DNA of 64,000 bases, from the NCBI GenBank assembly GCA_020342235.1, contig CP073213.1:1404501-1468500 (forward strand), read 5' to 3'. This document shows positions 1 through 64,000 of this stretch, one piece after another. Each line of letters starts with the position of its first letter. Position 1 is the first letter of the stretch. The stretch comes from Saccharomycopsis phalli. Lineage: Eukaryota; Ascomycota; Saccharomycetes; Ascoideales; Saccharomycopsidaceae. The notes beneath the pieces are model-generated. The model worked only from the letters and a program-made list of their open reading frames with translations, had not been told where the DNA came from and searched no databases. The translations under genes were made by a program, and so were the position numbers.

Positions 1-1508
1 TATGAAGTTGAGATAGAGAACTGGGGAGTGTTTTATATAATGTCCGAGGTATTGGCATACACGTCGATCACACCGTGCTTTAGATAATAGGAGGAATCAG
101 TTGATTTAAGTAGGAAGAGCCTTAGTTATTATATGCCGATGGTGACGAAAGCATGTCAATGCATATGAAGACATGAATAATACAAAAAAGCTATTAGTCA
201 CCATTAATTAGTATGAATAGTTGTCAAACTAAATCGTTAAACTCAGATTGCGGTGTATACTACCAAGATAATTTGTGCAAGGGGCGAATGGCGATGGTGT
301 ACCAAGAACGTGTCATGTGCTCACTTGAGGACGAGTTAAATAACGATATGCAACTATTGACTACCTGAATCAATGGCCGAGCGGCTTATCTATGATTGGC
401 TATATTTCAGACAATTGAGTCATTACGGTAGTGATAAAAGTGGCTGTAATTTCATGGTGAGTATGATCCTGAGTAAAAAAAAACAAAATAAAAAAAAAAG
501 TCGAGTGTCTCGAACTGAGTGTCAATACAATAGTGAATTCCGGCGTGGGCGTGCGCCATTTAATAAGTCAAACCATGAATAATCATACATCAGTTGAAGC
601 TCAGACAATAAGCAACCCCGTGTTTTCTTGACACATGTGGGTGCATTACCCTCTCGGCAATAGACTAGATCATGGGGAGGGGAGTAGCCAGGTGAGGACC
701 AAGCAGCTGTCACGTGGTGATACTGGGTTTCATCCCCCGAGAAATTCGACACATTGGCCCAAGGCAAATTAGCGGCCCACTGTTTCACGAGAATATCCAT
801 ATTTCTCGCGTGTGGGACGGTGTCCGGGTGTCTCCGTCATCCATGCGCCAATCCCGGATCATTGTGAGACATTAACTGATAATCACTGCAGCACAACCAA
901 TCAGGAATTTCATCCATGGCTTTGAAGCTTGTTGTACAAGTCATCTTGTACACGTTATACTGGTAGGTTTTGTCATGTACTGCTTAGCGTACTCTATTTT
1001 AGGCACCGTGTGCCGCATATGGTATGTAAACCCTAGCACCGTGTTTCCCACCGCCCTGAGACTACCAACCAGGGCACAGCAATGGCGCGTCAGGCGCTAA
1101 TTTGTCCAACGTCTTTTTGGGACGCAGATCCCTCGGGGGCCTATCCGAACTCGAGTCCCCGACCATTTTAATGCGCCGAGGAAATATATACAGTGAGTGG
1201 ATATCCGGTTTTATGGTTTTATACGGCAGTATTGTAGTTTCTCGATGGTCCTTGTAGTTTGTTTGTTGGCCGGTTTTGTATGCGCTCTTGAGAAATTACC
1301 ACAATTGGTTTTCACCCCGTATTATTGCCAAATTTAGTGGCAGGCACTGGCAGGTTCCCACTAGAATGGATAGCACTGCACCGGGTTGAAATAGCACATA
1401 GGATTTTCCAATTTTCATATAACTAGTGTTGACGCGCTAGTATTGCTTTTGCAACAGGATTTTTTATACTGTCTATTTCAACTATAGTTGTGTACATGTT
1501 CTGTTAGC
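1..1508. other. long non-coding upstream region
   Basis: No convincing gene was found on either strand. The only open frames are short and composition-like. The stretch includes a G-rich patch with an AGGGG element around 674-682 and GC-richer DNA around 1040-1180. It most likely holds the promoter and long leader of the APSES-type regulator that starts at 1509. Genes encoding fungal regulators often have such long 5' regions. Confidence 0.5.
1496..1507 (+). promoter_or_regulatory. minimal uORF ending 1 nt before the XBP1-like start
   Basis: The sequence reads ATG TTC TGT TAG at 1496-1507, and the main ATG follows at 1509. If the transcript starts upstream of 1496, scanning ribosomes meet this three-codon ORF first, so reinitiation or leaky scanning would set the output of the main ORF. 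The transcript start is not known from the sequence. Confidence 0.5.
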
Positions 1509-2795
1509 ATGTCAGAGGTTACTTATTTTGTCAAACCCAAGCTTAATGAGAAAAAGGCAAAGCTTTACAAGAAGAAGTCTCTTAAACATACAATCACCGA
1601 CAACGATGAATTGGATGACGACAACTTCAACTACACGGAATTGAAGTACCCGATACATGGCATCCCTGGCGACATTTATGATAAAATCCCTCACAAGCAA
1701 GCATCCAATTTGCCACATCCGGTGCTCAACCCCGTCATACGGAACAAGTACACCACTTCGGTCGACTCGCGCAACTACTTTACAACCTTCGAATACAAGG
1801 TCAATAACCAATCCATCATCTGGGACTACACCACCGGATACGTTCACTTGACCGGAATCTGGAAGGCATTGGGTAATTCCAAGGCAGACATTTTACACTT
1901 GTTGGACAATGCTCCCGAACTCGAGCCATACTTGAAACGGGTCCGCGGCGGATTCTTGAAGATCCAGGGCAGTTGGCTAAACTACGAAAACTGCTACAAA
2001 TTGGCAGCCAAAATCTGCTGGGATATCAGATACACATTGGTTCCCATCTTTGGTCCCAAGTTCTTGGAAGACGTGTTGAAACCAACAGACTTTGGCTACG
2101 GAGAACTTAAACTCAACAGCTACCTTCCGGGCGACCCGAACGACAAGACAAACGAAAACAAGAAAAAGAGAAAAACTAAATTGTTGGTTGAGGGGAAGAT
2201 CAATAAACTCGAAAAAAAGCCGAGAATCCGAAAATTGTTGGCTAAATCTCCCTCCGTCAACAACTACTCCAGCTTGTCTCCTACAATTTCTCACGACGAG
2301 TATCACGAAATAATCCGGGCATCTGACTCTCTTCGCAAACTAAAGTACGCAAAGTTACATCGCTCACTACGCTCGGCTTCGCTTCCTATCGAAAGCTTGA
2401 TGCACAGCGATGATAGCGACACCGAGGAAATTAGACACGCCTCCTTAATGTTACCTTCTCAAAGACCATCAACTACACCTACACACCTCTCATCCGCAAC
2501 TTCCCCGCATGGCTACTTCCATCATGACCGTTCCTTGTTGACTCCCTCGCCACCTTACAAATTGGAAAACTTACTTATTGCTGCTACGAAGTTGTCCACA
2601 TCCTCGACACCTTCAATGCTGTTGGGAAAATACAGTTTGAGCAACGTCCGGGGAACAACGGAAGAGACGTCTCCTACTGTGGCTTATTTTTATAAACCAG
2701 CCAGAAACTTCCTGGCTGAGTGTGACTATGATTCTCAAAGTCCTATTCTCACATCAACATCCAACAAGATGGATATTAAAGGGCTAATTTCTTAG
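1509..2795 (+). CDS. XBP1: APSES-domain transcriptional repressor, Xbp1-like
   Basis: A 428-residue protein with a basic N-terminus, a central KilA-N/APSES DNA-binding domain at about residues 90-200 (visible blocks VRGGFLKIQGSWLNYENC and YTLVPIFGPKFLED), a Lys/Arg-rich stretch at about 205-245, and a Ser/Thr/Pro-rich tail. The VRGG-LKIQG-W and VPIFGP pattern is that of Xbp1, a stress- and quiescence-induced repressor in yeast. It differs from Mbp1/Swi4, and no ankyrin repeats are present. It is shorter than the S. cerevisiae protein (647 aa). The ATG at 1509 is used because the frame upstream has only a TTG. Another fungal APSES paralogue remains possible. Confidence 0.65.
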   Translation: MSEVTYFVKPKLNEKKAKLYKKKSLKHTITDNDELDDDNFNYTELKYPIHGIPGDIYDKIPHKQASNLPHPVLNPVIRNKYTTSVDSRNYFTTFEYKVNNQSIIWDYTTGYVHLTGIWKALGNSKADILHLLDNAPELEPYLKRVRGGFLKIQGSWLNYENCYKLAAKICWDIRYTLVPIFGPKFLEDVLKPTDFGYGELKLNSYLPGDPNDKTNENKKKRKTKLLVEGKINKLEKKPRIRKLLAKSPSVNNYSSLSPTISHDEYHEIIRASDSLRKLKYAKLHRSLRSASLPIESLMHSDDSDTEEIRHASLMLPSQRPSTTPTHLSSATSPHGYFHHDRSLLTPSPPYKLENLLIAATKLSTSSTPSMLLGKYSLSNVRGTTEETSPTVAYFYKPARNFLAECDYDSQSPILTSTSNKMDIKGLIS

Positions 2796-3525
2796 CTTTG
2801 CGTTTCTTGCACCTTTTTCCAATGTTTGCTTTGTTTTGTTGTTTTTGCTGTGTTGACGTCTTAGCGGACTTATTTTTTGGCTGGCCCCTACTTCATCATA
2901 TTATAATCCTTATTATACTATACACTCTCCACTTTGATATTTATACTATATTTGTTCTCTAATCTTTTTTTTTTATCATTATTATTATTATTTATATTTT
3001 ATTTTGATTAATTTTGCCCCCCTTATTATTGCTGAAAAAAAAAACACGTTTAACTATACTATAATATATTATTAGCACCTTTAAGTTGTTATCACTTTTT
3101 TAGAAAGTTACTCAATTTAGATACAAACGCATATTTTCTTCTGTTACATACAGAACTTGATGTAATGGGAATATCGAGTCAAATTAAAAGTGACAATCTC
3201 ACAACTTTCCAGCCACAGGGGCGACTTTTGTAGAATGATCGCCTAGCAGATCAAATCAGCATTGTTCTCGGACTACCCCTTTTTATGGATGCAAAGTGGG
3301 GCTGTTGATTGCTACTAATTCCAAAGCTTATATCACCATCACGTCTATTACTCCGTTCCCTCATCAAAACGGAAATTTCAGGTTAGTTCAGGGATGCATA
3401 CAACCTAGAATGGGAACACAAAAAAAAATTGCCTCCGTACTCTTTACCCTCTCTTGATTCTAAATCAAGTGTAAACATAAACATTACTTACAAACAGCTC
3501 TGTGGATTCACTGTAGCATGGAATA
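2796..3525. other. intergenic, AT-rich
   Basis: The gap between two genes on the plus strand. It contains T-rich and ATT-repeat stretches around 2960-3005 and a run of A at 3037-3046. A small hairpin, CTTGATT-cta-AATCAAG, lies at 3453-3469 in the probable leader of the next gene. No RNA gene or reading frame was recognised. Confidence 0.5.
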
Positions 3526-3526
3526 A
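3518..3526 (+). promoter_or_regulatory. two-codon uORF overlapping the next start (TAATG)
   Basis: ATG GAA TAA at 3518-3526 ends in the string TAATG, so its stop codon shares the A with the main ATG at 3526. Such a minimal start-stop element would force termination directly on the main start. Its use depends on where the transcript begins. Confidence 0.5.
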
Positions 3527-4599
3527 TGAATAATAGTGAAAATCCAAATAGCTCTAGTGGAAATTATTTACGAAGCATCGTGCAAGGTGTGGAAAAGTGG
3601 CCATTTGGTGAAGCATCCCTCACTGAATTCATCATATTACAACAGGAGCAAGAACGAACCAGACAAGAAGAAATCAAATTACAGAACTTAGAAAGAAGTA
3701 TACACTTGTTAAAAAGCTCGATAGCCGCTAATATTCCTGGAGATGCCATTCCCAAGTTATTTACTGCCGACAAGGTGCCGCAGTCCATGGTACCTGCCCA
3801 AAATATTCAAAGACCACAGCACTTTCCACAGGTGTCAAAGAGCCATCAGAGAAGTTCCACAATATCATCGACAAAAGAATTGTATAACAAGACGTCTCTG
3901 ATAAACACAAGGTTCAGTCCCCAGATGACCACCTCACCTAAGCAACCTATGGACAATGCAATCCTGAACCAGTACATCACACATACTAGTCCTTTTAAAT
4001 TTCCCACAAAGATTCATTCTACAGCGATTCCTGAATCCAAAACGGTCATGTTTGCTAATCCTCAAAAGCTATCGCCGATCACTTCCCCGTCCACGTTGAA
4101 TTCTCCAAAGTCAAAGAAAGTCACTTCCCCAGGTGACATGAGCTCGTTTCAACATGTGATTCAGTTCCATCACTGGCAGCTGGAAGACCCTGCGGCAATG
4201 ATCCGCAAAGAATTGCTGAAAAGCGGTCAGCCACCGAACAGTAGTCCAAGCATGACCCCATCAAGCGCTAATCACAACCGACGCAAATCAAACCCTGAGA
4301 TTGGAATAACAAGGCCGAGCAGCGCCTCCAAAGTGTCGAAACCGCAGTCTAATCCCATTTTAGCCTTCCCCAAGCAAAGCACGGCCACCAGAAGCAAGAC
4401 TAGAGCCTTCAATCACTCACGGACCAAATCGGAAAATATCATCTCAAATCTGATTACAATCAATGACTTTTCCAAGTTTAAAGTGGGAAAAGAAAATATA
4501 TTGAATGACACGAACGTTAAAAGAGATTTTAACCCGTTGAACTCACTTGCCAGTGCTGCTGTAATGCACCACAAGCTGCTGCTGAAAGAACAGAAATAG
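3526..4599 (+). CDS. unrecognised Ser/Pro/Asn-rich disordered protein
   Basis: A 357-residue protein that I do not recognise. An N-terminal segment at about 28-70 is rich in Gln, Glu and Arg and could form a short coiled coil. The rest is low-complexity Ser/Thr/Pro/Lys sequence with several basic Ser sites (RRKS, SRTKS) that suit AGC-type or PKA-type phosphorylation. One patch, FQHVIQFHHWQLEDP, stands out as ordered-looking and may be a conserved motif. No transmembrane segment or zinc ligands are seen. It sits tail to tail with SHQ1, with 85 bp between the stops. It is plausibly a regulatory or adaptor protein, but no function is claimed. Confidence 0.75.
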   Translation: MNNSENPNSSSGNYLRSIVQGVEKWPFGEASLTEFIILQQEQERTRQEEIKLQNLERSIHLLKSSIAANIPGDAIPKLFTADKVPQSMVPAQNIQRPQHFPQVSKSHQRSSTISSTKELYNKTSLINTRFSPQMTTSPKQPMDNAILNQYITHTSPFKFPTKIHSTAIPESKTVMFANPQKLSPITSPSTLNSPKSKKVTSPGDMSSFQHVIQFHHWQLEDPAAMIRKELLKSGQPPNSSPSMTPSSANHNRRKSNPEIGITRPSSASKVSKPQSNPILAFPKQSTATRSKTRAFNHSRTKSENIISNLITINDFSKFKVGKENILNDTNVKRDFNPLNSLASAAVMHHKLLLKEQK

Positions 4600-4684
4600 T
4601 TCTCTGTTGAATTTCTTTTATTTCGACCATTTGCTATGCAATTTGATAAATGTATGTTTTAGTATACGCATCAGAACAAAGTAG

Positions 4685-6331
4685 TTAATCCCAGGTTCCC
4701 CATATAACTTGTCTACTCTGGAGTAGAGACTTGGGTAAACATACAGACTCTTCCACCTCGCCTGTTTCGTTGAATTCGTCTTCAATCGACTTTAGGGTCA
4801 TAAAAGGAATTTTCTCGGGTTCATTGCTAATCTTCACTAATTGATCTTCCTCTCTAAACTTAATATCTTCAGTATCATCGTATGTTATAACTTCAAACCT
4901 GACATCTTGTGAAGAAAATGAATTGAGAATTGAATGGAAATCGTGGCTCAATTTTCTCAAGTCATTATTAGTAAAGTCATTCGAAATAATTAAAAAATTA
5001 AGCAAATCATTAAGGTAAATATCACAGAAAAAGGAATACATCAGGTTTTTTCTGAAAATCTCCCTGATGTTAAATAAAATCTCAATGAGCTTTTTCTTAC
5101 CGCTTCTCAATGCATAATAAGTATCTTCAAGTGCTAACTTCACCAATTTGAGATTGGAGAAATATGAAAAGCAGCACGTTCTCGCAGCTAAGGTTGACAC
5201 CAATACTCTAAGACCGGCCTCGGAATTGTAAGCTATTCGGTTATCCAACCACGAAAACTGAGGCGTTATTCTTCCAATATTATATCCAGATTCAATAGAA
5301 ATATCACCTGTATTTATTCTCATGTCGTGGTTATAGGCATATAACAACGATATTATTAGAAAATGTACTTGCTCAATATTCTTTATGTCGTACGATTTAA
5401 CTTTCTTTGGCAAATCAATCATCAACTGCTGTATTTCCTTGGAAAAAACGACTTCTGGAAAGGGCTTATCGCTTTTCTTCTTTAGAAAATTCACAAATGT
5501 AGTAGTTGTCTCATTTTTCCATTTCATTGCTTCCTGTAAGAGTTCACTATCGTAATCCAGTTCTGCTTCCAACTGGAGATCTTGCAAATATTTCTCGGGA
5601 GAGAACTTTTGAGACTGGGCGCTATTTCGAGTTTTAATTCTTTCGGAGGAGTCAATAGAAGCAGCATTGTTAAACTCAAAAATAATAGCTGATGGCAAGG
5701 GATCAGTATAAGCATCATTGAATCCATAAGGATACAATTTTACTTCGGGGGTACTGCCTGAAATCTTTTGATTAATTTCCCAGTTAAATTCCTTGCCATT
5801 GTTCTCTTCATACTTCTCTATAAACTCCTTCATTTGCGAAGTTGTAAGATTAGGGTCGTTAATGTCAAGTTCTTCGATTAGCCTTCCGCTATGTTCAATC
5901 TCATTATTCGATACAGTTTCTGTGTTTCTCGTTGTCTTAATTTCTGTTATTTCAGCTGGGATTTCTGTCTTGCCGACTGCCACAGTTGAATTGGCCATTA
6001 ACTTGTGTACCATGTCAAGGTCAGTGAACGTCTCACCAATATTCATTTTGGGCAACTCAATGATCAACAATTCTTCGCCTGCATCATATTTGACCTTGCG
6101 TCTTGTGATGTATTCTTTGCCGGTATTGGGGTCTATTGGTGCAATATCATCTTCATTCAATAGTCGCTGGTTAAATCTCAATCTTAAGTAGTATGGAGTA
6201 CAATATAATATAAAAAGAGTATCGTCAACAGTTAAGTCAAGACTGTTATCTGAAAATCTGAGTTTTGCAACTTGAATTTTTAATATGATAAACTCGTCAT
6301 TTTGCAATATTTCAAAATACGGCGTTAACAT
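4685..6331 (-). CDS. SHQ1: Shq1, box H/ACA snoRNP assembly chaperone
   Basis: A 548-residue protein (S. cerevisiae Shq1 is 507). The N-terminus (MLTPYFEILQNDEFIILKIQ) looks like the Shq1 CS-type beta-sandwich that resembles Hsp20/p23. A less conserved linker at about 130-250 precedes a long helical C-terminal domain with Cys- and Tyr-rich helices. It ends in a Leu/Ser-rich tail and the residues WGTWD. Shq1 binds and protects newly made Cbf5 (dyskerin) before it is loaded onto H/ACA guide RNAs in the nucleus. No other protein family fits as well. The window also encodes BCD1, the assembly factor for the other snoRNP class. Confidence 0.88.
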   Translation of the reverse strand: MLTPYFEILQNDEFIILKIQVAKLRFSDNSLDLTVDDTLFILYCTPYYLRLRFNQRLLNEDDIAPIDPNTGKEYITRRKVKYDAGEELLIIELPKMNIGETFTDLDMVHKLMANSTVAVGKTEIPAEITEIKTTRNTETVSNNEIEHSGRLIEELDINDPNLTTSQMKEFIEKYEENNGKEFNWEINQKISGSTPEVKLYPYGFNDAYTDPLPSAIIFEFNNAASIDSSERIKTRNSAQSQKFSPEKYLQDLQLEAELDYDSELLQEAMKWKNETTTTFVNFLKKKSDKPFPEVVFSKEIQQLMIDLPKKVKSYDIKNIEQVHFLIISLLYAYNHDMRINTGDISIESGYNIGRITPQFSWLDNRIAYNSEAGLRVLVSTLAARTCCFSYFSNLKLVKLALEDTYYALRSGKKKLIEILFNIREIFRKNLMYSFFCDIYLNDLLNFLIISNDFTNNDLRKLSHDFHSILNSFSSQDVRFEVITYDDTEDIKFREEDQLVKISNEPEKIPFMTLKSIEDEFNETGEVEESVCLPKSLLQSRQVIWGTWD

Positions 6332-7201
6332 TGTTAGGCTATAAAGATCCAGCGAAAAGCTATAAAATTATTCTGCACCTGCAGCTCTAACCTAAAAGAA
6401 CCACAACAATTGAATTGTAAAAATAATACGATAAGATATTCATTAAGTAAATTATATTAGGAAATGTTTTTTTTTTCTTTACATAGCATTACTTAGATTT
6501 ATTTTTATTCTTAGGATTTAGTAAGGAGTTTTATTTAGATGATGCTATCTTATTACATCTTCAGTGACTACTCCGCAATGTGGCTTTGTTTAGAAGAAAA
6601 ACTTCAAACTATTATTATAAAGTTTATTAAAAACTTATACAATAATGTTTTTTATTGAATGTGTTCTACATTTAAGATTTTATTGATTCATTCAGAGATT
6701 TTATCACCATATTAAATCCCAAAGTCTCAGGCTCCGGAAGGTCGCCAATATTACATTTATACTCTAATTGCCATTAGCCAATTACAAACGGTAAATTTTA
6801 GGAAAGTAGTTTCCACCTAATTAAAACACCATAATCCCACATTACATCTTAAGTGTCTACAGATGCATACTTACTTTTGAGAACGTAAACTGTTGAAAGC
6901 CCAGTACCTAAGTCAGAGAGGCTTTGTGTTTCTTTTACAAAAAGGACCGTTTCAAGTAAATTGCAAGAGTCTAATTTTTACTAATCGAGAGTGATCTGGG
7001 TTGGCTCTTTTATCCAATATTTCTCAATGCATGCTTTAGCGAACGAGGCACAGGGATTTATATTAAATGAAGTATGAATTAATATTTTACTTATCTAAAT
7101 AACTACAAGAATAAAACAGTAGAAAATAATATTCGATTTTGAATTGTAGCACAGGAAACCAAAGTCCATTTTACTCTATGAGCTGCTGGTAAACACATCC
7201 C

Positions 7202-7208
7202 CGGGTAA
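7202..7208 (-). promoter_or_regulatory. Reb1-like site (TTACCCG)
   Basis: The plus strand reads CGGGTAA, which is TTACCCG on the minus strand, 84 bp upstream of the PRE6 ATG. This is the classic Reb1 general-regulatory-factor core. The same core appears in two other divergent promoters of this window (49441 and 61151). Confidence 0.45.
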
Positions 7209-7233
7209 CCTTTGAGATTGTTAGCGATCCCAG

Positions 7234-7255
7234 GTTTGCCTCTTTGAAGGCAAAT
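7234..7255 (+). promoter_or_regulatory. paired PACE-like (Rpn4) elements
   Basis: GAAGGCAAAT at 7246-7255 closely matches the GAAGGCAAAA form reported for proteasome promoters in Candida, the counterpart of GGTGGCAAA in Saccharomyces. On the other strand GAGGCAAAC occupies 7234-7242. Together they make an inverted repeat TTTGCC-N8-GGCAAA just upstream of a proteasome gene. Confidence 0.6.
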
Positions 7256-7291
7256 TCAAAGCAGCGTGATCACACAATTGGATAGGTAATA

Positions 7292-8041
7292 ATGAGTGGT
7301 TATGATCGTGCGTTATCCATTTTCAGTCCTGATGGACATGTGTTCCAGGTGGAATATGCTTTAGAGGCAGTAAAGCGTGGTACATGCTCGGTGGGAGTGA
7401 AAGGCAAAGATGTTGTGGTCTTAGGATGTGAAAGACGTAGCACCTTGAAATTACAAGACCCAAGAACTACACCTTCAAAAATTTCTAAGATTGATGATCA
7501 TGTGTTGCTTTCATTTGCCGGTTTGAACGCAGATTCTAGAATTTTGATTGACCGGGCCCGTGTTGAAGCACAGTCGCATAAGTTGAACTTGGAAGATCCA
7601 GTATCAATTGATTATATAACTCGGTACATTGCAGGGGTTCAGCAAAAGTATACTCAAAGTGGAGGTGTGAGACCTTTTGGGATTTCGACGTTAGTTGCAG
7701 GTTTCGATGTGAATGACAGCGTTCCAAAATTATACCAGACAGAACCGAGTGGTGTGTTTAGCAGCTGGAGAGCAAACTCTATTGGTAAAAACTCAAAGAC
7801 GGTGAGGGAATTTTTGGAAAAGAATTATACAGAAGGATTGAACGAGAAAGAGACCGTAACCTTGGCTATCAAGTCGCTATTAGAAGTGGTACAGACCGGT
7901 GCTAAAAATATTGAAATTAGTGTCATGACTCCAAACAAGATTAAGAGATTGTCCAATGACGAGTTGAAGGAATTGGTGGATTCTATTGAGGAGGAGAAAC
8001 GAATTGAAAGCGAGAAGAAAAAGCCAAAAAGTAAGAAATAA
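7292..8041 (+). CDS. PRE6: 20S proteasome subunit alpha4
   Basis: A 249-residue protein (Saccharomyces Pre6 is 254). It opens with the proteasome alpha signature [20 protein letters not shown], in which the N-terminal helix and YALEA motif belong to alpha subunits. The blocks [31 protein letters not shown] and [11 protein letters not shown] are specific to alpha4. It ends in a charged KKPKSKK tail. It forms part of the outer ring that gates substrate entry to the core particle. Regulation by an Rpn4-type factor is likely from the promoter sites just upstream. No anomalies were seen. Confidence 0.96.
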
Positions 8042-8240
8042 ATATTTATCTAACGAATAATTCTTTACTATTTAGTGTAGTTGACCTATTAAGGCATATT
8101 TTGTTTCATGTGTTAATGCAAAGACCCCCTATACCCCTTTAGGAGACTATAGGGTGTCGCAGATTCATTGTCTTGAGTGTCCTTTCTGAAACCTGTTTAA
8201 CGTGGTTTCATCCTAACGACCACTTTAACGAAAACCAGAA

Positions 8241-11200
8241 ATGTTGGACAAGTTTAAGTCCAAGGATAAACAATCCTTTTCAGAACAAGAGCTAGCTTAT
8301 ATTCAAGCTCATAATAATAGTAGCATGCAAGGCCACTCGTTTAATGGAGATCACGTACCGAGCTTCAGAGATTCTTACAACAACAGAGCTTCAGCGTACC
8401 GAAACTCGATAATCTCAGAAAATCCTTCATACAGGGGCCAAAACAATATGATGCCTGCCGAGTCTTCTACCGAATCAACCACCGATAGCTCTAATGCCAA
8501 CGAGCCAAATTACAGCAGTCCTATTAACTCCAACTTCAATGAGTCTTCTGTTTCGTTGTCGACGTTCAATATGCCGTCTTTGGACTCATCATCGATGAAT
8601 GATCCTAGAAATTCTATTTATAGAGGCGCAGGTGGCTCTCTTGCTGGTGCCTCTGTCATGGATGATATTCGGTCAATGTATATTCCAAACGGGGAGGAAG
8701 GCGAAATGTATGAGCCAGAAACACCAACCAGTGGTGATATGAACGCGGTTCATTACAGAGACATTTGCTGGCAGAATGTGATAACCAAAGTGGCAAAGTC
8801 TATTGTTATTTTGAAATTTACCAAGATCCACAACTATGATACCGAGCAAACTGGTATCTTTAAGACATTGGGATTCATTGTCGATGACAAGAACGGGTTG
8901 ATTTTGACATGTAAGAAAATTATTGGTAATGGACCGATTCAAATAATTGCAATTTTCAATAACTTTGAGGAGATCTTGGTTAAGCCATTGTACATCGACC
9001 CTACTCATGATTTTATGGTTCTCAAATTTGACCCTACAAGAATAAAGTTCTTAAAGATCCAAGGGTTAGAACTCAGCCCTAACTTGGTGAAATTGGGATG
9101 TGAATTCAAGATTTTTTCTTTAAACAACAATTTAAATGACTATGACCACGAAGAAAATAATTTGATTGTGCTCAATGGGTTTATATCGAGATTAGACTGT
9201 AACGCTCCAATTTACGGTTCAGGGCAGTTCTTATCCTATAATGATTTCAACACGGAGTACATGCAGGCCTTGACATATAATGCATTTAAAAACTATGCCA
9301 AGGACAAAAAGGATCAGTTTTTCTTGACATGTGGATCTCCAGTTATTGATATTAATGGATTTGTCATTGCTTTGGAGACTGCTTCGTTTATAAACAATAA
9401 TGACACTTCTACTTCTACCAATTTCTTATTGCCTTTGTATAGGGCACAGACTATTTTACAGGAGATTCAACAGAATTTAGATGGTGCAACGTTGTTTAGA
9501 CCAGTGTCCGTGAAAACGTTTGAGGAAGAAGATAATTTCTACGATCCTAACAATCCTCAATTGAATAATCCACCTCAAAATTTGGGTAAACATAATGCTG
9601 TCAAGCAAATGAATATTCAAAGTCGTGTTACCATTAATCGTGGTACTATACAGGTCCAATGGGTTTTGAAGACTTTCAATGAGTGTCGTAAGTTGGGACT
9701 TCAAACTTTGATTGAGAGTATCGCAAGAGAAAAATTCCCAGATATTAATGGTCTTTTAGTGGCCAAGGTTGTATTACCTTATGGCCCTGCTCATGATAAA
9801 ATTAAGGAAGGAGACGTCTTGATTTCTGTGAACAACTTTGATATCTGTTCTTTAATTCAATTGGAGGAAATTTTGGACAACTCTATTGCTTTGGATATTA
9901 GTTTGGTTTTGCAAAGAAATGGTGAAAATATCAAGGTTTCCTTAAAAGTTCAAGATTTGTTTGATATTACCAGCTTAAAATTTGTCCAGTCTTGTGGAGC
10001 TACGTTTAATGATATTAGTTACAATTTGGCAAGATTTTTTGTTTTGCCTTTGAAGGGAGTGTTTTTGAATCATTCTTACGGCGCATTTATGGATATTGGC
10101 GATGACAATGTTATTATTGATTCTATTGACACTCAAGAGATTTACAATTTGAATGACTTGGTTAATGTGATTAGAAGAATACCCGACTTTAAGAAGATTC
10201 CTATCTCTTACAGATGCATAAAAAACTTGAACGAACAAATCACAAAAGTAATCACTATTGACAAGCATTGGTTTAAGGCATTCAAACTATTTCAATTTAA
10301 CAATAAAACTGGATTATGGGATTTCGAAGATATTGGTCCTAGATATTATTTGCCGTCTATTCCAATTAAGCCTAAATTGGTTCGCTTTAACCACGGCGAA
10401 ATTGCCTCTGAGTTGGGCCATTTTAGAAATAATGCCGAGGTTATTAATATTTTAAGAAGTTTTGTTAAAGTTGAAATAAACTTTCCTTATTCTATTGATT
10501 CTTTCCCTAACACCATTAAGAGATGTCACGGATTGATTATTGATAATTTCAACGGTTATGTTCTTGTCTCAAGATATTATATACCGCATGATTTGTGTGA
10601 TGTCACTGTTATCTTTAACGAATCGGCATACTTACCAGCAGAAGTTGTATTCATGCATCCATTTCAGAATTATGTCATCTTGAAATATGATCCTTCTTTG
10701 GTTGAGTTTGATCCTGAATTCCAGTCGCAAACTCCAAATTTTAACACTAACAATACCGCTTATATGAAGAAGCATCAAAAGGTATTATTCGTTGGTTATG
10801 ATAACAATTTTAAATTGACCGTGGCAGAGACTTTAGTCAAGGACATTAAGTCGTCTAACAATATCCAAATCAATCCATACAATCCATTCTACAAGTGTTG
10901 CAATTTGGAGCTCTTAAAGGTGGAGAGTCAATATGTCCAAAACAAGTGTAATTTTGGTGTATTGTGTGAGCCTAATTCAGGCAAGATTTTGGGATTATGG
11001 TTAAGATTTAGTGTGTTCAGCAGCAACCAGAATGTTAGTCTTTCCAACACAGAGAAGCCTACTATTAAATTCTCTATTGATCATGAAAGCAGCAAAAAGG
11101 CCAAGAAGGCCAGTGCCCCTGTGGACTATTCTTATAGCATGGGTGTCGACATCTTGCACATTATCAACATTATCTTACATTTCCAGGCTGTTAACAAGCC

Positions 11201-12245
11201 TCCAAAGGTAAGAATCTTAGAGGCCGAGTTCAACAACATCTCGGTTCTCAAGGCCAGAATCAGAGGTTTGTCCGATGAACGTATTGAATTTATTGAGTTG
11301 AAGTCTATTGGTTATTCTGGATCAGGGAGCAAGGGTGATAAATCCAACACTAAATTAAACTTTTTGGAAGTCTCTAAATTGATTTGTTCTGACTACAATA
11401 TTCCATCAAAGGTGGACCCAAACACCGGTGCAGTAGTCAGCGAAGACAGTTCTGGTATTGTTGATAGTCAACAATTGGTCAACTACAATAACGCGAACGA
11501 TGTGATGACCTTACAACCGGGCGATATTTTGTTATCTGTTAATGACAATTTGGTTAATCGGATTGCCGATTTGGACTTGATGTATTACAGTAAGTACTTG
11601 AACTTCAAGGTGGTTAGAAAAGAACGCGAGTTGAACTTCAAGGTCAAAACGCAGGAGGTTACAAATACAAATCATGTATTGATATGGTCTGGATTAGTGG
11701 TTCACAAGCCACATTTGGGTGTTAAACAATTAATACATTGTTCGATTAATGGAATCTCCAACAATACATCTGTTGGTGCAACCACCACAAAAGCATTAAC
11801 GCTTGGGTCGGCTGCTAACGGCGCGAATCTTGCGGCTGATAATAGCAAACACATCCATCCTGGGTTACCAAGTGGAATTTTCATCAGTGATGTTACTCCA
11901 GGTTCTCCTGCTGAGCTTTTTGGATTTGAACCAAACAATTTCATCACTCATGTCAATGATATCCATACACCAGACTTGGACACTTTCAAGAAAGTTATTG
12001 CTAAAATCAGTATTATTCAACACAAGTCGACCACTTTAATGATGACTTCTGCTTTGAAAATCAGGGTGGTGAACATGACTAATATCCCAAGTATCTTACC
12101 GATCCAACCAAACTATTACTACAACCCAACAATCGAATTTAAAAAGGAGACCGGAAGTTACCAATGGGTTGAACACAATTACTTGGATGAGAAGTTATTC
12201 AAGTTTGACCGGAACAGATATGAAGACTTTTATAGTAGAATGTGA
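8241..12245 (+). CDS. degenerate Nma111-type (HtrA-like) protein, probably proteolytically inactive
   Basis: A 1334-residue protein. A Ser/Asn-rich N-terminal extension (about 1-170) precedes two tandem HtrA-like halves with PDZ-like segments, laid out as in Nma111 (997 aa in S. cerevisiae). Family blocks include DPTHDF, LKFDPTRIKF, SYNDFNTEY, PKLVRFNHGEIASELGHF and PHDLC. In the first protease domain the usual catalytic His context (NRHVV) reads CKKII, giving Lys226. The Asp is kept at 257. The nucleophile context (SSGSPV) reads TCGSPV, giving Cys364. A normal Ser-His-Asp triad is therefore absent. In yeasts Nma111 is a nuclear protease linked to stress and cell death. I infer a diverged paralogue with a scaffold or regulatory role, and a true NMA111 probably lies elsewhere in the genome. 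Confidence 0.8.
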   Translation: MLDKFKSKDKQSFSEQELAYIQAHNNSSMQGHSFNGDHVPSFRDSYNNRASAYRNSIISENPSYRGQNNMMPAESSTESTTDSSNANEPNYSSPINSNFNESSVSLSTFNMPSLDSSSMNDPRNSIYRGAGGSLAGASVMDDIRSMYIPNGEEGEMYEPETPTSGDMNAVHYRDICWQNVITKVAKSIVILKFTKIHNYDTEQTGIFKTLGFIVDDKNGLILTCKKIIGNGPIQIIAIFNNFEEILVKPLYIDPTHDFMVLKFDPTRIKFLKIQGLELSPNLVKLGCEFKIFSLNNNLNDYDHEENNLIVLNGFISRLDCNAPIYGSGQFLSYNDFNTEYMQALTYNAFKNYAKDKKDQFFLTCGSPVIDINGFVIALETASFINNNDTSTSTNFLLPLYRAQTILQEIQQNLDGATLFRPVSVKTFEEEDNFYDPNNPQLNNPPQNLGKHNAVKQMNIQSRVTINRGTIQVQWVLKTFNECRKLGLQTLIESIAREKFPDINGLLVAKVVLPYGPAHDKIKEGDVLISVNNFDICSLIQLEEILDNSIALDISLVLQRNGENIKVSLKVQDLFDITSLKFVQSCGATFNDISYNLARFFVLPLKGVFLNHSYGAFMDIGDDNVIIDSIDTQEIYNLNDLVNVIRRIPDFKKIPISYRCIKNLNEQITKVITIDKHWFKAFKLFQFNNKTGLWDFEDIGPRYYLPSIPIKPKLVRFNHGEIASELGHFRNNAEVINILRSFVKVEINFPYSIDSFPNTIKRCHGLIIDNFNGYVLVSRYYIPHDLCDVTVIFNESAYLPAEVVFMHPFQNYVILKYDPSLVEFDPEFQSQTPNFNTNNTAYMKKHQKVLFVGYDNNFKLTVAETLVKDIKSSNNIQINPYNPFYKCCNLELLKVESQYVQNKCNFGVLCEPNSGKILGLWLRFSVFSSNQNVSLSNTEKPTIKFSIDHESSKKAKKASAPVDYSYSMGVDILHIINIILHFQAVNKPPKVRILEAEFNNISVLKARIRGLSDERIEFIELKSIGYSGSGSKGDKSNTKLNFLEVSKLICSDYNIPSKVDPNTGAVVSEDSSGIVDSQQLVNYNNANDVMTLQPGDILLSVNDNLVNRIADLDLMYYSKYLNFKVVRKERELNFKVKTQEVTNTNHVLIWSGLVVHKPHLGVKQLIHCSINGISNNTSVGATTTKALTLGSAANGANLAADNSKHIHPGLPSGIFISDVTPGSPAELFGFEPNNFITHVNDIHTPDLDTFKKVIAKISIIQHKSTTLMMTSALKIRVVNMTNIPSILPIQPNYYYNPTIEFKKETGSYQWVEHNYLDEKLFKFDRNRYEDFYSRM

Positions 12246-12321
12246 TGGTGACATGCGTCTTGTTATGTGTGTGGGCTTGTTCCACAAATATGGTGGAAAT
12301 ATATACAATTTAATCGTGTAG

Positions 12322-12957
12322 TTAATCATCAATTAGTATTTGGTCGTTATCATTATCCTGACTCATATTAATGTCAATATCAATAGGATCTAATTCCTGT
12401 GTTGCATTCTCTTTCACAGAGAGTAGAGGGTCTCCAGCGTTTGCTGATTCTGATTTCTCTGGTTCTTGGGCTGTTGGTTGTGTTATTTCCATATTCCTGA
12501 AATCAAAGCGCTTTTTGAAATTTTTGTCATTATTTAATAAACTTTGTACCTCTGTTATTTGACTTTTGAATTTCCAATCCCCTACCCATGATGCTTTTTT
12601 ATCCAATGCAATTGGCAATAAACTTACATCATTTTTATCGACCGAGTTGAATGAGGTTTTCTTATCCATGATAATGATTTCTCTTCTCAATCTCGAAGTC
12701 ATAAACTCCAACTCACTAAAGAATTTCTTAGTATGATCTTCGAAGTTCTGCTCAGGCTTGTCTGTAGATATCCCTTGTAATTGGTTGATTTGTCCTTCTC
12801 GAACTGTATTAATAGTCTCTGAAACATGCTCTAGCAACGACACAATTTTCTCAATTGTTAGATAATTATGCAATTTATATATTGGTCAACTTACTTCGTC
12901 AATCAGACTTAGGTTTTCAAGCCGTTCATCTACAAATTCAGACGCTGATTGTGACAT
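12322..12957 (-). CDS. MED11: Mediator head subunit Med11 (one intron)
   Basis: Two exons are read on the minus strand, 12957-12895 (21 codons, from MSQSASEFVDERLENLSLID) and 12849-12322, giving a 195-residue protein. The intron at 12894-12850 is only 45 nt, with GTAAGT donor, a TATCTAAC branch region and an AG acceptor. Reading through the donor gives an immediate in-frame TGA, so splicing is required. The N-terminal ERLENLSLID, the following KIVSLLEHVSETI helix and the LRREI block match fungal Med11, which pairs with Med22 in the Mediator head. The acidic Asp-rich C-terminal tail is an extension compared with Saccharomyces. Its promoter is shared with ASC1. Confidence 0.8.
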
Positions 12958-13051
12958 ATTGTGTAGAGTGCGTTTAACTGTAAACGATAATATGCTGGGT
13001 TACGCATCTGACATGCATTCAAATATACCCTATATATTAGCACGCCTGATA

Positions 13052-13057
13052 CACGTG
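13052..13057. promoter_or_regulatory. CACGTG (Cbf1-type) site in the MED11-ASC1 promoter
   Basis: ACACGTGA contains the CACGTG core, 184 bp upstream of the ASC1 ATG. In the Candida group Cbf1 binds ribosomal-protein promoters together with Tbf1, and ASC1 encodes a ribosomal protein. Confidence 0.4.
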
Positions 13058-13112
13058 ACTTGATTACAATGTGACAGTGAAAACGCCATTCAGATGATCC
13101 GTGTCTCTTACT

Positions 13113-13175
13113 ATGGGACACCCATTATAGTGAAAAATACAAGATGATGTCCGGATGAATTGTAGGGCTGTAGTG
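13113..13175. promoter_or_regulatory. Tbf1-like motif and ATGGG palindrome before ASC1
   Basis: GTAGGGCTGTAGTG at 13162-13175 resembles the TAGGGCTATAGGG-type Tbf1 motif of Candida ribosomal-protein genes. Just upstream, ATGGG-ACA-CCCAT at 13113-13125 is a perfect short palindrome that could be a paired half-site. The assignment rests on motif likeness only. Confidence 0.4.
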
Positions 13176-13240
13176 AAAAAATATATCCTACTATAGAACC
13201 TATATCTGTTTAGAAGACATACTTACAATATCTTTTAAAT

Positions 13241-14561
13241 ATGGCTACTAAAGAAGTTCTTGTTTTAAGAGGTACCTTAGAAGGTGCGTATTAATTAAAT
13301 GATTGTTTCTGCCTCGAAGAATAGCTTAAGAAATCATTAGTATACATTGGCATAATGATAGCGATGGATGAACGAATTGAAGACCAAAAAGTGATTGCTT
13401 CACACAGAAACTAGTATTAGAGGTGACAAGTTATACTAACAATTTTTAGGTCACAACGGTTGGGTCACTTCCTTGGCTACCACCCCAGCTAAACCAGACT
13501 TGTTGTTGTCTGGTTCCAGAGACAAGACCTTGATTGTCTGGCAATTAACCAGAGACGAGTCTAACTACGGTGTTCCAAAGAAGTCTTTCCACGGACACTC
13601 CCACATTGTTCAAGATGTTACCATTTCTGCTGACGGTTTGTTTGCTTTGTCTGCTTCTTGGGACAAGACTTTGAGATTGTGGAATATCGAGACCGGTGAG
13701 ACCGCTAGAACTTTTGTTGGCCACACCAACGATGTTTTGTCTTGTTCTATTGCCAAGAACTTGAGACAGATTGTCTCTGCTTCTAGAGACAAGACCGTTA
13801 AACTCTGGAATACCATTGGTGAGTGCAGAGAGACCTTGACTGGCCACAGTGACTGGGTTTCTGCTGTTAGATTCATCCCAGATGACGAACAACCAGTTGT
13901 TATCTCCGCTGGTTGGGACAAATTGGTTAAAGTAAGTTTTCTGCTTTTAGTTTTGAAATTGAAATATGGCGTGTTGTCATAGAGATCCAGATGATGTTAA
14001 AAATAATATTTGCTACTTCGGACGGTTTTTTAATCGAATGAGACATATCATTATCACCAAGATCTCTGATGGACATCTATGATTAACAAGCTTTTCAATT
14101 TCAAAAAAATTTCTGTTTTTGATATACTAACATTATAGTCTTGGGATTTGACTGACTTCAGCACCAAGGCTGACTTCATCGGACACACTGGTTACGTCTC
14201 CACCTTGACCATCTCTCCAGATGGATCCTTGTGTGCCTCTGGTGGAAAGGACGGTTCTATCATCTTGTGGGACTTGACCTTGTCTAGAACCTTGTACAGC
14301 TTGACCTCTGGTGACGAGATCCACGCTTTGGCTTTCTCTCCAAACAGATACTGGTTGTGTGCTGCTACTGCCACCTCTATCAAGATTTACAACTTGGAGG
14401 AGAGAAAGTTGATGGATGAGTTGGTACCAGAATTTACCACTGAACACTCTGGTAAGGAACCACAATGTATTTCCTTGGCTTGGAGTGCTGACGGCCAAAA
14501 CTTATTCGCTGGTTACACCGATAATGTTATTAGAGTTTGGCAAGTTATGACTTCTAGTTAA
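13241..14561 (+). CDS. ASC1: Asc1/RACK1, WD40 protein of the 40S ribosome (two introns)
   Basis: Exons at 13241-13283, 13450-13931 and 14139-14561 give a 315-residue seven-bladed WD40 protein (Saccharomyces Asc1 is 319). It begins [19 protein letters not shown] and ends [15 protein letters not shown], both almost diagnostic of Asc1. RACK1 sits near the mRNA exit of the small ribosomal subunit and links translation to signalling and quality control. Intron 1 (13284-13449) has an unusual GTGCGT donor and a TACTAAC branch site at 13434-13440. Intron 2 (13932-14138) has GTAAGT and TACTAAC (14125-14131) and carries the U24 snoRNA. Codon use is strongly biased (TTG, GGT, TCT, AGA), as expected for high expression. 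The promoter carries Cbf1-like and Tbf1-like sites. Confidence 0.95.
13983..14078 (+). ncRNA. snR24: box C/D snoRNA U24 (snR24) inside ASC1 intron 2
   Basis: C box ATGATGT at 13991-13997 and D box CTGA at 14066-14069, with short imperfect flanking complementarity (TCC with GGA, AGA with TCT). The D-adjacent guide ATCACCAAGATCT and the internal TTTGCTACTTC are the conserved U24 rRNA-pairing stretches. U24 guides 2'-O-methylation of large-subunit rRNA. In S. cerevisiae snR24 also lies in an ASC1 intron, so host and guest have stayed together. The ends are approximate. Confidence 0.88.
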
Positions 14562-15446
14562 GTGTATATAGTGCGTCTAACTGAAAGTAATAACACATAA
14601 TTTATGTTATAAAGGAATTATATCCTTCATGTATGTCAATATAGTTGTTTTATTTGTCAACTAAAACGCTGTGAGTAAATTTCTTTAACAGATTGTCGGT
14701 TATTTATGATTGGGTGTATTATTAAATTGGTATGATTGTAACTTAGAGTCGACTAGCTTGGCATCCTGTTCGTACCATCTGTTATTGATTACATTCATAA
14801 CAATGGAGATGGAATAACAAGATCTTCGGTCAACCACTTTGTATTATAAAAATATATTGAATATGTGAAAGTATTTCTATCATGGTTAAACTGAGTGGAC
14901 CTGTACCACATTATAACGTAAAAATTAAAACAATAGCTAATCGGTCTTGACGGTAAAACAATTAGTAAAAAATTAATTAAAGCCTAGTTGACTGCGAATA
15001 CTCCAACGTGCTATATATTAAAAATAACGTCACTATTCCCCTGGTTTGAATTGAAGGAGAATGATACTTCACAATCTGCCGCAGTTGTGCATAAAAATTT
15101 GAAAAGAGGCGATATTAAAAATGAGAGACCGGAACCAAAAAGCTTTTAAAACAGATAAAAAGGACTTCTTAATTAGTTTTAAGAGAATCAAAAAAGTATT
15201 TTAAAAAGTATTCAAATAGTGACAAGGCAGTTAAAGCCAGGAAATAAAGTGTTACTGACGAGATACATCCAAGAAATATGACAAGGAAATAACATTATTA
15301 GAGCCTATTGTAATCTAGAAACATATAAAACGCTACATCATATTCGCGATACTCTTTGACAATAGTACTTGTATTTGGTCATAATTGCAGTAAGGTATCA
15401 CTGTCCTGCATGAGATCTATTGGAATCACGTGGGGTATATATTAAG
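14562..15446. other. intergenic between the 3' ends of ASC1 and NCE103
   Basis: About 885 bp lie between two convergent genes, which is unusually long for a tail-to-tail gap here. It is AT-rich, with no protein frame, no tRNA and no clear box C/D or H/ACA element that I could recognise. An unrecognised non-coding RNA or a replication origin could lie here. Confidence 0.4.
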
Positions 15447-16109
15447 CTATAATAACGAATCTACTAATTTCAAGGCACCACTGCTGACATTGTATAATAA
15501 GCCATACACTTCCAAGTGGTGTTCCTCGATAGCTTTCTTCACGTCCCTGTTACAGTACATAAGGTTCATGACCTGATGTTGGACGTTAAGCTCTGACAAC
15601 TTTGCAATTTTATCTTGGGAGTTTGATATTTCCTCCAACTGGGACTGGTGCTTGAATTTGATATCAATTATAGGAGAAAGCCAGTCAATCAATCCTCGCG
15701 AAAGCTTTGTACCATTGTAATAATCCTCATGGTCCTGAACACCCAAGGCCCCATTGACCCCACCACAATCAGTGTGACCGACAACCAAGATCTTTTTAAC
15801 TTTCAAGTTATTGACAGCGTAACCAATAGCCGTCTGCGACGACAAATCACCTGGGTTATTCACAACATTAGCAATGTTTCTCAAAGTGAAGACCTCACCA
15901 GGGTTGACTCCTCCAATGGCTCGTTCACTGACTCTGGAGTCTGAACAGCCTATCCACAAAACATGAGGTGATTGGCCTTTACCATTGAGCTCAAATATTT
16001 CCTTGTTTGTAGTACCACGGAAGTCCTTATTAAAGTCTAGTATATTTTCAATCGTGGTATTTGGTTGAAGTCGAAAAAGCGGCGAAAGAATCTCAGTAGA
16101 ACCACCCAT
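15447..16109 (-). CDS. NCE103: beta-class carbonic anhydrase
   Basis: A 220-residue protein with the beta-carbonic anhydrase zinc site: Cys55-x-Asp57-x-Arg59 in WIGCSDSRVSE, then His112 and Cys115 in VVGHTDCGG. It interconverts CO2 and bicarbonate. In yeasts Nce103 supplies bicarbonate for carboxylation at ambient CO2 and is induced when CO2 is low, in Candida through the bZIP factor Rca1. I did not find a perfect TGACGTCA site upstream. The length fits the family (221 in S. cerevisiae), and no targeting peptide is obvious. Confidence 0.95.
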   Translation of the reverse strand: MGGSTEILSPLFRLQPNTTIENILDFNKDFRGTTNKEIFELNGKGQSPHVLWIGCSDSRVSERAIGGVNPGEVFTLRNIANVVNNPGDLSSQTAIGYAVNNLKVKKILVVGHTDCGGVNGALGVQDHEDYYNGTKLSRGLIDWLSPIIDIKFKHQSQLEEISNSQDKIAKLSELNVQHQVMNLMYCNRDVKKAIEEHHLEVYGLLYNVSSGALKLVDSLL

Positions 16110-16770
16110 ATTGTTAGAAGAAATTATATAACCAACACACCAGAGACTTCATTATATACTCAATACTCAGTACCACATACGGCCTTTACACTGCCCAAGT
16201 TGCAAACTTTGCCAAGACCCCGAGGTTCCAATTCCGCCAAGATTCCCTACAACCGTGGACTTGAACGCGTCATGGTGTTTATTCTCTTACAAAATTTGAC
16301 TTCTGTCTCACAAATATGCAAAGGTCTATACCAATCCAACAAACATAGTCTCGGCGGCCGGGTCGTGAAATTTGGATGTTCCGTTGTGGAATCACCAGGC
16401 CCAAAACAGAAAATCAACAAAATTACAACATACACTACCTTATAGAGTCCCGAGACGCATTCCGTTAAGAGGCATCTCTACATTATCTTTGATAAATTGC
16501 GTTTTCTTGGCACTCTAATAGGAGCACGTTCGTAATGCAAGGCATTTTAGCCTTATATACAATAGGGCAACAGATTCTAGTTTCCCCACTTATTGAAGAC
16601 GCAAAATGCACCAGATGCCCAATTAGTTCAATAATTTGACTCCTTATTAGTACCCCACATACAATTTATCTAGGGGTCTTGAAGGTGGATAGCCTACCTA
16701 CGTTGTGCCATTGTTTTGGTACCTTGGCCAAGAAAAGTGAAATTGATACGCCTCCATTCGTCCAACTACA
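16110..16770. other. divergent promoter region NCE103/FMC1
   Basis: About 660 bp with no convincing gene. It includes a locally GC-rich stretch with CGGCGGCCGGG at about 16352-16362, which could be a zinc-cluster factor site. An open frame that starts inside NCE103 and runs to about 16445 looks like chance. Confidence 0.4.
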
Positions 16771-17193
16771 ATGCTGGCATTAAAGACAAACTATAGAAGC
16801 CTTTATAGGGAATTGTCAAGGCAGAATAAAAAGATATTCGAATTACACTCTTTGGATATCAAGAAGAAACAGCAGGCCTTGCTTCAGTATCAGAAGCTCA
16901 ACTTGATCAAGCTGGGCAAGCCGATGGAAGAAGTGGAAAAAATTCTAGCCGCAAAGAAACAGGCAACAGCTCTCAAACCTCCAAAGGTGGAAATATCACA
17001 TCTCAGACATTCATTAGGATCACTGAACCCAGCTCACCAGTCTAAAGTATTGTACATTGCCGAAAACTTTTTACGGTCTCAAAGAGTATACCAAGAACTT
17101 ATTGAGCGTTACAATCCGGGAATGTCAATGAGTCAAGAAGAAAGTGTTAGACGTACTGCTAACAAAGTGGGCCTACTGGTGCCTTCTGAATAA
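16771..17193 (+). CDS. FMC1: Fmc1-like mitochondrial ATP synthase assembly factor
   Basis: A 140-residue basic, helical protein. The N-terminal NYRSLYRELSRQNK has the LYR-like motif of the Complex1_LYR/Fmc1 family. A heptad-rich Lys/Gln segment follows, then a C-terminal helix with NFLRSQRVYQELIERYNPG and a final GLLVPSE that resembles the Fmc1 tail. Fmc1 (155 aa in S. cerevisiae) helps assemble the F1 sector at high temperature. The ATG is followed by CTG, which would be read as Ser in a CUG-Ser yeast. It converges on LRG1, with 62 bp between the stops. Confidence 0.7.
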   Translation: MLALKTNYRSLYRELSRQNKKIFELHSLDIKKKQQALLQYQKLNLIKLGKPMEEVEKILAAKKQATALKPPKVEISHLRHSLGSLNPAHQSKVLYIAENFLRSQRVYQELIERYNPGMSMSQEESVRRTANKVGLLVPSE

Positions 17194-17255
17194 ACTACAC
17201 CTTGTATAAAATAAATTTAAACTTAACATAAATATTAGAAACGAGATCTGTAAAA

Positions 17256-20200
17256 TCAACCTTCCATTGCTGCTTTCTGCCCTAGATCATCTTGCGTAGT
17301 AGAAGTATTAGTAACCACCTGTGGCTCTTCTACCAAGTCGGGTTCGTAGTCATCGTCGTCATCGTCGAGACAGTTCAAAATATCAGGATTCTTTTTGACA
17401 AACGCCTCAATCTTGGTAACCAAATCTTTGGAGGTAATTAGCCCTTTGCTGTCTTTGAAAATATTAGGATCGCTCTGCAACATCTTATTGTACACGGTCA
17501 TCACATCATCTGGAACACTTGTCAACTGACTGTGATACTCAATCAATACATGAACAACCTCAATAGACAAAAAGTAGACATCACCAGCATCATTATTAGC
17601 CTTTAAGATATTAACCCCCGTGACAGGTGGTACACTGGCATCTTCTGCCAGTTCACTGTAAAGAACATTTGGCGCAAAGACAGTAGCCAAGTTATTAATG
17701 TCCATCTTTGATCCCGTATTATCGTCAATGTATGCAAACGAACTGACCCACTTAAAGAAATAAAGTAACACCTCAAGCAAGTCCCGATTGGCCCGAGGCA
17801 ACAATGAATTCACCAATTTTAAAATTCTCTTGCGCTTCACTTGATCGTCATACTTTTGCGACTCAATCCAGAGATCATACAACTTGAAGGTAAACAATGG
17901 TTCTGGCATGTCTCTCAAGAATCTTTTTAAAAGCGCAGCAATTTGAATTTGGTCCTGTTTGTCAAAGTCCGGCAATTTATCTGGCAGCTCATTGATATCC
18001 TCAGTTGCAAGTCTTAATTTCTTGATATTACCATTCTTACGGAACACACCTTCCACTGACATATCCTTTTTCCGCAAAGCAGCTATACTCTGATCAACCA
18101 CCATTGGGATTCTGAGTGGCTTGGAAGTGGAAGATTGGGTAGAGTCGCACCCATACTTCTCAGTTAACTCTTCAAGTGGCGCCCCAAACACCTTCGGTCC
18201 CTTGTACGCCTTCTTCTTATTATCACCCTTGAGTCTTCCCCAAAAAGTCTGCAGTTTTCTATTTGGAATCAAGTCCACTAGCCGGTCAATAGTGTAGCTT
18301 CCGTCTAATAACTGGGCCAAGGAAACAATAGCAATGTGACGAATAATAAAATGCTCTTCTGGAGACAATTCAGCATAGTTTTTACCAATCCTTTTCCGAG
18401 GTACAACAGCTTCCAATTTAGCACCGCTACTTTTGGCTTGCGCATCACTTCCACCTCTTGACTTTTCATGCTTGCTATGGTTACGGTTTCTTCTGTGCTT
18501 CGAATAGTTTGGAATAACTTCCTTGTTAAAAATATCAGATGATAAGAATCTGAAATCAATCAAGGACAACTCTTTCTTCTTCAAGAAGTCGACAACTTCA
18601 TTAGGAGTATCATCCGCAGGAATGTCCAAAACCTCCAGATGATTGTTTAGCTGCACAGAGTCCTTTCTAGTTAACACATCATCATCATGGTTTGCCATTG
18701 CTGCAGATTTAGCCTGCGGCAATTTGACGACGGTAGATAATCTGAAGTTGGCGGTATCAGCTTCATCAATGTAGCTATCAAGGTCATTACTTGTATTTCG
18801 TCTCTTTATGTCAGTAACTGCCCGACTAAATGTCTGCTCCACCTTCTTTTTGTCCATGCTAAGTTTCTTGAGCTTATCAGGATCCTCCTTACTATGCTGC
18901 TTTCTATACCGCAACAAATATGACACATAGATCAATGCAATTTTGGTGACATAGATAATTTGCATCAATGTAGTCACATATTCAAACCCTACCTTGCAAG
19001 TATCATCGTGGTTCAGCTTCAAGCAAGATGGGCAAAACACACTTTGTTTGGCTTCACTGAATGCCGAGTTCTTAATCCTGCTTTCGTCAATTGGCCGTTC
19101 GCATCTTGAGCACTTGAGACATTCATGGTGCCAGCGCAACTTATTAATTTGGGTTGATTTAATACACCCTGACTCAATAAACTCTTTGCAACCAAAACAC
19201 TGGTCGTCAGTGTAGTATGGAATTTCAACCAAAATCACATCAAACGGGTCATCGTACTCAAGATTCTCATATGTGTTGATCTCTCTCAAGAAGACATCCG
19301 TACCATGCTGATTGTGCACGATCTTGTTGTATTCCAAAGCATTTCGAATCGCAGCTCTAATGATGAGACGCAAAAAATGGGCGGCATCAGTCAATGTCTT
19401 GACTATACCGTCCACTCTACCGTTTCTCAAGTCCGAGACATAGGCGATGATCATCTTGGAAAAATTTCTGCACAGACTTTCCAGCTTCTTATACTTTGTC
19501 TTTTGCGGTGTGAATTCGGTTTCCTTAGCCAGTGCCTTTTGCAACACTTCTTCGACATTTAAAATCTCCAATTCATCGATAGATTTGAACAAAGATTCTG
19601 CCTGCAACGACAAACTAGCTGCGGCACTTAGGCCAGCAATTTTGTCGCCACTGAGACCACATTTCAACATTATTGCCAAAGAGGCGGCAGCGGCCAGATC
19701 GAAACGATGCAACTCGCGCAGAACATGGCTGACCAAGGAGATGTCGACCTCGTACTTTTCAATTTGGGACTTTGGAGGATTGATGGCATCGATGGTGATA
19801 ATAATGTCCCAGTTATTGTGGCAGTCAAAGCAGTCTCTATGCCATACTTCGTTGCGGCCGCGTCTTAAGATTGTCTGCTCGTCCTTCTTGTTGAAGATGG
19901 ACGTTTTGCAGCCCTCGCACTTTGTCGCAATGAATTTCGAATAATGCAAGCGGCAGTAGATTCTCTTTTCGTGGGTGTGGAAGCTCTCTTGCATATTATA
20001 AGGCTTATCGCAAACGTCACACTTGAAGTGATCCAAATGGTACTTCCGCCCCCAGCAGTTCATATGCTGGCCTCTGATGGCGGTGTCGCAATTATAACAA
20101 ATCAAGTCGTCGAGCTTGAATTTGTCGTATTCGCACAATGGCACCATTTGCTTCACTCCATTGACCACCTGCTCCAACGGATAAAACTTTGCCGAACACG

Positions 20201-20897
20201 GCTTGTTGCACTTGGCGCATCTGAAGCAGTCCATGTGGAAACAAGCGCCCAATGCGCGAATAAACTGTCCGTTGATGGGCTCGCTGCATTTTGAGCAAAT
20301 CTTTGGTGCTCTTGTGGTTGAGGGTCTTGGTTGCGCCGGCTGCACTGCTAGCTGCTGCAGCAGCAGTTGCGGAGTGAGATTCAGTTGCAGCCGGGAATGT
20401 TGCAGCTGCAACGGTAACTGCAGCTGGGTCAAGACGCTGCTGGTGGACTTTGTCTTTGGCTGTGCTGGTCGGTCCAAGCTTATTCTAAACGGCAGGTTAG
20501 GAAGCGGCTGGATTTTGTCCTGCTTGTAGATGTCTGGCAAATCCAATCCTAGGCTCTTGAGCTGCTTCATAGACGGCGGCGGTTTCGACACTCTTACTTT
20601 CCCCTCGCTACCTGGAAGCGGCTGGTGATGGAAGTCGCTCATTAACAAGCTAAGATCCACTTCAGGCTGCTTGAGCGGTAACAACTGCTCGTTCAGCTGG
20701 ATCTGCTGCTGTTGCGACGGCTGTTGAATCAGCAGCGGTTGCAGCTTTTGTCTGTCATAGTCGTTGTCCTCAGGCATGGGAGGGATCAAGTCCTTCCATT
20801 TAGGGGAGGCTTTTGTCGTTCTCCTCTTGCTAGTAGCCAGACCGCTGTTGTGGCCCCAGGATTGCGGCATCGCTTGAATGTGAGTACGGTCGCTCAT
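17256..20897 (-). CDS. LRG1: Lrg1-type LIM-domain RhoGAP
   Basis: A 1213-residue protein. The Gln/Pro/Ser-rich N-terminus (1-195) is followed by LIM domain 1 (about 202-262, CSKC...HMDCFRCAKC), LIM 2 (about 268-325), a partial third Cys cluster near 330-360 and another LIM at about 565-630 (CFGCKEF...HECLKCSRC). A RhoGAP domain at about 905-1110 has the arginine-finger context GVFRKNGNIKKLR and the block LLKRFLRDMPEPLFTFKLYDLW. This order is that of Lrg1, the GTPase-activating protein for Rho1 that tempers glucan synthesis and cell-wall signalling. It is longer than the Saccharomyces protein (1017). The N-terminal region holds a cluster of seven CTG codons around 20355-20430. Confidence 0.92.
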   Translation of the reverse strand: MSDRTHIQAMPQSWGHNSGLATSKRRTTKASPKWKDLIPPMPEDNDYDRQKLQPLLIQQPSQQQQIQLNEQLLPLKQPEVDLSLLMSDFHHQPLPGSEGKVRVSKPPPSMKQLKSLGLDLPDIYKQDKIQPLPNLPFRISLDRPAQPKTKSTSSVLTQLQLPLQLQHSRLQLNLTPQLLLQQLAVQPAQPRPSTTRAPKICSKCSEPINGQFIRALGACFHMDCFRCAKCNKPCSAKFYPLEQVVNGVKQMVPLCEYDKFKLDDLICYNCDTAIRGQHMNCWGRKYHLDHFKCDVCDKPYNMQESFHTHEKRIYCRLHYSKFIATKCEGCKTSIFNKKDEQTILRRGRNEVWHRDCFDCHNNWDIIITIDAINPPKSQIEKYEVDISLVSHVLRELHRFDLAAAASLAIMLKCGLSGDKIAGLSAAASLSLQAESLFKSIDELEILNVEEVLQKALAKETEFTPQKTKYKKLESLCRNFSKMIIAYVSDLRNGRVDGIVKTLTDAAHFLRLIIRAAIRNALEYNKIVHNQHGTDVFLREINTYENLEYDDPFDVILVEIPYYTDDQCFGCKEFIESGCIKSTQINKLRWHHECLKCSRCERPIDESRIKNSAFSEAKQSVFCPSCLKLNHDDTCKVGFEYVTTLMQIIYVTKIALIYVSYLLRYRKQHSKEDPDKLKKLSMDKKKVEQTFSRAVTDIKRRNTSNDLDSYIDEADTANFRLSTVVKLPQAKSAAMANHDDDVLTRKDSVQLNNHLEVLDIPADDTPNEVVDFLKKKELSLIDFRFLSSDIFNKEVIPNYSKHRRNRNHSKHEKSRGGSDAQAKSSGAKLEAVVPRKRIGKNYAELSPEEHFIIRHIAIVSLAQLLDGSYTIDRLVDLIPNRKLQTFWGRLKGDNKKKAYKGPKVFGAPLEELTEKYGCDSTQSSTSKPLRIPMVVDQSIAALRKKDMSVEGVFRKNGNIKKLRLATEDINELPDKLPDFDKQDQIQIAALLKRFLRDMPEPLFTFKLYDLWIESQKYDDQVKRKRILKLVNSLLPRANRDLLEVLLYFFKWVSSFAYIDDNTGSKMDINNLATVFAPNVLYSELAEDASVPPVTGVNILKANNDAGDVYFLSIEVVHVLIEYHSQLTSVPDDVMTVYNKMLQSDPNIFKDSKGLITSKDLVTKIEAFVKKNPDILNCLDDDDDDYEPDLVEEPQVVTNTSTTQDDLGQKAAMEG

Positions 20898-22398
20898 TGC
20901 ACAAGTATTGATTTTGCCCTATAGTTACGCTGCCCCACTCGCTTGTTGACAGTGTCAAAATATTAAGTGACTAGACTTGTGCGGCTGAGATAAAAACACA
21001 ACAATCGTCAGAAAATGCTCAGATGTATCATAAACTTCAACCAGACACTTTTCAATCTTTTTGAAAGACAGATGGGTGTAAGTACAGAGCAAATCCTTAT
21101 TTCGCGACTATTATTAGGACACGAAGTAGGGTGGTGGGTGGATAAAAAGATCACACACACGGGCTCTCAACCGCAAGCGGCCTGGCAGATTTACTCTACA
21201 AGGGCAATGCTTTGGTGTCTTGCGTTATTTAATGGCCAAAAAAAAAAAAAAAAAGTCGGACTAAATCGATAATTAGCAAACGACGCAATGTAATTTATTA
21301 CCTTTAGGTACCACTCCATTATAAACCCATCGCCTACATGTAACGCTTCTATGTCGTCATCGCATCAACCGGTATATATAGCCTTGTATGCATTCACTGC
21401 AGTGTTATAAACGGTGCTTGCAGTATCACCTATATACACAGCTTCACTTCGCTCTATTTGTCTTCTCCTAGTAGATTTGGAGTACAATTTAATACGGTAC
21501 GGATCGTGTCTATTTTGTATAAAGATTTCCAATAGCCAACAAAAGACATGCTATTTTGCCCCCCCCCCCGCTGGTACCTGGCTTTTATCCCAGCAAAACT
21601 TGCATCCTTTCAACCACCCGATTGGCACAATATATCCCACAAGATAGGACAATGCAATGGTCTCGCAAAACTTAAACAGCGCCTTGGTAATGGTGGCTGA
21701 TTATTTTGACAAGATGAATGACAAACTGCTGGCTGAAACAGTCCACACCTAAAAACCACCAGGTGAAATGTTCATACAGATATAAGAACTGCACAAGCAT
21801 CTGCCATGTAACACACACTAGATTTGCTGCGGATAAACTTGGGAAATTATGGTCCAATAAATTTGTCTAGGTTTATTGCCTACATTATTGCCTAGTTGTG
21901 AATAGTATCTCTCCAATCAGTTTAATTGCGCATTGAAGACTTGAAATGTGTGCTGCATAGCCTGATGCCTAATTCAGCGTAGGAGCATAGTCTAATTTAG
22001 ATCTACAAACGTGTAAAATGTGCAAGCAATGCACTCAATGCTGAATATATAGGGCATGCTGAAACAAAAAAATTCCCTCAGCCCCAATATATCCGGGTCA
22101 CTCTATTTTCTGTCTTTATCCACCCATTGCTAATGTATGCTCCCATGGCTCATTGCAGCAAAAGGAGGGTAACTACACACTTGAATGCCATGCCAATCAT
22201 TAAAGGAGGCAGGACACAGTTTTAGCCGGATTTTCTTTGGTTGAACTCAAGGTTGCCGTTAGATTGCGATTTACAGGATTGTTTTATTTTTGGTCTTTTG
22301 TTTGCATATTTTCCTTAGCAGTTATTTGAAGGGCACTAGTCTTTAAAATCGTCATTCAGGTTGTCCAGTTTCCATAAGTAAAAGGCATTACTTCAACA
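20898..22398. other. divergent promoter region LRG1/YPK1
   Basis: About 1.5 kb with no gene recognised. It contains a run of 17 A at 21238-21254 and a run of 11 C at 21559-21569, both likely to be length-variable. Short open frames here have no family likeness. Confidence 0.45.
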
Positions 22399-24330
22399 AT
22401 GCTATCTTGGAAAAAAAAGCTCAAAGAGCACATCAAAAAAGACGATAAGGATGCCGCTTCCCTATCTCCACAAGTATCGACTTCCTCATCCAAGAAAATG
22501 AAGCAGTCGCCTTCAGCCAGTAATTTGTCCGAGGGTGTCAGTAACATGAGCATCGGAGGCTCCGAAGAGCGCAAGTCGCACTCATCTACAATCGTCGAAA
22601 ATCAGTCTACCGCCGGAGGCAGTCTGGAAAATAAGCCACAGGACCCTGCCATATCTACCATTGTCAAGCCTGGCTGTTTGACAGTGAAGGTCTACTCCGG
22701 AAAAAACTTCCAGTTACCGTTTGAGTTGGTGTTGAATGAGTTTATTTTTCAGAAGATTGCAATGTGTGCTGATGATTGCGACCAGCAAGCCCTTGATGAG
22801 AATATAAAAAACGCAGTGGCTGCTTCCAGATCAGAATCAAATCCCTTTGAAGTTATTTCCGGCAGCGAAGTCACCAACTGCTTGCCTGCTATTGTTTGTG
22901 TGCCATCGAACGACGAGAACTCGTCGGGTGTACGAAACCCGTTGATTTACATCACCGTGGAATTTGATAAGACGGTGTCGCTAGTGGAGCCAAGCGGCGG
23001 GCTTATTTCAAACCCAGACTTCAACAATGTATCGTCCTTTGATGTCAATAGAAATGGGTTGTTGATCATTCAAACTTTTATCAAGATCCCTAACATATTG
23101 ATACCAACTACTTACGCCAGCTTGATAAACAACAAGTCGCCTTCGCAAGATATCTTGATTGGTTCCATAAAGATTCCATTGAATCTCAACTACACTGATA
23201 AAAAGAGAATTTTAGACCACGAGTCCCTCAACTTGACTCTTCCAACCGGATTAGAGGGCAATATTGGTGGGGCTGCTGGCTCTATTGGAGGGTCCTTGAA
23301 CATAACTATTGAGTACAAGCCAAACAAAAACAAGCCTTTGACTATTGACGACTTTAACTTGTTGAAGGTTATTGGCAAGGGCTCCTTTGGTAAGGTTATG
23401 CAGGTTCAAAAGAAAGATACCCAGAGAGTTTACGCATTGAAAACCATTCGAAAGGCACACATTGTTCTGAAGATGGAGGTCATACATACTTTGGCTGAGC
23501 GAACTGTCTTGGCAAAGGTAGACAATCCATTTATTGTATCACTTAAATTTTCCTTCCAGTCCCCTGAAAAATTATACTTTGTTTTGGCGTTCATCAATGG
23601 TGGTGAGTTGTTCCACCATTTGCAAAAGGAAGGGAGATTCTCCTTGGATAGATCTAGATTTTACATCTGTGAGTTGTTATCTGCGATCGAGTGTCTTCAT
23701 AGCTTGGATGTTATTTACCGAGACTTGAAGCCAGAAAATATCTTGTTAGATTATCAGGGCCATATTGCACTCTGTGACTTTGGCTTGTGCAAACTAAACA
23801 TGAAAAATGAAGACCATACAAACACATTTTGCGGTACGCCGGAGTACTTGGCACCAGAACTTTTGTTGGGCGAGGGTTATACGAGATCTGTTGATTGGTG
23901 GACATTGGGTATATTGTTGTACGAAATGTTAACAGGGTTACCTCCTTTCTACGACGAAGACATTCCAAAGATGTACAAGAAGATTCTTGGTGATAAGTTG
24001 AAATTCCCAGAGATTTTTGACGCAGAGGCCAAGAACTTACTTGTGCAGCTACTTGACCGCGACCCAAATAAGCGGTTGGGTGTCAACGGATCACAAGAGA
24101 TAAAAAGCCATCTGTTCTTCAAGAAAATAGACTGGAACAAGCTCAACAACAAGGGATATATTCCTCCGTTTAAACCACCTGTATCAAATGCATTTGACAC
24201 TAACAATTTTTCTAGCGAGTTTACCAGCGAAGTTCCTGCTGACTCAGTGGTTAATGACTACTTGAGTAAGTCTGTTCAGAAGCAATTTGAGGGCTGGACG
24301 TATGTTGGAGAAAGTAAAATCGAAAAATAG
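22399..24330 (+). CDS. YPK1: AGC kinase Ypk1/Ypk2 (SGK homologue)
   Basis: A 643-residue protein. The N-terminal regulatory half (about 1-310) begins MLSWKKKLKEHIKK and is Ser-rich. The kinase domain at about 317-570 has the glycine loop VIGKGSFGKV, catalytic YRDLKPENILL, DFG, and activation loop TFCGTPEYLAPE. The AGC tail contains the turn-motif region and the hydrophobic motif QFEGWTYVG. Ypk1 acts downstream of TORC2 and Pkh kinases in sphingolipid, membrane and wall homeostasis. CTG at codon 357 (23467-23469) lies where Saccharomyces Ypk1 has Ser (YIVSKSEV), supporting the CUG-Ser code. CTG also occurs in the variable N-terminal half. Confidence 0.95.
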   Translation: MLSWKKKLKEHIKKDDKDAASLSPQVSTSSSKKMKQSPSASNLSEGVSNMSIGGSEERKSHSSTIVENQSTAGGSLENKPQDPAISTIVKPGCLTVKVYSGKNFQLPFELVLNEFIFQKIAMCADDCDQQALDENIKNAVAASRSESNPFEVISGSEVTNCLPAIVCVPSNDENSSGVRNPLIYITVEFDKTVSLVEPSGGLISNPDFNNVSSFDVNRNGLLIIQTFIKIPNILIPTTYASLINNKSPSQDILIGSIKIPLNLNYTDKKRILDHESLNLTLPTGLEGNIGGAAGSIGGSLNITIEYKPNKNKPLTIDDFNLLKVIGKGSFGKVMQVQKKDTQRVYALKTIRKAHIVLKMEVIHTLAERTVLAKVDNPFIVSLKFSFQSPEKLYFVLAFINGGELFHHLQKEGRFSLDRSRFYICELLSAIECLHSLDVIYRDLKPENILLDYQGHIALCDFGLCKLNMKNEDHTNTFCGTPEYLAPELLLGEGYTRSVDWWTLGILLYEMLTGLPPFYDEDIPKMYKKILGDKLKFPEIFDAEAKNLLVQLLDRDPNKRLGVNGSQEIKSHLFFKKIDWNKLNNKGYIPPFKPPVSNAFDTNNFSSEFTSEVPADSVVNDYLSKSVQKQFEGWTYVGESKIEK

Positions 24331-24362
24331 AAGTAAATTTACGGTCTGAATTAGCGTAGTAT

Positions 24363-24474
24363 ATGCTTATTGTAATATAGTAACTTCTTCTTCATTACGC
24401 TTATAATATGGTAACCTCTTCATTACGCTTATAATATAGCAACCTCTTCATTACACTTATAATGTAGTAGCTGG
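24363..24474. repeat. four tandem 28-bp units
   Basis: Units lie at 24363-24390, 24391-24418, 24419-24446 and 24447-24474. The middle two differ at about two positions, and the outer two are more diverged. The core of each is TTCATTACGCTTATAAT or close to it. They sit 33 bp after the YPK1 stop, in its probable 3' UTR or terminator. Confidence 0.85.
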
Positions 24475-24588
24475 ACTCTTGAATAGGTGCCCCACTACAA
24501 TGTTGTTTGGATGCATTGATTTGAAGTAAATAATATACAGTACAGCAAAAGAGAGAAGTTTCTCAATTGGCAGAAGTAGTCACAGGAA

Positions 24589-25236
24589 TTATAACAAGCC
24601 AAGGGCGACAACGGCTCCAATGCCTCCTATAGCAACGCCATGAACCCATGTGGCATCCTGGTATCCGGCCAAAATGCCAGGCTTATTAAAAGAAGATCCA
24701 CCATGACTGATGCTAGAGGCGGTTGTCAATTTCTTTTTCTTGGAGCTACTGCTGCTGACATCTCCGCTTGTCAGATTCAAGTCAAGGCTAGTAGTTTCCA
24801 GGCTCGTCATGTTCATACCAACAGCGGTGTTGGTAACGTCTTCCGGCTCAGAAAAAAACAGATCGGTACCAGTAAAATCGGAATCCATAGTAGAATTAGA
24901 ATTAGAATCATTCAAAAATCTAGTCATGAAAGTTCCATGCCGGTTAATAATACTAACGGCTGAGGTGGATGATGCCTCAGAAGTTAAGGCTTGCATATCG
25001 TTGTCATTATCAAGGTTGGTGTTGACCGAGGTAAGTAAGACATTTTCAAGCTTTGTAATACTTGTAGAACTTGCCAAATGAGACGTCGTCGTGGCTTCAT
25101 TTATGGATGTACTATCAGCGTTCATATCCTCATCTCTATTGTTTGTAGGAATAGCAGGCGGTCTGGAGTAGACCATTTCTTCAGCGACAACAAGCTGGGA
25201 TAACACAGCAAAAGAAAAGGCCAAGTTCATCAACAT
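24589..25236 (-). CDS. Ser/Thr-rich GPI-type cell-surface protein
   Basis: A 215-residue protein with a signal peptide (MLMNLAFSFAVLSQLVVAEE), a Ser/Thr/Asn-rich body with several N-glycosylation sequons (for example NDS, NST, NMT, NLT), and a C-terminal hydrophobic segment (VHGVAIGGIGAVVALGLL) that ends the protein. This is the layout of GPI-anchored yeast wall or membrane proteins. An odd point is the SSSSSKKKKL stretch at about 158-168. No enzymatic domain is seen and I do not recognise the family. The start could be either of two Met codons six bases apart. It is tail to tail with YPK1. Confidence 0.75.
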   Translation of the reverse strand: MLMNLAFSFAVLSQLVVAEEMVYSRPPAIPTNNRDEDMNADSTSINEATTTSHLASSTSITKLENVLLTSVNTNLDNDNDMQALTSEASSTSAVSIINRHGTFMTRFLNDSNSNSTMDSDFTGTDLFFSEPEDVTNTAVGMNMTSLETTSLDLNLTSGDVSSSSSKKKKLTTASSISHGGSSFNKPGILAGYQDATWVHGVAIGGIGAVVALGLL

Positions 25237-25587
25237 TCTGAAATATATTCTGATTAGATTTAATAATTCAGATTCTATGAACCATTTTATATATAATATT
25301 TCAACTAATCCCCGGGAACGGCAGTATAGGATTTGCAGGGCGCTAACAAACTACCCCAGTTATGGTAGAATCTTTTGCACACTAAATTTCTATATTTAGA
25401 ATATGGTTACATTATCCAGTCCTTTTTGTTTTGCTTATACCAAAATTTATATTCTTTTGGTATAATTTATCGCAGCTTGAGATGGATAGATGCCTAGACC
25501 AGTATACGCTACCCGGCCGTCCACAACGAAAGTTCAATCTAGAAATGTGAGAGAGTATAACAATAATAATAGTAATAATAATATACA
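25237..25587. other. divergent promoter region
   Basis: About 350 bp between the GPI-type gene and the small membrane protein gene. A TACCCGG stretch near 25508 resembles a Reb1 core with one mismatch. An AAT-type trinucleotide tract at about 25560-25583 sits directly before the next ATG. Confidence 0.4.
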
Positions 25588-26166
25588 ATGGAGAATGAGA
25601 AGCAGAATACGCTAATATCTAATTCCAAAAATTTGTTTTCTAATAACAGAAACCTGGTTTCTACGGAGAAGGATCAAATATTCCGATTGCAGAACATTGG
25701 TAAGATGAAAGGAAACAAAAGCCCTTTGGATTTAATTGAGCAGAACCAGAAACTCACTGTAAATAAAATAAACAAGGAAATAGAGGCACAGAAAATATTC
25801 TACAATATAATTATTTGGATATCGTTTGGGCTAGTGAAATCTACGTTGCAGGAAGTCAAGATTACCAGAGAACTATTCATGAACAACTCGGTGGTGTATT
25901 TTGCCTCGATCTCTTTGCAATTGCTATTCGCCTATAATATAATAGTGGGATTTTTGTTATGCCTTGAAAAGCAGTCGTCAATTGTGGTACACAATGTTAC
26001 GGAGGAATCAAAAAAGACAGAACCAGCACCTAAAGCCAAACCAAACGACATCTCAACATTGCCATTAATTATCGCTAAGGATACTAAATTAGATACCCCA
26101 AAGCTCAAATACTTTAAACCGTCAGCCAAATATTTATATAAAATGAAAGACTATACCGTACAATAA
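25588..26166 (+). CDS. small membrane protein with two predicted transmembrane segments
   Basis: A 192-residue protein. A polar Asn/Lys-rich N-terminus is followed by two hydrophobic stretches, about 70-85 (IFYNIIIWISFGLV) and about 103-125 (VYFASISLQLLFAYNIIVGF). A Lys/Pro-rich hydrophilic tail ends in LKYFKPSAKYLYKMKDYTVQ. The layout, with paired membrane helices between soluble tails, could suit a small nuclear-pore membrane protein such as Pom34, but I see no decisive motif and do not assign it. It lies 63 bp upstream of DYN3 on the same strand. Confidence 0.7.
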   Translation: MENEKQNTLISNSKNLFSNNRNLVSTEKDQIFRLQNIGKMKGNKSPLDLIEQNQKLTVNKINKEIEAQKIFYNIIIWISFGLVKSTLQEVKITRELFMNNSVVYFASISLQLLFAYNIIVGFLLCLEKQSSIVVHNVTEESKKTEPAPKAKPNDISTLPLIIAKDTKLDTPKLKYFKPSAKYLYKMKDYTVQ

Positions 26167-26229
26167 TTTATGCCAGTGCCCGTAACCAATTATGTAGACT
26201 GCAAACATCAAATTGTGTAATCCAGTAGG

Positions 26230-27426
26230 ATGAACGACGGCAACAAACTATGGGAGAGTCTATTGCAGTCTGTGGATAAAACCAGAGACTCTCAACGGAA
26301 AACCGTGCTAATATTAAGCGACGACCCGGCTGATCAGACCTTTGTCATTAACAAATTATCACAAGTATTAGACCATGACAATCAACTATTGACAAAGAAT
26401 AAAGGCACCAAAAATCAGATAGCCAACAATTTCGGGCTTGGGTATACGTTTATAGAATACAAAGACGAAAATGATGACCAGCTTAGCCATTTGGATATAT
26501 ATACTGTCGAGGGTCTACAGGGAAATGAGAGTCTATACAAAAACTTGATACGGTCAATGGTGCAAATGGATGATACAGGAAGTATATTGGTAATACCTAT
26601 ACTAAATGTTCAACGTGATCTTTCAAGTTTTCTTGACCAATTGCTTATTTACTTACGATTTATTAATCATGTGTTCTGTGACCAAGTACATAAAGATGTG
26701 ATATTCAAGCAGTTTAAAAGTAATGCAGCCAAGTACCTTCACAGTCAAGGTCCGTCTAGCTTAAAATTAAAGCAAGGTGAATGTGATTTACCATTGGGTG
26801 TGAACTTGCTTATTACTATGATTCATACAGAGCTGCTCCTCGAAATACAACTGTCTTCTCAAGGGAAATGGTCTGTGGTCACTTTTGAGTATATTCAACA
26901 GGTACTAAGAACCATAACTTTGAAGCACGGCGGCTCTTTATCATATTTGACGAGTGATTCCACTGACTTGTTACCTCTTGTTTCCCAAATTTTGGAATTA
27001 GAGACAAACTATCATGTGCCATTACAACCTAACTTAGTTAGCCAGGAAAAAATTTTGATACCCTTTGGCTATGATACGATAGGAAAAATAGCTACAGTGA
27101 ATGAAAAACTAGACATTAATGATATTAGTGAAGGATGGAAAGCTTTGCTTTTGGGCGAAGACGGTGATGCAACCAATCTAATTTCCAAGTACAAAGACTT
27201 TGTGAAACCTCAATTTGACAAAATAAGCTCAGAAAGTGAAAAAAGAATTGATAAAGTGGTGGACTTCAATCAGTTTCTAGCGGATAATTATTCTCAGATA
27301 ATGGACTCGAGTGCTGATAAAACCGATGCAACTGGCAAAAGTACCGCGCACCAACCTCCTACTCCTGAAAATCAGAAAATGATCAGTTTTCTTGAGACCT
27401 TGAAACTAAAAAATCGAGACCATTAG
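26230..27426 (+). CDS. DYN3: dynein light intermediate chain, Dyn3-like
   Basis: A 398-residue protein. The N-terminal half resembles the Ras-like fold of light intermediate chains: a degenerate P-loop region (TVLILSDDPADQTFVINKL), then FGLGYTFIEYKDEND and LDIYTVEG. The middle holds the family-typical IPFGYDTIGKI segment. The C-terminal third is disordered. These proteins bind the dynein heavy-chain tail, which in yeast moves the nucleus along cytoplasmic microtubules. Without a canonical GxxxxGKS it probably does not bind nucleotide in the usual way, as in Saccharomyces Dyn3. Confidence 0.72.
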   Translation: MNDGNKLWESLLQSVDKTRDSQRKTVLILSDDPADQTFVINKLSQVLDHDNQLLTKNKGTKNQIANNFGLGYTFIEYKDENDDQLSHLDIYTVEGLQGNESLYKNLIRSMVQMDDTGSILVIPILNVQRDLSSFLDQLLIYLRFINHVFCDQVHKDVIFKQFKSNAAKYLHSQGPSSLKLKQGECDLPLGVNLLITMIHTELLLEIQLSSQGKWSVVTFEYIQQVLRTITLKHGGSLSYLTSDSTDLLPLVSQILELETNYHVPLQPNLVSQEKILIPFGYDTIGKIATVNEKLDINDISEGWKALLLGEDGDATNLISKYKDFVKPQFDKISSESEKRIDKVVDFNQFLADNYSQIMDSSADKTDATGKSTAHQPPTPENQKMISFLETLKLKNRDH

Positions 27427-28327
27427 CTATTTCTTTCAGCTACCATTTAGAACTTCGATACGCAAAGTATTTCCCTATGATACACAACATGTGTTATGGG
27501 CGAATTTGGCAAAGAATAAGATTCATTCCGAGGGAGTTGGATTTTAAGGAAAATAAGACTATAGTAGCCGTTACTTGGTAATTATAATACAAATCTCATG
27601 GCAAGATTTCGAAATTAGAGCTTGTAGTTTTCAAATTATTCTACGCCTACCATCAAAGAAGAGAAAATGAAGAGCCATCGATAATACAACAAATAATTCC
27701 ATGACTAGTCTGTCATACATGTGTGAATATATACTCGCACACCTTTTAATAATCTACTTTGCATCTCATACTAAAGATGATTCGCTTATGAATAATAGCA
27801 GATCGAGCCCAATATAATCAATGTATCGGAACAGAATATCAATAATTATTTTTCTGCAATCATAGAAGTTATAAGCAGGAGAGATCAAGCCCAAATAAAT
27901 CTTAGGATGAGTCCCTGCTTTATCCATGATGCATCCATTCACGAACATTGAGCCGAGTGCAATTTAGCATCACGTGAACTATATACAACAAGGACAATTG
28001 GTAAGTGTAAATAATATTTTAGCAAAGCCACACTCTAAATGTAATACCGACATATGGCTAGTTTACAAATATGTATCGTCCCGTAATACGTGGCGATTAG
28101 TACAATCGTGATTTTAGGTTATTGCCTTAAATCCATCTATGATAGAAATTTACAACTTTAATATACTACAGTTGTTAAGGAACGTGTATAAAGAATAAAA
28201 AATATTGTTAGTTGGAACACAAATAAAGAAAAAAAAATAAAAGATATACAATGAATGATAATATGCGGCGACTTGTTACATCAATACGTAAAATAGATTC
28301 AATCAGTTTGAGTTTGAAATTCAAAGT
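27427..28327. other. intergenic between the 3' ends of DYN3 and SMI1
   Basis: About 900 bp between convergent genes. It is AT-rich with an A-rich patch near 28225. No tRNA, snoRNA or credible protein frame was seen. Such a long convergent gap could host an origin or an unannotated RNA. Confidence 0.4.
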
Positions 28328-29692
28328 TTAAAAATCTATGTCTTTCAATTCCTGATTTTCTTTCTTTAGAGGCTTATCTTCACTTGGATCTTCATCTTTA
28401 TCTTCGTTAGTTAATATTGACTCATTGTCATCAAACGTAAGCTCAGCCTTCTTAGCAACCTCATCTGTTTCAGTTTCAGTCTTGGTAGCAATGTTTCCCA
28501 GCCCTAGATCACTAGTTGGTTCAATTAATGTTTCTTTAGGTAAAACCACATTAGCGGTAGCTTTGGATCCTTCTCCAATTTGAGTAGCTGGGAATGACGT
28601 AGGTGGCTTAGGTACTTGAGGTCTTCTGTGAGGTTTCAACTTCCCCAAGAATTTTTTCTTTAGTACATCCAAATAGTTCAATGGTCGACCATTCTCAGCG
28701 TACCACAATTCTTCCTCCACATCATCAATAACGTAGTTTCCGGCCTCATAGGTTTTTACCACTTCCTCTAAGAATTCGTTCCACGAATTTGCAATGACAA
28801 ACTTTGTGTCAAAGTCTTGACCGAAACAAATTATTTGACCCCATTTCCCCTTTGGTCCAGGTGCCAAGTCAACTGCAATATTATTGCCTGAAAAGTCTTT
28901 AACCAATGGCACCCATCCGGAATGGACATAAACCGGCTGAATAGTACCCTCCGGATAAGAACGCTGATGGGAGACAAAATCAATTCTTGGAACCGGAGGT
29001 GGAATTTTCTTGTGCTTCAATTTGGAGGCCTTATTATCAGTAGATGACGATGCAGCCGACAACTGAGCCATCTGCTGCTTGTAGGCATTGACTCTCTCCA
29101 AGTACAACTTTCGCTCGTGTTCAATTTTTCTAGCAGCGGTTTGCCAGACATTGTACTCTTCAGCAATAGATTCGATATCCAACAATGTTAGACCAAAAAC
29201 CACACCGGTAGGTTTTCCCCCTCTTTCTTGGCCGTCATGGATTTGATAACTTTCTCTGACGGATGAAGGCAAAGAAACGTTTATATCATTCTCCAATTCA
29301 TTCAAATCCGCAGCTGTCGCAGGCTCATTGACAAAATCAAGTAATTCAGGATAGTAGTCTGCCAAAAACTGTTCCAATCTCTCCCATATTTCTGTTACGG
29401 GAACGGAATTACCATAATCTGCCATTTGAATATCGCCATCATTATGTGATCTCGACTTTAATCCCGGACGATATCCGACGTTTTGGTTTGGTCTATCCAA
29501 AGATAGCGAGGAGGCGTTATTAGAATTGCTGATAAAGTTGGCATTTGAGTGATTTCGACGAAAGACGTTTTCTCCTGAGTTCAACTGATTTGGATTGAAA
29601 GGGGAACTCGATGTCGCATACCGATCATTTGTAGTCAAACTAAAAATAAAATCATTGACTCCTTCCTTCAAGGTATCAAAGAACCCAACCAT
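28328..29692 (-). CDS. SMI1: Smi1/Knr4 cell-wall synthesis regulator
   Basis: A 454-residue protein. It starts MVGFFDTLKEGVNDFIFSLT, typical of Smi1/Knr4. The SMI1/KNR4 (SUKH) fold follows at about 98-330, with WERLEQFLADYYPELL, LPSSVRESYQIHDGQE, VYVHSGWVPLVKDFSGN and LAPGPKGKWGQIICFG. The tail is acidic and disordered, rich in Glu, Asp and Lys. In yeast it coordinates beta-glucan synthesis with the Slt2 wall-integrity pathway and calcineurin. Length is close to S. cerevisiae (505). It is divergent from the Zn2Cys6 regulator. Confidence 0.93.
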   Translation of the reverse strand: MVGFFDTLKEGVNDFIFSLTTNDRYATSSSPFNPNQLNSGENVFRRNHSNANFISNSNNASSLSLDRPNQNVGYRPGLKSRSHNDGDIQMADYGNSVPVTEIWERLEQFLADYYPELLDFVNEPATAADLNELENDINVSLPSSVRESYQIHDGQERGGKPTGVVFGLTLLDIESIAEEYNVWQTAARKIEHERKLYLERVNAYKQQMAQLSAASSSTDNKASKLKHKKIPPPVPRIDFVSHQRSYPEGTIQPVYVHSGWVPLVKDFSGNNIAVDLAPGPKGKWGQIICFGQDFDTKFVIANSWNEFLEEVVKTYEAGNYVIDDVEEELWYAENGRPLNYLDVLKKKFLGKLKPHRRPQVPKPPTSFPATQIGEGSKATANVVLPKETLIEPTSDLGLGNIATKTETETDEVAKKAELTFDDNESILTNEDKDEDPSEDKPLKKENQELKDIDF

Positions 29693-30047
29693 CTTGGCTT
29701 ATAAAATACTCGCTGGTATTAGGGGACGTTGCACAAAATACAATGGACAGATAATAGTATAGTTATATCGCTGTAAGTATAAATATCTGTAAAGCTAGAA
29801 TATTTCTCAATATAAACTTAATACTTCTAGCAGGACGAAAAAATTCCTCGTCGTTCTGGCAATTTGAAATTAACAACAAACTACATTAGAGTTTCCGCTC
29901 GAGATTTCGTGGTTGCGAGCCCGTGTAAAAATTGGGCTGAGGAAAAACGTCCATGCTTAGCCAAGTGAGAGGCTGTAGCCCAAAGTAGCGGCAGACACCC
30001 CCAATATATGTTAAGTCAGCTTTTGCCTTAGCCAAGGGACGTTGCCG
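29693..30047. promoter_or_regulatory. divergent promoter with two uORFs before the zinc-cluster regulator
   Basis: Two short ORFs precede the regulator's ATG at 30048: an 11-residue one at 29953-29988 and a 7-residue one at 30008-30031. The 10-mer CTTAGCCAAG occurs twice, at 29956-29965 and 30027-30036, overlapping the start of one uORF and the end of the other. The transcript start is unknown, so the uORFs are only candidates. Confidence 0.45.
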
Positions 30048-31886
30048 ATGTTTGTTTTCCCTGCCTTTGATAATGCTTATAGGTCGAGAAAAAGGGTGTT
30101 TAAGTCCTGTGAACGCTGTAGGGCAAAGCGAATAAAGTGCTTTGTTACTCCAGATCACACTGATTGTGTTCGATGTGAAGCCGCTAATGCGACATGTTCA
30201 TTCGAAATTCGGCCCGAGAAACGAGCCAAAACAGTCCTTGGACCGGAAGATATAACCTCAGAATATCTAAAACGGACTTTCAGATTCAATGTGTCAATAT
30301 TACTGGAGGACAGAAGATATCAATATGTGTTCCACGACCACCCCAAGGTGATTGTCAACAGCAAAATCGATGCCGATAAAACACTATATTACGAGTCAGG
30401 GATTCATGTAGACTACCATATCTCATCTAAGCGGAAACAAAAATATCATATCAGAGATATGGAGACATATAATTATCTTGTTGCTATTAATGCCTTTAGT
30501 ATTACGTCTGGCCGATTTGCGCTTGATGAGTCGGAAATACGCGTATTGATCGACATTTTCTTTGCAAAAATACACTCCGTGCTACCAATTGTCAACTATA
30601 CCGGGTTTTGGGAAGAATGGAACGCCGGAATTTTGCCTAGTGTGGTCTTGTTTGTCATGATGTTGGTGGTACTGAAGGACCCATCTGCCATACCAATAAT
30701 AAACCAGATGCTTCAGAGAGACTGCAGTGGCGAGGGATCTTTGGATGCCTTATATGTGCAATGGACTACGCTGCTAGAAACAAAAATTCGCCAGCTCCTT
30801 ATAGTATTACCCCAGCTTGGCGACTTTGACAAACTTACAATCTTATCGACCCTGGCATTACTTTCATTACACTATGGCTTCCACCAATTTGGTTGCGAAA
30901 ATTCGACCAATGATTTTTCCGTGGCCATCAACACGGGACTTCTGTTGGGAATCCACATGAAACGACAATTAAAGGAAATACCCCCAGAGAAAATCAGACA
31001 TACCGAGGAGCAATGGTGGGTGCTATATGTGCTTGATAGACTCAATGCGTTTGTTAATTGCAGAACTACCCAGATTAGAATGGCGGATTTCAATTTGGAT
31101 CTTCCCGAAAATGTAAAGTTGCTCAAGTTAATACAGGTTGCGCAAGCACTAGAGGAGATGCTTCACGATCTTTATCGTCCGTTTAAGCGAGAAAACTCCC
31201 GAACTGTACGGGAAACGTACAAGAGAGACGTGTTTCAGCGATTGGAGTTTGAGACATGCGAAAGAGAAATGCAATTAACTGATAAGGAGCTTGATACTTC
31301 GCCCGTGCATTTTTTGACCAGAATCATTCAGAATACAATTATCCTAGCTGCCCAAAAGGCAAAATACGAAGACACTACTATTCCAAATAGTGTACCAGAG
31401 GGAGTAGCTTTCAAGGCCAGTCAGAATATTCTTTGGTATTTTCAGCGCCAACCGGAAGAGCATATTGTGAATATTCCAATTGTCCCCTGGTGTTTGACTT
31501 TGGCTTTGGGCGTGTGCTTGAAGAGAAAGGCTCGGATTGTTCTCAATTATAAAGACTCTGCAAATGATGTTGATTCCAATGTACAAGAAATGTACCACTG
31601 GAAAGATTATATCGCTGTTCTAGAAGAATATTCGAAAAAGTACTGGGTGGTGGACGAGAATTGTAAACTCTGTGCAGACTTTGGCAAAAAACTTGATCAA
31701 AAACAGAAACAATTGGAGGAAAATAAAATCAGCGAGCAATTAGAGACGCGCATGGATAAAGACACTGACCTCAATTTTGTTTCGTATGATGACTTTTTCG
31801 GAGGGGTACCATTGGACATGTTTACCAGTGTTGGTCTTATTGATTTTCCGAACCTTTCCCCACAATTCAACGGAGACATTTCCTGA
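30048..31886 (+). CDS. Zn2Cys6 transcription factor
   Basis: A 612-residue protein. A fungal binuclear zinc cluster lies at Cys21, 24, 31, 40, 43 and 50 (CERCRAKRIKC then CVRC), flanked by basic residues. A middle-homology region of the fungal-specific transcription-factor type spans roughly 130-420 and includes EEQWWVLYVLDRLNAFVNCR. The C-terminus is acidic and aromatic (DDFFGG, MDMFTSVGLIDF), which suits an activation domain. I do not recognise an orthologue. The gene ends 131 bp upstream of a DUF1479 oxygenase gene on the same strand, and a perfect inverted repeat with CGG/CCG ends lies between them, so that neighbour is a candidate target. The ATG at 30048 is used because the frame upstream has only TTG. 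Confidence 0.85.
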   Translation: MFVFPAFDNAYRSRKRVFKSCERCRAKRIKCFVTPDHTDCVRCEAANATCSFEIRPEKRAKTVLGPEDITSEYLKRTFRFNVSILLEDRRYQYVFHDHPKVIVNSKIDADKTLYYESGIHVDYHISSKRKQKYHIRDMETYNYLVAINAFSITSGRFALDESEIRVLIDIFFAKIHSVLPIVNYTGFWEEWNAGILPSVVLFVMMLVVLKDPSAIPIINQMLQRDCSGEGSLDALYVQWTTLLETKIRQLLIVLPQLGDFDKLTILSTLALLSLHYGFHQFGCENSTNDFSVAINTGLLLGIHMKRQLKEIPPEKIRHTEEQWWVLYVLDRLNAFVNCRTTQIRMADFNLDLPENVKLLKLIQVAQALEEMLHDLYRPFKRENSRTVRETYKRDVFQRLEFETCEREMQLTDKELDTSPVHFLTRIIQNTIILAAQKAKYEDTTIPNSVPEGVAFKASQNILWYFQRQPEEHIVNIPIVPWCLTLALGVCLKRKARIVLNYKDSANDVDSNVQEMYHWKDYIAVLEEYSKKYWVVDENCKLCADFGKKLDQKQKQLEENKISEQLETRMDKDTDLNFVSYDDFFGGVPLDMFTSVGLIDFPNLSPQFNGDIS

Positions 31887-31913
31887 TTTTGACCAATTAG
31901 TAAAACGTCAAAT

Positions 31914-31949
31914 TTCGGTTGCACTTCCGTTTTAGGAAGTGCAACCGAA
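31914..31949. repeat. perfect 15-bp inverted repeat between regulator and oxygenase
   Basis: TTCGGTTGCACTTCC at 31914-31928 is followed by a 6-nt spacer (GTTTTA) and its exact reverse complement at 31935-31949. It begins 28 bp after the regulator's stop and ends 68 bp before the oxygenase ATG. It contains CGG and CCG triplets, the half-sites used by zinc-cluster proteins. As RNA it would form a strong hairpin. Confidence 0.9.
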
Positions 31950-32017
31950 GATGAATTGATATAAATTGAAGTTGTAATGGGAATTATTATTAAGAATTAG
32001 TTTGATAAGCCTTTATC

Positions 32018-33424
32018 ATGTCTCCTATTGCCATTGAAACTACTACTGATGACCTTGAGCCTCGTTTCTCCGGGGTCAAGAGGTCTCTTGTGAAGGACGA
32101 TAAGATCGAGGCAGTTACGGATTCTTGGAAGAGAATTATACTTGCTCTAGAGAAAGAGGCAAAGATATGCTCGGCCGAGGGCTCCAAGCGAGTGCCTGTA
32201 TTCTATTGGAGTGATATACTAAAGAATGATTACCAACTTACTGATGAGCAGTCTGCCTTGTTTAAAGAAAGAGGATGCGCTATGATTAAAGGAGTTGTTG
32301 ATCGAGCTCAGATTGACAAATGGTTCAATGAATTATGCCAATTTTCCAAAGATAATCCTGAAACAGCAGGATATACCTTTCCTAACCCGACCTCCTGGTA
32401 CAATTTGTTTTGGACAAGGCCCCAAACCGAGGCCAGATCTCATCCAAACATATGCAAGTTGTTCAATATTTTCTCAAATCAATTTTACGTAGAAGATACC
32501 GAAAATTCGTTGATTGATTTGGACTCTCAAATTGTATATGGTGATAGAATTCGAATCAGAGAACCTGGCACCAGTGCTGCTCTTTCTTTGCATTTGGATA
32601 GTTCCTCCATAGAAAGATGGGAAGATAAAAATTTTAGAGAAACCTATAAAGAGATATTTGAAGGTCGCTGGGAAGACTGGGACCCTTATGCGTTAGATAC
32701 CAGACAATACGCTAGAGAGGATTTGTATGAGCACCTTGATACTAAAAGACCAACAATCTGCTCGACATTCAGAACATTACAGGGCTGGTTAGGATTATCT
32801 GACAATAAAACTGGAGAGGGAACTTTGAAAGTGCTCCCGAATGTCAAATTGGCAATGGCATATGTTATGCTTAGACCCTTATTTTGGAAGGATCCGGAGC
32901 TGGGGGACTTGAATGACTATAAAATCGACTTGGTGACTCCCAAGTTTCCAGGTGCTACCCCTTCGACTGGCCAGTTGTTCTTAGACGATGATCTATTTCC
33001 TCATCTTAGACAGTGCCAAACAGTAGTTGGAATTCCAAATGTCGAAAAGGGCGATTTTGTGTTCTGGCATGCTGATCTTCCACATGAAGTAGACAAAGAG
33101 CATAATGGAAATGGCCATTCCAGTGTATTGTACTATGGAGTCACGCCATTATCTATCCCTAACATCCGGACTTTATTGGACACGAAACATTCCTTTATCA
33201 ATAATATTTCGCCAATTGATTATCGATCTCAATTGCCAGATGGTATAGTCGAGAACCAAGGTGCCAACGTGGATTGTTTAAAGACTGAGGAATCAAAACG
33301 GTTAATGGGCTTTGCACCATTTGAGATAACCAAAGAATTGACACCCTCGCAGGCCAATATTAGAAAGATAGCCAATGACGCATTGAAGGCGGGACAATTT
33401 GATCCAGAAAATTACCTAAAATAA
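32018..33424 (+). CDS. DUF1479 family Fe(II)/2-oxoglutarate-type oxygenase
   Basis: A 468-residue protein. An N-terminal helical part contains VPVFYWSDILKN and KERGCAMIKGVV. The jelly-roll metal site is visible as His192-x-Asp194 in ALSLHLDSSSIERW and a distal His (351 or 356) in FVFWHADLPHEVDK. These are hallmarks of the DUF1479 (YbiU-like) family found in fungi and bacteria. The substrate is not known to me. An oxidative catabolic step is a reasonable guess. Neighbours are a Zn2Cys6 regulator upstream and a second, unrelated cupin-type oxygenase downstream, all on the plus strand. Patchy occurrence in fungi would suit a laterally moved or often-lost gene, but nothing in the sequence itself shows transfer. 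Confidence 0.85.
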   Translation: MSPIAIETTTDDLEPRFSGVKRSLVKDDKIEAVTDSWKRIILALEKEAKICSAEGSKRVPVFYWSDILKNDYQLTDEQSALFKERGCAMIKGVVDRAQIDKWFNELCQFSKDNPETAGYTFPNPTSWYNLFWTRPQTEARSHPNICKLFNIFSNQFYVEDTENSLIDLDSQIVYGDRIRIREPGTSAALSLHLDSSSIERWEDKNFRETYKEIFEGRWEDWDPYALDTRQYAREDLYEHLDTKRPTICSTFRTLQGWLGLSDNKTGEGTLKVLPNVKLAMAYVMLRPLFWKDPELGDLNDYKIDLVTPKFPGATPSTGQLFLDDDLFPHLRQCQTVVGIPNVEKGDFVFWHADLPHEVDKEHNGNGHSSVLYYGVTPLSIPNIRTLLDTKHSFINNISPIDYRSQLPDGIVENQGANVDCLKTEESKRLMGFAPFEITKELTPSQANIRKIANDALKAGQFDPENYLK

Positions 33425-33468
33425 TTATTATGACCATGACTTTTGAATACTGTAGGTCTCTCATTTAG

Positions 33469-33474
33469 CACGTG
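33469..33474. promoter_or_regulatory. CACGTG site before the JmjC gene
   Basis: CACGTG lies 44 bp upstream of the JmjC ATG, in a gap of only 94 bp between the two oxygenase genes. It is a candidate site for a basic helix-loop-helix factor such as Cbf1. Confidence 0.35.
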
Positions 33475-33518
33475 GGTGTGTACTTGGAAATTTTCACAAT
33501 CTTGGGTTAACAATAATA

Positions 33519-35093
33519 ATGTCTAAACGCCAAAACCGTGAAAAAGACCAAGACAAAAATAAAAAGTTAAAGCATGATGATGATTATTCAGGGTATAAAT
33601 TAACTAATGAAAATCAAAAGATAGAGGAGGTGCATATTGATTCAATTGATCCTGAAAAGTTCTATGAGCAATACATTGCTCAGAGAAGGCCAGTTATAAT
33701 AGATGGTTTGGTTTCGGGATTGGATGTAAACAGTCTACACGTGGATAACATTGTAAATACTCTAAAGCGGCCTAATGGAGAACAGTTTGTTGTTAAAATA
33801 GAGCGAAAAATGAATGGTGGGTTTGGGTCTGGGCTAGAGAAGGATAGAATGGAGTTTAGTGCCTTTATCGATGGCTCAATAAATGGGAAAATTGATGGCT
33901 ATTTGACTACACAGTATGAGTACGATGAAGATGAGGAACAGAGTGAGGATGATGACGATATGGAAGAGGAAGAAGAAGAGGATATAAAAGAAGAGAAAGA
34001 AGATGAAAAAGAAGAAGACGAAGAAGATGAAAAAGAAGAAAAAGAAAAAGAAAAAGAAAAAGAAAAAGAAAAAGAAAAAGAAGGTTTGGAAGGTGTGGAC
34101 ATGAAACATGATCAATTACCTGAAGATGACAATCTTAGCGAAGCCGATTCAATTGACTTTAATGATTTACATGATGATTTTGATGATTTGCAGGAGGATG
34201 AGACCGGCGAGGAAGAAATTGAACCAATTGTGGCCACAGTTAACGACTCACCGTTATGTTTGAGTGAAGCAATTGATAGGGTGTATGATTTGGTTCCAAA
34301 GCCCTTGACAAGTCTTTTGGAGAAAGGAAAACTACCATTGATCCCAGGCATGTTTCCAACACTAGTTCCACAGCAGATAAATATTTGGGCAGGGTCCACA
34401 AAAAACTTACCAGACTTCAAGCTAAATGTCAATGAGCTGGCTGATGGTTTTGGCTTAGGAAGACAAGTTCCAGGAGGGATGACGTCTTCTGGCTTGCATC
34501 ATGATCATGCTGACAATTTGTATATTCCTGTCCAGGGTCACAAACGGTTCACGCTATTTTCGCCTGATGCTGCTAGGGACTTGTACACCATTGGTGATGT
34601 ATGCAAGATCTATAACTCTGGAGTCATTGACTATGAAGAGAATGAAAATGCACCAAATTGGCGCCACGTTCGAAGTGATGGTGCGACCATATGTGAAGAG
34701 TCTGTCACCACCGTTCGCCACAAGAAGCTTGACCCTCCGTCGTTTTCCAAGATTCCTCCGATCCTCTTGCACACCAACGAGGTGGGTCCGGATGACAAGG
34801 CCAAATTGGACGGGATAGTCAAGAAACACTTTCCAAGACTCTTGAATGCGAAAAAGTGTATTGTGGAACTAAAGGCCGGCCAGATGTTATACTTACCTAC
34901 CGGGTGGTTCCACGAGGTCTCGTCGTTTGGAGATGCAACTGACAAGAACATGCATGTAGCCATGAACTACTGGTTCTATCCTGTTGATGGTGAGTCGTTC
35001 GAGGAGCCATATAACGACACATGCTGGAAAGAAGATTTTACACGAACACGAAAAGCGTGTGAATTGTATGAACAAGGAAAATTAGACGAGTAA
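33519..35093 (+). CDS. JmjC/cupin-8 type Fe(II) oxygenase with acidic insert
   Basis: A 524-residue protein. An N-terminal segment (about 35-130) contains FYEQYIAQRRPVIIDGLV, typical of the cupin-8/JmjC group. A highly charged Glu/Lys/Asp insert follows (about 130-235). The catalytic half has the metal motif SGLHHDHADNLYIPVQGHKR (His-x-Asp) and a distal His in YLPTGWFHEVSS. It resembles JMJD5/TYW5-like hydroxylases rather than large chromatin demethylases. The substrate is unknown. Part of the insert is coded by a pure GAAAAA hexamer array giving alternating Lys-Glu, so its length probably varies between strains. It is tail to tail with DMO2, with 15 bp between the stops. Confidence 0.85.
   Translation: MSKRQNREKDQDKNKKLKHDDDYSGYKLTNENQKIEEVHIDSIDPEKFYEQYIAQRRPVIIDGLVSGLDVNSLHVDNIVNTLKRPNGEQFVVKIERKMNGGFGSGLEKDRMEFSAFIDGSINGKIDGYLTTQYEYDEDEEQSEDDDDMEEEEEEDIKEEKEDEKEEDEEDEKEEKEKEKEKEKEKEKEGLEGVDMKHDQLPEDDNLSEADSIDFNDLHDDFDDLQEDETGEEEIEPIVATVNDSPLCLSEAIDRVYDLVPKPLTSLLEKGKLPLIPGMFPTLVPQQINIWAGSTKNLPDFKLNVNELADGFGLGRQVPGGMTSSGLHHDHADNLYIPVQGHKRFTLFSPDAARDLYTIGDVCKIYNSGVIDYEENENAPNWRHVRSDGATICEESVTTVRHKKLDPPSFSKIPPILLHTNEVGPDDKAKLDGIVKKHFPRLLNAKKCIVELKAGQMLYLPTGWFHEVSSFGDATDKNMHVAMNYWFYPVDGESFEEPYNDTCWKEDFTRTRKACELYEQGKLDE
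34038..34081. repeat. GAAAAA hexanucleotide array (coding)
   Basis: About seven uninterrupted AAAAAG units lie inside the JmjC gene and encode Lys-Glu dipeptides. Flanking GAAGAA and GAAGAT triplets extend the charged tract. The period of six preserves frame, so expansions and contractions would be tolerated. Confidence 0.85.
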
Positions 35094-35108
35094 ATAGTAT
35101 GTATGGCA

Positions 35109-35387
35109 TTATGAAAATTTGGTCAGTTGCTTCGTAACCATAGGCTCGACGCCTCTGTAGATACCATAACCGATTAAGCCGTAGCCAACCAGCTTAACCA
35201 GGTTCTTCCACCAAGCGGGATTGCTTCCAGGCTTCTCGTGTTGAAAAGCTTTGCCTGAAGCAAAATAAGCACCGGCACCCAACGACGTGATGGTGGCCAT
35301 TACTTGACAAAGTGCGCAATTTTCCACCTCTTGTTCGGTCAAGTCTCTGGACTCTGGAGGATTGAATATTTTGGCTATATTTGACAT
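35109..35387 (-). CDS. DMO2: Dmo2-like small mitochondrial membrane protein (DUF4536)
   Basis: A 92-residue protein starting MSNIAKIFNPP. A CALC pair sits in VENCALCQVMATITSLGAGAYFASG, followed by one or two short hydrophobic helices and the C-terminal GLIGYGIYRGVEP. This matches the small DUF4536 proteins, of which S. cerevisiae YDL157C is one. It has been connected with mitochondria and cytochrome oxidase biogenesis, as I recall. The gene next to it is CMR1, transcribed away from it, exactly as YDL157C and YDL156W are arranged. The ATG at 35387 is used, since the frame upstream offers only TTG. Confidence 0.75.
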   Translation of the reverse strand: MSNIAKIFNPPESRDLTEQEVENCALCQVMATITSLGAGAYFASGKAFQHEKPGSNPAWWKNLVKLVGYGLIGYGIYRGVEPMVTKQLTKFS

Positions 35388-35447
35388 TTGCAAAAGGACT
35401 CTAGGTGGTTGTGCTTTTTTGAAAATTGCTTTCAGGGTATCTGACCG

Positions 35448-37031
35448 ATGGGTCTTTCAGAGCTTGAGAAGCAGCGATTGGCGAATATCGCTAGAAACAA
35501 GCAAATCCTAAAAAACTTGAATTTGGATACAATTTCAAATGAGATACACGAGAAAGTTAACAAGACCCCGAAGAAGCGAAGTATCCCGAAGGCCAAGGTT
35601 CCAGCGGAGCCGCAGAGAAAGTCTCGTCGGTTACAGGGAATAAAAATAGAAGATACCGATGAGTATCAGAAAGCCATGAAGGTGAAGGAGATTGAGAAGA
35701 TTGAGAACGAGAGGTTGGAGAAATTAAAGACGATGAAGTTGCCCGGGAATGTGTCTCTACTTGACATTGTCAAGCAAGAACGACGGGACAAGGGGGAAGA
35801 TGTGGAAGATGACAGCAAGATATTGCAGTCGTTGACCAAATTGTCCGACAACTTTTCCGTGGGCGATTTTTACGAAACAATTTCCAAGAAGAAGACTAAC
35901 GATGCTAGCATAGATGGATTGCGGAAGCAATTCCGTCTGATGAGTGTTTATGAAAAGTATCAGGTGAACGACCTTCAGTTGACCTACGACAGAATGTCAA
36001 TGATCCAGTTTCACCCCTCCGTGAGCGAAAAGCTTATTATTGGCGGTGACATTTTGGGCAATCTAGGAATCTGGAATCCAAGCGGGGACACAGATGAGGA
36101 ACCGTCAATCACCGTGTTTAACTTGCACGGGAAAACAATTGCCAAAATCGACTTTGCGCACCAGGACTTGAGTAAGGTCTACACTTGTAGTTATGACAAC
36201 TCAATCAGAGTGACCGACCTCAAGACCTTGAAGTCCAATGAGCTACTTGGGTTGTTGGACGAGAACGGACAAGACATTGGCATCTCAGACATTCAAATAT
36301 CTAGACAGACAGACACAGAATATTCCAATTTGGTGTTCTTCACTACATTGGATGGCCAGTTTGGATCGTTCGATATCAGAAGTAAGCCGGACAAGCCGGC
36401 CATCACCCTTTACAGGTTGAGCGAAAAGAAAATTGGAGGGTTTTCTGTCAATCCACACGCAAATTATCAAATTTCTACTGCATCTCTCGATCGGACCTTG
36501 AAGTTGTGGGATATACGCAAGACTTATTCCACTTCAAAGTGGTCAGAAAAGTTTCCGGATGAGCCGTGTCTACACAGCTACGGATCATTTAGTAGCAGAT
36601 TAAGTGTGAGTATTTCGGACTGGAACTCAAGCGGAGATATTGTATGTAACGGATATGCCGATACTATCAATATCTTCAACCTTGGGGATACTTCTGGTTG
36701 GCAGAAGGACTTCCTTTATAAATCAAAGAAATCAAAGGCAATCATTCCCGATACTCTAAATCCAGACCATACTTTAAAACACAATTGTCGAACTGGGAAA
36801 TGGGTTTCGATATTGAAGGCGCGTTGGCAGGCCAACCCCAAGGACGGTTATGAGAAGTTTGTGATTGGAAACATGAAGAAATTCTTTGATGTGTATACTA
36901 GCAATGGAGTTCAAGTTGCCCATCTCCATGACTCGTCAATGACAGCTGTTCCAGCTGTATGTACTTTCCATCCAACGGAAAACTGGTTGGTAGGAGGAAC
37001 TGCCAGTGGTAAATGTGTTCTCTTTACGTAG
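35448..37031 (+). CDS. CMR1: Cmr1 WD40 DNA-damage-associated protein
   Basis: A 527-residue protein (522 in S. cerevisiae). The N-terminus LSELEKQRLANIARNKQIL and the basic RKSRRLQGI segment are typical of Cmr1, followed by WD40 repeats from about residue 180 on (HPSVSEKLIIGGD, STASLDRTLKLWDIR, VGGTASGKCVLFT). Cmr1 is a nuclear WD protein that joins chromatin, is found at damage and quality-control foci, and is related to metazoan WDR76. The 60-bp divergent gap to DMO2 implies a shared promoter. Confidence 0.92.
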   Translation: MGLSELEKQRLANIARNKQILKNLNLDTISNEIHEKVNKTPKKRSIPKAKVPAEPQRKSRRLQGIKIEDTDEYQKAMKVKEIEKIENERLEKLKTMKLPGNVSLLDIVKQERRDKGEDVEDDSKILQSLTKLSDNFSVGDFYETISKKKTNDASIDGLRKQFRLMSVYEKYQVNDLQLTYDRMSMIQFHPSVSEKLIIGGDILGNLGIWNPSGDTDEEPSITVFNLHGKTIAKIDFAHQDLSKVYTCSYDNSIRVTDLKTLKSNELLGLLDENGQDIGISDIQISRQTDTEYSNLVFFTTLDGQFGSFDIRSKPDKPAITLYRLSEKKIGGFSVNPHANYQISTASLDRTLKLWDIRKTYSTSKWSEKFPDEPCLHSYGSFSSRLSVSISDWNSSGDIVCNGYADTINIFNLGDTSGWQKDFLYKSKKSKAIIPDTLNPDHTLKHNCRTGKWVSILKARWQANPKDGYEKFVIGNMKKFFDVYTSNGVQVAHLHDSSMTAVPAVCTFHPTENWLVGGTASGKCVLFT

Positions 37032-37323
37032 TGGTAGAATTTTCCGTTTGTCTCAATAAATTGATTTAACTGATGAGTCATTTTTAAATGATTTGACAAA
37101 ATTTTACAGGTTCTTGTACTCTAAATTTGTCTCAAAATCGCTACGTATGTTTGTTGTTCTGGATCATGGAACGCTGCAAATTTATGCATGGAGATGGCTA
37201 TTCTTTCTTGGTATATTTTCCCTAGTGTTGCCAAATTACCATATTACGCCCCGAAATTTTATCAGGAGGAGGTCTAGCTGACAAGAAAAGTCTTTAAAGT
37301 TCACAGAATAACACATCCAAGCG

Positions 37324-38184
37324 ATGCCTTCAGTTTTAAAGCGAACGAGGAAACCTCTGGTTAACGGAGATGACTTGAAACGCAGTAGTCTGAGCAAGAA
37401 AAGAAAGAAGGACCAGGTGCAAATATCAAATAAAGATGGCGCCAACAACAATATTCTAACCACAGAAGCGATGAACAATGTAGAAATATCAATGGACCTG
37501 GTATACGAAAATTATATGGTGAAACCGGCAGCAGAATTAATCAATCCTCGGTTCCAGCAGGAAGTCCATCTGTCTTTCCTACGGCCTGGGGCCAAGTTTA
37601 TAGGGAAACAATTACATGCTGGAAAGAGTCATAAAGTAACTATTCAATTTAAAAGTGTGGACTTGAGTCAGAGCTACTTAAACGGTTACTTAACTATAAA
37701 TGATTTAACAGTAGACAATCCCGAGATCACTACGTTCTTTGAGGCTGAGATAATAGGAGAACGGTACAATTTTCTTTCTAGAAGAACGCTGAATTCCCTA
37801 TATTTGCATGACGAGGTAGACTTGATGAACTGGGGAAAGTTTTCTTCTTGGAATTTAAATATCCGTGACAAGGTGATCAGCAAGCTCCTGGATAGACGAT
37901 TTGAAAACTTTGGCACATTGCTAAAGCAAGACTCAAATATTTATGTCCATAAAAATCCCTTTAGCCAGAGATATATATACATGCGATGGAAAGAAGTATT
38001 TCCATTGCCTGATATCAGCAAGACGCTCCAAGCTGCTTCTTTTGAAGGTTTATACTATATTTGTGCGGATCAGATGACAGGAACCATAATGGGATACTAT
38101 TACGACACCGGAAACAAGAATCAATATTTAGAGTTACTACACCAGCCTACTGGCGGTAGCTACCAAAGCTATTCGTTTGTTTAA
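37324..38184 (+). CDS. GID4: Gid4/Vid24, substrate receptor of the GID/CTLH ubiquitin ligase
   Basis: A 286-residue protein. The beta-barrel receptor domain runs from about 75 to 280: LRPGAKFIGKQ, YLNGYLTINDLT, TFFEAEIIGERYNFLSRR, MRWKEVFPLPD and ASFEGLYYICADQMTGTIMGYYY. These are the blocks shared by yeast Vid24 and human GID4. It recruits gluconeogenic enzymes with N-terminal proline for degradation when glucose returns. The N-terminus is basic and disordered. A Gid10-like paralogue is the main alternative. YMC2, its Saccharomyces neighbour, is 6.2 kb away here. Confidence 0.88.
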   Translation: MPSVLKRTRKPLVNGDDLKRSSLSKKRKKDQVQISNKDGANNNILTTEAMNNVEISMDLVYENYMVKPAAELINPRFQQEVHLSFLRPGAKFIGKQLHAGKSHKVTIQFKSVDLSQSYLNGYLTINDLTVDNPEITTFFEAEIIGERYNFLSRRTLNSLYLHDEVDLMNWGKFSSWNLNIRDKVISKLLDRRFENFGTLLKQDSNIYVHKNPFSQRYIYMRWKEVFPLPDISKTLQAASFEGLYYICADQMTGTIMGYYYDTGNKNQYLELLHQPTGGSYQSYSFV

Positions 38185-38211
38185 TGATTTCATTGCTGAT
38201 AACTATATACA

Positions 38212-38982
38212 TCATTTGAGAGCCGCCTTCTCCAGCTCTTTGAATTGCTCGGTCAATTTCTGTAGATTCTGTTTGTACACAGTTTCTACTTGGGCAATGA
38301 TCTTCTTCAGTTCGTCGGATTTCTTTATGGATTTTAGTTCTTTCAAAGCTGATGTTCTAACATTTGTCAAGGTGTATTTTGACGATGACGACTTGAAATG
38401 TTCAAACACCAACTTTAACTCCTTTACAATCACATTCTTGACTTCAGTGGTAGGTCCAGGTAATGGCACTTTTAATAATTGCGGGTTTTTTGGGTCAACC
38501 TGAGGATTCAAATTAAGATTAGCACCAATCACAGCAGATACTATACTCTTTACATCACTAGGATCAAACACTGTGATAACCAAAGAACGTCCTTTCATAG
38601 ATGTCTGTGCAACTTCTGTGAATTTAGCTGTCTTGCCGTGTGTCAAATTCACAGTAATGTTGTCAAGTATTTGAGTGTTTGCTAAACCTTGCCTCGACTC
38701 TGCAGACTTCTTCTTATGTAATTCAAGAACTTGCTTAAAGTCGTTGTCTAACTTTTTGAGGAACTCCTTAGAATCGAATACCTCTTCGTTTTCCACTTCC
38801 TCTACTTGCTTGCCTTTGGCTTTTTTGGCTTTTTTGAAGCATATGCTACTAGTAGAAAACTGGTGTGCAAATGTCTTTCCCTGAACAGGTATTATATAAT
38901 TTGAAAGTGGATTTTTGTATCCAAAAGGAACCGTCGTTCTCACTCCAGTACGTGAATATAATTTTATTGCTCTAGAAATCAT
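38212..38982 (-). CDS. RRF1: mitochondrial ribosome recycling factor
   Basis: A 256-residue protein. A basic presequence with no acidic residues in the first 50 precedes the RRF fold: the long helices around LDNDFKQVLELHKKKSAESR and the C-terminal three-helix bundle ending KNLQKLTEQFKELEKAAL. The middle contains the RRF core RSLVITVFDPSDVKSI and VPLPGPTTEVK. It splits mitochondrial ribosomes after termination. It is tail to tail with GID4, 27 bp apart. In S. cerevisiae RRF1 (YHR038W) sits next to MSC7, which is 8 kb away here. Confidence 0.92.
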   Translation of the reverse strand: MISRAIKLYSRTGVRTTVPFGYKNPLSNYIIPVQGKTFAHQFSTSSICFKKAKKAKGKQVEEVENEEVFDSKEFLKKLDNDFKQVLELHKKKSAESRQGLANTQILDNITVNLTHGKTAKFTEVAQTSMKGRSLVITVFDPSDVKSIVSAVIGANLNLNPQVDPKNPQLLKVPLPGPTTEVKNVIVKELKLVFEHFKSSSSKYTLTNVRTSALKELKSIKKSDELKKIIAQVETVYKQNLQKLTEQFKELEKAALK

Positions 38983-39489
38983 TCACTTGTAAGCTTTCAT
39001 GAATACGAAACGAAAATTTCAGTAAGATTGTCACGTGCCAATGCTGCATAGATCTCTTAATATTATTCAATCTGCCCAACCAAATGTTCTAGTTCTTAAA
39101 TATTCGTTGATTTCCTTGGGAGATGCTTATAATAAAGGACTAAATTATATTAAAAGTCCTGCGAATTATGGCTTGTGAAACATAAGAGAGGATCTCTAGT
39201 TCGATAGTTGAAGTTTTCGCTGGGTAAGCTTTTCTCTCAAGCTACGATTTCCTTATGTTGCTTAGACCCTTATGATGATAGCTTCTACGCTCAATAGATT
39301 ACAAAGTTGCCGTGACATCCAATGCAATAATGCAGTTCTTATTTATCTGTTTGTGGGTAATCATAAAAATGCCACAAAGATACATTAATTTCTGGTTATG
39401 GACTTGGCATGATCTCATTGTGACTACACGGTCTGCTTTGAGGTATCTAAATATAACGGGGATTATTTATAAATTTTAAAAGGCAAGAA
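38983..39489. other. divergent promoter region RRF1/RhoGEF
   Basis: About 500 bp. A GTCACGTG at 39030-39037, 48 bp upstream of the RRF1 ATG, is a strong Cbf1-type site. No RNA gene was recognised. An ATGATGAT at 39271-39278 looks like a C box but no matching D box was found. Confidence 0.45.
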
Positions 39490-41439
39490 ATGGCTTGGTT
39501 AGAAAGTCCGTTTGACGATGGAAGCTCTATCACTATATCACAAAGTATTGACTCCGAAAGATGTATGTCTGCCGATGATTTCTTCACAACTTTTTCTCTG
39601 GCTGGCTATTCTAATAGTCTTATTTTGAGCAGTACGGTCGAATCTATCCAAACCCTAAAGAATATAACTGATTTTAACAATACGCTGCCCATTAAGTTGA
39701 ATTACCAAGATTTAACAGATTCTTCTAAGACGAAGCATTCGAGCTTGTACAAGGCATTAAGCAATAGGAGTAGTTCCTTTAAAATGATCTCTCAGATGAC
39801 TAGGAAGTCACCAATTACCCTAGAATTGGGAACACGAGAGACGCTTTCAAGCTTACTGACTCCATTATATAAGGTATCATACTCACCAAACATTTCTGAA
39901 AAGGATAAAAAGCAGATGAATGAGGCAAGGCATATTATACAAGAAATAATATCAACTGAAACCAACTATATTTCCTTAATTAATTTATTATCGGATTTGC
40001 TTTCTGAAGTATTTCTTGACGCTGGGTTATCAGATTATTTTGAGGTTCCAATGTTAGAATACTTGGAATTACTAAGTTGTAAACATCAGGACTTGAAAAA
40101 CAAGCTTCAACTATTAGAGTCTGGGACCTTTTCATTCTCTGAACTTGAAGTGGGTCGAGATGATGTACAAGCTACTAAAGCAGCTATTCGGAAAACCGGC
40201 AAGTTACTTTCTACAAATGCTATAATTGTGTATTTATACAAAGGCTACTTCACTATGCTTATGTTGGTCTCACAATTGGCCTCGAAGTCAGGCACTCGTT
40301 CAATAATTTGCCAAAGAGCATATTTAAGATTTTTGGAGGCAAGCCAAAAAGAAAACCACAAAATGGACCTTTCATTTTTATCTCTCCTCCAACAGCCAGC
40401 ATCAAGAATAGTGAGATATAAGTTATTTGTTGAATCATTGATCGTAGCCAGTTCTGACAAAAATATATTTGAAGACTTGTCTGTTGATTTAAGCTTAATT
40501 AAACTAAAGCTGGAGCAGTTAAATTTGCATTGCAGAGAATTAGAAGCAAACGACATTTCCAAGTTCTTTTTTGATAGGCTGACGACAGTATCAAAGAAAT
40601 TTGACTATCCTTTTGAATTCTTGGGGTTGCCTATATTAAACGGGTCTTTAGTGGGTATTTGGAAAACATTCAATTCATTGGCGGCAAAGAATTATGGGGT
40701 ATTTTTATTCAAGTCTGCATTACTTTTGTGCTATATTCAAGGTACCAACAAGTATATTGTGGAGTTCATTATACCTCTTGGATGCTGCAAAATTGAAAAA
40801 GAGTGCCTCGACGGCCTGTCTTGTAACTCTGTGGAGAACATAAATTTGGTTTTCGAATGTGGGTATCGACTATATGAGATTTTACTAGTAGGTTACTTGA
40901 AAGAAGAAATTCAGGTGTGGAGGGAGAAGTTGGATATTTTGACAGAAATAGTCAATGGTCCCTATGCTTTTGATTATTCATGGTCAGCACATAACAGAAA
41001 CACGTTAATTCCCGATAGCTTGATGCCTATGGATATCTCTCTAGATAATTTTGAAGCAAATCAATTCACCGAGTGCTACTTTGGGGAATTGATATTGGTA
41101 AATATTAAAATCGAACCTGAGGAATTTGTTGTAAAGACTACTACAATAAATAGTAGAAGAGAGTGGTCAATGAGACAGAATCTTTTTCTAACATTTGATT
41201 ATAGCAAATCAGTTGCGTTGAGATTGAGCTATGGTCCTCGCTTGGAAATTGAAGAGGCCTTAAAAAATATATGGAGCAGAGAGTTGCCATTTGTGTCTAA
41301 GCTGTCACAGCAAGTAATTGGAGAGGGACGAGACGCCAAACGCAAATACAGAAGAGTATTTCAAGAAGTGAGGCACTTCAAGAAAAGTCTATTCAGAGAG
41401 ATGAAGACTAACATTTATTCGTTTCTAAATAACCATTAA
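39490..41439 (+). CDS. Dbl-family Rho guanine-nucleotide exchange factor
   Basis: A 649-residue protein. A DH domain lies at about 145-355. It starts with the helix ARHIIQEIISTETNYISLINLL and includes the conserved late helix LSLLQQPASRIVRYKLFVESL (the QP-x-x-R-I-x-RY-K-L-x-x motif). A PH-like region follows at about 380-500 (IWKTFNSLAAKNYGVFLFKSALLLC). The C-terminus is basic. It should activate a Rho-type GTPase at the cell cortex. I cannot place it with Cdc24, Rom2, Tus1 or Bud3; a Fus2-like cell-fusion role is one possibility. Its stop overlaps that of RTC3 on the other strand. Confidence 0.78.
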   Translation: MAWLESPFDDGSSITISQSIDSERCMSADDFFTTFSLAGYSNSLILSSTVESIQTLKNITDFNNTLPIKLNYQDLTDSSKTKHSSLYKALSNRSSSFKMISQMTRKSPITLELGTRETLSSLLTPLYKVSYSPNISEKDKKQMNEARHIIQEIISTETNYISLINLLSDLLSEVFLDAGLSDYFEVPMLEYLELLSCKHQDLKNKLQLLESGTFSFSELEVGRDDVQATKAAIRKTGKLLSTNAIIVYLYKGYFTMLMLVSQLASKSGTRSIICQRAYLRFLEASQKENHKMDLSFLSLLQQPASRIVRYKLFVESLIVASSDKNIFEDLSVDLSLIKLKLEQLNLHCRELEANDISKFFFDRLTTVSKKFDYPFEFLGLPILNGSLVGIWKTFNSLAAKNYGVFLFKSALLLCYIQGTNKYIVEFIIPLGCCKIEKECLDGLSCNSVENINLVFECGYRLYEILLVGYLKEEIQVWREKLDILTEIVNGPYAFDYSWSAHNRNTLIPDSLMPMDISLDNFEANQFTECYFGELILVNIKIEPEEFVVKTTTINSRREWSMRQNLFLTFDYSKSVALRLSYGPRLEIEEALKNIWSRELPFVSKLSQQVIGEGRDAKRKYRRVFQEVRHFKKSLFREMKTNIYSFLNNH

Positions 41440-41821
41440 CCACGTGAATCGTTGGTGGAGGTCCAACCTTTTTTGATATCACCGCCGGAACGTAATGTTC
41501 CTTCTTTCAAAATTGTGATGATAGCTTCCTCGACATTGGCGGTGCCAAATTCATTCTCCAATTGTTGCTTTCCCACCTCGTCGAGTATGCCTTCGCGTCC
41601 TCCTTGTCTTGACTCGTAGATTTTGAACACGGAAACTGCATTACTCAATGGCACCGTTGAGTCTTTCTGGTATTCCTTCACTGCTTCCTCCGAGTCCACG
41701 AATACAAAGTATTCTCCGTCCTTGCCCTTATAAATAACTCTGTGCGTCTAATATTAGAATATATATGGCATTCTTGCGAGTATAGTACTCACTAGCTTTC
41801 ATAACTTACCGAATTGGTCAT
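41436..41821 (-). CDS. RTC3: Rtc3-like SBDS-domain protein (one intron)
   Basis: Two exons, 41821-41810 (MTNS) and 41747-41436, give 107 residues (111 in S. cerevisiae). The intron at 41809-41748 is 62 nt, with GTAAGT donor, a TTCTAAT branch-like element and TAG acceptor. The mature protein begins MTNSTHRVIYKGKDGEYFVF, then LENEFGTANVEEAIITILKEG, matching the stand-alone N-terminal SBDS fold of Rtc3 (Hgh-type RNA-linked, stress-induced in yeast). The stop codon shares bases with the convergent RhoGEF stop in the palindrome TTAA (41436-41439). Confidence 0.85.
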
Positions 41822-42159
41822 TATGATTCAATCAATAAACTTCTATTTATACTGATTCTCAAAATTCGAGACTTTTCGGACTTTATATACACTCGCTTGC
41901 GTGATCACGTAATCGTAGCTTGCCATATTGCTTGCTACCCCCACACATGTCCTGCATTATTTCCACATGTATTGGGTACTCATCTTGATTGCTTTGCAAT
42001 GTATGTTGCTTAGTTTCGGAGTTAGCATACAGATATAAACTGATTATGAATTAAGATACGTTGTTCTTATGATATTATAAATACAGGAAATGAAGTAAAC
42101 CGTCGAAGCGGCAATTTGTGTCACCATTGAGTCATGGCAGCAGTAGCAAAATGCCGCCA
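41822..42159. other. promoter region of RTC3
   Basis: About 340 bp between the RTC3 start and the 3' end of the EMI1-like gene. A TATATA at about 41885 and the palindrome CGTGATCACG at 41900-41909 are visible. Nothing else was recognised. Confidence 0.4.
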
Positions 42160-42720
42160 TTACTTCCATAGTTTGATCTCAATATTCTCCAACAGATTCT
42201 GGAACTCGTTGGCACGTTCATCTGATATGTCTAGTCCATCCTTGCCATAGCATTTCACAAACAAATCGTCTGAGACACCTTTGATGTGCACAGCCTCGGC
42301 AATGGACCCCGCAGACTCATATCCTAAAGCAGCCAAGGCGACTTTTTGTCGGTCAATGCAATTGAATAACGCATTTGTTCGCTTGTTGCACATTGTTGCC
42401 TTTTCTTGGTATGTCCCATTCTTCAAGCACTGCATTAGTAACATTTGCACTTCTGCGCAGTTCTCCAAGACTGCTTCCCTTGTTGTATTGACTCTTTTGA
42501 ATTCCACCAATGTGTGTTTCTCTGCGGGACTTAAAGTCGTGCTACTACGACTATCTGGATCTTCCTTAGAGGCTGCCTTTTTACTTTCTATGTGTAACTT
42601 CATATCCTCCTTTGCAAAATATTTCTGCTGCTCGGAGCTCAAGTCCTGAAGTAGTTCATTGTTTTCCTCATTGTTTTTACTCCATCCTAACCATGAATAT
42701 AGTCCCATATTATCTAACAT
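42160..42720 (-). CDS. EMI1: Emi1-like twin CX9C protein
   Basis: A 186-residue protein (Saccharomyces Emi1 is 187). Two CX9C motifs are exact, Cys88/Cys98 in CAEVQMLLMQC and Cys111/Cys121 in CNKRTNALFNC, forming the helix-hairpin fold imported into the intermembrane space by the Mia40 relay. The N-terminus MGLYSWLGWS and the acidic linker fit Emi1, which in yeast is needed for normal induction of IME1 and sporulation. The start at 42720 is the first ATG; 42708 is an alternative. It shares a 126-bp promoter with SMK1. Another twin CX9C protein cannot be excluded. Confidence 0.68.
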   Translation of the reverse strand: MLDNMGLYSWLGWSKNNEENNELLQDLSSEQQKYFAKEDMKLHIESKKAASKEDPDSRSSTTLSPAEKHTLVEFKRVNTTREAVLENCAEVQMLLMQCLKNGTYQEKATMCNKRTNALFNCIDRQKVALAALGYESAGSIAEAVHIKGVSDDLFVKCYGKDGLDISDERANEFQNLLENIEIKLWK

Positions 42721-42846
42721 TTGTAATTTCTCACTGATCCCCAAGTACTATTCAATTACCCTCCCTACCGTTTGTATATGTACCTGCCCAACATGCGCTG
42801 ACTCTGTGGTTCTATATGTAGTGAAGCGATCCGCTACAATTCCATC

Positions 42847-43980
42847 ATGTTATTTAAAGGAGAGCCATCACATAAGCAAGGCCACATTATTTATGAAAAG
42901 GCCAACTTTTGCATTGAATCAAGATACCAAATACAAAAAATTCTTGGTAAGGGCTCTTATGGCACAGTGTGCTCTGCGATTGATACAAAGTCAAACGAAT
43001 CCAAAGCGTATGAAATTGCAATAAAAAAAGTCTCAAATATATTTACAAAAGAGGTTCTTCTTAAAAGAGCCATTAGAGAACTCAAACTCTTGAGGTATTT
43101 TCGTGGTCACCGAAGCATTGTCAATCTAATAGACTTGGATATTGTGTATATTAGGCCCTTTGATGGACTATACTGTTTCCAGGAGCTCATACAATATGAT
43201 TTAGCCAGAGTAATACAGTCATCAGTTCAATTCTCAGAATTTCATATCCAGAGCTTTTTATACCAGCTACTCTGCGGCTTGAAATATATTCACTCTGCTG
43301 ACGTGATTCACAGAGATTTAAAACCAGGAAACATTCTTTGTACCACAGGAGGGATACTAAAAATATGTGATTTCGGCTTGGCTAGAGGAATTTCCAAGCA
43401 ATACTTGAAACAAAGCTCAACCACTATAACAAATTATGTGGCTACCAGGTGGTACAGAGCACCCGAGCTTATTTTAACTAGAACTAACTATTCCAAGCAA
43501 GTAGACGTTTGGGCAATTGGCTGTATTTTTGCGGAGTTTTATGGAAGAAGACCCTTGTTTGTTGGAAATGACCAGCTCCATCAAATCACACAAATAGTTT
43601 CGATATTAGGAACACCATCCGATGAAGTATTGGCAAAGTATGGAAGCAAAGTTGCATGGGACTGCTTTCAGCCTCCAAAGCCTCAATATAAAACGGTTCC
43701 TTGGAATGAATTGTACCCGGCAATTAATGACAAGGCAAGTGATTTATTAGACCATATTCTTTGTTGGGACATGGATCGACGATTCACAACTGAACAAGCA
43801 TTAGGCCACGCCTTTTTAGCAAATTTCAGAGATGTATCACAAGAACCAACATGTGATAAATCGTTTGACTTTAGCTTTGAAAATACAGCGTCCACCTTGA
43901 GTGAATTGAGGTCGGTGTTACAGAAAGAGGTCGAGTCCTTCAAAATCGAAAGAATGGGAGTCCAAAAAGAGGTTTACTAA
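42847..43980 (+). CDS. SMK1: Smk1-type sporulation MAP kinase
   Basis: A 377-residue MAP kinase. It has the glycine loop ILGKGSYGTV, Lys in IAIKKV, catalytic IHRDLKPGN, DFGLARG and an activation loop with Thr-Asn-Tyr in TITNYVATRWYRAPE. The TNY triplet, in place of TEY or TGY, is the mark of Smk1, which acts in spore-wall assembly late in meiosis and is activated by Cak1 and autophosphorylation. The length is close to S. cerevisiae (388). Its presence suggests a yeast with an ascospore stage in its recent past. The C-terminal tail ends KERMG-type sequence without further domains. Confidence 0.9.
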   Translation: MLFKGEPSHKQGHIIYEKANFCIESRYQIQKILGKGSYGTVCSAIDTKSNESKAYEIAIKKVSNIFTKEVLLKRAIRELKLLRYFRGHRSIVNLIDLDIVYIRPFDGLYCFQELIQYDLARVIQSSVQFSEFHIQSFLYQLLCGLKYIHSADVIHRDLKPGNILCTTGGILKICDFGLARGISKQYLKQSSTTITNYVATRWYRAPELILTRTNYSKQVDVWAIGCIFAEFYGRRPLFVGNDQLHQITQIVSILGTPSDEVLAKYGSKVAWDCFQPPKPQYKTVPWNELYPAINDKASDLLDHILCWDMDRRFTTEQALGHAFLANFRDVSQEPTCDKSFDFSFENTASTLSELRSVLQKEVESFKIERMGVQKEVY

Positions 43981-44366
43981 TATAACCCCTTATATTAAAC
44001 TTCATTATAAAAATTGTATTTGTTATCAGACATGCCTTCCACCTTTTAAATTGCTGTAGACCGCCGGATGGTTTCTTCTAGTAAAGAACACCAACACCAA
44101 GGATATTAAAGTGAAGAGTTTCACCAACAGATGTCATTTTTGCTGTATTTTCCGGTCCAATAGTATATTTACCAATTATTTATTCATCCAGACTGCTTGA
44201 AATTGAATGCATTATCCGCTTTATTAGTAATCATCGGTTATCAACGTGGACTGTCGGATCCAGCCGTGCGGTTCTTTTTGCATCGAAATCAGGACGCGAT
44301 GGCTTAGTGAAAATATTTCGCACGTCTGAAAAATTTTTGGCCTACCGATAGCATATCTTACCGACA
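43981..44366. other. intergenic SMK1-YMC2
   Basis: About 390 bp. TGAAAAATTTTT at 44327-44338, 28 bp before the YMC2 ATG, matches the rRNA-processing element (RRPE) core, and GCGATGG at 44296-44302 resembles an imperfect PAC site. Nothing else was recognised. Confidence 0.35.
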
Positions 44367-45284
44367 ATGACAGAAATTGGAGATGCCCATCTTATCGATA
44401 TTGATCCTCCCGAAGACAGAGCAAGAGTGATTAAGGATATCCTTGCAGGTACGGCTGGAGGAATTGCCCAAACATTGGCAGGTAATCCATTTGATACCGT
44501 CAAAGTTCGTTTGCAATCTGCACCTCCTGGAACTTATAATGGTGCGGTGGATGTGGTACTGAAGTTGGTTAAAAATGAAGGTATAGGTGGGTTTTATAAA
44601 GGAGTCTTGACGCCTTTGGTTGGTGTCGGGGCCTGTGTGTCTATTCAGTTTGCCGTGAATGAATACATGAAAAGATACTTCACAAAGAAAAATGAGTCGC
44701 GATCAGATAAATTTCTTACTTTAAAGCAATTTTACATTTGTGGAACTGCGGCTGGGTTTCTGAATGGTTTCTTAGCCAGTCCGATTGAACATATCAGAAT
44801 AAGATTACAGACACAGACAGATGCAAACGGGCTCTATAAAGGACCGGTTGACTGTGTCAAGAAAATGTACCAGACTTCTGGTGTTCGGGGGATTTTTAGA
44901 GGACTTGGCCCAACTCTTGTGCGAGAAGCTCACGGTATGGGCATTTATTTTGCTACTTATGAATTTTTAGTGAAGCGCGACATGAAGGCGAACAACCTTG
45001 AAAGAAAGGAGTTACCAAGCTGGAGACTATGCTTGTATGGTGCTGCTTCTGGTATCACTTTATGGCTCGGGGCTTACCCAATTGACGTGGTAAAGACCCG
45101 GTTACAAACTGACGACTTGAAAAACAAGATATATACCAATTCGATTCAATGCGCCAAAATGATATACGCAAATGGGGGTATCAAACCGTTCTTCAAGGGA
45201 TTTGGAGTCTGTTTATTGAGGGCAGCACCAGCAAATGCAGTGACCTTCTATGTATTCGAGGCAGCAATGAGAGCCATGGGATGA
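44367..45284 (+). CDS. YMC2: mitochondrial carrier Ymc1/Ymc2
   Basis: A 305-residue carrier with three repeats. The P-x-D/E-x-x-[RK]-x-[RK]-like signatures are PFDTVKVRLQS, PIEHIRIRLQT and PIDVVKTRLQT, each followed by a G-x-x-G-[FI]-[YF]-[RK]-G motif. SPIEHIRIRLQTQT and LVREAHGMGIYF are characteristic of the Ymc1/Ymc2 branch, linked in yeast to amino-acid (glutamate/glycine) traffic across the inner membrane. No presequence is expected. In Saccharomyces YMC2 is the immediate neighbour of GID4/VID24, whose orthologue is also in this window. Confidence 0.85.
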   Translation: MTEIGDAHLIDIDPPEDRARVIKDILAGTAGGIAQTLAGNPFDTVKVRLQSAPPGTYNGAVDVVLKLVKNEGIGGFYKGVLTPLVGVGACVSIQFAVNEYMKRYFTKKNESRSDKFLTLKQFYICGTAAGFLNGFLASPIEHIRIRLQTQTDANGLYKGPVDCVKKMYQTSGVRGIFRGLGPTLVREAHGMGIYFATYEFLVKRDMKANNLERKELPSWRLCLYGAASGITLWLGAYPIDVVKTRLQTDDLKNKIYTNSIQCAKMIYANGGIKPFFKGFGVCLLRAAPANAVTFYVFEAAMRAMG

Positions 45285-45616
45285 TTGTGAAAAATTGTCT
45301 TATTTTTTTAATTAAATTAATTATAGGTTGAATCGTCTGGTAATTTTTGTATACGTTCGACGGCGAGGTGTATTAAATGGTGAATTGTAGACAACATTAG
45401 TTTTTTTTTTCGTTAATACAAATGGACACGGACGACGACAAAATCATACTTTGAGGTCATTGTATTATATGAATTTGTCAACTTCAATCTCTATTGATTT
45501 CTTTCAAGACTGATTATTTTAGCGACACTAGTAGCGTGTCATGTGATTATACATGTGTGTGGTTTTCCATTGCCGCATAAATCGTAACTAGGCTTTTACA
45601 CTGATATTTTAATAAA
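45285..45616. other. intergenic YMC2-SCO1
   Basis: About 330 bp, AT-rich, with a T run near 45402. No gene or clear regulatory motif was recognised. Confidence 0.4.
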
Positions 45617-46498
45617 ATGCTTAGACAAACAGGATTTCGTTCGTTCAAGTTAACAGGCTCTCATTTTCTTCGCCAGAGTTGCCTTCGGCCTTTTTCCCAG
45701 GTTATGACCGTGCGAAATTCAAACCCCGAGCCAGTCAAGAAGCGCAAGCAGTTGAGTAGAATCACAATTGGGGGCTCTGATTCCAAGCAAGAAAAGATTA
45801 AAGACGAGAGAATGATTGAGTTTTCTACTTGGAAAGCCGGCGCACTTTTGATTGTTGTCGGCTCAATTCTAGTATACTATTTTAAGCGTGAGAAATTGAG
45901 AATGGACAGACAACGGGAAGCCGAAGCTAATAGAGGTTATGGAAAGCCATTGATTGGTGGGTCTTTTAAGTTGGTTGATTCCAATGGAAATGAATTTACC
46001 GACAAGAATTTGTTGGGAAAGTGGTCATTGATATATTTTGGATTTACACATTGTCCTGACATTTGCCCAGACGAGTTAGACAAGATGTCTGAGGTTATTG
46101 ACACTTTATCCGAGAGACATGGAATTGAAATCCAGCCTATTTTTATTACGTGTGATCCGGCCAGAGACTCGCCTGAGGTGGTTAAAGAATACTTGCTTGA
46201 TTTTAACAGCAAAATGATAGGTTTGACTGGTGACTATGAGGAGATAAAGAACACTTGCAAAAAGTACAGAGTGTACTTTTCCACTCCAAAGGATGTGAAG
46301 CCGGGTCAAGATTACTTGGTGGACCACTCTATTTTCTTCTATTTGATGGACCCTGAAGCGCAATTCATCGATGCATTGGGCAGACAGTATGACGAGAAAA
46401 CCGCAGTTCAAAAGATTAAAGAACATGTGGATGCGTTTATTCCAAAAGATCAGAGAAAGAAGAGAGAAGAAGGAATGTTCTCATTCTTGTACAAATAA
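45617..46498 (+). CDS. SCO1: Sco1/Sco2 copper metallochaperone for cytochrome oxidase
   Basis: A 293-residue protein. An Arg-rich presequence (1-45), one inner-membrane helix at about 72-90 and a thioredoxin-like intermembrane-space domain are visible. The copper ligands are Cys146 and Cys150 (FTHCPDICPDE) and His237 (LVDHSIFF). It delivers copper to the CuA site of Cox2. Length matches the Saccharomyces pair (295 and 301). No anomaly was seen. Which of the two paralogues it corresponds to is not meaningful, because that duplication is specific to the Saccharomyces lineage. Confidence 0.94.
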   Translation: MLRQTGFRSFKLTGSHFLRQSCLRPFSQVMTVRNSNPEPVKKRKQLSRITIGGSDSKQEKIKDERMIEFSTWKAGALLIVVGSILVYYFKREKLRMDRQREAEANRGYGKPLIGGSFKLVDSNGNEFTDKNLLGKWSLIYFGFTHCPDICPDELDKMSEVIDTLSERHGIEIQPIFITCDPARDSPEVVKEYLLDFNSKMIGLTGDYEEIKNTCKKYRVYFSTPKDVKPGQDYLVDHSIFFYLMDPEAQFIDALGRQYDEKTAVQKIKEHVDAFIPKDQRKKREEGMFSFLYK

Positions 46499-46718
46499 AT
46501 ATGGCTATCTGTAAATATTTTTGTTCTGCCAAATATATTGATATATTTTCTAAATGTAAACTAACGTGGTGTCTTTATCTATTCCAGCGCACCCTCCACG
46601 TGCGTGATGAGTGTCCAAGGTAAAAATGTCATTTACAAGTAAATTTGCATATTAGTATGAGTAGTGTATTCCTTAATAGTCTGTGCGCCCATGGTTCTTG
46701 TAATCATTAACAAGTCAC

Positions 46719-48560
46719 TCAAGAATTGGCTGCCAATTTACCAATGCCCTTTACTCTCTCCCATAAATTAATACTGTATCCTGCAATGTTTAAAGCCACC
46801 ACAAATTCCCAGGCTTTTTTACCATCTGCAATTGGATAGTCCAACGGCTTAGGTATCTTGGTGGAAACAAATGGCCATTTATCATAACAGACACTCTTTT
46901 CAACACAGAGTCCTCGCAATCCTTCTTCACCACCAAATTTACCATAACCAGAGCCCTTTATTCCTCCAAATGGCAACTGGCAAACATAAAATGTGGCAAA
47001 GTCATTAATCGCAACGTTTCCTGACTGCAAATTATCTGCCACATAATTGCATACTTTCCAGTCACTTCCAAAAACCGAGGCGCCCAATCCGTATTCCGTG
47101 CTGTTGGCAATGCGTATGGCGTCATCGACAGACTCTGCTCTGATCAAAGTAGAAATCGGAGCAAAAACCTCGTCTTTGGAAATGGCCATGTCTGAGGTGA
47201 CATCAACCAAGAGTGTTGGTGAAAAATAATGTCCTTGTGGGTAATTTGGATGGACAAATCGCTTACCTCCACATACTAACTTGGCACCTTGAGACACAGA
47301 CTTGGCAATGATATTTTCGAGTGAGTCAAAGCGAGTGTCGGTGATCATTCCTCCCATATCAATTGCCTCAAGCTGATCAATATCTGAGCCAAGTCTTAGT
47401 GATTTCACCTTTTCCTCCAAGATTGCCTTTAGCTTCTCATATGCCTTGGGCAATGCAATGACCCTTTCAATTCCGATACAGTTTTGACCACTACTTTGAA
47501 AGGTGCCACGCATGATGATGCTGGAAATGGCATTAATGTCCTTTACATCGTCAAGAACAATGAACGGGTCCTTTCCTCCCAACTCAACAACTACTGGGGT
47601 AAGACTTTCGGCCGCGGCTCGTTGGACACGGTGAGCAACTTCGCGAGACCCAATAAACGTCAAGTGGGAAAATCCAGGATGCTGTGTGAAGTAGTCTGCG
47701 TCATTTGGCCAGCAGTAGACAAGCTGAACCAAGTCAGGGTCGTGGCCGCAAGCATGAAGCGCAGCCCGCGCGATTTCCAAAAAGTAGCGGGAGCTCCAAA
47801 CAACGTACTCAGAGCACTTTATTACAATTCCGTTTCCTGTGAAAATCGCTGCAATGAGCGGGCTCATGAGGTTATGGAAAGGGTAGTTCCAGCTGATCAA
47901 GGTACCCGTGACCCCAGGAAGCGGTTCGTATCTGACCTCGGCACCTTTGTAACTCATGAGGATATTTGCTGGGCCCGGTCTCTTTGATGGAAGCAATGCC
48001 TTTTCACCGTATTTTGCTATCCAGTTCAATTTCTCGTTCGTCACAAGAATTTCCCCCAAGGATGCACATAGCAACGTCTTACCAGTGTCTCTGGCAGCCA
48101 CCCGGCTGATCTCGTCCTGATGCGAGAGAATATATTCGCCAAGTGTCTTGAGAACCTGTCTCCTTTGTGAAAACGTGGTCTTCTTCCATGTGCTTTGCGC
48201 CTTTTTACTCGCAGTTATTGCTTGATCGATTTCCGTCCGACTGGTGGCTCGAAACTTGCCCAACAACTGACCAGTGCCAGGACAGTAACACTGGATATAT
48301 TCAGAGTTTTCAGAGTCAATTATCGTAGGAGGATTTAGCCGTTTGCCCTTCCAATGTGGCTTGGCCTCATCTGGCACTGGCACTTCAAACTTGACCGGCT
48401 TCTCGAGCCGCTTGGAAGAAATGTGCACAGTGTAAACATAGTAGGATACCGGCAAAACCACAGTGAGCAAAAAGGAAACCAGAAGCTGCACTTGGAAAAT
48501 AGACATCGTGGGGAGACTTGTGGCGGAAAAGTCAGAAAGGTTTGAAAAATTGGCCAGCAT
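46719..48560 (-). CDS. MSC7: Msc7-type membrane-anchored aldehyde dehydrogenase
   Basis: A 613-residue protein (Msc7 is 644). An N-terminal membrane anchor at about 22-45 (FQVQLLVSFLLTVVLPVSYYVY) precedes a full aldehyde dehydrogenase fold: Asn225 in SWNYPFHN, Lys248 in VIKCSE, Glu326 in VVVELGGKDP and catalytic Cys361 in SSGQNCIGIERV. All key residues are present, so activity is expected. The physiological substrate is not known; in yeast the gene was named from a meiotic sister-chromatid recombination screen. The first ATG is followed by CTG; a second ATG at 48506 would still keep the anchor. It is followed by VMA10 and BCD1, as in S. cerevisiae. Confidence 0.92.
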   Translation of the reverse strand: MLANFSNLSDFSATSLPTMSIFQVQLLVSFLLTVVLPVSYYVYTVHISSKRLEKPVKFEVPVPDEAKPHWKGKRLNPPTIIDSENSEYIQCYCPGTGQLLGKFRATSRTEIDQAITASKKAQSTWKKTTFSQRRQVLKTLGEYILSHQDEISRVAARDTGKTLLCASLGEILVTNEKLNWIAKYGEKALLPSKRPGPANILMSYKGAEVRYEPLPGVTGTLISWNYPFHNLMSPLIAAIFTGNGIVIKCSEYVVWSSRYFLEIARAALHACGHDPDLVQLVYCWPNDADYFTQHPGFSHLTFIGSREVAHRVQRAAAESLTPVVVELGGKDPFIVLDDVKDINAISSIIMRGTFQSSGQNCIGIERVIALPKAYEKLKAILEEKVKSLRLGSDIDQLEAIDMGGMITDTRFDSLENIIAKSVSQGAKLVCGGKRFVHPNYPQGHYFSPTLLVDVTSDMAISKDEVFAPISTLIRAESVDDAIRIANSTEYGLGASVFGSDWKVCNYVADNLQSGNVAINDFATFYVCQLPFGGIKGSGYGKFGGEEGLRGLCVEKSVCYDKWPFVSTKIPKPLDYPIADGKKAWEFVVALNIAGYSINLWERVKGIGKLAANS

Positions 48561-48766
48561 GTTGAACCTCGATGGATGAGTGACGAATCTTCTCTTGTCG
48601 CCAATCCATCAGCAAGGTTAAGAGCGTTGGCGGCAATCACATTGCAGGTACCTACAAAGAATCACAGCTCCACGGAAAGTTTCTGACTAATCGGTTTATT
48701 CAATGGAAACTTTAAACAGTCTTTCTCTATATATTCCATTCTACACATTTCTACTAACACCATTTA

Positions 48767-49381
48767 TTAGGCCTGTGCGTTCACGTGTAATTTCCCTGTT
48801 GGATTAGTGATGGTGTCGACAAGTAATTTCACCACATCACTTTGTTTGCCCTTGGCACTTTTCTTGAGATTTTCCACTTCAACCTTCACTTCTGATGCTG
48901 CCTCGCTATCAGCAGTGGCATTTATTCCTTCATACTAACGGTTAGTACTGCTAAAGTCCTAACCAACAAATTTCCAACTTACTTTACTTTCAAAGGCCTT
49001 TAAGTCATTGGCCTTTTGGTTCTTGTACGATTCAATTTCCTTTGTGGCATCCGCCTTGGCCGACTTCAAACGTTGAGCACGGTCTATTGTTAGCAAGTAA
49101 TGGCGCATTTTGAAAACGGAAACCATAGTTCAAAAAGTGACAACCAATAGAGTATATGTACTTCAAAGGCATCACTCAATAGTTATATTCCTCAATTATA
49201 ATAGGATACTTACAACTTCTAGCAGCTGAGACTATTTCCTGTGCTTGTTTTTCTGCCTGTCATTGGTTAATTGGCACCGATGCAAAAATTATAACATACC
49301 TTTAAGAGAGTCTGAATACCTGAAGAAGACTGCAGTTAGTAATAGTCTAATTAACGTAACAAAAAGTCAGGGACATACCAT
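48767..49381 (-). CDS. VMA10: V-ATPase subunit G (Vma10), five exons
   Basis: Exons are 49381-49379 (only the ATG), 49329-49300, 49256-49214, 49083-48983 and 48934-48767, giving 114 residues, the length I recall for Saccharomyces Vma10. The protein starts MSSSGIQTLLKAEKQAQEI, continues SYRAQRLKSAKADATKEIE and ends GKLHVNAQA. Introns of 48, 43, 130 and 48 nt have donors GTATGT, GTATGT, GTAAGT and GTAAGT. TACTAAC branch sites are clear in the first and last. The first acceptor lies only about 5 nt beyond its branch site. Subunit G pairs with subunit E as a peripheral stalk of the vacuolar proton pump. The gene shares a promoter with BCD1. Confidence 0.88.
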
Positions 49382-49440
49382 AACGAGTACTAGCGAGATA
49401 ACAACCACTCAGATGTTTGGCCATCTGGAATCCTGGTCAC

Positions 49441-49465
49441 TTACCCGGAAAAGGATGGCCGGGTA
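49441..49465. promoter_or_regulatory. inverted pair of Reb1-like sites between VMA10 and BCD1
   Basis: TACCCGG at 49442-49448 and CCGGGTA at 49459-49465 form a perfect inverted repeat with a 10-bp spacer. The left copy, with the preceding T, is the Reb1 core TTACCCG. It lies centrally in the 138-bp divergent gap and could serve both genes. Confidence 0.55.
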
Positions 49466-49519
49466 TTATCATGCAAAATGTTTATTGATACCAACATGGA
49501 TGTAAGAGGGAAGGTTTGC

Positions 49520-50659
49520 ATGAGTACACTATGTTCAATTTGCAGCAAAAATGAATTTAAATATAGCTGTCCACGATGTGGAATAAAAACATGCAGTTTA
49601 GACTGTGTTAGGAATCACAAAGTTCAATTCGAGTGCTCTGGAAAGGTGGATAGCAAGATGTATATATCAAGTGAAGAATTGAAAACCAAGTCAGAAGTGG
49701 TACAGCGAGATTACAATTTTTTGATAAATTTAAGTAGGAAGATAGACTTGTCTAAGAAAGATGGTTTTCAAAATGCCAAACCAACTTTTCAAAAACGAAG
49801 ATTGAGGAATAGTAATAGAAATGGACGCAACAAAGCTTGCAAATTTGATATAGTCGAGAAAAGTAACATTTCTGTTTTGATGATGCCTCCTGGAATGCTG
49901 AGAGCGAAATCAAATAAGACAATGTTTGATAAGAAACGGGAAGAATATTTGTGGACTATAGAGTATCTGTGGATAGAAAATGGAGACAAGAAGACAGTTG
50001 CGGTACACAGAGTTTCGGAAAATGCCAAGTTGAATGAGTCTATCATGAATTCAATTCAAAAATTTAAAGATGATCCGGCACTTTTGAGTAGCATGATATA
50101 CAAGACGTATACAAGTAAAATAAAGGCAGATGATGGACTAATCAAGAGCAATGAGTTAATACACGTGGATTCAAGCAAGCCACTCAACGAAGCATTAAAA
50201 AACCATACCGTGATAGAATTTCCGACGATATATATACTAGATTCAGATGACCTACAGCAATTTGAAGTTTGTGAGAGCTCTGAGGAACTGTCAGAAAGCA
50301 GTGAGTCTGAGTCGGAAAGCGACGAAGAGCAAGTCATGGAAGAGAAAGAGGGAGATCTGAAGAATGTTGGAACAATTGGTAAGAAAGAGGGAGATCTAAA
50401 GAATATTGAAGCAATCGGTAAGAAAGATGGTTTGGTAGAGCGACAACAAAACGTCATACTTGATGAAGTAAAGCCGATAGCAGTGGATGTGAACGATAAT
50501 GGGATCAAGGATATACATAACAATACGAATATCGAAAAGGCCAATACCTCAGCTTTTAATGGGTCTAATTCAGCAATATTGGCTTGTGGGTATTCTTCTG
50601 ATAGTGATTCCGGAGAATCTGATGTACCAATTGAGACATCAGCGGCACACGTGTCTTAG
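49520..50659 (+). CDS. BCD1: Bcd1, box C/D snoRNA biogenesis factor with HIT zinc finger
   Basis: A 379-residue protein. The HIT-type zinc finger starts almost at the N-terminus: Cys5, 8, 17, 20, 25, 29, His33 and Cys39 (CSICSKNEFKYSCPRC). Next come the Bcd1 blocks VQRDYNFLINLSRK and MMPPGMLRAKSN. The C-terminal third is acidic and disordered, with Ser-Glu runs and a duplicated 13-residue segment. Bcd1 is needed for stable box C/D snoRNAs. The ATG at 49520 is chosen because Saccharomyces Bcd1 begins four residues before its first Cys. Earlier in-frame ATGs at 49478 and 49496 exist. Confidence 0.9.
   Translation: MSTLCSICSKNEFKYSCPRCGIKTCSLDCVRNHKVQFECSGKVDSKMYISSEELKTKSEVVQRDYNFLINLSRKIDLSKKDGFQNAKPTFQKRRLRNSNRNGRNKACKFDIVEKSNISVLMMPPGMLRAKSNKTMFDKKREEYLWTIEYLWIENGDKKTVAVHRVSENAKLNESIMNSIQKFKDDPALLSSMIYKTYTSKIKADDGLIKSNELIHVDSSKPLNEALKNHTVIEFPTIYILDSDDLQQFEVCESSEELSESSESESESDEEQVMEEKEGDLKNVGTIGKKEGDLKNIEAIGKKDGLVERQQNVILDEVKPIAVDVNDNGIKDIHNNTNIEKANTSAFNGSNSAILACGYSSDSDSGESDVPIETSAAHVS
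50345..50422 (+). repeat. two 39-bp coding repeats in BCD1
   Basis: Copies at 50345-50383 and 50384-50422 differ at five positions and encode KEGDLKN...IGK twice. The next bases (AAAGATGG) begin a third, broken copy. The unit is in frame, so it changes only the length of the acidic tail. Confidence 0.9.
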
Positions 50660-50783
50660 TGCCTGTGATAGTGTACCTTATTATCGAAACACTGTCGGTT
50701 GATCTCGTTTTTTCAAAATAGTACCATAACTATAAGCTAAATAGCATACTACATTAAACAATAAAAGTTTCATAAATAAATTT

Positions 50784-50806
50784 TATAATAATAATAATAA
50801 TAATAA
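50784..50806. repeat. TAA trinucleotide tract downstream of TOM1 and BCD1
   Basis: About seven TAA units lie in the 177-bp gap between the convergent BCD1 and TOM1 genes, probably within 3' UTR sequence. Confidence 0.8.
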
Positions 50807-50836
50807 CAATTAATTCAATAAAAATACCACACTCAA

Positions 50837-53800
50837 CTAAGCAAATCCAAAACCCTCATGGCCTTCTGTAATAGCTAACAATAATGAACCGCGCAATTGC
50901 TCATATGATTGATATCCCGGTAAGTCGAGTTGATTGAAGCATGTATGGGCACTAGGCAAACGATCAGGAGAGCCATAATCTCTGTGAATGCTAAATTTCT
51001 GGTTTCCATTGACTCCAGCTAACGAAGAAAAGCCTTGCAATGGCACTTTACTTGTACCAGTGACAAATTGTAACAATTTAGCCTTTTGTTCGTTCTCAAA
51101 AGACTTAACTGCCCTCCAAAACCATTGAATTTCTGGACTGGAAGGAGAATAATTAGTATACGTGGTGTTGTGTTTCCAGTCATCCACGTCAATATCCGGC
51201 AACCCAGAAATTAATAATTCCAATTCCTGTTCGTCAAATATCGAAATCAATTCTTTAGGGATAATCTCGTGAAAACCTTCTAAGAAGCTTTGCATTTGAT
51301 CTTTTACAGATTCCTGCAATCTGAACTCAACGACCAACTTGACATATTCATTCTTATTTTCTTCCGAGACCATTATATTTCTTCCATCTGGAATTAAATC
51401 AACAACCTTCTGCTCACCATAATCCTCCGTTTCCACCGAAAATGTCTCAGTGATAATATCGGTGATATCATTTTCCAACATCCACATCAAAGACTTGAAG
51501 TAATCAAGGTCCAAAGTTTCCATATCTTTCAATGATACCGGAATACCTAATAACCTTTTGTAAACAGCTCGGCTAAAGTGCGCATCCAAATACTGATTAT
51601 CATATATCCCCTTACCGATGATTCTTCCAATAAACTTAAAGAATAATAAATGCTCCGAATTGACCCACGAAGTTCTGTTTGGATGAAAAGTTGATTTGTC
51701 AGAAGCCACTGGTATGAATAATGCATAGTCAGGATTGAACATTTGCCTAGACAATACCTGATACCACTCTCTAGTAACACCACCAGCGTCAATTCCTGAT
51801 TCTCCTTTGAAACTAATTTCCAAGGGCGAATCTCTAAATACATTTGCCGATTTAAAAGCTAATGCCCTGTAAGAGTCCAAAAATACTCTGTCACGACTAA
51901 CCTTAACCAGCAATGATGAACTGGCAACAGACTTGGAATGCAACTTCCGATTGAAATAGTTTCTCTTGTTATCAAATTCCAAGATCTTTGGGTTTCTAAC
52001 CAACATAGCAAACGGTCCACTCATTAACTTTGGCTTCGTCCGAACCATTTCATTTAAAATTACCTTATGCTCGTTGGTAAACGAAAAGAATAAACTTTCA
52101 ATTGGTTCATTAGTAAAGTCATGTGCCTTGTTTTCATACTTCAAGGTATCTTTAGCTTGCAAGTCCTTAACTTTACTATGTTTACAAACCACCATCAAAC
52201 TCTCTATCAATGGCAACAACACTGCGGCAACATGATACAAAAGCTTGTTCTTCTCCAACCCTCTAAGACAGTCGCTCAATTTTCCCCATAAGGCACCCAA
52301 GGCAAGCTTCTCATATAATGTTTTCAACGATTCAAAGTCTATTTCCTCCTTTTTAGAGTCAAACAAATAGTCAACCGCAGTCAAAACCCTCAATAGTTTA
52401 TTCTGCGTTGAACTGGTGTGGGTAAACCGATTTAATACCTCCGGGTCCATATCCGCAGTCTCCCCAGCGTTATTAATGCAACCCGCTAAGTCGTTCAAAT
52501 CATTAACCAATAGCTTTCCTGCACTAGTGGCAAATGAGGATAGCTGCGACGAAAACACTTGCTTTGCATTTGATATGGACGATAAGTTTTTCATAGTGGT
52601 CAAAGCCTGTTGAAATGTTTTATTCGAGCAATCATCAGATATTAAAATAGAAACAACCAAGCTTAAGTTGGAGTTTGGAATAATTGGAGGTTCCAATTCT
52701 TTAATGGCCTTGTCATTTTGAGGTGTGTGAGGCACCTCATTTTGGGAATTACCACTAGGTATCTCAGCAATAGAATTGTCGACAGACACATTGTCAGTAA
52801 TACCAGACTGAGAGTCGCCAGAAATTTCAGAGGGGCCCTCGACAGCGATTTCAGAAATATCACCAGAATTGGTGTCCAACTCTTGTTTCTCCTCCTTCTT
52901 AGACTTTCCAATAATGGCTAGGACAGCCAAAGAACTAGTTGCTATCTTTATACTCTTTGATAGTAGATCCATTAATACTTGTTCCTTTTTAACTAACGGT
53001 TTCTCAATCAATGCCAAAAGAATATTTATAGGATATTTTGATTCCTTCTTAGTTAGCTCCTTTACCTTTGATTTTGAACGAATTAATTTTCTTCCTAACA
53101 ACAAACTGTCGTGCTCAGTCAAAAAATAATATCTAAGATGAGGATAGGATTCAAGCAAATAATTCAAGGCACCTAATACTCTACTAGCAACTCCAACCGG
53201 AGTCGCACTAATAGGAAACTGAACGGCTGATTTAGACAGGACAGAAGGTTGTCTGGCTGCCTTAGAGGACAACCTAATAAAGACCTTCTCTAATGATTTC
53301 TGATCATTTATACCATCTTGAAGAATGTACAATAATATAGATACAGTCTCTGATCTGGTTTGCTTGTTATAACACAAATACTCCAATAAGTCGTAGAACT
53401 CATCCTCTTGGACTAATTTCTGAGATATAAAAATCAATCTTAACAAACCAGTGACCTCTGATCTTTCAACTAAAGGCGTGAAATAAATCTTTTTCTTTGA
53501 AGTATTTTTATCCTCTTCATCTTCTGATTTCTCTTCTTCGTTTTCTCCTTCAGATGGTCGATATTCATGGCTAAATATTTGCCGCCCATCACCTTCAGTA
53601 TTAAAGTTATCAATATTGAATCGGGTGGCCAAAGCTTCTTGAGCTAACACTTCTTGGCGCAATTGCTCTGGTAATGCATTTAAAAATTCAGGGTCTATAC
53701 CCACTGGCGCAGTACTAGAAGTAGTTAGGCTTTCCTGTGCTCGTCTTTCATTTTCATGTTGCATATAGACCTCCTCTCTCATGTCCATTGGCAATGCAAG

Positions 53801-56800
53801 CAAGAACCCCAAATCAATATTAGTTCCAGAAATATCGACCTCTCGATCTCCAATTTGTACCATCACAGGCTCTTGTGCTGGTGCTACTTCAGCAGTCCCA
53901 TCATCTTCAGCAGCATCTAATTCCTCTTGCTTCATACGCTCTTCTTGCTTTAAACGCTCTTCTTCTTCCTGCTTTCTCTTTCTTTCTTCCTCTAATTGTC
54001 GTTTCGCCTCGGCCTCAGCTTCTTTCTTTAATTCTTCTTTCTTCTTTTGATCAGCCTCTAGACTCTTATCATAAATATCATCCACAATCTGTGGAATCAT
54101 TCTTGAAGCTTCCATTAAAGTATTCATATTGAAATGACCCAAGTAAATCAGTCTCCAAGCTTCTTCAGTGGTTCTGAATTCCACAAGTTTAGGATCTCTG
54201 GATGCTGGCATTCTGCATTGAACAATATCATTAAATCCAGACAGTCGACGACGACCATCAAACCACTCTAAATTGCTGTCTGCTCTTTGCTGAAAATACC
54301 TAGTATGTATAATTGATGGAGTAATTCTTCTTCTGACATTATAATCATAATGGGTTGGGAATACAGACTCTTCCTCATCTTCATCAATATCTCTGAAGTT
54401 GTTAAATGTATTTCTCTCATCTTCATCTTGAGAACGTTCTCCAGCCTCAGAATTTCCTTCGCCGTTAAGGCTACCATAAAATTGCAAGCGGCTATTTACA
54501 TTGCCACCTCTTCTGATAGAGCCTAATTGCCCTATACTGTTATCCCAGTCTGAAAAAGATCTTATGAAATTCAAAACATTCAATTGCTGAGTTGAGTTCA
54601 ACAGCATAACAGACATGTTATTTGTGCGTCTAATATTATTAATAGGACCATCATTAGCGCCCTCATAATTTTCAACCCACTGATCAATAACATCTGAATC
54701 TGCCTCACTTGATCCATCTTCCCCATCCTCGCCATCTTCATCTTCATCTTCATCATTATCATCCTCTTCATCCCCATCAATATCCTCTTCATCATCTTGA
54801 GAGAAATAATGGTCAGAGTCACTAACACCGTCAAATATCTCGTTATAAATTTCAATGTTTTCGTCATTCTCATTCTCATCATCAGCTTCAATACCCCCCT
54901 CATCACTAAAAATTTCGTGATCGTATAAGTTGTCGTCATCAACATCAACGTCAATTTCCATCACTGACCCTTGATCTTCATCATCGGCATCACTGCCATC
55001 TTCATCATCTTCTATGACCTCATCGATTTCATCAGAGTACACAATGATATCATCATCTTCATAGTCATCAGAGTCTTCTTCATCTTCTTCCTCTTCTGAA
55101 CTATTATTTTCAATGTCATTGATAGCCAAACTGGAATTTCTAAACATTTGAGCAATTTCATCATGAGAATCATACTCCTCGCCTTCAACCTCCTCTTCCT
55201 CCTCGCCATCACTAGTATTTCTAAATAAGTCTTGATGATCTGCCTTTAATGCACCAAACAAATTTAACAATTTAGTAACAGACTTAGAAATTTTTCGGAC
55301 TCCAGGGAAATTCAAATCAACATTGGCTATAATTGATGCCAACTGAGACGGAATATTTTTCTCAATCATAGATCTTCCAATATAGTAACTGCCATAATTC
55401 GCCAGGCGCTCTTTAAAAATTTCATCTAACATAATATCATCCTTCAAGAATAAGCTGCACAAGTCGGTTAACTCCACAAACTTACCGTACCGCAAGTTTG
55501 CCGGGTCAGAAGACTCGGATGTCTCCCTCAAAGCCTTCGAAATAATACCAATGGAGAATGTTCTAATGAAAAGCATATCAGAGTCTTCCTTTTGAGGTCC
55601 CTTGGCTTCTTTGACTTTATTATCAAGCTTGGTACCAGTCAATAAAGCACACAACGCCATCTTAGCTCTCTTGGAGACAAATAACCTTCTTCTGAATTCA
55701 TTATTTTTGTTACTAGCGAATATGTTTGTAGGAATCAACAAATGCAAAAAGAAGTTTAGTGCAGTAGAATGGGGCTTTACTCCCAAACCTTTCTTTGAGA
55801 AGGTTAAAAAATCAAATTTGCTTTGTTTATAAGACACCAATAGCTCAGTAATAACCCTTAGTAAATAAACAATGTAATCAAATTGAGGACTATTGTAGAA
55901 CCTATTAATCTCATCCTTTACTGATTTCTTTGCTTTTTTGGCCTTCTCTAACTTTGCAATCTGCTCAGGAGTATCGTTAGCCCAGTCATAATTCTTAAAC
56001 TTCATTAGCTCACATAGCAAATATCTCATAAGCTTGGAAATATTTCCAGTAGTGCTGATTTTTTCTTTCTCCTCGCCATCTTTCATTGTAACATCTTCAT
56101 TAGTGTTATCCTTGATTACTTGTAGTGAAGTCAAAGGGTTCTGTGGATATTCCAATGCAATCTTTTTACTAATGATTTCAACAAAAGCTTCTCTATCTCT
56201 TAAGGCATGGCCAATGGATTGTCGAACAATCGTGAGTAAGTCACACTTGATTCTCTTGCGACTGAATTTATTATCAAGATTTGCTAAGTTTTCATCAATC
56301 ACTCGATCAATTAGCTCTCTGACAACCTCCTTTGTCTCAAAACACCTTCTAATTAACGCAGCCAATATAGATTGGTATTTATTAAAAGTCTTGTGTTTGA
56401 CAGAATCAAATTTCATTGCTTTAGTCAAAACCGTTAGATTATCATCACTGTCAACTGGCCTCTCATTAGCATTCAAGTAAAGTGAATCAAAATTCTCAAC
56501 CACTTTTAATAAATTATTAATAATCGATGTACTGGTGACCCTATCATAGTCATAGTTCTGCAAATATAACACCAAAATCAAGCAAACGTTCATCGGCGTG
56601 TCAACATCAGCAAATTCTTCAATACCAAGAATGGTGTCCAAAATCTTTTCACCAATTTCAGGTGGTATATCGTATGGCAACTTAGGCTGAGGGGTAGGAA
56701 CATCAGGCATTACAATCCGTGATTCTTCGTAGTGAAACAACGATGTCGAATAAATAACCTCATAAACAGACAATGCATGCCCAAACCAGTTTGCTTTTGT

Positions 56801-59800
56801 ACAATTAGCATTGATTATCTGACCCAAAAATTCAAGCAACTGGATAAGATATCTTCTGTTTTCATCATACGTCGAATCCTCCATTAATAGATAACGAACG
56901 AGCTTCAATACAGAAGCCAATCTTTGATTATCAGGTCCTTTAGAATAGTCTAAGTCAAAAGAATATAGTACTTCGATGGCCACCTCCAATGGAAAGAACT
57001 CATTCTCAACACCGTCTTTCTCTTCAAAACTTGGAGATTTCATGATACTGAAAAACAAATTGGCGATACTCTCTTCAACACCAGGGTATAATTGACACAA
57101 ATTTAACCAATTATCAATAAACAAACTACCAGAATTGAATCGAAGCTTATTCAAATCAGCAACGGTCTTGAGCTCGCCATTAAGCCGGATTGGCTCGTCC
57201 AATTCCTTGAATTGATGCAGAGACGCATAATCTTGAATTTTAGACCATTTAGCTTCGTTAATACCCTCCGGAACAGATTCAAAAATTCTGTCTCTTTCTT
57301 TTAACAAGCCTTGGTTATCTAACAATTCAATTTCTTCTTTAACCAAACCTAAGCCCTCTAGGTACTCTTTAAAAAGTTTTTTTCTATTGAAGTTCTCGTA
57401 CACTAGAGGGTATAAGAGACTATCTTCATCTTTACTCAAATTCTCGCCATCCCCACAATAAACATCGCCAGAAATTATAACTAATTCTCTAATTATCTCT
57501 TGAGGTATAACAGCCTGAGAAATATCATTAAAGACAGGAGACTCAAACAACTCAACTAAAAGCTCAAAAGAAAATAGTCTTGCTTGAATTAAGAATGCCC
57601 TACTAACACTACCGCGATATAACTTCAGGCTGAAATCATATTTTGGAGGGGAACTTGCTGCCTTGTACTTTTTGGTCACCACATGCAAAAACTGAGTTAA
57701 CAACTTTTTGATTAGAGCCATTTTAATGCAGTAATCATTCTGGGTCACAATTATGTAGTGCATATACTTGCGATATTTCTCCGAATCCTCGGTAACTTTA
57801 ACACTATTCCAAGTTTTTAGCAATATGTCCTTCAAAAGGTTGAAACCATTATATTGCCAGAAATATAACGCAAACGCAACCTTAATCCTGGTACTCCCTG
57901 CAAAATCAACTACCAAAAGATGGTCAAGCAAATCAACAATAACTAACAAATAGTTATTTAATTGTAACTCAGACAAGCTCAAATTAGAGTAATTAAATAA
58001 CTCCGTTATTATCACTTTGGTAAAAAAGTCGTTAATAATAACATTTTCTTCACATGCACACAAGTCCAATTCAGGAATTACAGAGAAACAATCACCAATT
58101 GCGGATTGTATTTCTTCGATAATACTTCGAATTTGTAAAGTATTCTTTATCTTTGGGCTAGTTTTTCGAGCAACCTCCTTTGGCTTCTGTAAATGATCCG
58201 ACTTGAGCACTATTTGTGGAGCATATAAACCTTCTCTGTTCATAGACTCAATATTTTCTGAGGGACCGAAAGGCAAGTTCTCCCTTATTAAAATCTCTTC
58301 AACAGTAAGTCTTCGGTATAGTTTCGCAGATAGTTCCAAAAACTTTAAGCTACTCTTCTCGCTTAAAAATTCGCTTAACCGGCTAAACTTATTGGCCTTT
58401 TTGACAAACATGTCATTCAAAGCGTTCAAGCTTAAATTCAAAGTATTCAACTTTTGCAAAAATAATGAACCAGACTCATCAGTCAAATTATTATTGTCAA
58501 ACCGATAAAAGAATGATTGCGGCCCCTGATAGTTTATAAACTCAATAATCAAAGGATCATTTATCAACTCAATCACTTTAGAAAACAATGATTTAAAGCC
58601 ATAACCAAGTCTAGCAGAATCAATGGCCCTCAAACAATGCAACAATAAATTAAAGCTAGTATTGACTGCTTCGGTTGGAAACTTCTCAAATAACAATAAG
58701 GACAACCAGTTATTAAAAATAGTTTCATCATCCTCCTTAATGTCAAGTAACGGTCTCCATGTATCATACTCTGTCAAAGCAGTACATAAGAATGTCGCCA
58801 CACACAGAATGATATTTAGCTCTATTTCAGGATCCTCAAATAAGGTTTGACAATCTTTCTCTGTGTAATCGTCTGGCTCATCAGCACTATAATATAAGCC
58901 TCTGTTACCTAATTTAGACTTATAGAATTGTATACCCTTCATCTTTGGAGCTACCAAGATAGGTGTCTCAACTATTAACTTCTCGGTTGCTTCCAAAATT
59001 TCTGGCTTTAACTCATTATAGTGCCGTGCAAGATCATCAAAAGCTGCAGTGATGGAGCCAGTTAATTCCACGTCAATCAAAGTTTTGGCAATATCCTTGT
59101 TATAAAATATTTTGAAGAACTCCGTGATAATTTTTCTATCCATAACAGTTTTCAAACCAATTTTATTTAGACATATCGCACCAATCAAATCAGGCAAACT
59201 CAATATCAATAATGGATCATCAATAAGAAACTTAGGAAAGTTGTTAATTATTGTTTCAATAGATTTCGACTCCAACAATATAGGAAAGGATGTGGGCTCG
59301 TTTTGAATAATTGAAGAAATCGTTGCAAGAGAATCATTCAACACATTAGGACCAAACAAGTCACTATTATTGAATATTAAATTGAATGAATTCAAAATTG
59401 GGGAATCAAACAAATTTCTCATTCTATCGCCACTATCTGTACGAATCAATCCCAACGTCATCGTCACTAGAGACTTGGTGTAGCTAATTTCCTTCGCTTT
59501 CATTAAAATTCTGACCCCTAAATCAGTTTCATATAGCTGACTAACATTAAAATCTTTAGTGTCTTTCTTTAAAATATCCAATCCGTTAAATAAATTCTGA
59601 TTCTTAATATAATAGTCTACTTGATAGCCAATAGATTCTATCAACACCTTAAACCCCCCTTTGGAAATAAAAGGCTCCAAGTTGTTTAAGTTTTTAGTAA
59701 TTATGACTTTTAAAATATAAGCTGAATACCCAATAATATTTTTGTACTTATTGGATCTGAAAGGTAGTATCTCAATCAACTGACTCAATAAACCTGCTGA

Positions 59801-61090
59801 AGTCAATGAGTTGGATAATGACTTAACTTCCACAATATTTTCCAAAAATTGAAAGAAATATGTATAGGACTTTCTCATAATTTCCGCTCTATCATCTTTT
59901 AAGCTTAACTCCTTGACGGATATTATTGTATTATTCTTCTCTAACACTTTAGAAATCGATCTTAGGATCTTAAATATCAACCCATGACTGACATTTCCAT
60001 TTAATAACTTCAACAACTCCGATCTTAAATACTTCTTGTAAGAAATGCTAGCAATCGCAATCATGGCATCACAATAGATGACACTATCAAAACTATCTTG
60101 ATTTTCAAGTTTGATTAATGCGATAATCTGTTCTAAGCTACCTAACTCTTTCTCGGAGAGTATAGGCGAACTTCTGTTATTCAAGTAGTATTCAGTTATT
60201 AAGATGTTATAAGTGATGGACAATATGGTCAACTGCACCAATCTCTGGCGAAGCTTTAAGCTTTCTTCACTGTTGCTGTTAAAGCACTTGGCTACATTCA
60301 CTTGTACGCCAAAATTGAACCAGTAGTCTGGAGGAAGAACCTCTGTTGCTCTTTCATAGATTTCCTCGTAACTAAGCTTGCTAATCTCTTGCTTGCTAAA
60401 TGTCAAATTGGTGATTCCTTCGTTCAACTTGGCTGGCACTTTTTTCTTTGCTGACCTAGTTAACTTTGGCTGGTTGGTAGATTTAAAATATTGGAACTCC
60501 AATCGCTTCCAGTCTTCCGGAATAGACTTTTTGTGAGCAGCAATATCTAATAAGCTGTAGTTATCTCTCAAATTATTCTCATCAACAATTTGAATTTCTG
60601 GGAGGAAATGCGTAGCAATATACTGGACCCGCTTTCTTACAGTACCAGGTATTCTCATTGGGCTGTACCTCTTATTAACAACCCTTCCAGCAATACCAAT
60701 AAGAATTCTCAACACATAATACCAGACAGTTTCATTGGTACTATTTAACAATTGGTACAAGCGTTCGCTAGAGTTGTACAAATTCTTGCTACTGCATAGG
60801 TTCAATAAAGTCTCCGTGAACTTAAGAATGCTAATAATAACCTTTTCATCCTTCTTATCAACGACTTTCAACTTTACTTCTGTAAACTCTTCGAATCCAT
60901 ACTTTTCAATAATCTCCTCCAATATCTTATCAAAGCGATTCAACAAGGGAATCCAGTAATTCAAAAAATTAAACTGAGTGACAATCGGTAACAAATCACC
61001 ATCAATCTGGTTCATTAATTCAGTATCCGACAATTCTGACAATTCGGTCGCATACCTGAATTTTAGAATTTGATCGTCAGAAATTAACAT
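50837..61090 (-). CDS. TOM1: Tom1, giant HECT-type E3 ubiquitin ligase
   Basis: A 3417-residue protein (3268 in S. cerevisiae) from one uninterrupted frame. The long helical N-terminal half corresponds to the DUF908 and DUF913 armadillo-like regions. A very acidic Asp/Glu tract lies at about 1960-2130. Two ubiquitin-binding UBM-type motifs occur, FLLALPMDMREEV and FLNALPEQLRQEV. A C-terminal HECT domain starts at about 3060, with catalytic Cys3384 in SAHTCFNQLDLP and the terminal GHEGFGFA. Tom1/HUWE1 ligases degrade excess ribosomal proteins, histones and other orphan basic proteins; the acidic tract suits such clients. CTG codons are nearly absent from the conserved HECT part that I checked. 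It is divergent from PRS5. Confidence 0.95.
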   Translation of the reverse strand: MLISDDQILKFRYATELSELSDTELMNQIDGDLLPIVTQFNFLNYWIPLLNRFDKILEEIIEKYGFEEFTEVKLKVVDKKDEKVIISILKFTETLLNLCSSKNLYNSSERLYQLLNSTNETVWYYVLRILIGIAGRVVNKRYSPMRIPGTVRKRVQYIATHFLPEIQIVDENNLRDNYSLLDIAAHKKSIPEDWKRLEFQYFKSTNQPKLTRSAKKKVPAKLNEGITNLTFSKQEISKLSYEEIYERATEVLPPDYWFNFGVQVNVAKCFNSNSEESLKLRQRLVQLTILSITYNILITEYYLNNRSSPILSEKELGSLEQIIALIKLENQDSFDSVIYCDAMIAIASISYKKYLRSELLKLLNGNVSHGLIFKILRSISKVLEKNNTIISVKELSLKDDRAEIMRKSYTYFFQFLENIVEVKSLSNSLTSAGLLSQLIEILPFRSNKYKNIIGYSAYILKVIITKNLNNLEPFISKGGFKVLIESIGYQVDYYIKNQNLFNGLDILKKDTKDFNVSQLYETDLGVRILMKAKEISYTKSLVTMTLGLIRTDSGDRMRNLFDSPILNSFNLIFNNSDLFGPNVLNDSLATISSIIQNEPTSFPILLESKSIETIINNFPKFLIDDPLLILSLPDLIGAICLNKIGLKTVMDRKIITEFFKIFYNKDIAKTLIDVELTGSITAAFDDLARHYNELKPEILEATEKLIVETPILVAPKMKGIQFYKSKLGNRGLYYSADEPDDYTEKDCQTLFEDPEIELNIILCVATFLCTALTEYDTWRPLLDIKEDDETIFNNWLSLLLFEKFPTEAVNTSFNLLLHCLRAIDSARLGYGFKSLFSKVIELINDPLIIEFINYQGPQSFFYRFDNNNLTDESGSLFLQKLNTLNLSLNALNDMFVKKANKFSRLSEFLSEKSSLKFLELSAKLYRRLTVEEILIRENLPFGPSENIESMNREGLYAPQIVLKSDHLQKPKEVARKTSPKIKNTLQIRSIIEEIQSAIGDCFSVIPELDLCACEENVIINDFFTKVIITELFNYSNLSLSELQLNNYLLVIVDLLDHLLVVDFAGSTRIKVAFALYFWQYNGFNLLKDILLKTWNSVKVTEDSEKYRKYMHYIIVTQNDYCIKMALIKKLLTQFLHVVTKKYKAASSPPKYDFSLKLYRGSVSRAFLIQARLFSFELLVELFESPVFNDISQAVIPQEIIRELVIISGDVYCGDGENLSKDEDSLLYPLVYENFNRKKLFKEYLEGLGLVKEEIELLDNQGLLKERDRIFESVPEGINEAKWSKIQDYASLHQFKELDEPIRLNGELKTVADLNKLRFNSGSLFIDNWLNLCQLYPGVEESIANLFFSIMKSPSFEEKDGVENEFFPLEVAIEVLYSFDLDYSKGPDNQRLASVLKLVRYLLMEDSTYDENRRYLIQLLEFLGQIINANCTKANWFGHALSVYEVIYSTSLFHYEESRIVMPDVPTPQPKLPYDIPPEIGEKILDTILGIEEFADVDTPMNVCLILVLYLQNYDYDRVTSTSIINNLLKVVENFDSLYLNANERPVDSDDNLTVLTKAMKFDSVKHKTFNKYQSILAALIRRCFETKEVVRELIDRVIDENLANLDNKFSRKRIKCDLLTIVRQSIGHALRDREAFVEIISKKIALEYPQNPLTSLQVIKDNTNEDVTMKDGEEKEKISTTGNISKLMRYLLCELMKFKNYDWANDTPEQIAKLEKAKKAKKSVKDEINRFYNSPQFDYIVYLLRVITELLVSYKQSKFDFLTFSKKGLGVKPHSTALNFFLHLLIPTNIFASNKNNEFRRRLFVSKRAKMALCALLTGTKLDNKVKEAKGPQKEDSDMLFIRTFSIGIISKALRETSESSDPANLRYGKFVELTDLCSLFLKDDIMLDEIFKERLANYGSYYIGRSMIEKNIPSQLASIIANVDLNFPGVRKISKSVTKLLNLFGALKADHQDLFRNTSDGEEEEEVEGEEYDSHDEIAQMFRNSSLAINDIENNSSEEEEDEEDSDDYEDDDIIVYSDEIDEVIEDDEDGSDADDEDQGSVMEIDVDVDDDNLYDHEIFSDEGGIEADDENENDENIEIYNEIFDGVSDSDHYFSQDDEEDIDGDEEDDNDEDEDEDGEDGEDGSSEADSDVIDQWVENYEGANDGPINNIRRTNNMSVMLLNSTQQLNVLNFIRSFSDWDNSIGQLGSIRRGGNVNSRLQFYGSLNGEGNSEAGERSQDEDERNTFNNFRDIDEDEEESVFPTHYDYNVRRRITPSIIHTRYFQQRADSNLEWFDGRRRLSGFNDIVQCRMPASRDPKLVEFRTTEEAWRLIYLGHFNMNTLMEASRMIPQIVDDIYDKSLEADQKKKEELKKEAEAEAKRQLEEERKRKQEEEERLKQEERMKQEELDAAEDDGTAEVAPAQEPVMVQIGDREVDISGTNIDLGFLLALPMDMREEVYMQHENERRAQESLTTSSTAPVGIDPEFLNALPEQLRQEVLAQEALATRFNIDNFNTEGDGRQIFSHEYRPSEGENEEEKSEDEEDKNTSKKKIYFTPLVERSEVTGLLRLIFISQKLVQEDEFYDLLEYLCYNKQTRSETVSILLYILQDGINDQKSLEKVFIRLSSKAARQPSVLSKSAVQFPISATPVGVASRVLGALNYLLESYPHLRYYFLTEHDSLLLGRKLIRSKSKVKELTKKESKYPINILLALIEKPLVKKEQVLMDLLSKSIKIATSSLAVLAIIGKSKKEEKQELDTNSGDISEIAVEGPSEISGDSQSGITDNVSVDNSIAEIPSGNSQNEVPHTPQNDKAIKELEPPIIPNSNLSLVVSILISDDCSNKTFQQALTTMKNLSSISNAKQVFSSQLSSFATSAGKLLVNDLNDLAGCINNAGETADMDPEVLNRFTHTSSTQNKLLRVLTAVDYLFDSKKEEIDFESLKTLYEKLALGALWGKLSDCLRGLEKNKLLYHVAAVLLPLIESLMVVCKHSKVKDLQAKDTLKYENKAHDFTNEPIESLFFSFTNEHKVILNEMVRTKPKLMSGPFAMLVRNPKILEFDNKRNYFNRKLHSKSVASSSLLVKVSRDRVFLDSYRALAFKSANVFRDSPLEISFKGESGIDAGGVTREWYQVLSRQMFNPDYALFIPVASDKSTFHPNRTSWVNSEHLLFFKFIGRIIGKGIYDNQYLDAHFSRAVYKRLLGIPVSLKDMETLDLDYFKSLMWMLENDITDIITETFSVETEDYGEQKVVDLIPDGRNIMVSEENKNEYVKLVVEFRLQESVKDQMQSFLEGFHEIIPKELISIFDEQELELLISGLPDIDVDDWKHNTTYTNYSPSSPEIQWFWRAVKSFENEQKAKLLQFVTGTSKVPLQGFSSLAGVNGNQKFSIHRDYGSPDRLPSAHTCFNQLDLPGYQSYEQLRGSLLLAITEGHEGFGFA

Positions 61091-61150
61091 GGTGTTCGTA
61101 GTTGTGATTAAGGAAATGAGCCAAATTCAATGATGGCAAAGCATGTGATG

Positions 61151-61157
61151 TTACCCG
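61151..61157 (+). promoter_or_regulatory. Reb1-like TTACCCG between TOM1 and PRS5
   Basis: A TTACCCG core, followed by GG, is centred in the 117-bp divergent gap, 60 bp from the TOM1 ATG. It is the third such core in a divergent housekeeping promoter of this window. Confidence 0.5.
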
Positions 61158-61207
61158 GCCATTGTGTCAGGTGAATGTTTTTGCGAGTCAAAGTACCCAC
61201 AATACCG

Positions 61208-62392
61208 ATGAGAAACCTTCTAGTGTTTTCTGGTTCATCCAATCCTGAGTTAAGCAAGGATATTTGTTCATACTTATGCACACCTACCGGTGAAGCAGAG
61301 TTAACAAAGTTCAAAAACGGCGAGGCCTCTGTAACCATTAAGGACTCTGTTCGAAACAAGGATGTGTTTGTTGTGCAAAGTGCTAATGAGCACGTAAACG
61401 ATATGTTTGTCGAGTTGCTCATTATGATCAGCGCATGTAAGTCTGCAAGTGCCAAGAAGGTCACTGCGGTCTTGCCATTGTTTCCATATTCCAGACAACC
61501 AGACCTTCAACATCTGAGAAATGGGATTCATGATAGACACATGCCCACCCAGTCTAATACTTCCTTTGTAGCCAGCAAGGATGGTTACTATTCTGTTGTG
61601 GCTGATGGACAGCATCAACGGGTCTTACCTGATTTCAGAAAGAACAATACAGACTATAAAGAATGGGTGGTGCAAACGGGGACGTTGGTTTCAGATTTAC
61701 TTACTACTGCCGGTGCAGACCATATCATTACTATGGACTTGCATGATGCTCAGTTTCAAGGATTCTTTGATATCCCAGTTGATAATTTATACTCGCGACC
61801 TTTGTGGGTCTCATATATCACGCAGTGTATCAGTAATTACAAGAACTCAGTGATAGTGTCGCCAGATTCAGGAGGCGCCAAACGGGCCACCGCCATTGCT
61901 GATCATCTTGGCTTGAATTTCGCCTTGATTCACAAAGAGCGTCGTAATTTAAATAACCACTCGCATCTGAACCATTCCTTAACCAGCAGCGCATCGGCTT
62001 TGTCGTTGGATGTTAAGGATGATGCTTTGCATAAAGCCACGACAATGTTGGTTGGTGAAGTGAAAAATAGGGATTGTATAATTATTGATGACTTGGTGGA
62101 TACCTCATCAACTATTATCCGGGCGGCAAAGATCTTGAAAGACCAAGGTGCATTATCTGTGGTATGCATTGTAACACATGGAGTATTTAGTGGGGATTCT
62201 ATTGACAGAATTAAAAGATCTCACATTGACAGGATTGTTGTGAGTAATTCTTTACCTCAGTCAAAAAATATTGCAAGATTTAATGACCCTAACAGATTCC
62301 AGGTTCTAGATGTCAGTAAATTGTTTGGTGAAGCTATCAGAAGAATTCATAATGGGGAAAGTGTCAGTATGTTATTCGATCATGCTTCATAA
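61208..62392 (+). CDS. PRS5: Prs5-type ribose-phosphate diphosphokinase subunit
   Basis: A 394-residue protein. PRPP-synthase blocks include FKNGEASVTIKDSVRNKDVFVVQS, VNDMFVELLIMISACKSASA, HIITMDLHDAQFQGFFDIPVDN and the flexible KERR. The PRPP-binding loop CIIIDDLVDTSSTI is near 290. TTMLVGEVKNR and the terminal GEAIRRIHNGESVSMLF are specific to Prs5. An insert at about 105-135 (after PYSRQPD) and another near 235-260 are non-homologous regions typical of this subclass, but shorter than in S. cerevisiae (496 aa). It forms part of the hetero-oligomer that makes PRPP for nucleotide and amino-acid synthesis. The Met at 61208 aligns with family starts; an in-frame ATG at 61175 would add 11 residues. 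Confidence 0.88.
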   Translation: MRNLLVFSGSSNPELSKDICSYLCTPTGEAELTKFKNGEASVTIKDSVRNKDVFVVQSANEHVNDMFVELLIMISACKSASAKKVTAVLPLFPYSRQPDLQHLRNGIHDRHMPTQSNTSFVASKDGYYSVVADGQHQRVLPDFRKNNTDYKEWVVQTGTLVSDLLTTAGADHIITMDLHDAQFQGFFDIPVDNLYSRPLWVSYITQCISNYKNSVIVSPDSGGAKRATAIADHLGLNFALIHKERRNLNNHSHLNHSLTSSASALSLDVKDDALHKATTMLVGEVKNRDCIIIDDLVDTSSTIIRAAKILKDQGALSVVCIVTHGVFSGDSIDRIKRSHIDRIVVSNSLPQSKNIARFNDPNRFQVLDVSKLFGEAIRRIHNGESVSMLFDHAS

Positions 62393-63208
62393 AAAAATTT
62401 GTGCTATGGCTGAAGCGTATTATTTTGAATTTTGGCATTACTCTTGATTTTCAAATTCTCATTGCTTGTGTCTTGTGTGAGTTACTACAAGTCGTATAGT
62501 TGTGTTTAAAGTAGTGCTTTGAAAATGAATGGGTTTAAACGGTTTTGTTCAATACTGGAATTGCTGAACAATGTGATGCGAATGAATTCTTTATTCATAA
62601 CGAATATAAACGTCTGGGTTCATAGTATGTAGTGTGATGGTGAATAGGTAAACATAGGCTGTAGTAGTATAGTAACTAAGATAATAACTAATAAATAGCT
62701 AAGTTGTATTTGCTTGGCTATTCAAAGACTCGTACACTCGGTAAAATGGGAGTGCGTCTGGTAAGGTCAATGCCCTGAAGGAAATAGAAGGAGTCAGAAA
62801 GCAATAATAATCAAAAGAAAGTTAAATAAAGTTAAAACATCTATTTTCCTTACAGCCGTTGTAGTTTTTCACTGGGTTCTCATTGCATACAGGCTATAGA
62901 ATCAAGTGATATAATATCAATGACGTAAAATAGTAACTAAGATACAAATTTTGTGAAATAGCTAAAATATCATCACCTGGCTATTCAAAGAAAAGTATTA
63001 CCTCTTGAAAGCAGCCAAAAAGTAGTTATTAGAAAGATAAATAATGGAACCGAGAAGTTAAAATCACGCTTTTTATTACATAAGGATCCTAGTCATTATA
63101 TCTTAGTTGAAGTGCTAGTAATGAGATAAATGATTTTATGTAAAATTATATAGTGATACAAGAACTACAAATAAAGATTAATTTCTTAATTTGAGGTTTA
63201 TCTATTTT
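62393..63208. repeat. intergenic with a diverged ~260-bp-spaced duplication
   Basis: The segment at 62670-62727 recurs at 62931-62990: both begin TAGTAACTAAGATA and end GGCTATTCAAAG, with AAATAGCTAA in the middle. Further along, GAAAGCA...AGTTAAAA-type stretches at about 62797-62850 and 63006-63080 also correspond. This looks like an old duplication in the gap between the convergent PRS5 and kinase genes. No RNA gene was recognised. Confidence 0.65.
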
Positions 63209-64000
63209 TTAAGTCTCGTCTTCCTCTTCATCATCCCCTTCGTCTTCTTCTTCATAACCGTCATCTTTCTTTACAGCCACATCGTTTTCTATTGGCTTCT
63301 TGGAGGAATCGTCCGTAGCATCTTCATTTTGGGTATCAGTAGCAACAGCTGCATCTTGCTCTGTATCCTTTTTGGCCAGTTTCTTCTTTCTTCTCGCCTC
63401 CAACTCTCGTCGTATTTGGTCTCTAGTATACTGCTCGATATTTATTTTGTTGACCTCCTGTTGTGACTCAGACTTGCTAGCTAACGCTTTCTTTCGCTTT
63501 TGTATTGTTTCTAGTTCGTCTTCAGTAATCAAGTGATGCTTGTGAGTCTTTGACTTATAAAAGCTAGTTAAAAATACCAAATCCTGCTTCGAGTAATTAT
63601 CAAGAACGCTCTTTGACTTTGAACTATCTTCCGCCTCGCTTTCTTCTATTTTGAATTGGTCCTTCGAGAAACGTTCCTTTTCTATTTCTTCTATATTTTC
63701 ACTCAAGAGTTCATTCTCTATTTCAAGCACCTTTTCCTCCAAATCCTCTTTGCTGGTCTCGGATTTCTCGTAACAACTGATTTTCGAAGAAGTGAAGTCA
63801 TTGTGACAATGACAGTGGTCAATAGTCTTGTACCACTCATGTTCAATGACCTTTGCTAAAGTTATTCTGGTATCTGGATTCAAAACTAACATTTTACCGA
63901 TCAAATCCCGGGAGGCATGAGGCAATAATCTCAATAACCGATAAGGGCCCCTTGACTTGTTTTTAACGATTATCAAATTACCATCTGCATCGTAATTCTC
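63209..64000 (-). CDS. protein kinase C-terminus, Hal4/Hal5/Hrk1 type (cut by the window edge)
   Basis: The 3' part of a gene whose start lies beyond 64000; 263 residues are visible. The first about 50 residues are the last kinase subdomain: RGPYRLLRLLPHASRDLIGKMLVLNP followed by DTRITLAKVIEHEW. This is the pattern of the fungus-specific family of Sat4/Hal4, Hal5, Hrk1 and Ptk2, which control plasma-membrane transporters and the proton pump. The tail is long, Lys/Glu-rich with coiled-coil-like stretches and ends in a run of Glu and Asp (DDEEEDET). Which member it is cannot be told from this part. Confidence 0.8.
   Translation of the reverse strand, partial: ENYDADGNLIIVKNKSRGPYRLLRLLPHASRDLIGKMLVLNPDTRITLAKVIEHEWYKTIDHCHCHNDFTSSKISCYEKSETSKEDLEEKVLEIENELLSENIEEIEKERFSKDQFKIEESEAEDSSKSKSVLDNYSKQDLVFLTSFYKSKTHKHHLITEDELETIQKRKKALASKSESQQEVNKINIEQYTRDQIRRELEARRKKKLAKKDTEQDAAVATDTQNEDATDDSSKKPIENDVAVKKDDGYEEEDEGDDEEEDET

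What the first reader, a model, noticed from the sequence alone, without database searches (positions are those of the whole stretch)
8241..12245. Nma111 paralogue that has lost its catalytic triad
At the catalytic His position the protein has Lys226, and at the nucleophile position Cys364, while the Asp (257) and the surrounding fold blocks are kept. The gene is intact and longer than normal (1334 versus about 1000 residues), with a Ser/Asn-rich extension. An open frame of this size implies selection for a non-proteolytic role, for example a PDZ scaffold or a dominant regulator of the active protease.
Basis: partly seen in the sequence, partly recalled or inferred. Interest (0 to 1): 0.7.

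Follow-up and report, generated by a model that had tools for sequence, protein, structure and literature searches.

The report
Yeast's only Nma111 protease looks dead
This yeast gene is a full-length relative of the nuclear stress protease Nma111 whose cutting site has been lost, and it seems to be the only copy in the genome, so the cell appears to keep the protein for something other than cutting proteins.

Summary
Window 8241-12245 (+) is an intact 1334-codon Nma111 homologue (protease repeat, two PDZ, degenerate protease repeat, two PDZ). First-repeat active-site positions read Lys226 (His), Asp257 (kept) and Cys364 (Ser). Also missing: the oxyanion-hole glycine (Leu362 by counting back from the nucleophile, in an enlarged loop). 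The second repeat carries none of the three residues. The paralogue reading is not supported: five genome searches (the window protein, recalled S. cerevisiae Nma111, its intact-triad protease domain, Pfam Trypsin_2 and PDZ_1) returned this locus only, and 12 of 16 contig ends carry telomere-like repeats, so a missed intact copy is unlikely. No active partner was found for it to regulate. The protease domain is still 45% identical to recalled S. cerevisiae Nma111, which suggests a kept fold. A Bir1-like gene, coding for the usual Nma111 substrate, is present. Best reading: this yeast's sole Nma111 is a pseudoprotease, probably a chaperone or PDZ scaffold. Not shown: expression, activity, location, selection (no relatives available), species. 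New variant of a known kind (pseudo-HtrA).

The parts
8241..12245 (+). sole NMA111-like gene found, 1334 aa, no inner stop
8241..8750 (+). N-terminal Ser/Asn-rich extension, residues 1-170, no Pfam match
8751..9515 (+). first HtrA protease-like repeat, residues 171-425, bounds set by hand (Trypsin_2 26.0 bits, below the 27.6 cut-off)
8916..8918 (+). Lys226 (AAA) at the catalytic His position
9009..9011 (+). Asp257 (GAT), catalytic Asp kept
9324..9326 (+). Leu362 (TTG) at the oxyanion-hole glycine (position 193, chymotrypsin numbering, by counting back from the nucleophile)
9330..9332 (+). Cys364 (TGT) at the nucleophile Ser position
9681..9959 (+). PDZ domain, about residues 481-573 (Pfam PDZ 481-539)
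9963..10187 (+). PDZ_1 (PDZ-like) domain, residues 575-649
10443..11210 (+). second, degenerate protease-like repeat, about residues 735-990; Tyr779, Asn810 and Phe905 at the triad positions
   Evidence: (profile segment only -3.1 bits)
11466..11648 (+). third PDZ (PDZ_2 match), residues 1076-1136
11859..12065 (+). fourth PDZ, bounds set by hand (PDZ_6 match at 1214-1255)
8126..8138 (.). two CCCCT (STRE-like) cores in the 199-base upstream gap; lead only
   Evidence: at 8126 and 8134, against 0.12 per 200 bases over the window

Best explanation
The gene is this yeast's only Nma111 (double HtrA) and it no longer cuts proteins. Shown from sequence: the first repeat has lost the general base (His to Lys226), the nucleophile (Ser to Cys364) and the oxyanion glycine (Leu362 by counting), and the second repeat carries no triad either. 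Inferred: Lys226 forms a salt bridge with Asp257 that holds the fold, and Phe361-Leu362 keep the oxyanion loop in the closed form, as Trp-Glu do in MamO. Inferred: the four PDZ domains and the two protease-like shells still bind partner or unfolded proteins, so the protein works as an oligomeric chaperone or PDZ scaffold, the non-proteolytic half of what S. cerevisiae Nma111/Ynm3 does. If it still acts on Bir1, it would bind it rather than cleave it.
For: Residues. Sole copy; near-complete assembly. Intact coding frame with ordinary codon use. First repeat 45.1% identical to recalled S. cerevisiae Nma111 over 206 aligned residues, against 41.7% over 235 for the second repeat. Conserved stretches flank the lost residues, for example around DPTHDF and YNDFNTEY. 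A gene with two BIR domains is kept. Non-proteolytic HtrA roles are in print: chaperone activity of Ynm3/Nma111 (passage in PMC4877387, citing Padmanabhan 2009), trimerization involving the inactive protease domain of Deg7 (passage in PMC3473262), and MamO, a pseudo-HtrA with a non-glycine residue 193 (section 9 of PMC4794232).
Against: No relatives could be searched, so dN/dS, the age of the loss and the identity that an intact orthologue would show as a baseline are unknown. The structure prediction failed (mean pLDDT 30.7), so the geometry is inferred from sequence. Alignments that do not rest on it are weak: 7-9 bits around the His and Asp and -2.2 bits after the nucleophile. Nothing tests expression, binding, chaperone activity or nuclear location.
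Confidence: 0.68

Rival explanations
1. The protein has switched to a cysteine protease: Cys364 is the nucleophile, as in 3C-type enzymes of the same fold, with another base.
For: Cys is chemically a nucleophile and sits at the Ser position; Asp257 is kept.
Against: The His position is Lys; the only His in residues 170-440 are 171, 197, 256 and 303, and 256 is next to Asp257 as in the recalled S. cerevisiae sequence. No glycine at position 193 for the open oxyanion hole (principle from PMC4794232 section 9).
Confidence: 0.06
2. It is a dead paralogue beside an active NMA111 that the assembly or the search missed.
Against: A recalled intact-triad probe finds this gene at 2.3e-43 and next only this gene's own second repeat at 0.08; the window protein, the full-length recalled probe and the Pfam Trypsin_2 and PDZ_1 searches give this locus only.
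Confidence: 0.07
3. The gene is decaying: protease loss is the first step of loss of the whole gene, with no current function.
For: Two triad residues, the oxyanion glycine and several loops have changed; no relatives to show constraint.
Against: 1334 open codons, codon use like its neighbours, 38-53% identity to recalled S. cerevisiae Nma111 in the six protease and PDZ blocks measured (27.7% in a linker), PDZ_1 89.7 bits against a cut-off of 28. His to Lys needs two base changes, which suggests the loss is not brand new.
Confidence: 0.09
4. Catalysis is kept by Lys226 as general base (Ser/Lys-dyad-like chemistry) with Cys364 or a nearby Ser.
For: Ser/Lys dyads exist in other clans (passage in PMC7804941).
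Against: I know of none in the trypsin fold (recalled); Asp257 would be expected to hold Lys protonated; the oxyanion glycine is missing.
Confidence: 0.03

Closest known systems
Nma111/Ynm3 of S. cerevisiae and CaNma111 of C. albicans
   Same: Double HtrA with four PDZ domains and a degenerate second repeat; 38-53% identity to the recalled S. cerevisiae protein in the protease and PDZ blocks; a Bir1-like gene in the genome.
   Different: The known proteins are described as serine proteases, and CaNma111 lowers CaBir1 (passages in PMC9085738); here the first repeat has lost His, Ser and the oxyanion Gly, and the protein is about 330 residues longer than the recalled S. cerevisiae one.
Plant Deg7 (PD-PDZ-PDZ-PDia-PDZ-PDZ)
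   Same: Same domain order; an inactive protease domain kept as a structural part, involved in trimerization of AtDeg7 (passages in PMC3473262).
   Different: Deg7 keeps a potentially active first domain; here both are inactive by sequence.
MamO and inactive MamE copies of magnetotactic bacteria
   Same: HtrA-family pseudoproteases with a changed nucleophile (Thr in MamO) and, in MamO, a bulky residue 192 and a non-glycine residue 193 (section 9 of PMC4794232).
   Different: There one of two redundant proteases in a genome lost its catalysis (passages); here no second one was found. MamO binds metal through a di-histidine motif, a role with no evidence here.
Haptoglobin and protein Z (recalled; no call gave the residues)
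   Same: Trypsin-fold pseudoproteases in which the catalytic His is replaced by Lys.
   Different: Secreted animal proteins of another subfamily.

Membership tests
Nma111/Deg7-type double HtrA (by descent) | two HtrA-like repeats, each followed by two PDZ domains | tested here: met
   two protease-like repeats and four PDZ stretches in that order; Trypsin_2 is just below its cut-off (26.0 against 27.6 bits) and matches the first repeat only
Nma111/Deg7-type double HtrA (by descent) | PDZ_1 domain after the first PDZ | tested here: met
   89.7 bits, cut-off 28
Nma111/Deg7-type double HtrA (by descent) | similarity to S. cerevisiae Nma111 along its length | tested here: met
   five pieces between residues 70 and 989 of the 998 recalled, best E 3.7e-97
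Nma111/Deg7-type double HtrA (by descent) | degenerate second repeat | tested here: met
   Tyr779, Asn810, Phe905 (weak profile segment, -3.1 bits)
Active HtrA (S1C-type) serine peptidase | His-Asp-Ser triad | tested here: not met
   Lys226, Asp257, Cys364; 12 of 12 bacterial HtrAs used as yardstick show His and Ser at these columns
Active HtrA (S1C-type) serine peptidase | glycine at the oxyanion position 193 | tested here: not met
   Leu362 by counting, no Gly in the enlarged loop; Gly in 12 of 12 bacterial HtrAs
Nma111 (functional) | nuclear location | not testable with these tools
   one simple NLS-like KKAK match at residue 952 and no bipartite match; weak
Pseudoprotease with kept function | purifying selection after loss of the site | not tested
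   no relatives could be searched; open frame and codon use only

The most novel reading that the evidence does not exclude
A yeast lineage keeps Nma111 as its only HtrA-type protein after losing catalysis in both repeats, while keeping the Bir1-like gene: a natural separation of function showing that the conserved job of the eukaryotic nuclear double HtrA can be binding or chaperoning rather than proteolysis, and not merely a dead regulator of an active partner.
Probability: 0.55. Interest if true: 0.62.

Novelty: new variant of a known kind. Interest (0 to 1): 0.5.

Why it matters
Nma111 is usually described as a pro-death nuclear serine protease, yet S. cerevisiae Nma111/Ynm3 is also reported to have chaperone activity. 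A species whose only copy cannot cut would separate the two roles in nature and give a ready-made protease-dead protein to test which one evolution keeps. The HtrA pseudoproteases of magnetotactic bacteria, such as MamO, arose where a second protease was at hand; a sole-copy loss would be a different route.

Tried and rejected
Bacterial homologues by tblastn with the same stretch against plasmids: 2 of 72,556 records, E 0.7 and 2; used only as a door to HtrA sequences.

Species: the genome (14,148,124 bases, 8 contigs; window 39.0% GC) was compared with the S. schoenii paper (14.3 Mb, 7 scaffolds, 33.9% GC; passages) and does not match it. A tRNA-Ser(CAG) hunt by pattern gave 34 places, about as many as the backward control (31). 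ARAGORN, set for the bacterial code, found no tRNA in 18 of the 20 loci (two were not given to it) nor in the 14 short stretches fetched for the other 14 places. Contexts of CTG codons and alignments of two neighbouring proteins with CTG positions in the matched part (in one search the CTG positions lay outside it) do not settle Leu against Ser; the gene has no CTG codon, so it does not matter here. Telomere-unit searches in papers gave nothing useful in the listings (7 papers; 10 of 18 listed).

Literature for a known catalytically dead Nma111: the listings (30 of 77 papers), 27 and 41 and the passages show none; only open-licence PMC papers are held and most of these were seen as listings, so this is no proof of absence. 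Padmanabhan 2009 itself is not held and was not read.

Full report
What is there. The ORF at 8241-12245 (+) encodes 1334 residues in a frame that is open for 1338 codons. At the gene's base composition 1334 open codons have a chance of about 10^-41, the other frames are open for at most 125 codons, and synonymous codon use follows that of 13 pooled neighbouring genes (r = 0.91; 0.84 for the first-repeat part alone). Pfam finds PDZ_1 (89.7 bits, cut-off 28), PDZ_6, PDZ and PDZ_2, and Trypsin_2 just below its cut-off (26.0 against 27.6). Upstream lies a proteasome subunit gene, downstream on the other strand a Med11 gene. The window belongs to a 14,148,124-base genome in 8 contigs, by its genes a budding yeast; the species was not identified.

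The lost active site. The motif SSGSP is TCGSP here, so the residue before GSP, the nucleophile, is Cys364; the pairwise script put recalled residue 235 on Thr363, which I put down to one residue too many in the recalled sequence before this point. Alignments that do not depend on memory agree for the His and Asp but are weak: PDB DegQ and DegS chains (9.2 and 7.8 bits) and a profile of 12 bacterial HtrAs (7.0 bits). For the Ser, the profile starts its match at Gly365, directly after Cys364, with -2.2 bits. In those 12 bacterial HtrAs, His, oxyanion Gly and nucleophile Ser are present in 12 of 12. Here, counting back from the nucleophile, position 193 is Leu362, preceded by Phe361, in a loop with a 12-residue insertion; the aligner puts the gap between the S. 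cerevisiae Gly-Gly and Ser-Ser, and the inserted stretch holds no Gly. In MamO, a pseudo-HtrA, a bulky residue 192 and a non-glycine residue 193 are described as incompatible with the open oxyanion hole and productive substrate binding (section 9 of PMC4794232). The second repeat has Tyr779, Asn810 and Phe905 at its triad positions (profile segment -3.1 bits); a degenerate second domain is usual in Deg7-type proteins (passages in PMC3473262), so this part is not new.

Only one copy. The window protein finds only itself in the genome. Recalled full-length S. cerevisiae Nma111 finds five pieces at E up to 10, all in this gene, best E 3.7e-97. Its protease domain with an intact triad finds this gene at 2.3e-43 and then only this gene's own second repeat at 0.08. 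PDZ_1 gives two matches and Trypsin_2 one, all in this gene. PDZ_6 gives four matches, three in this gene and one at C7:1093044, in a 276-residue frame with no HtrA look by eye. The PDZ_2 search had no match at E 0.001 anywhere, not even in this gene, so that search is insensitive here, and the tool scores only its best candidates. Telomere-like 8-base repeats end 12 of 16 contig ends; of the other four, one reads N, one ends in what looks like 18S rDNA (by eye), and two end in other sequence. A missed intact copy is therefore unlikely but not excluded.

What it probably does. Identity to the recalled S. cerevisiae protein, in blocks set by hand, is 45.1% in the first repeat, 52.7% in the following PDZ block, 39.8% in PDZ_1, 27.7% in a linker, 41.7% in the second repeat, and 41.5% and 38.3% in the last two blocks. 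The first repeat is thus not the fastest-changing part. No intact orthologue was at hand as a baseline, so a mild loosening of the first repeat cannot be excluded. The fold seems to be kept without the chemistry. Ynm3/Nma111 has chaperone activity (passage in PMC4877387), and the inactive domain of AtDeg7 is involved in trimerization (passage). A Bir1-like gene with two BIR domains stands at C5:131458-132081; in C. albicans CaNma111 lowers CaBir1 (passages in PMC9085738). I infer a chaperone or scaffold role. Two CCCCT cores upstream (8126, 8134; window mean 0.12 per 200 bases) would fit stress induction but are only a lead.

Limits. The genome has no searchable relatives here, so neither dN/dS nor the clade-wide spread could be measured; the structure prediction failed. 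The claim that the site is lost is strong (about 0.9 in my judgement); the claim that the protein now works as a chaperone or scaffold is inference.

Noticed in passing
contig ends of G000 (L103, L105-L107, L110-L114, L117-L119): Telomere-like tandem repeat with an 8-base unit, (GTGCGGAT)n on the G-rich strand, at 12 of 16 contig ends; two paper searches for the unit showed no yeast telomere paper with it in their listings that I could recognise.
   Followed up: partly
window 8126-8138: Two CCCCT (STRE-like) cores 8 bases apart in the 199-base gap upstream of the gene, beside partly inverted CCCTATA/TATAGGG bases (by eye).
   Followed up: partly
window 50837-61090 (-): Open 3417-codon homologue of the HECT ubiquitin ligase TOM1.
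   Followed up: no
window, 22 ORFs counted: CTG is rare (83 of 1485 Leu-type codons, 23 of them in the RhoGAP-LIM gene, none in the NMA111-like gene), and some CTG codons sit in Ser-rich contexts; whether CTG reads Leu or Ser here is open.
   Followed up: partly
G000 C5:131458-132081: Bir1-like gene with two BIR domains in a 710-residue open frame.
   Followed up: partly
G000 C1:1305966-1306188: The same 13-base match three times at 105-base spacing: probably a tandem repeat.
   Followed up: no
G000 C7:1093044-1093109: Weak PDZ_6 match in a 276-residue frame, perhaps a Nas2-type proteasome chaperone (name recalled).
   Followed up: partly
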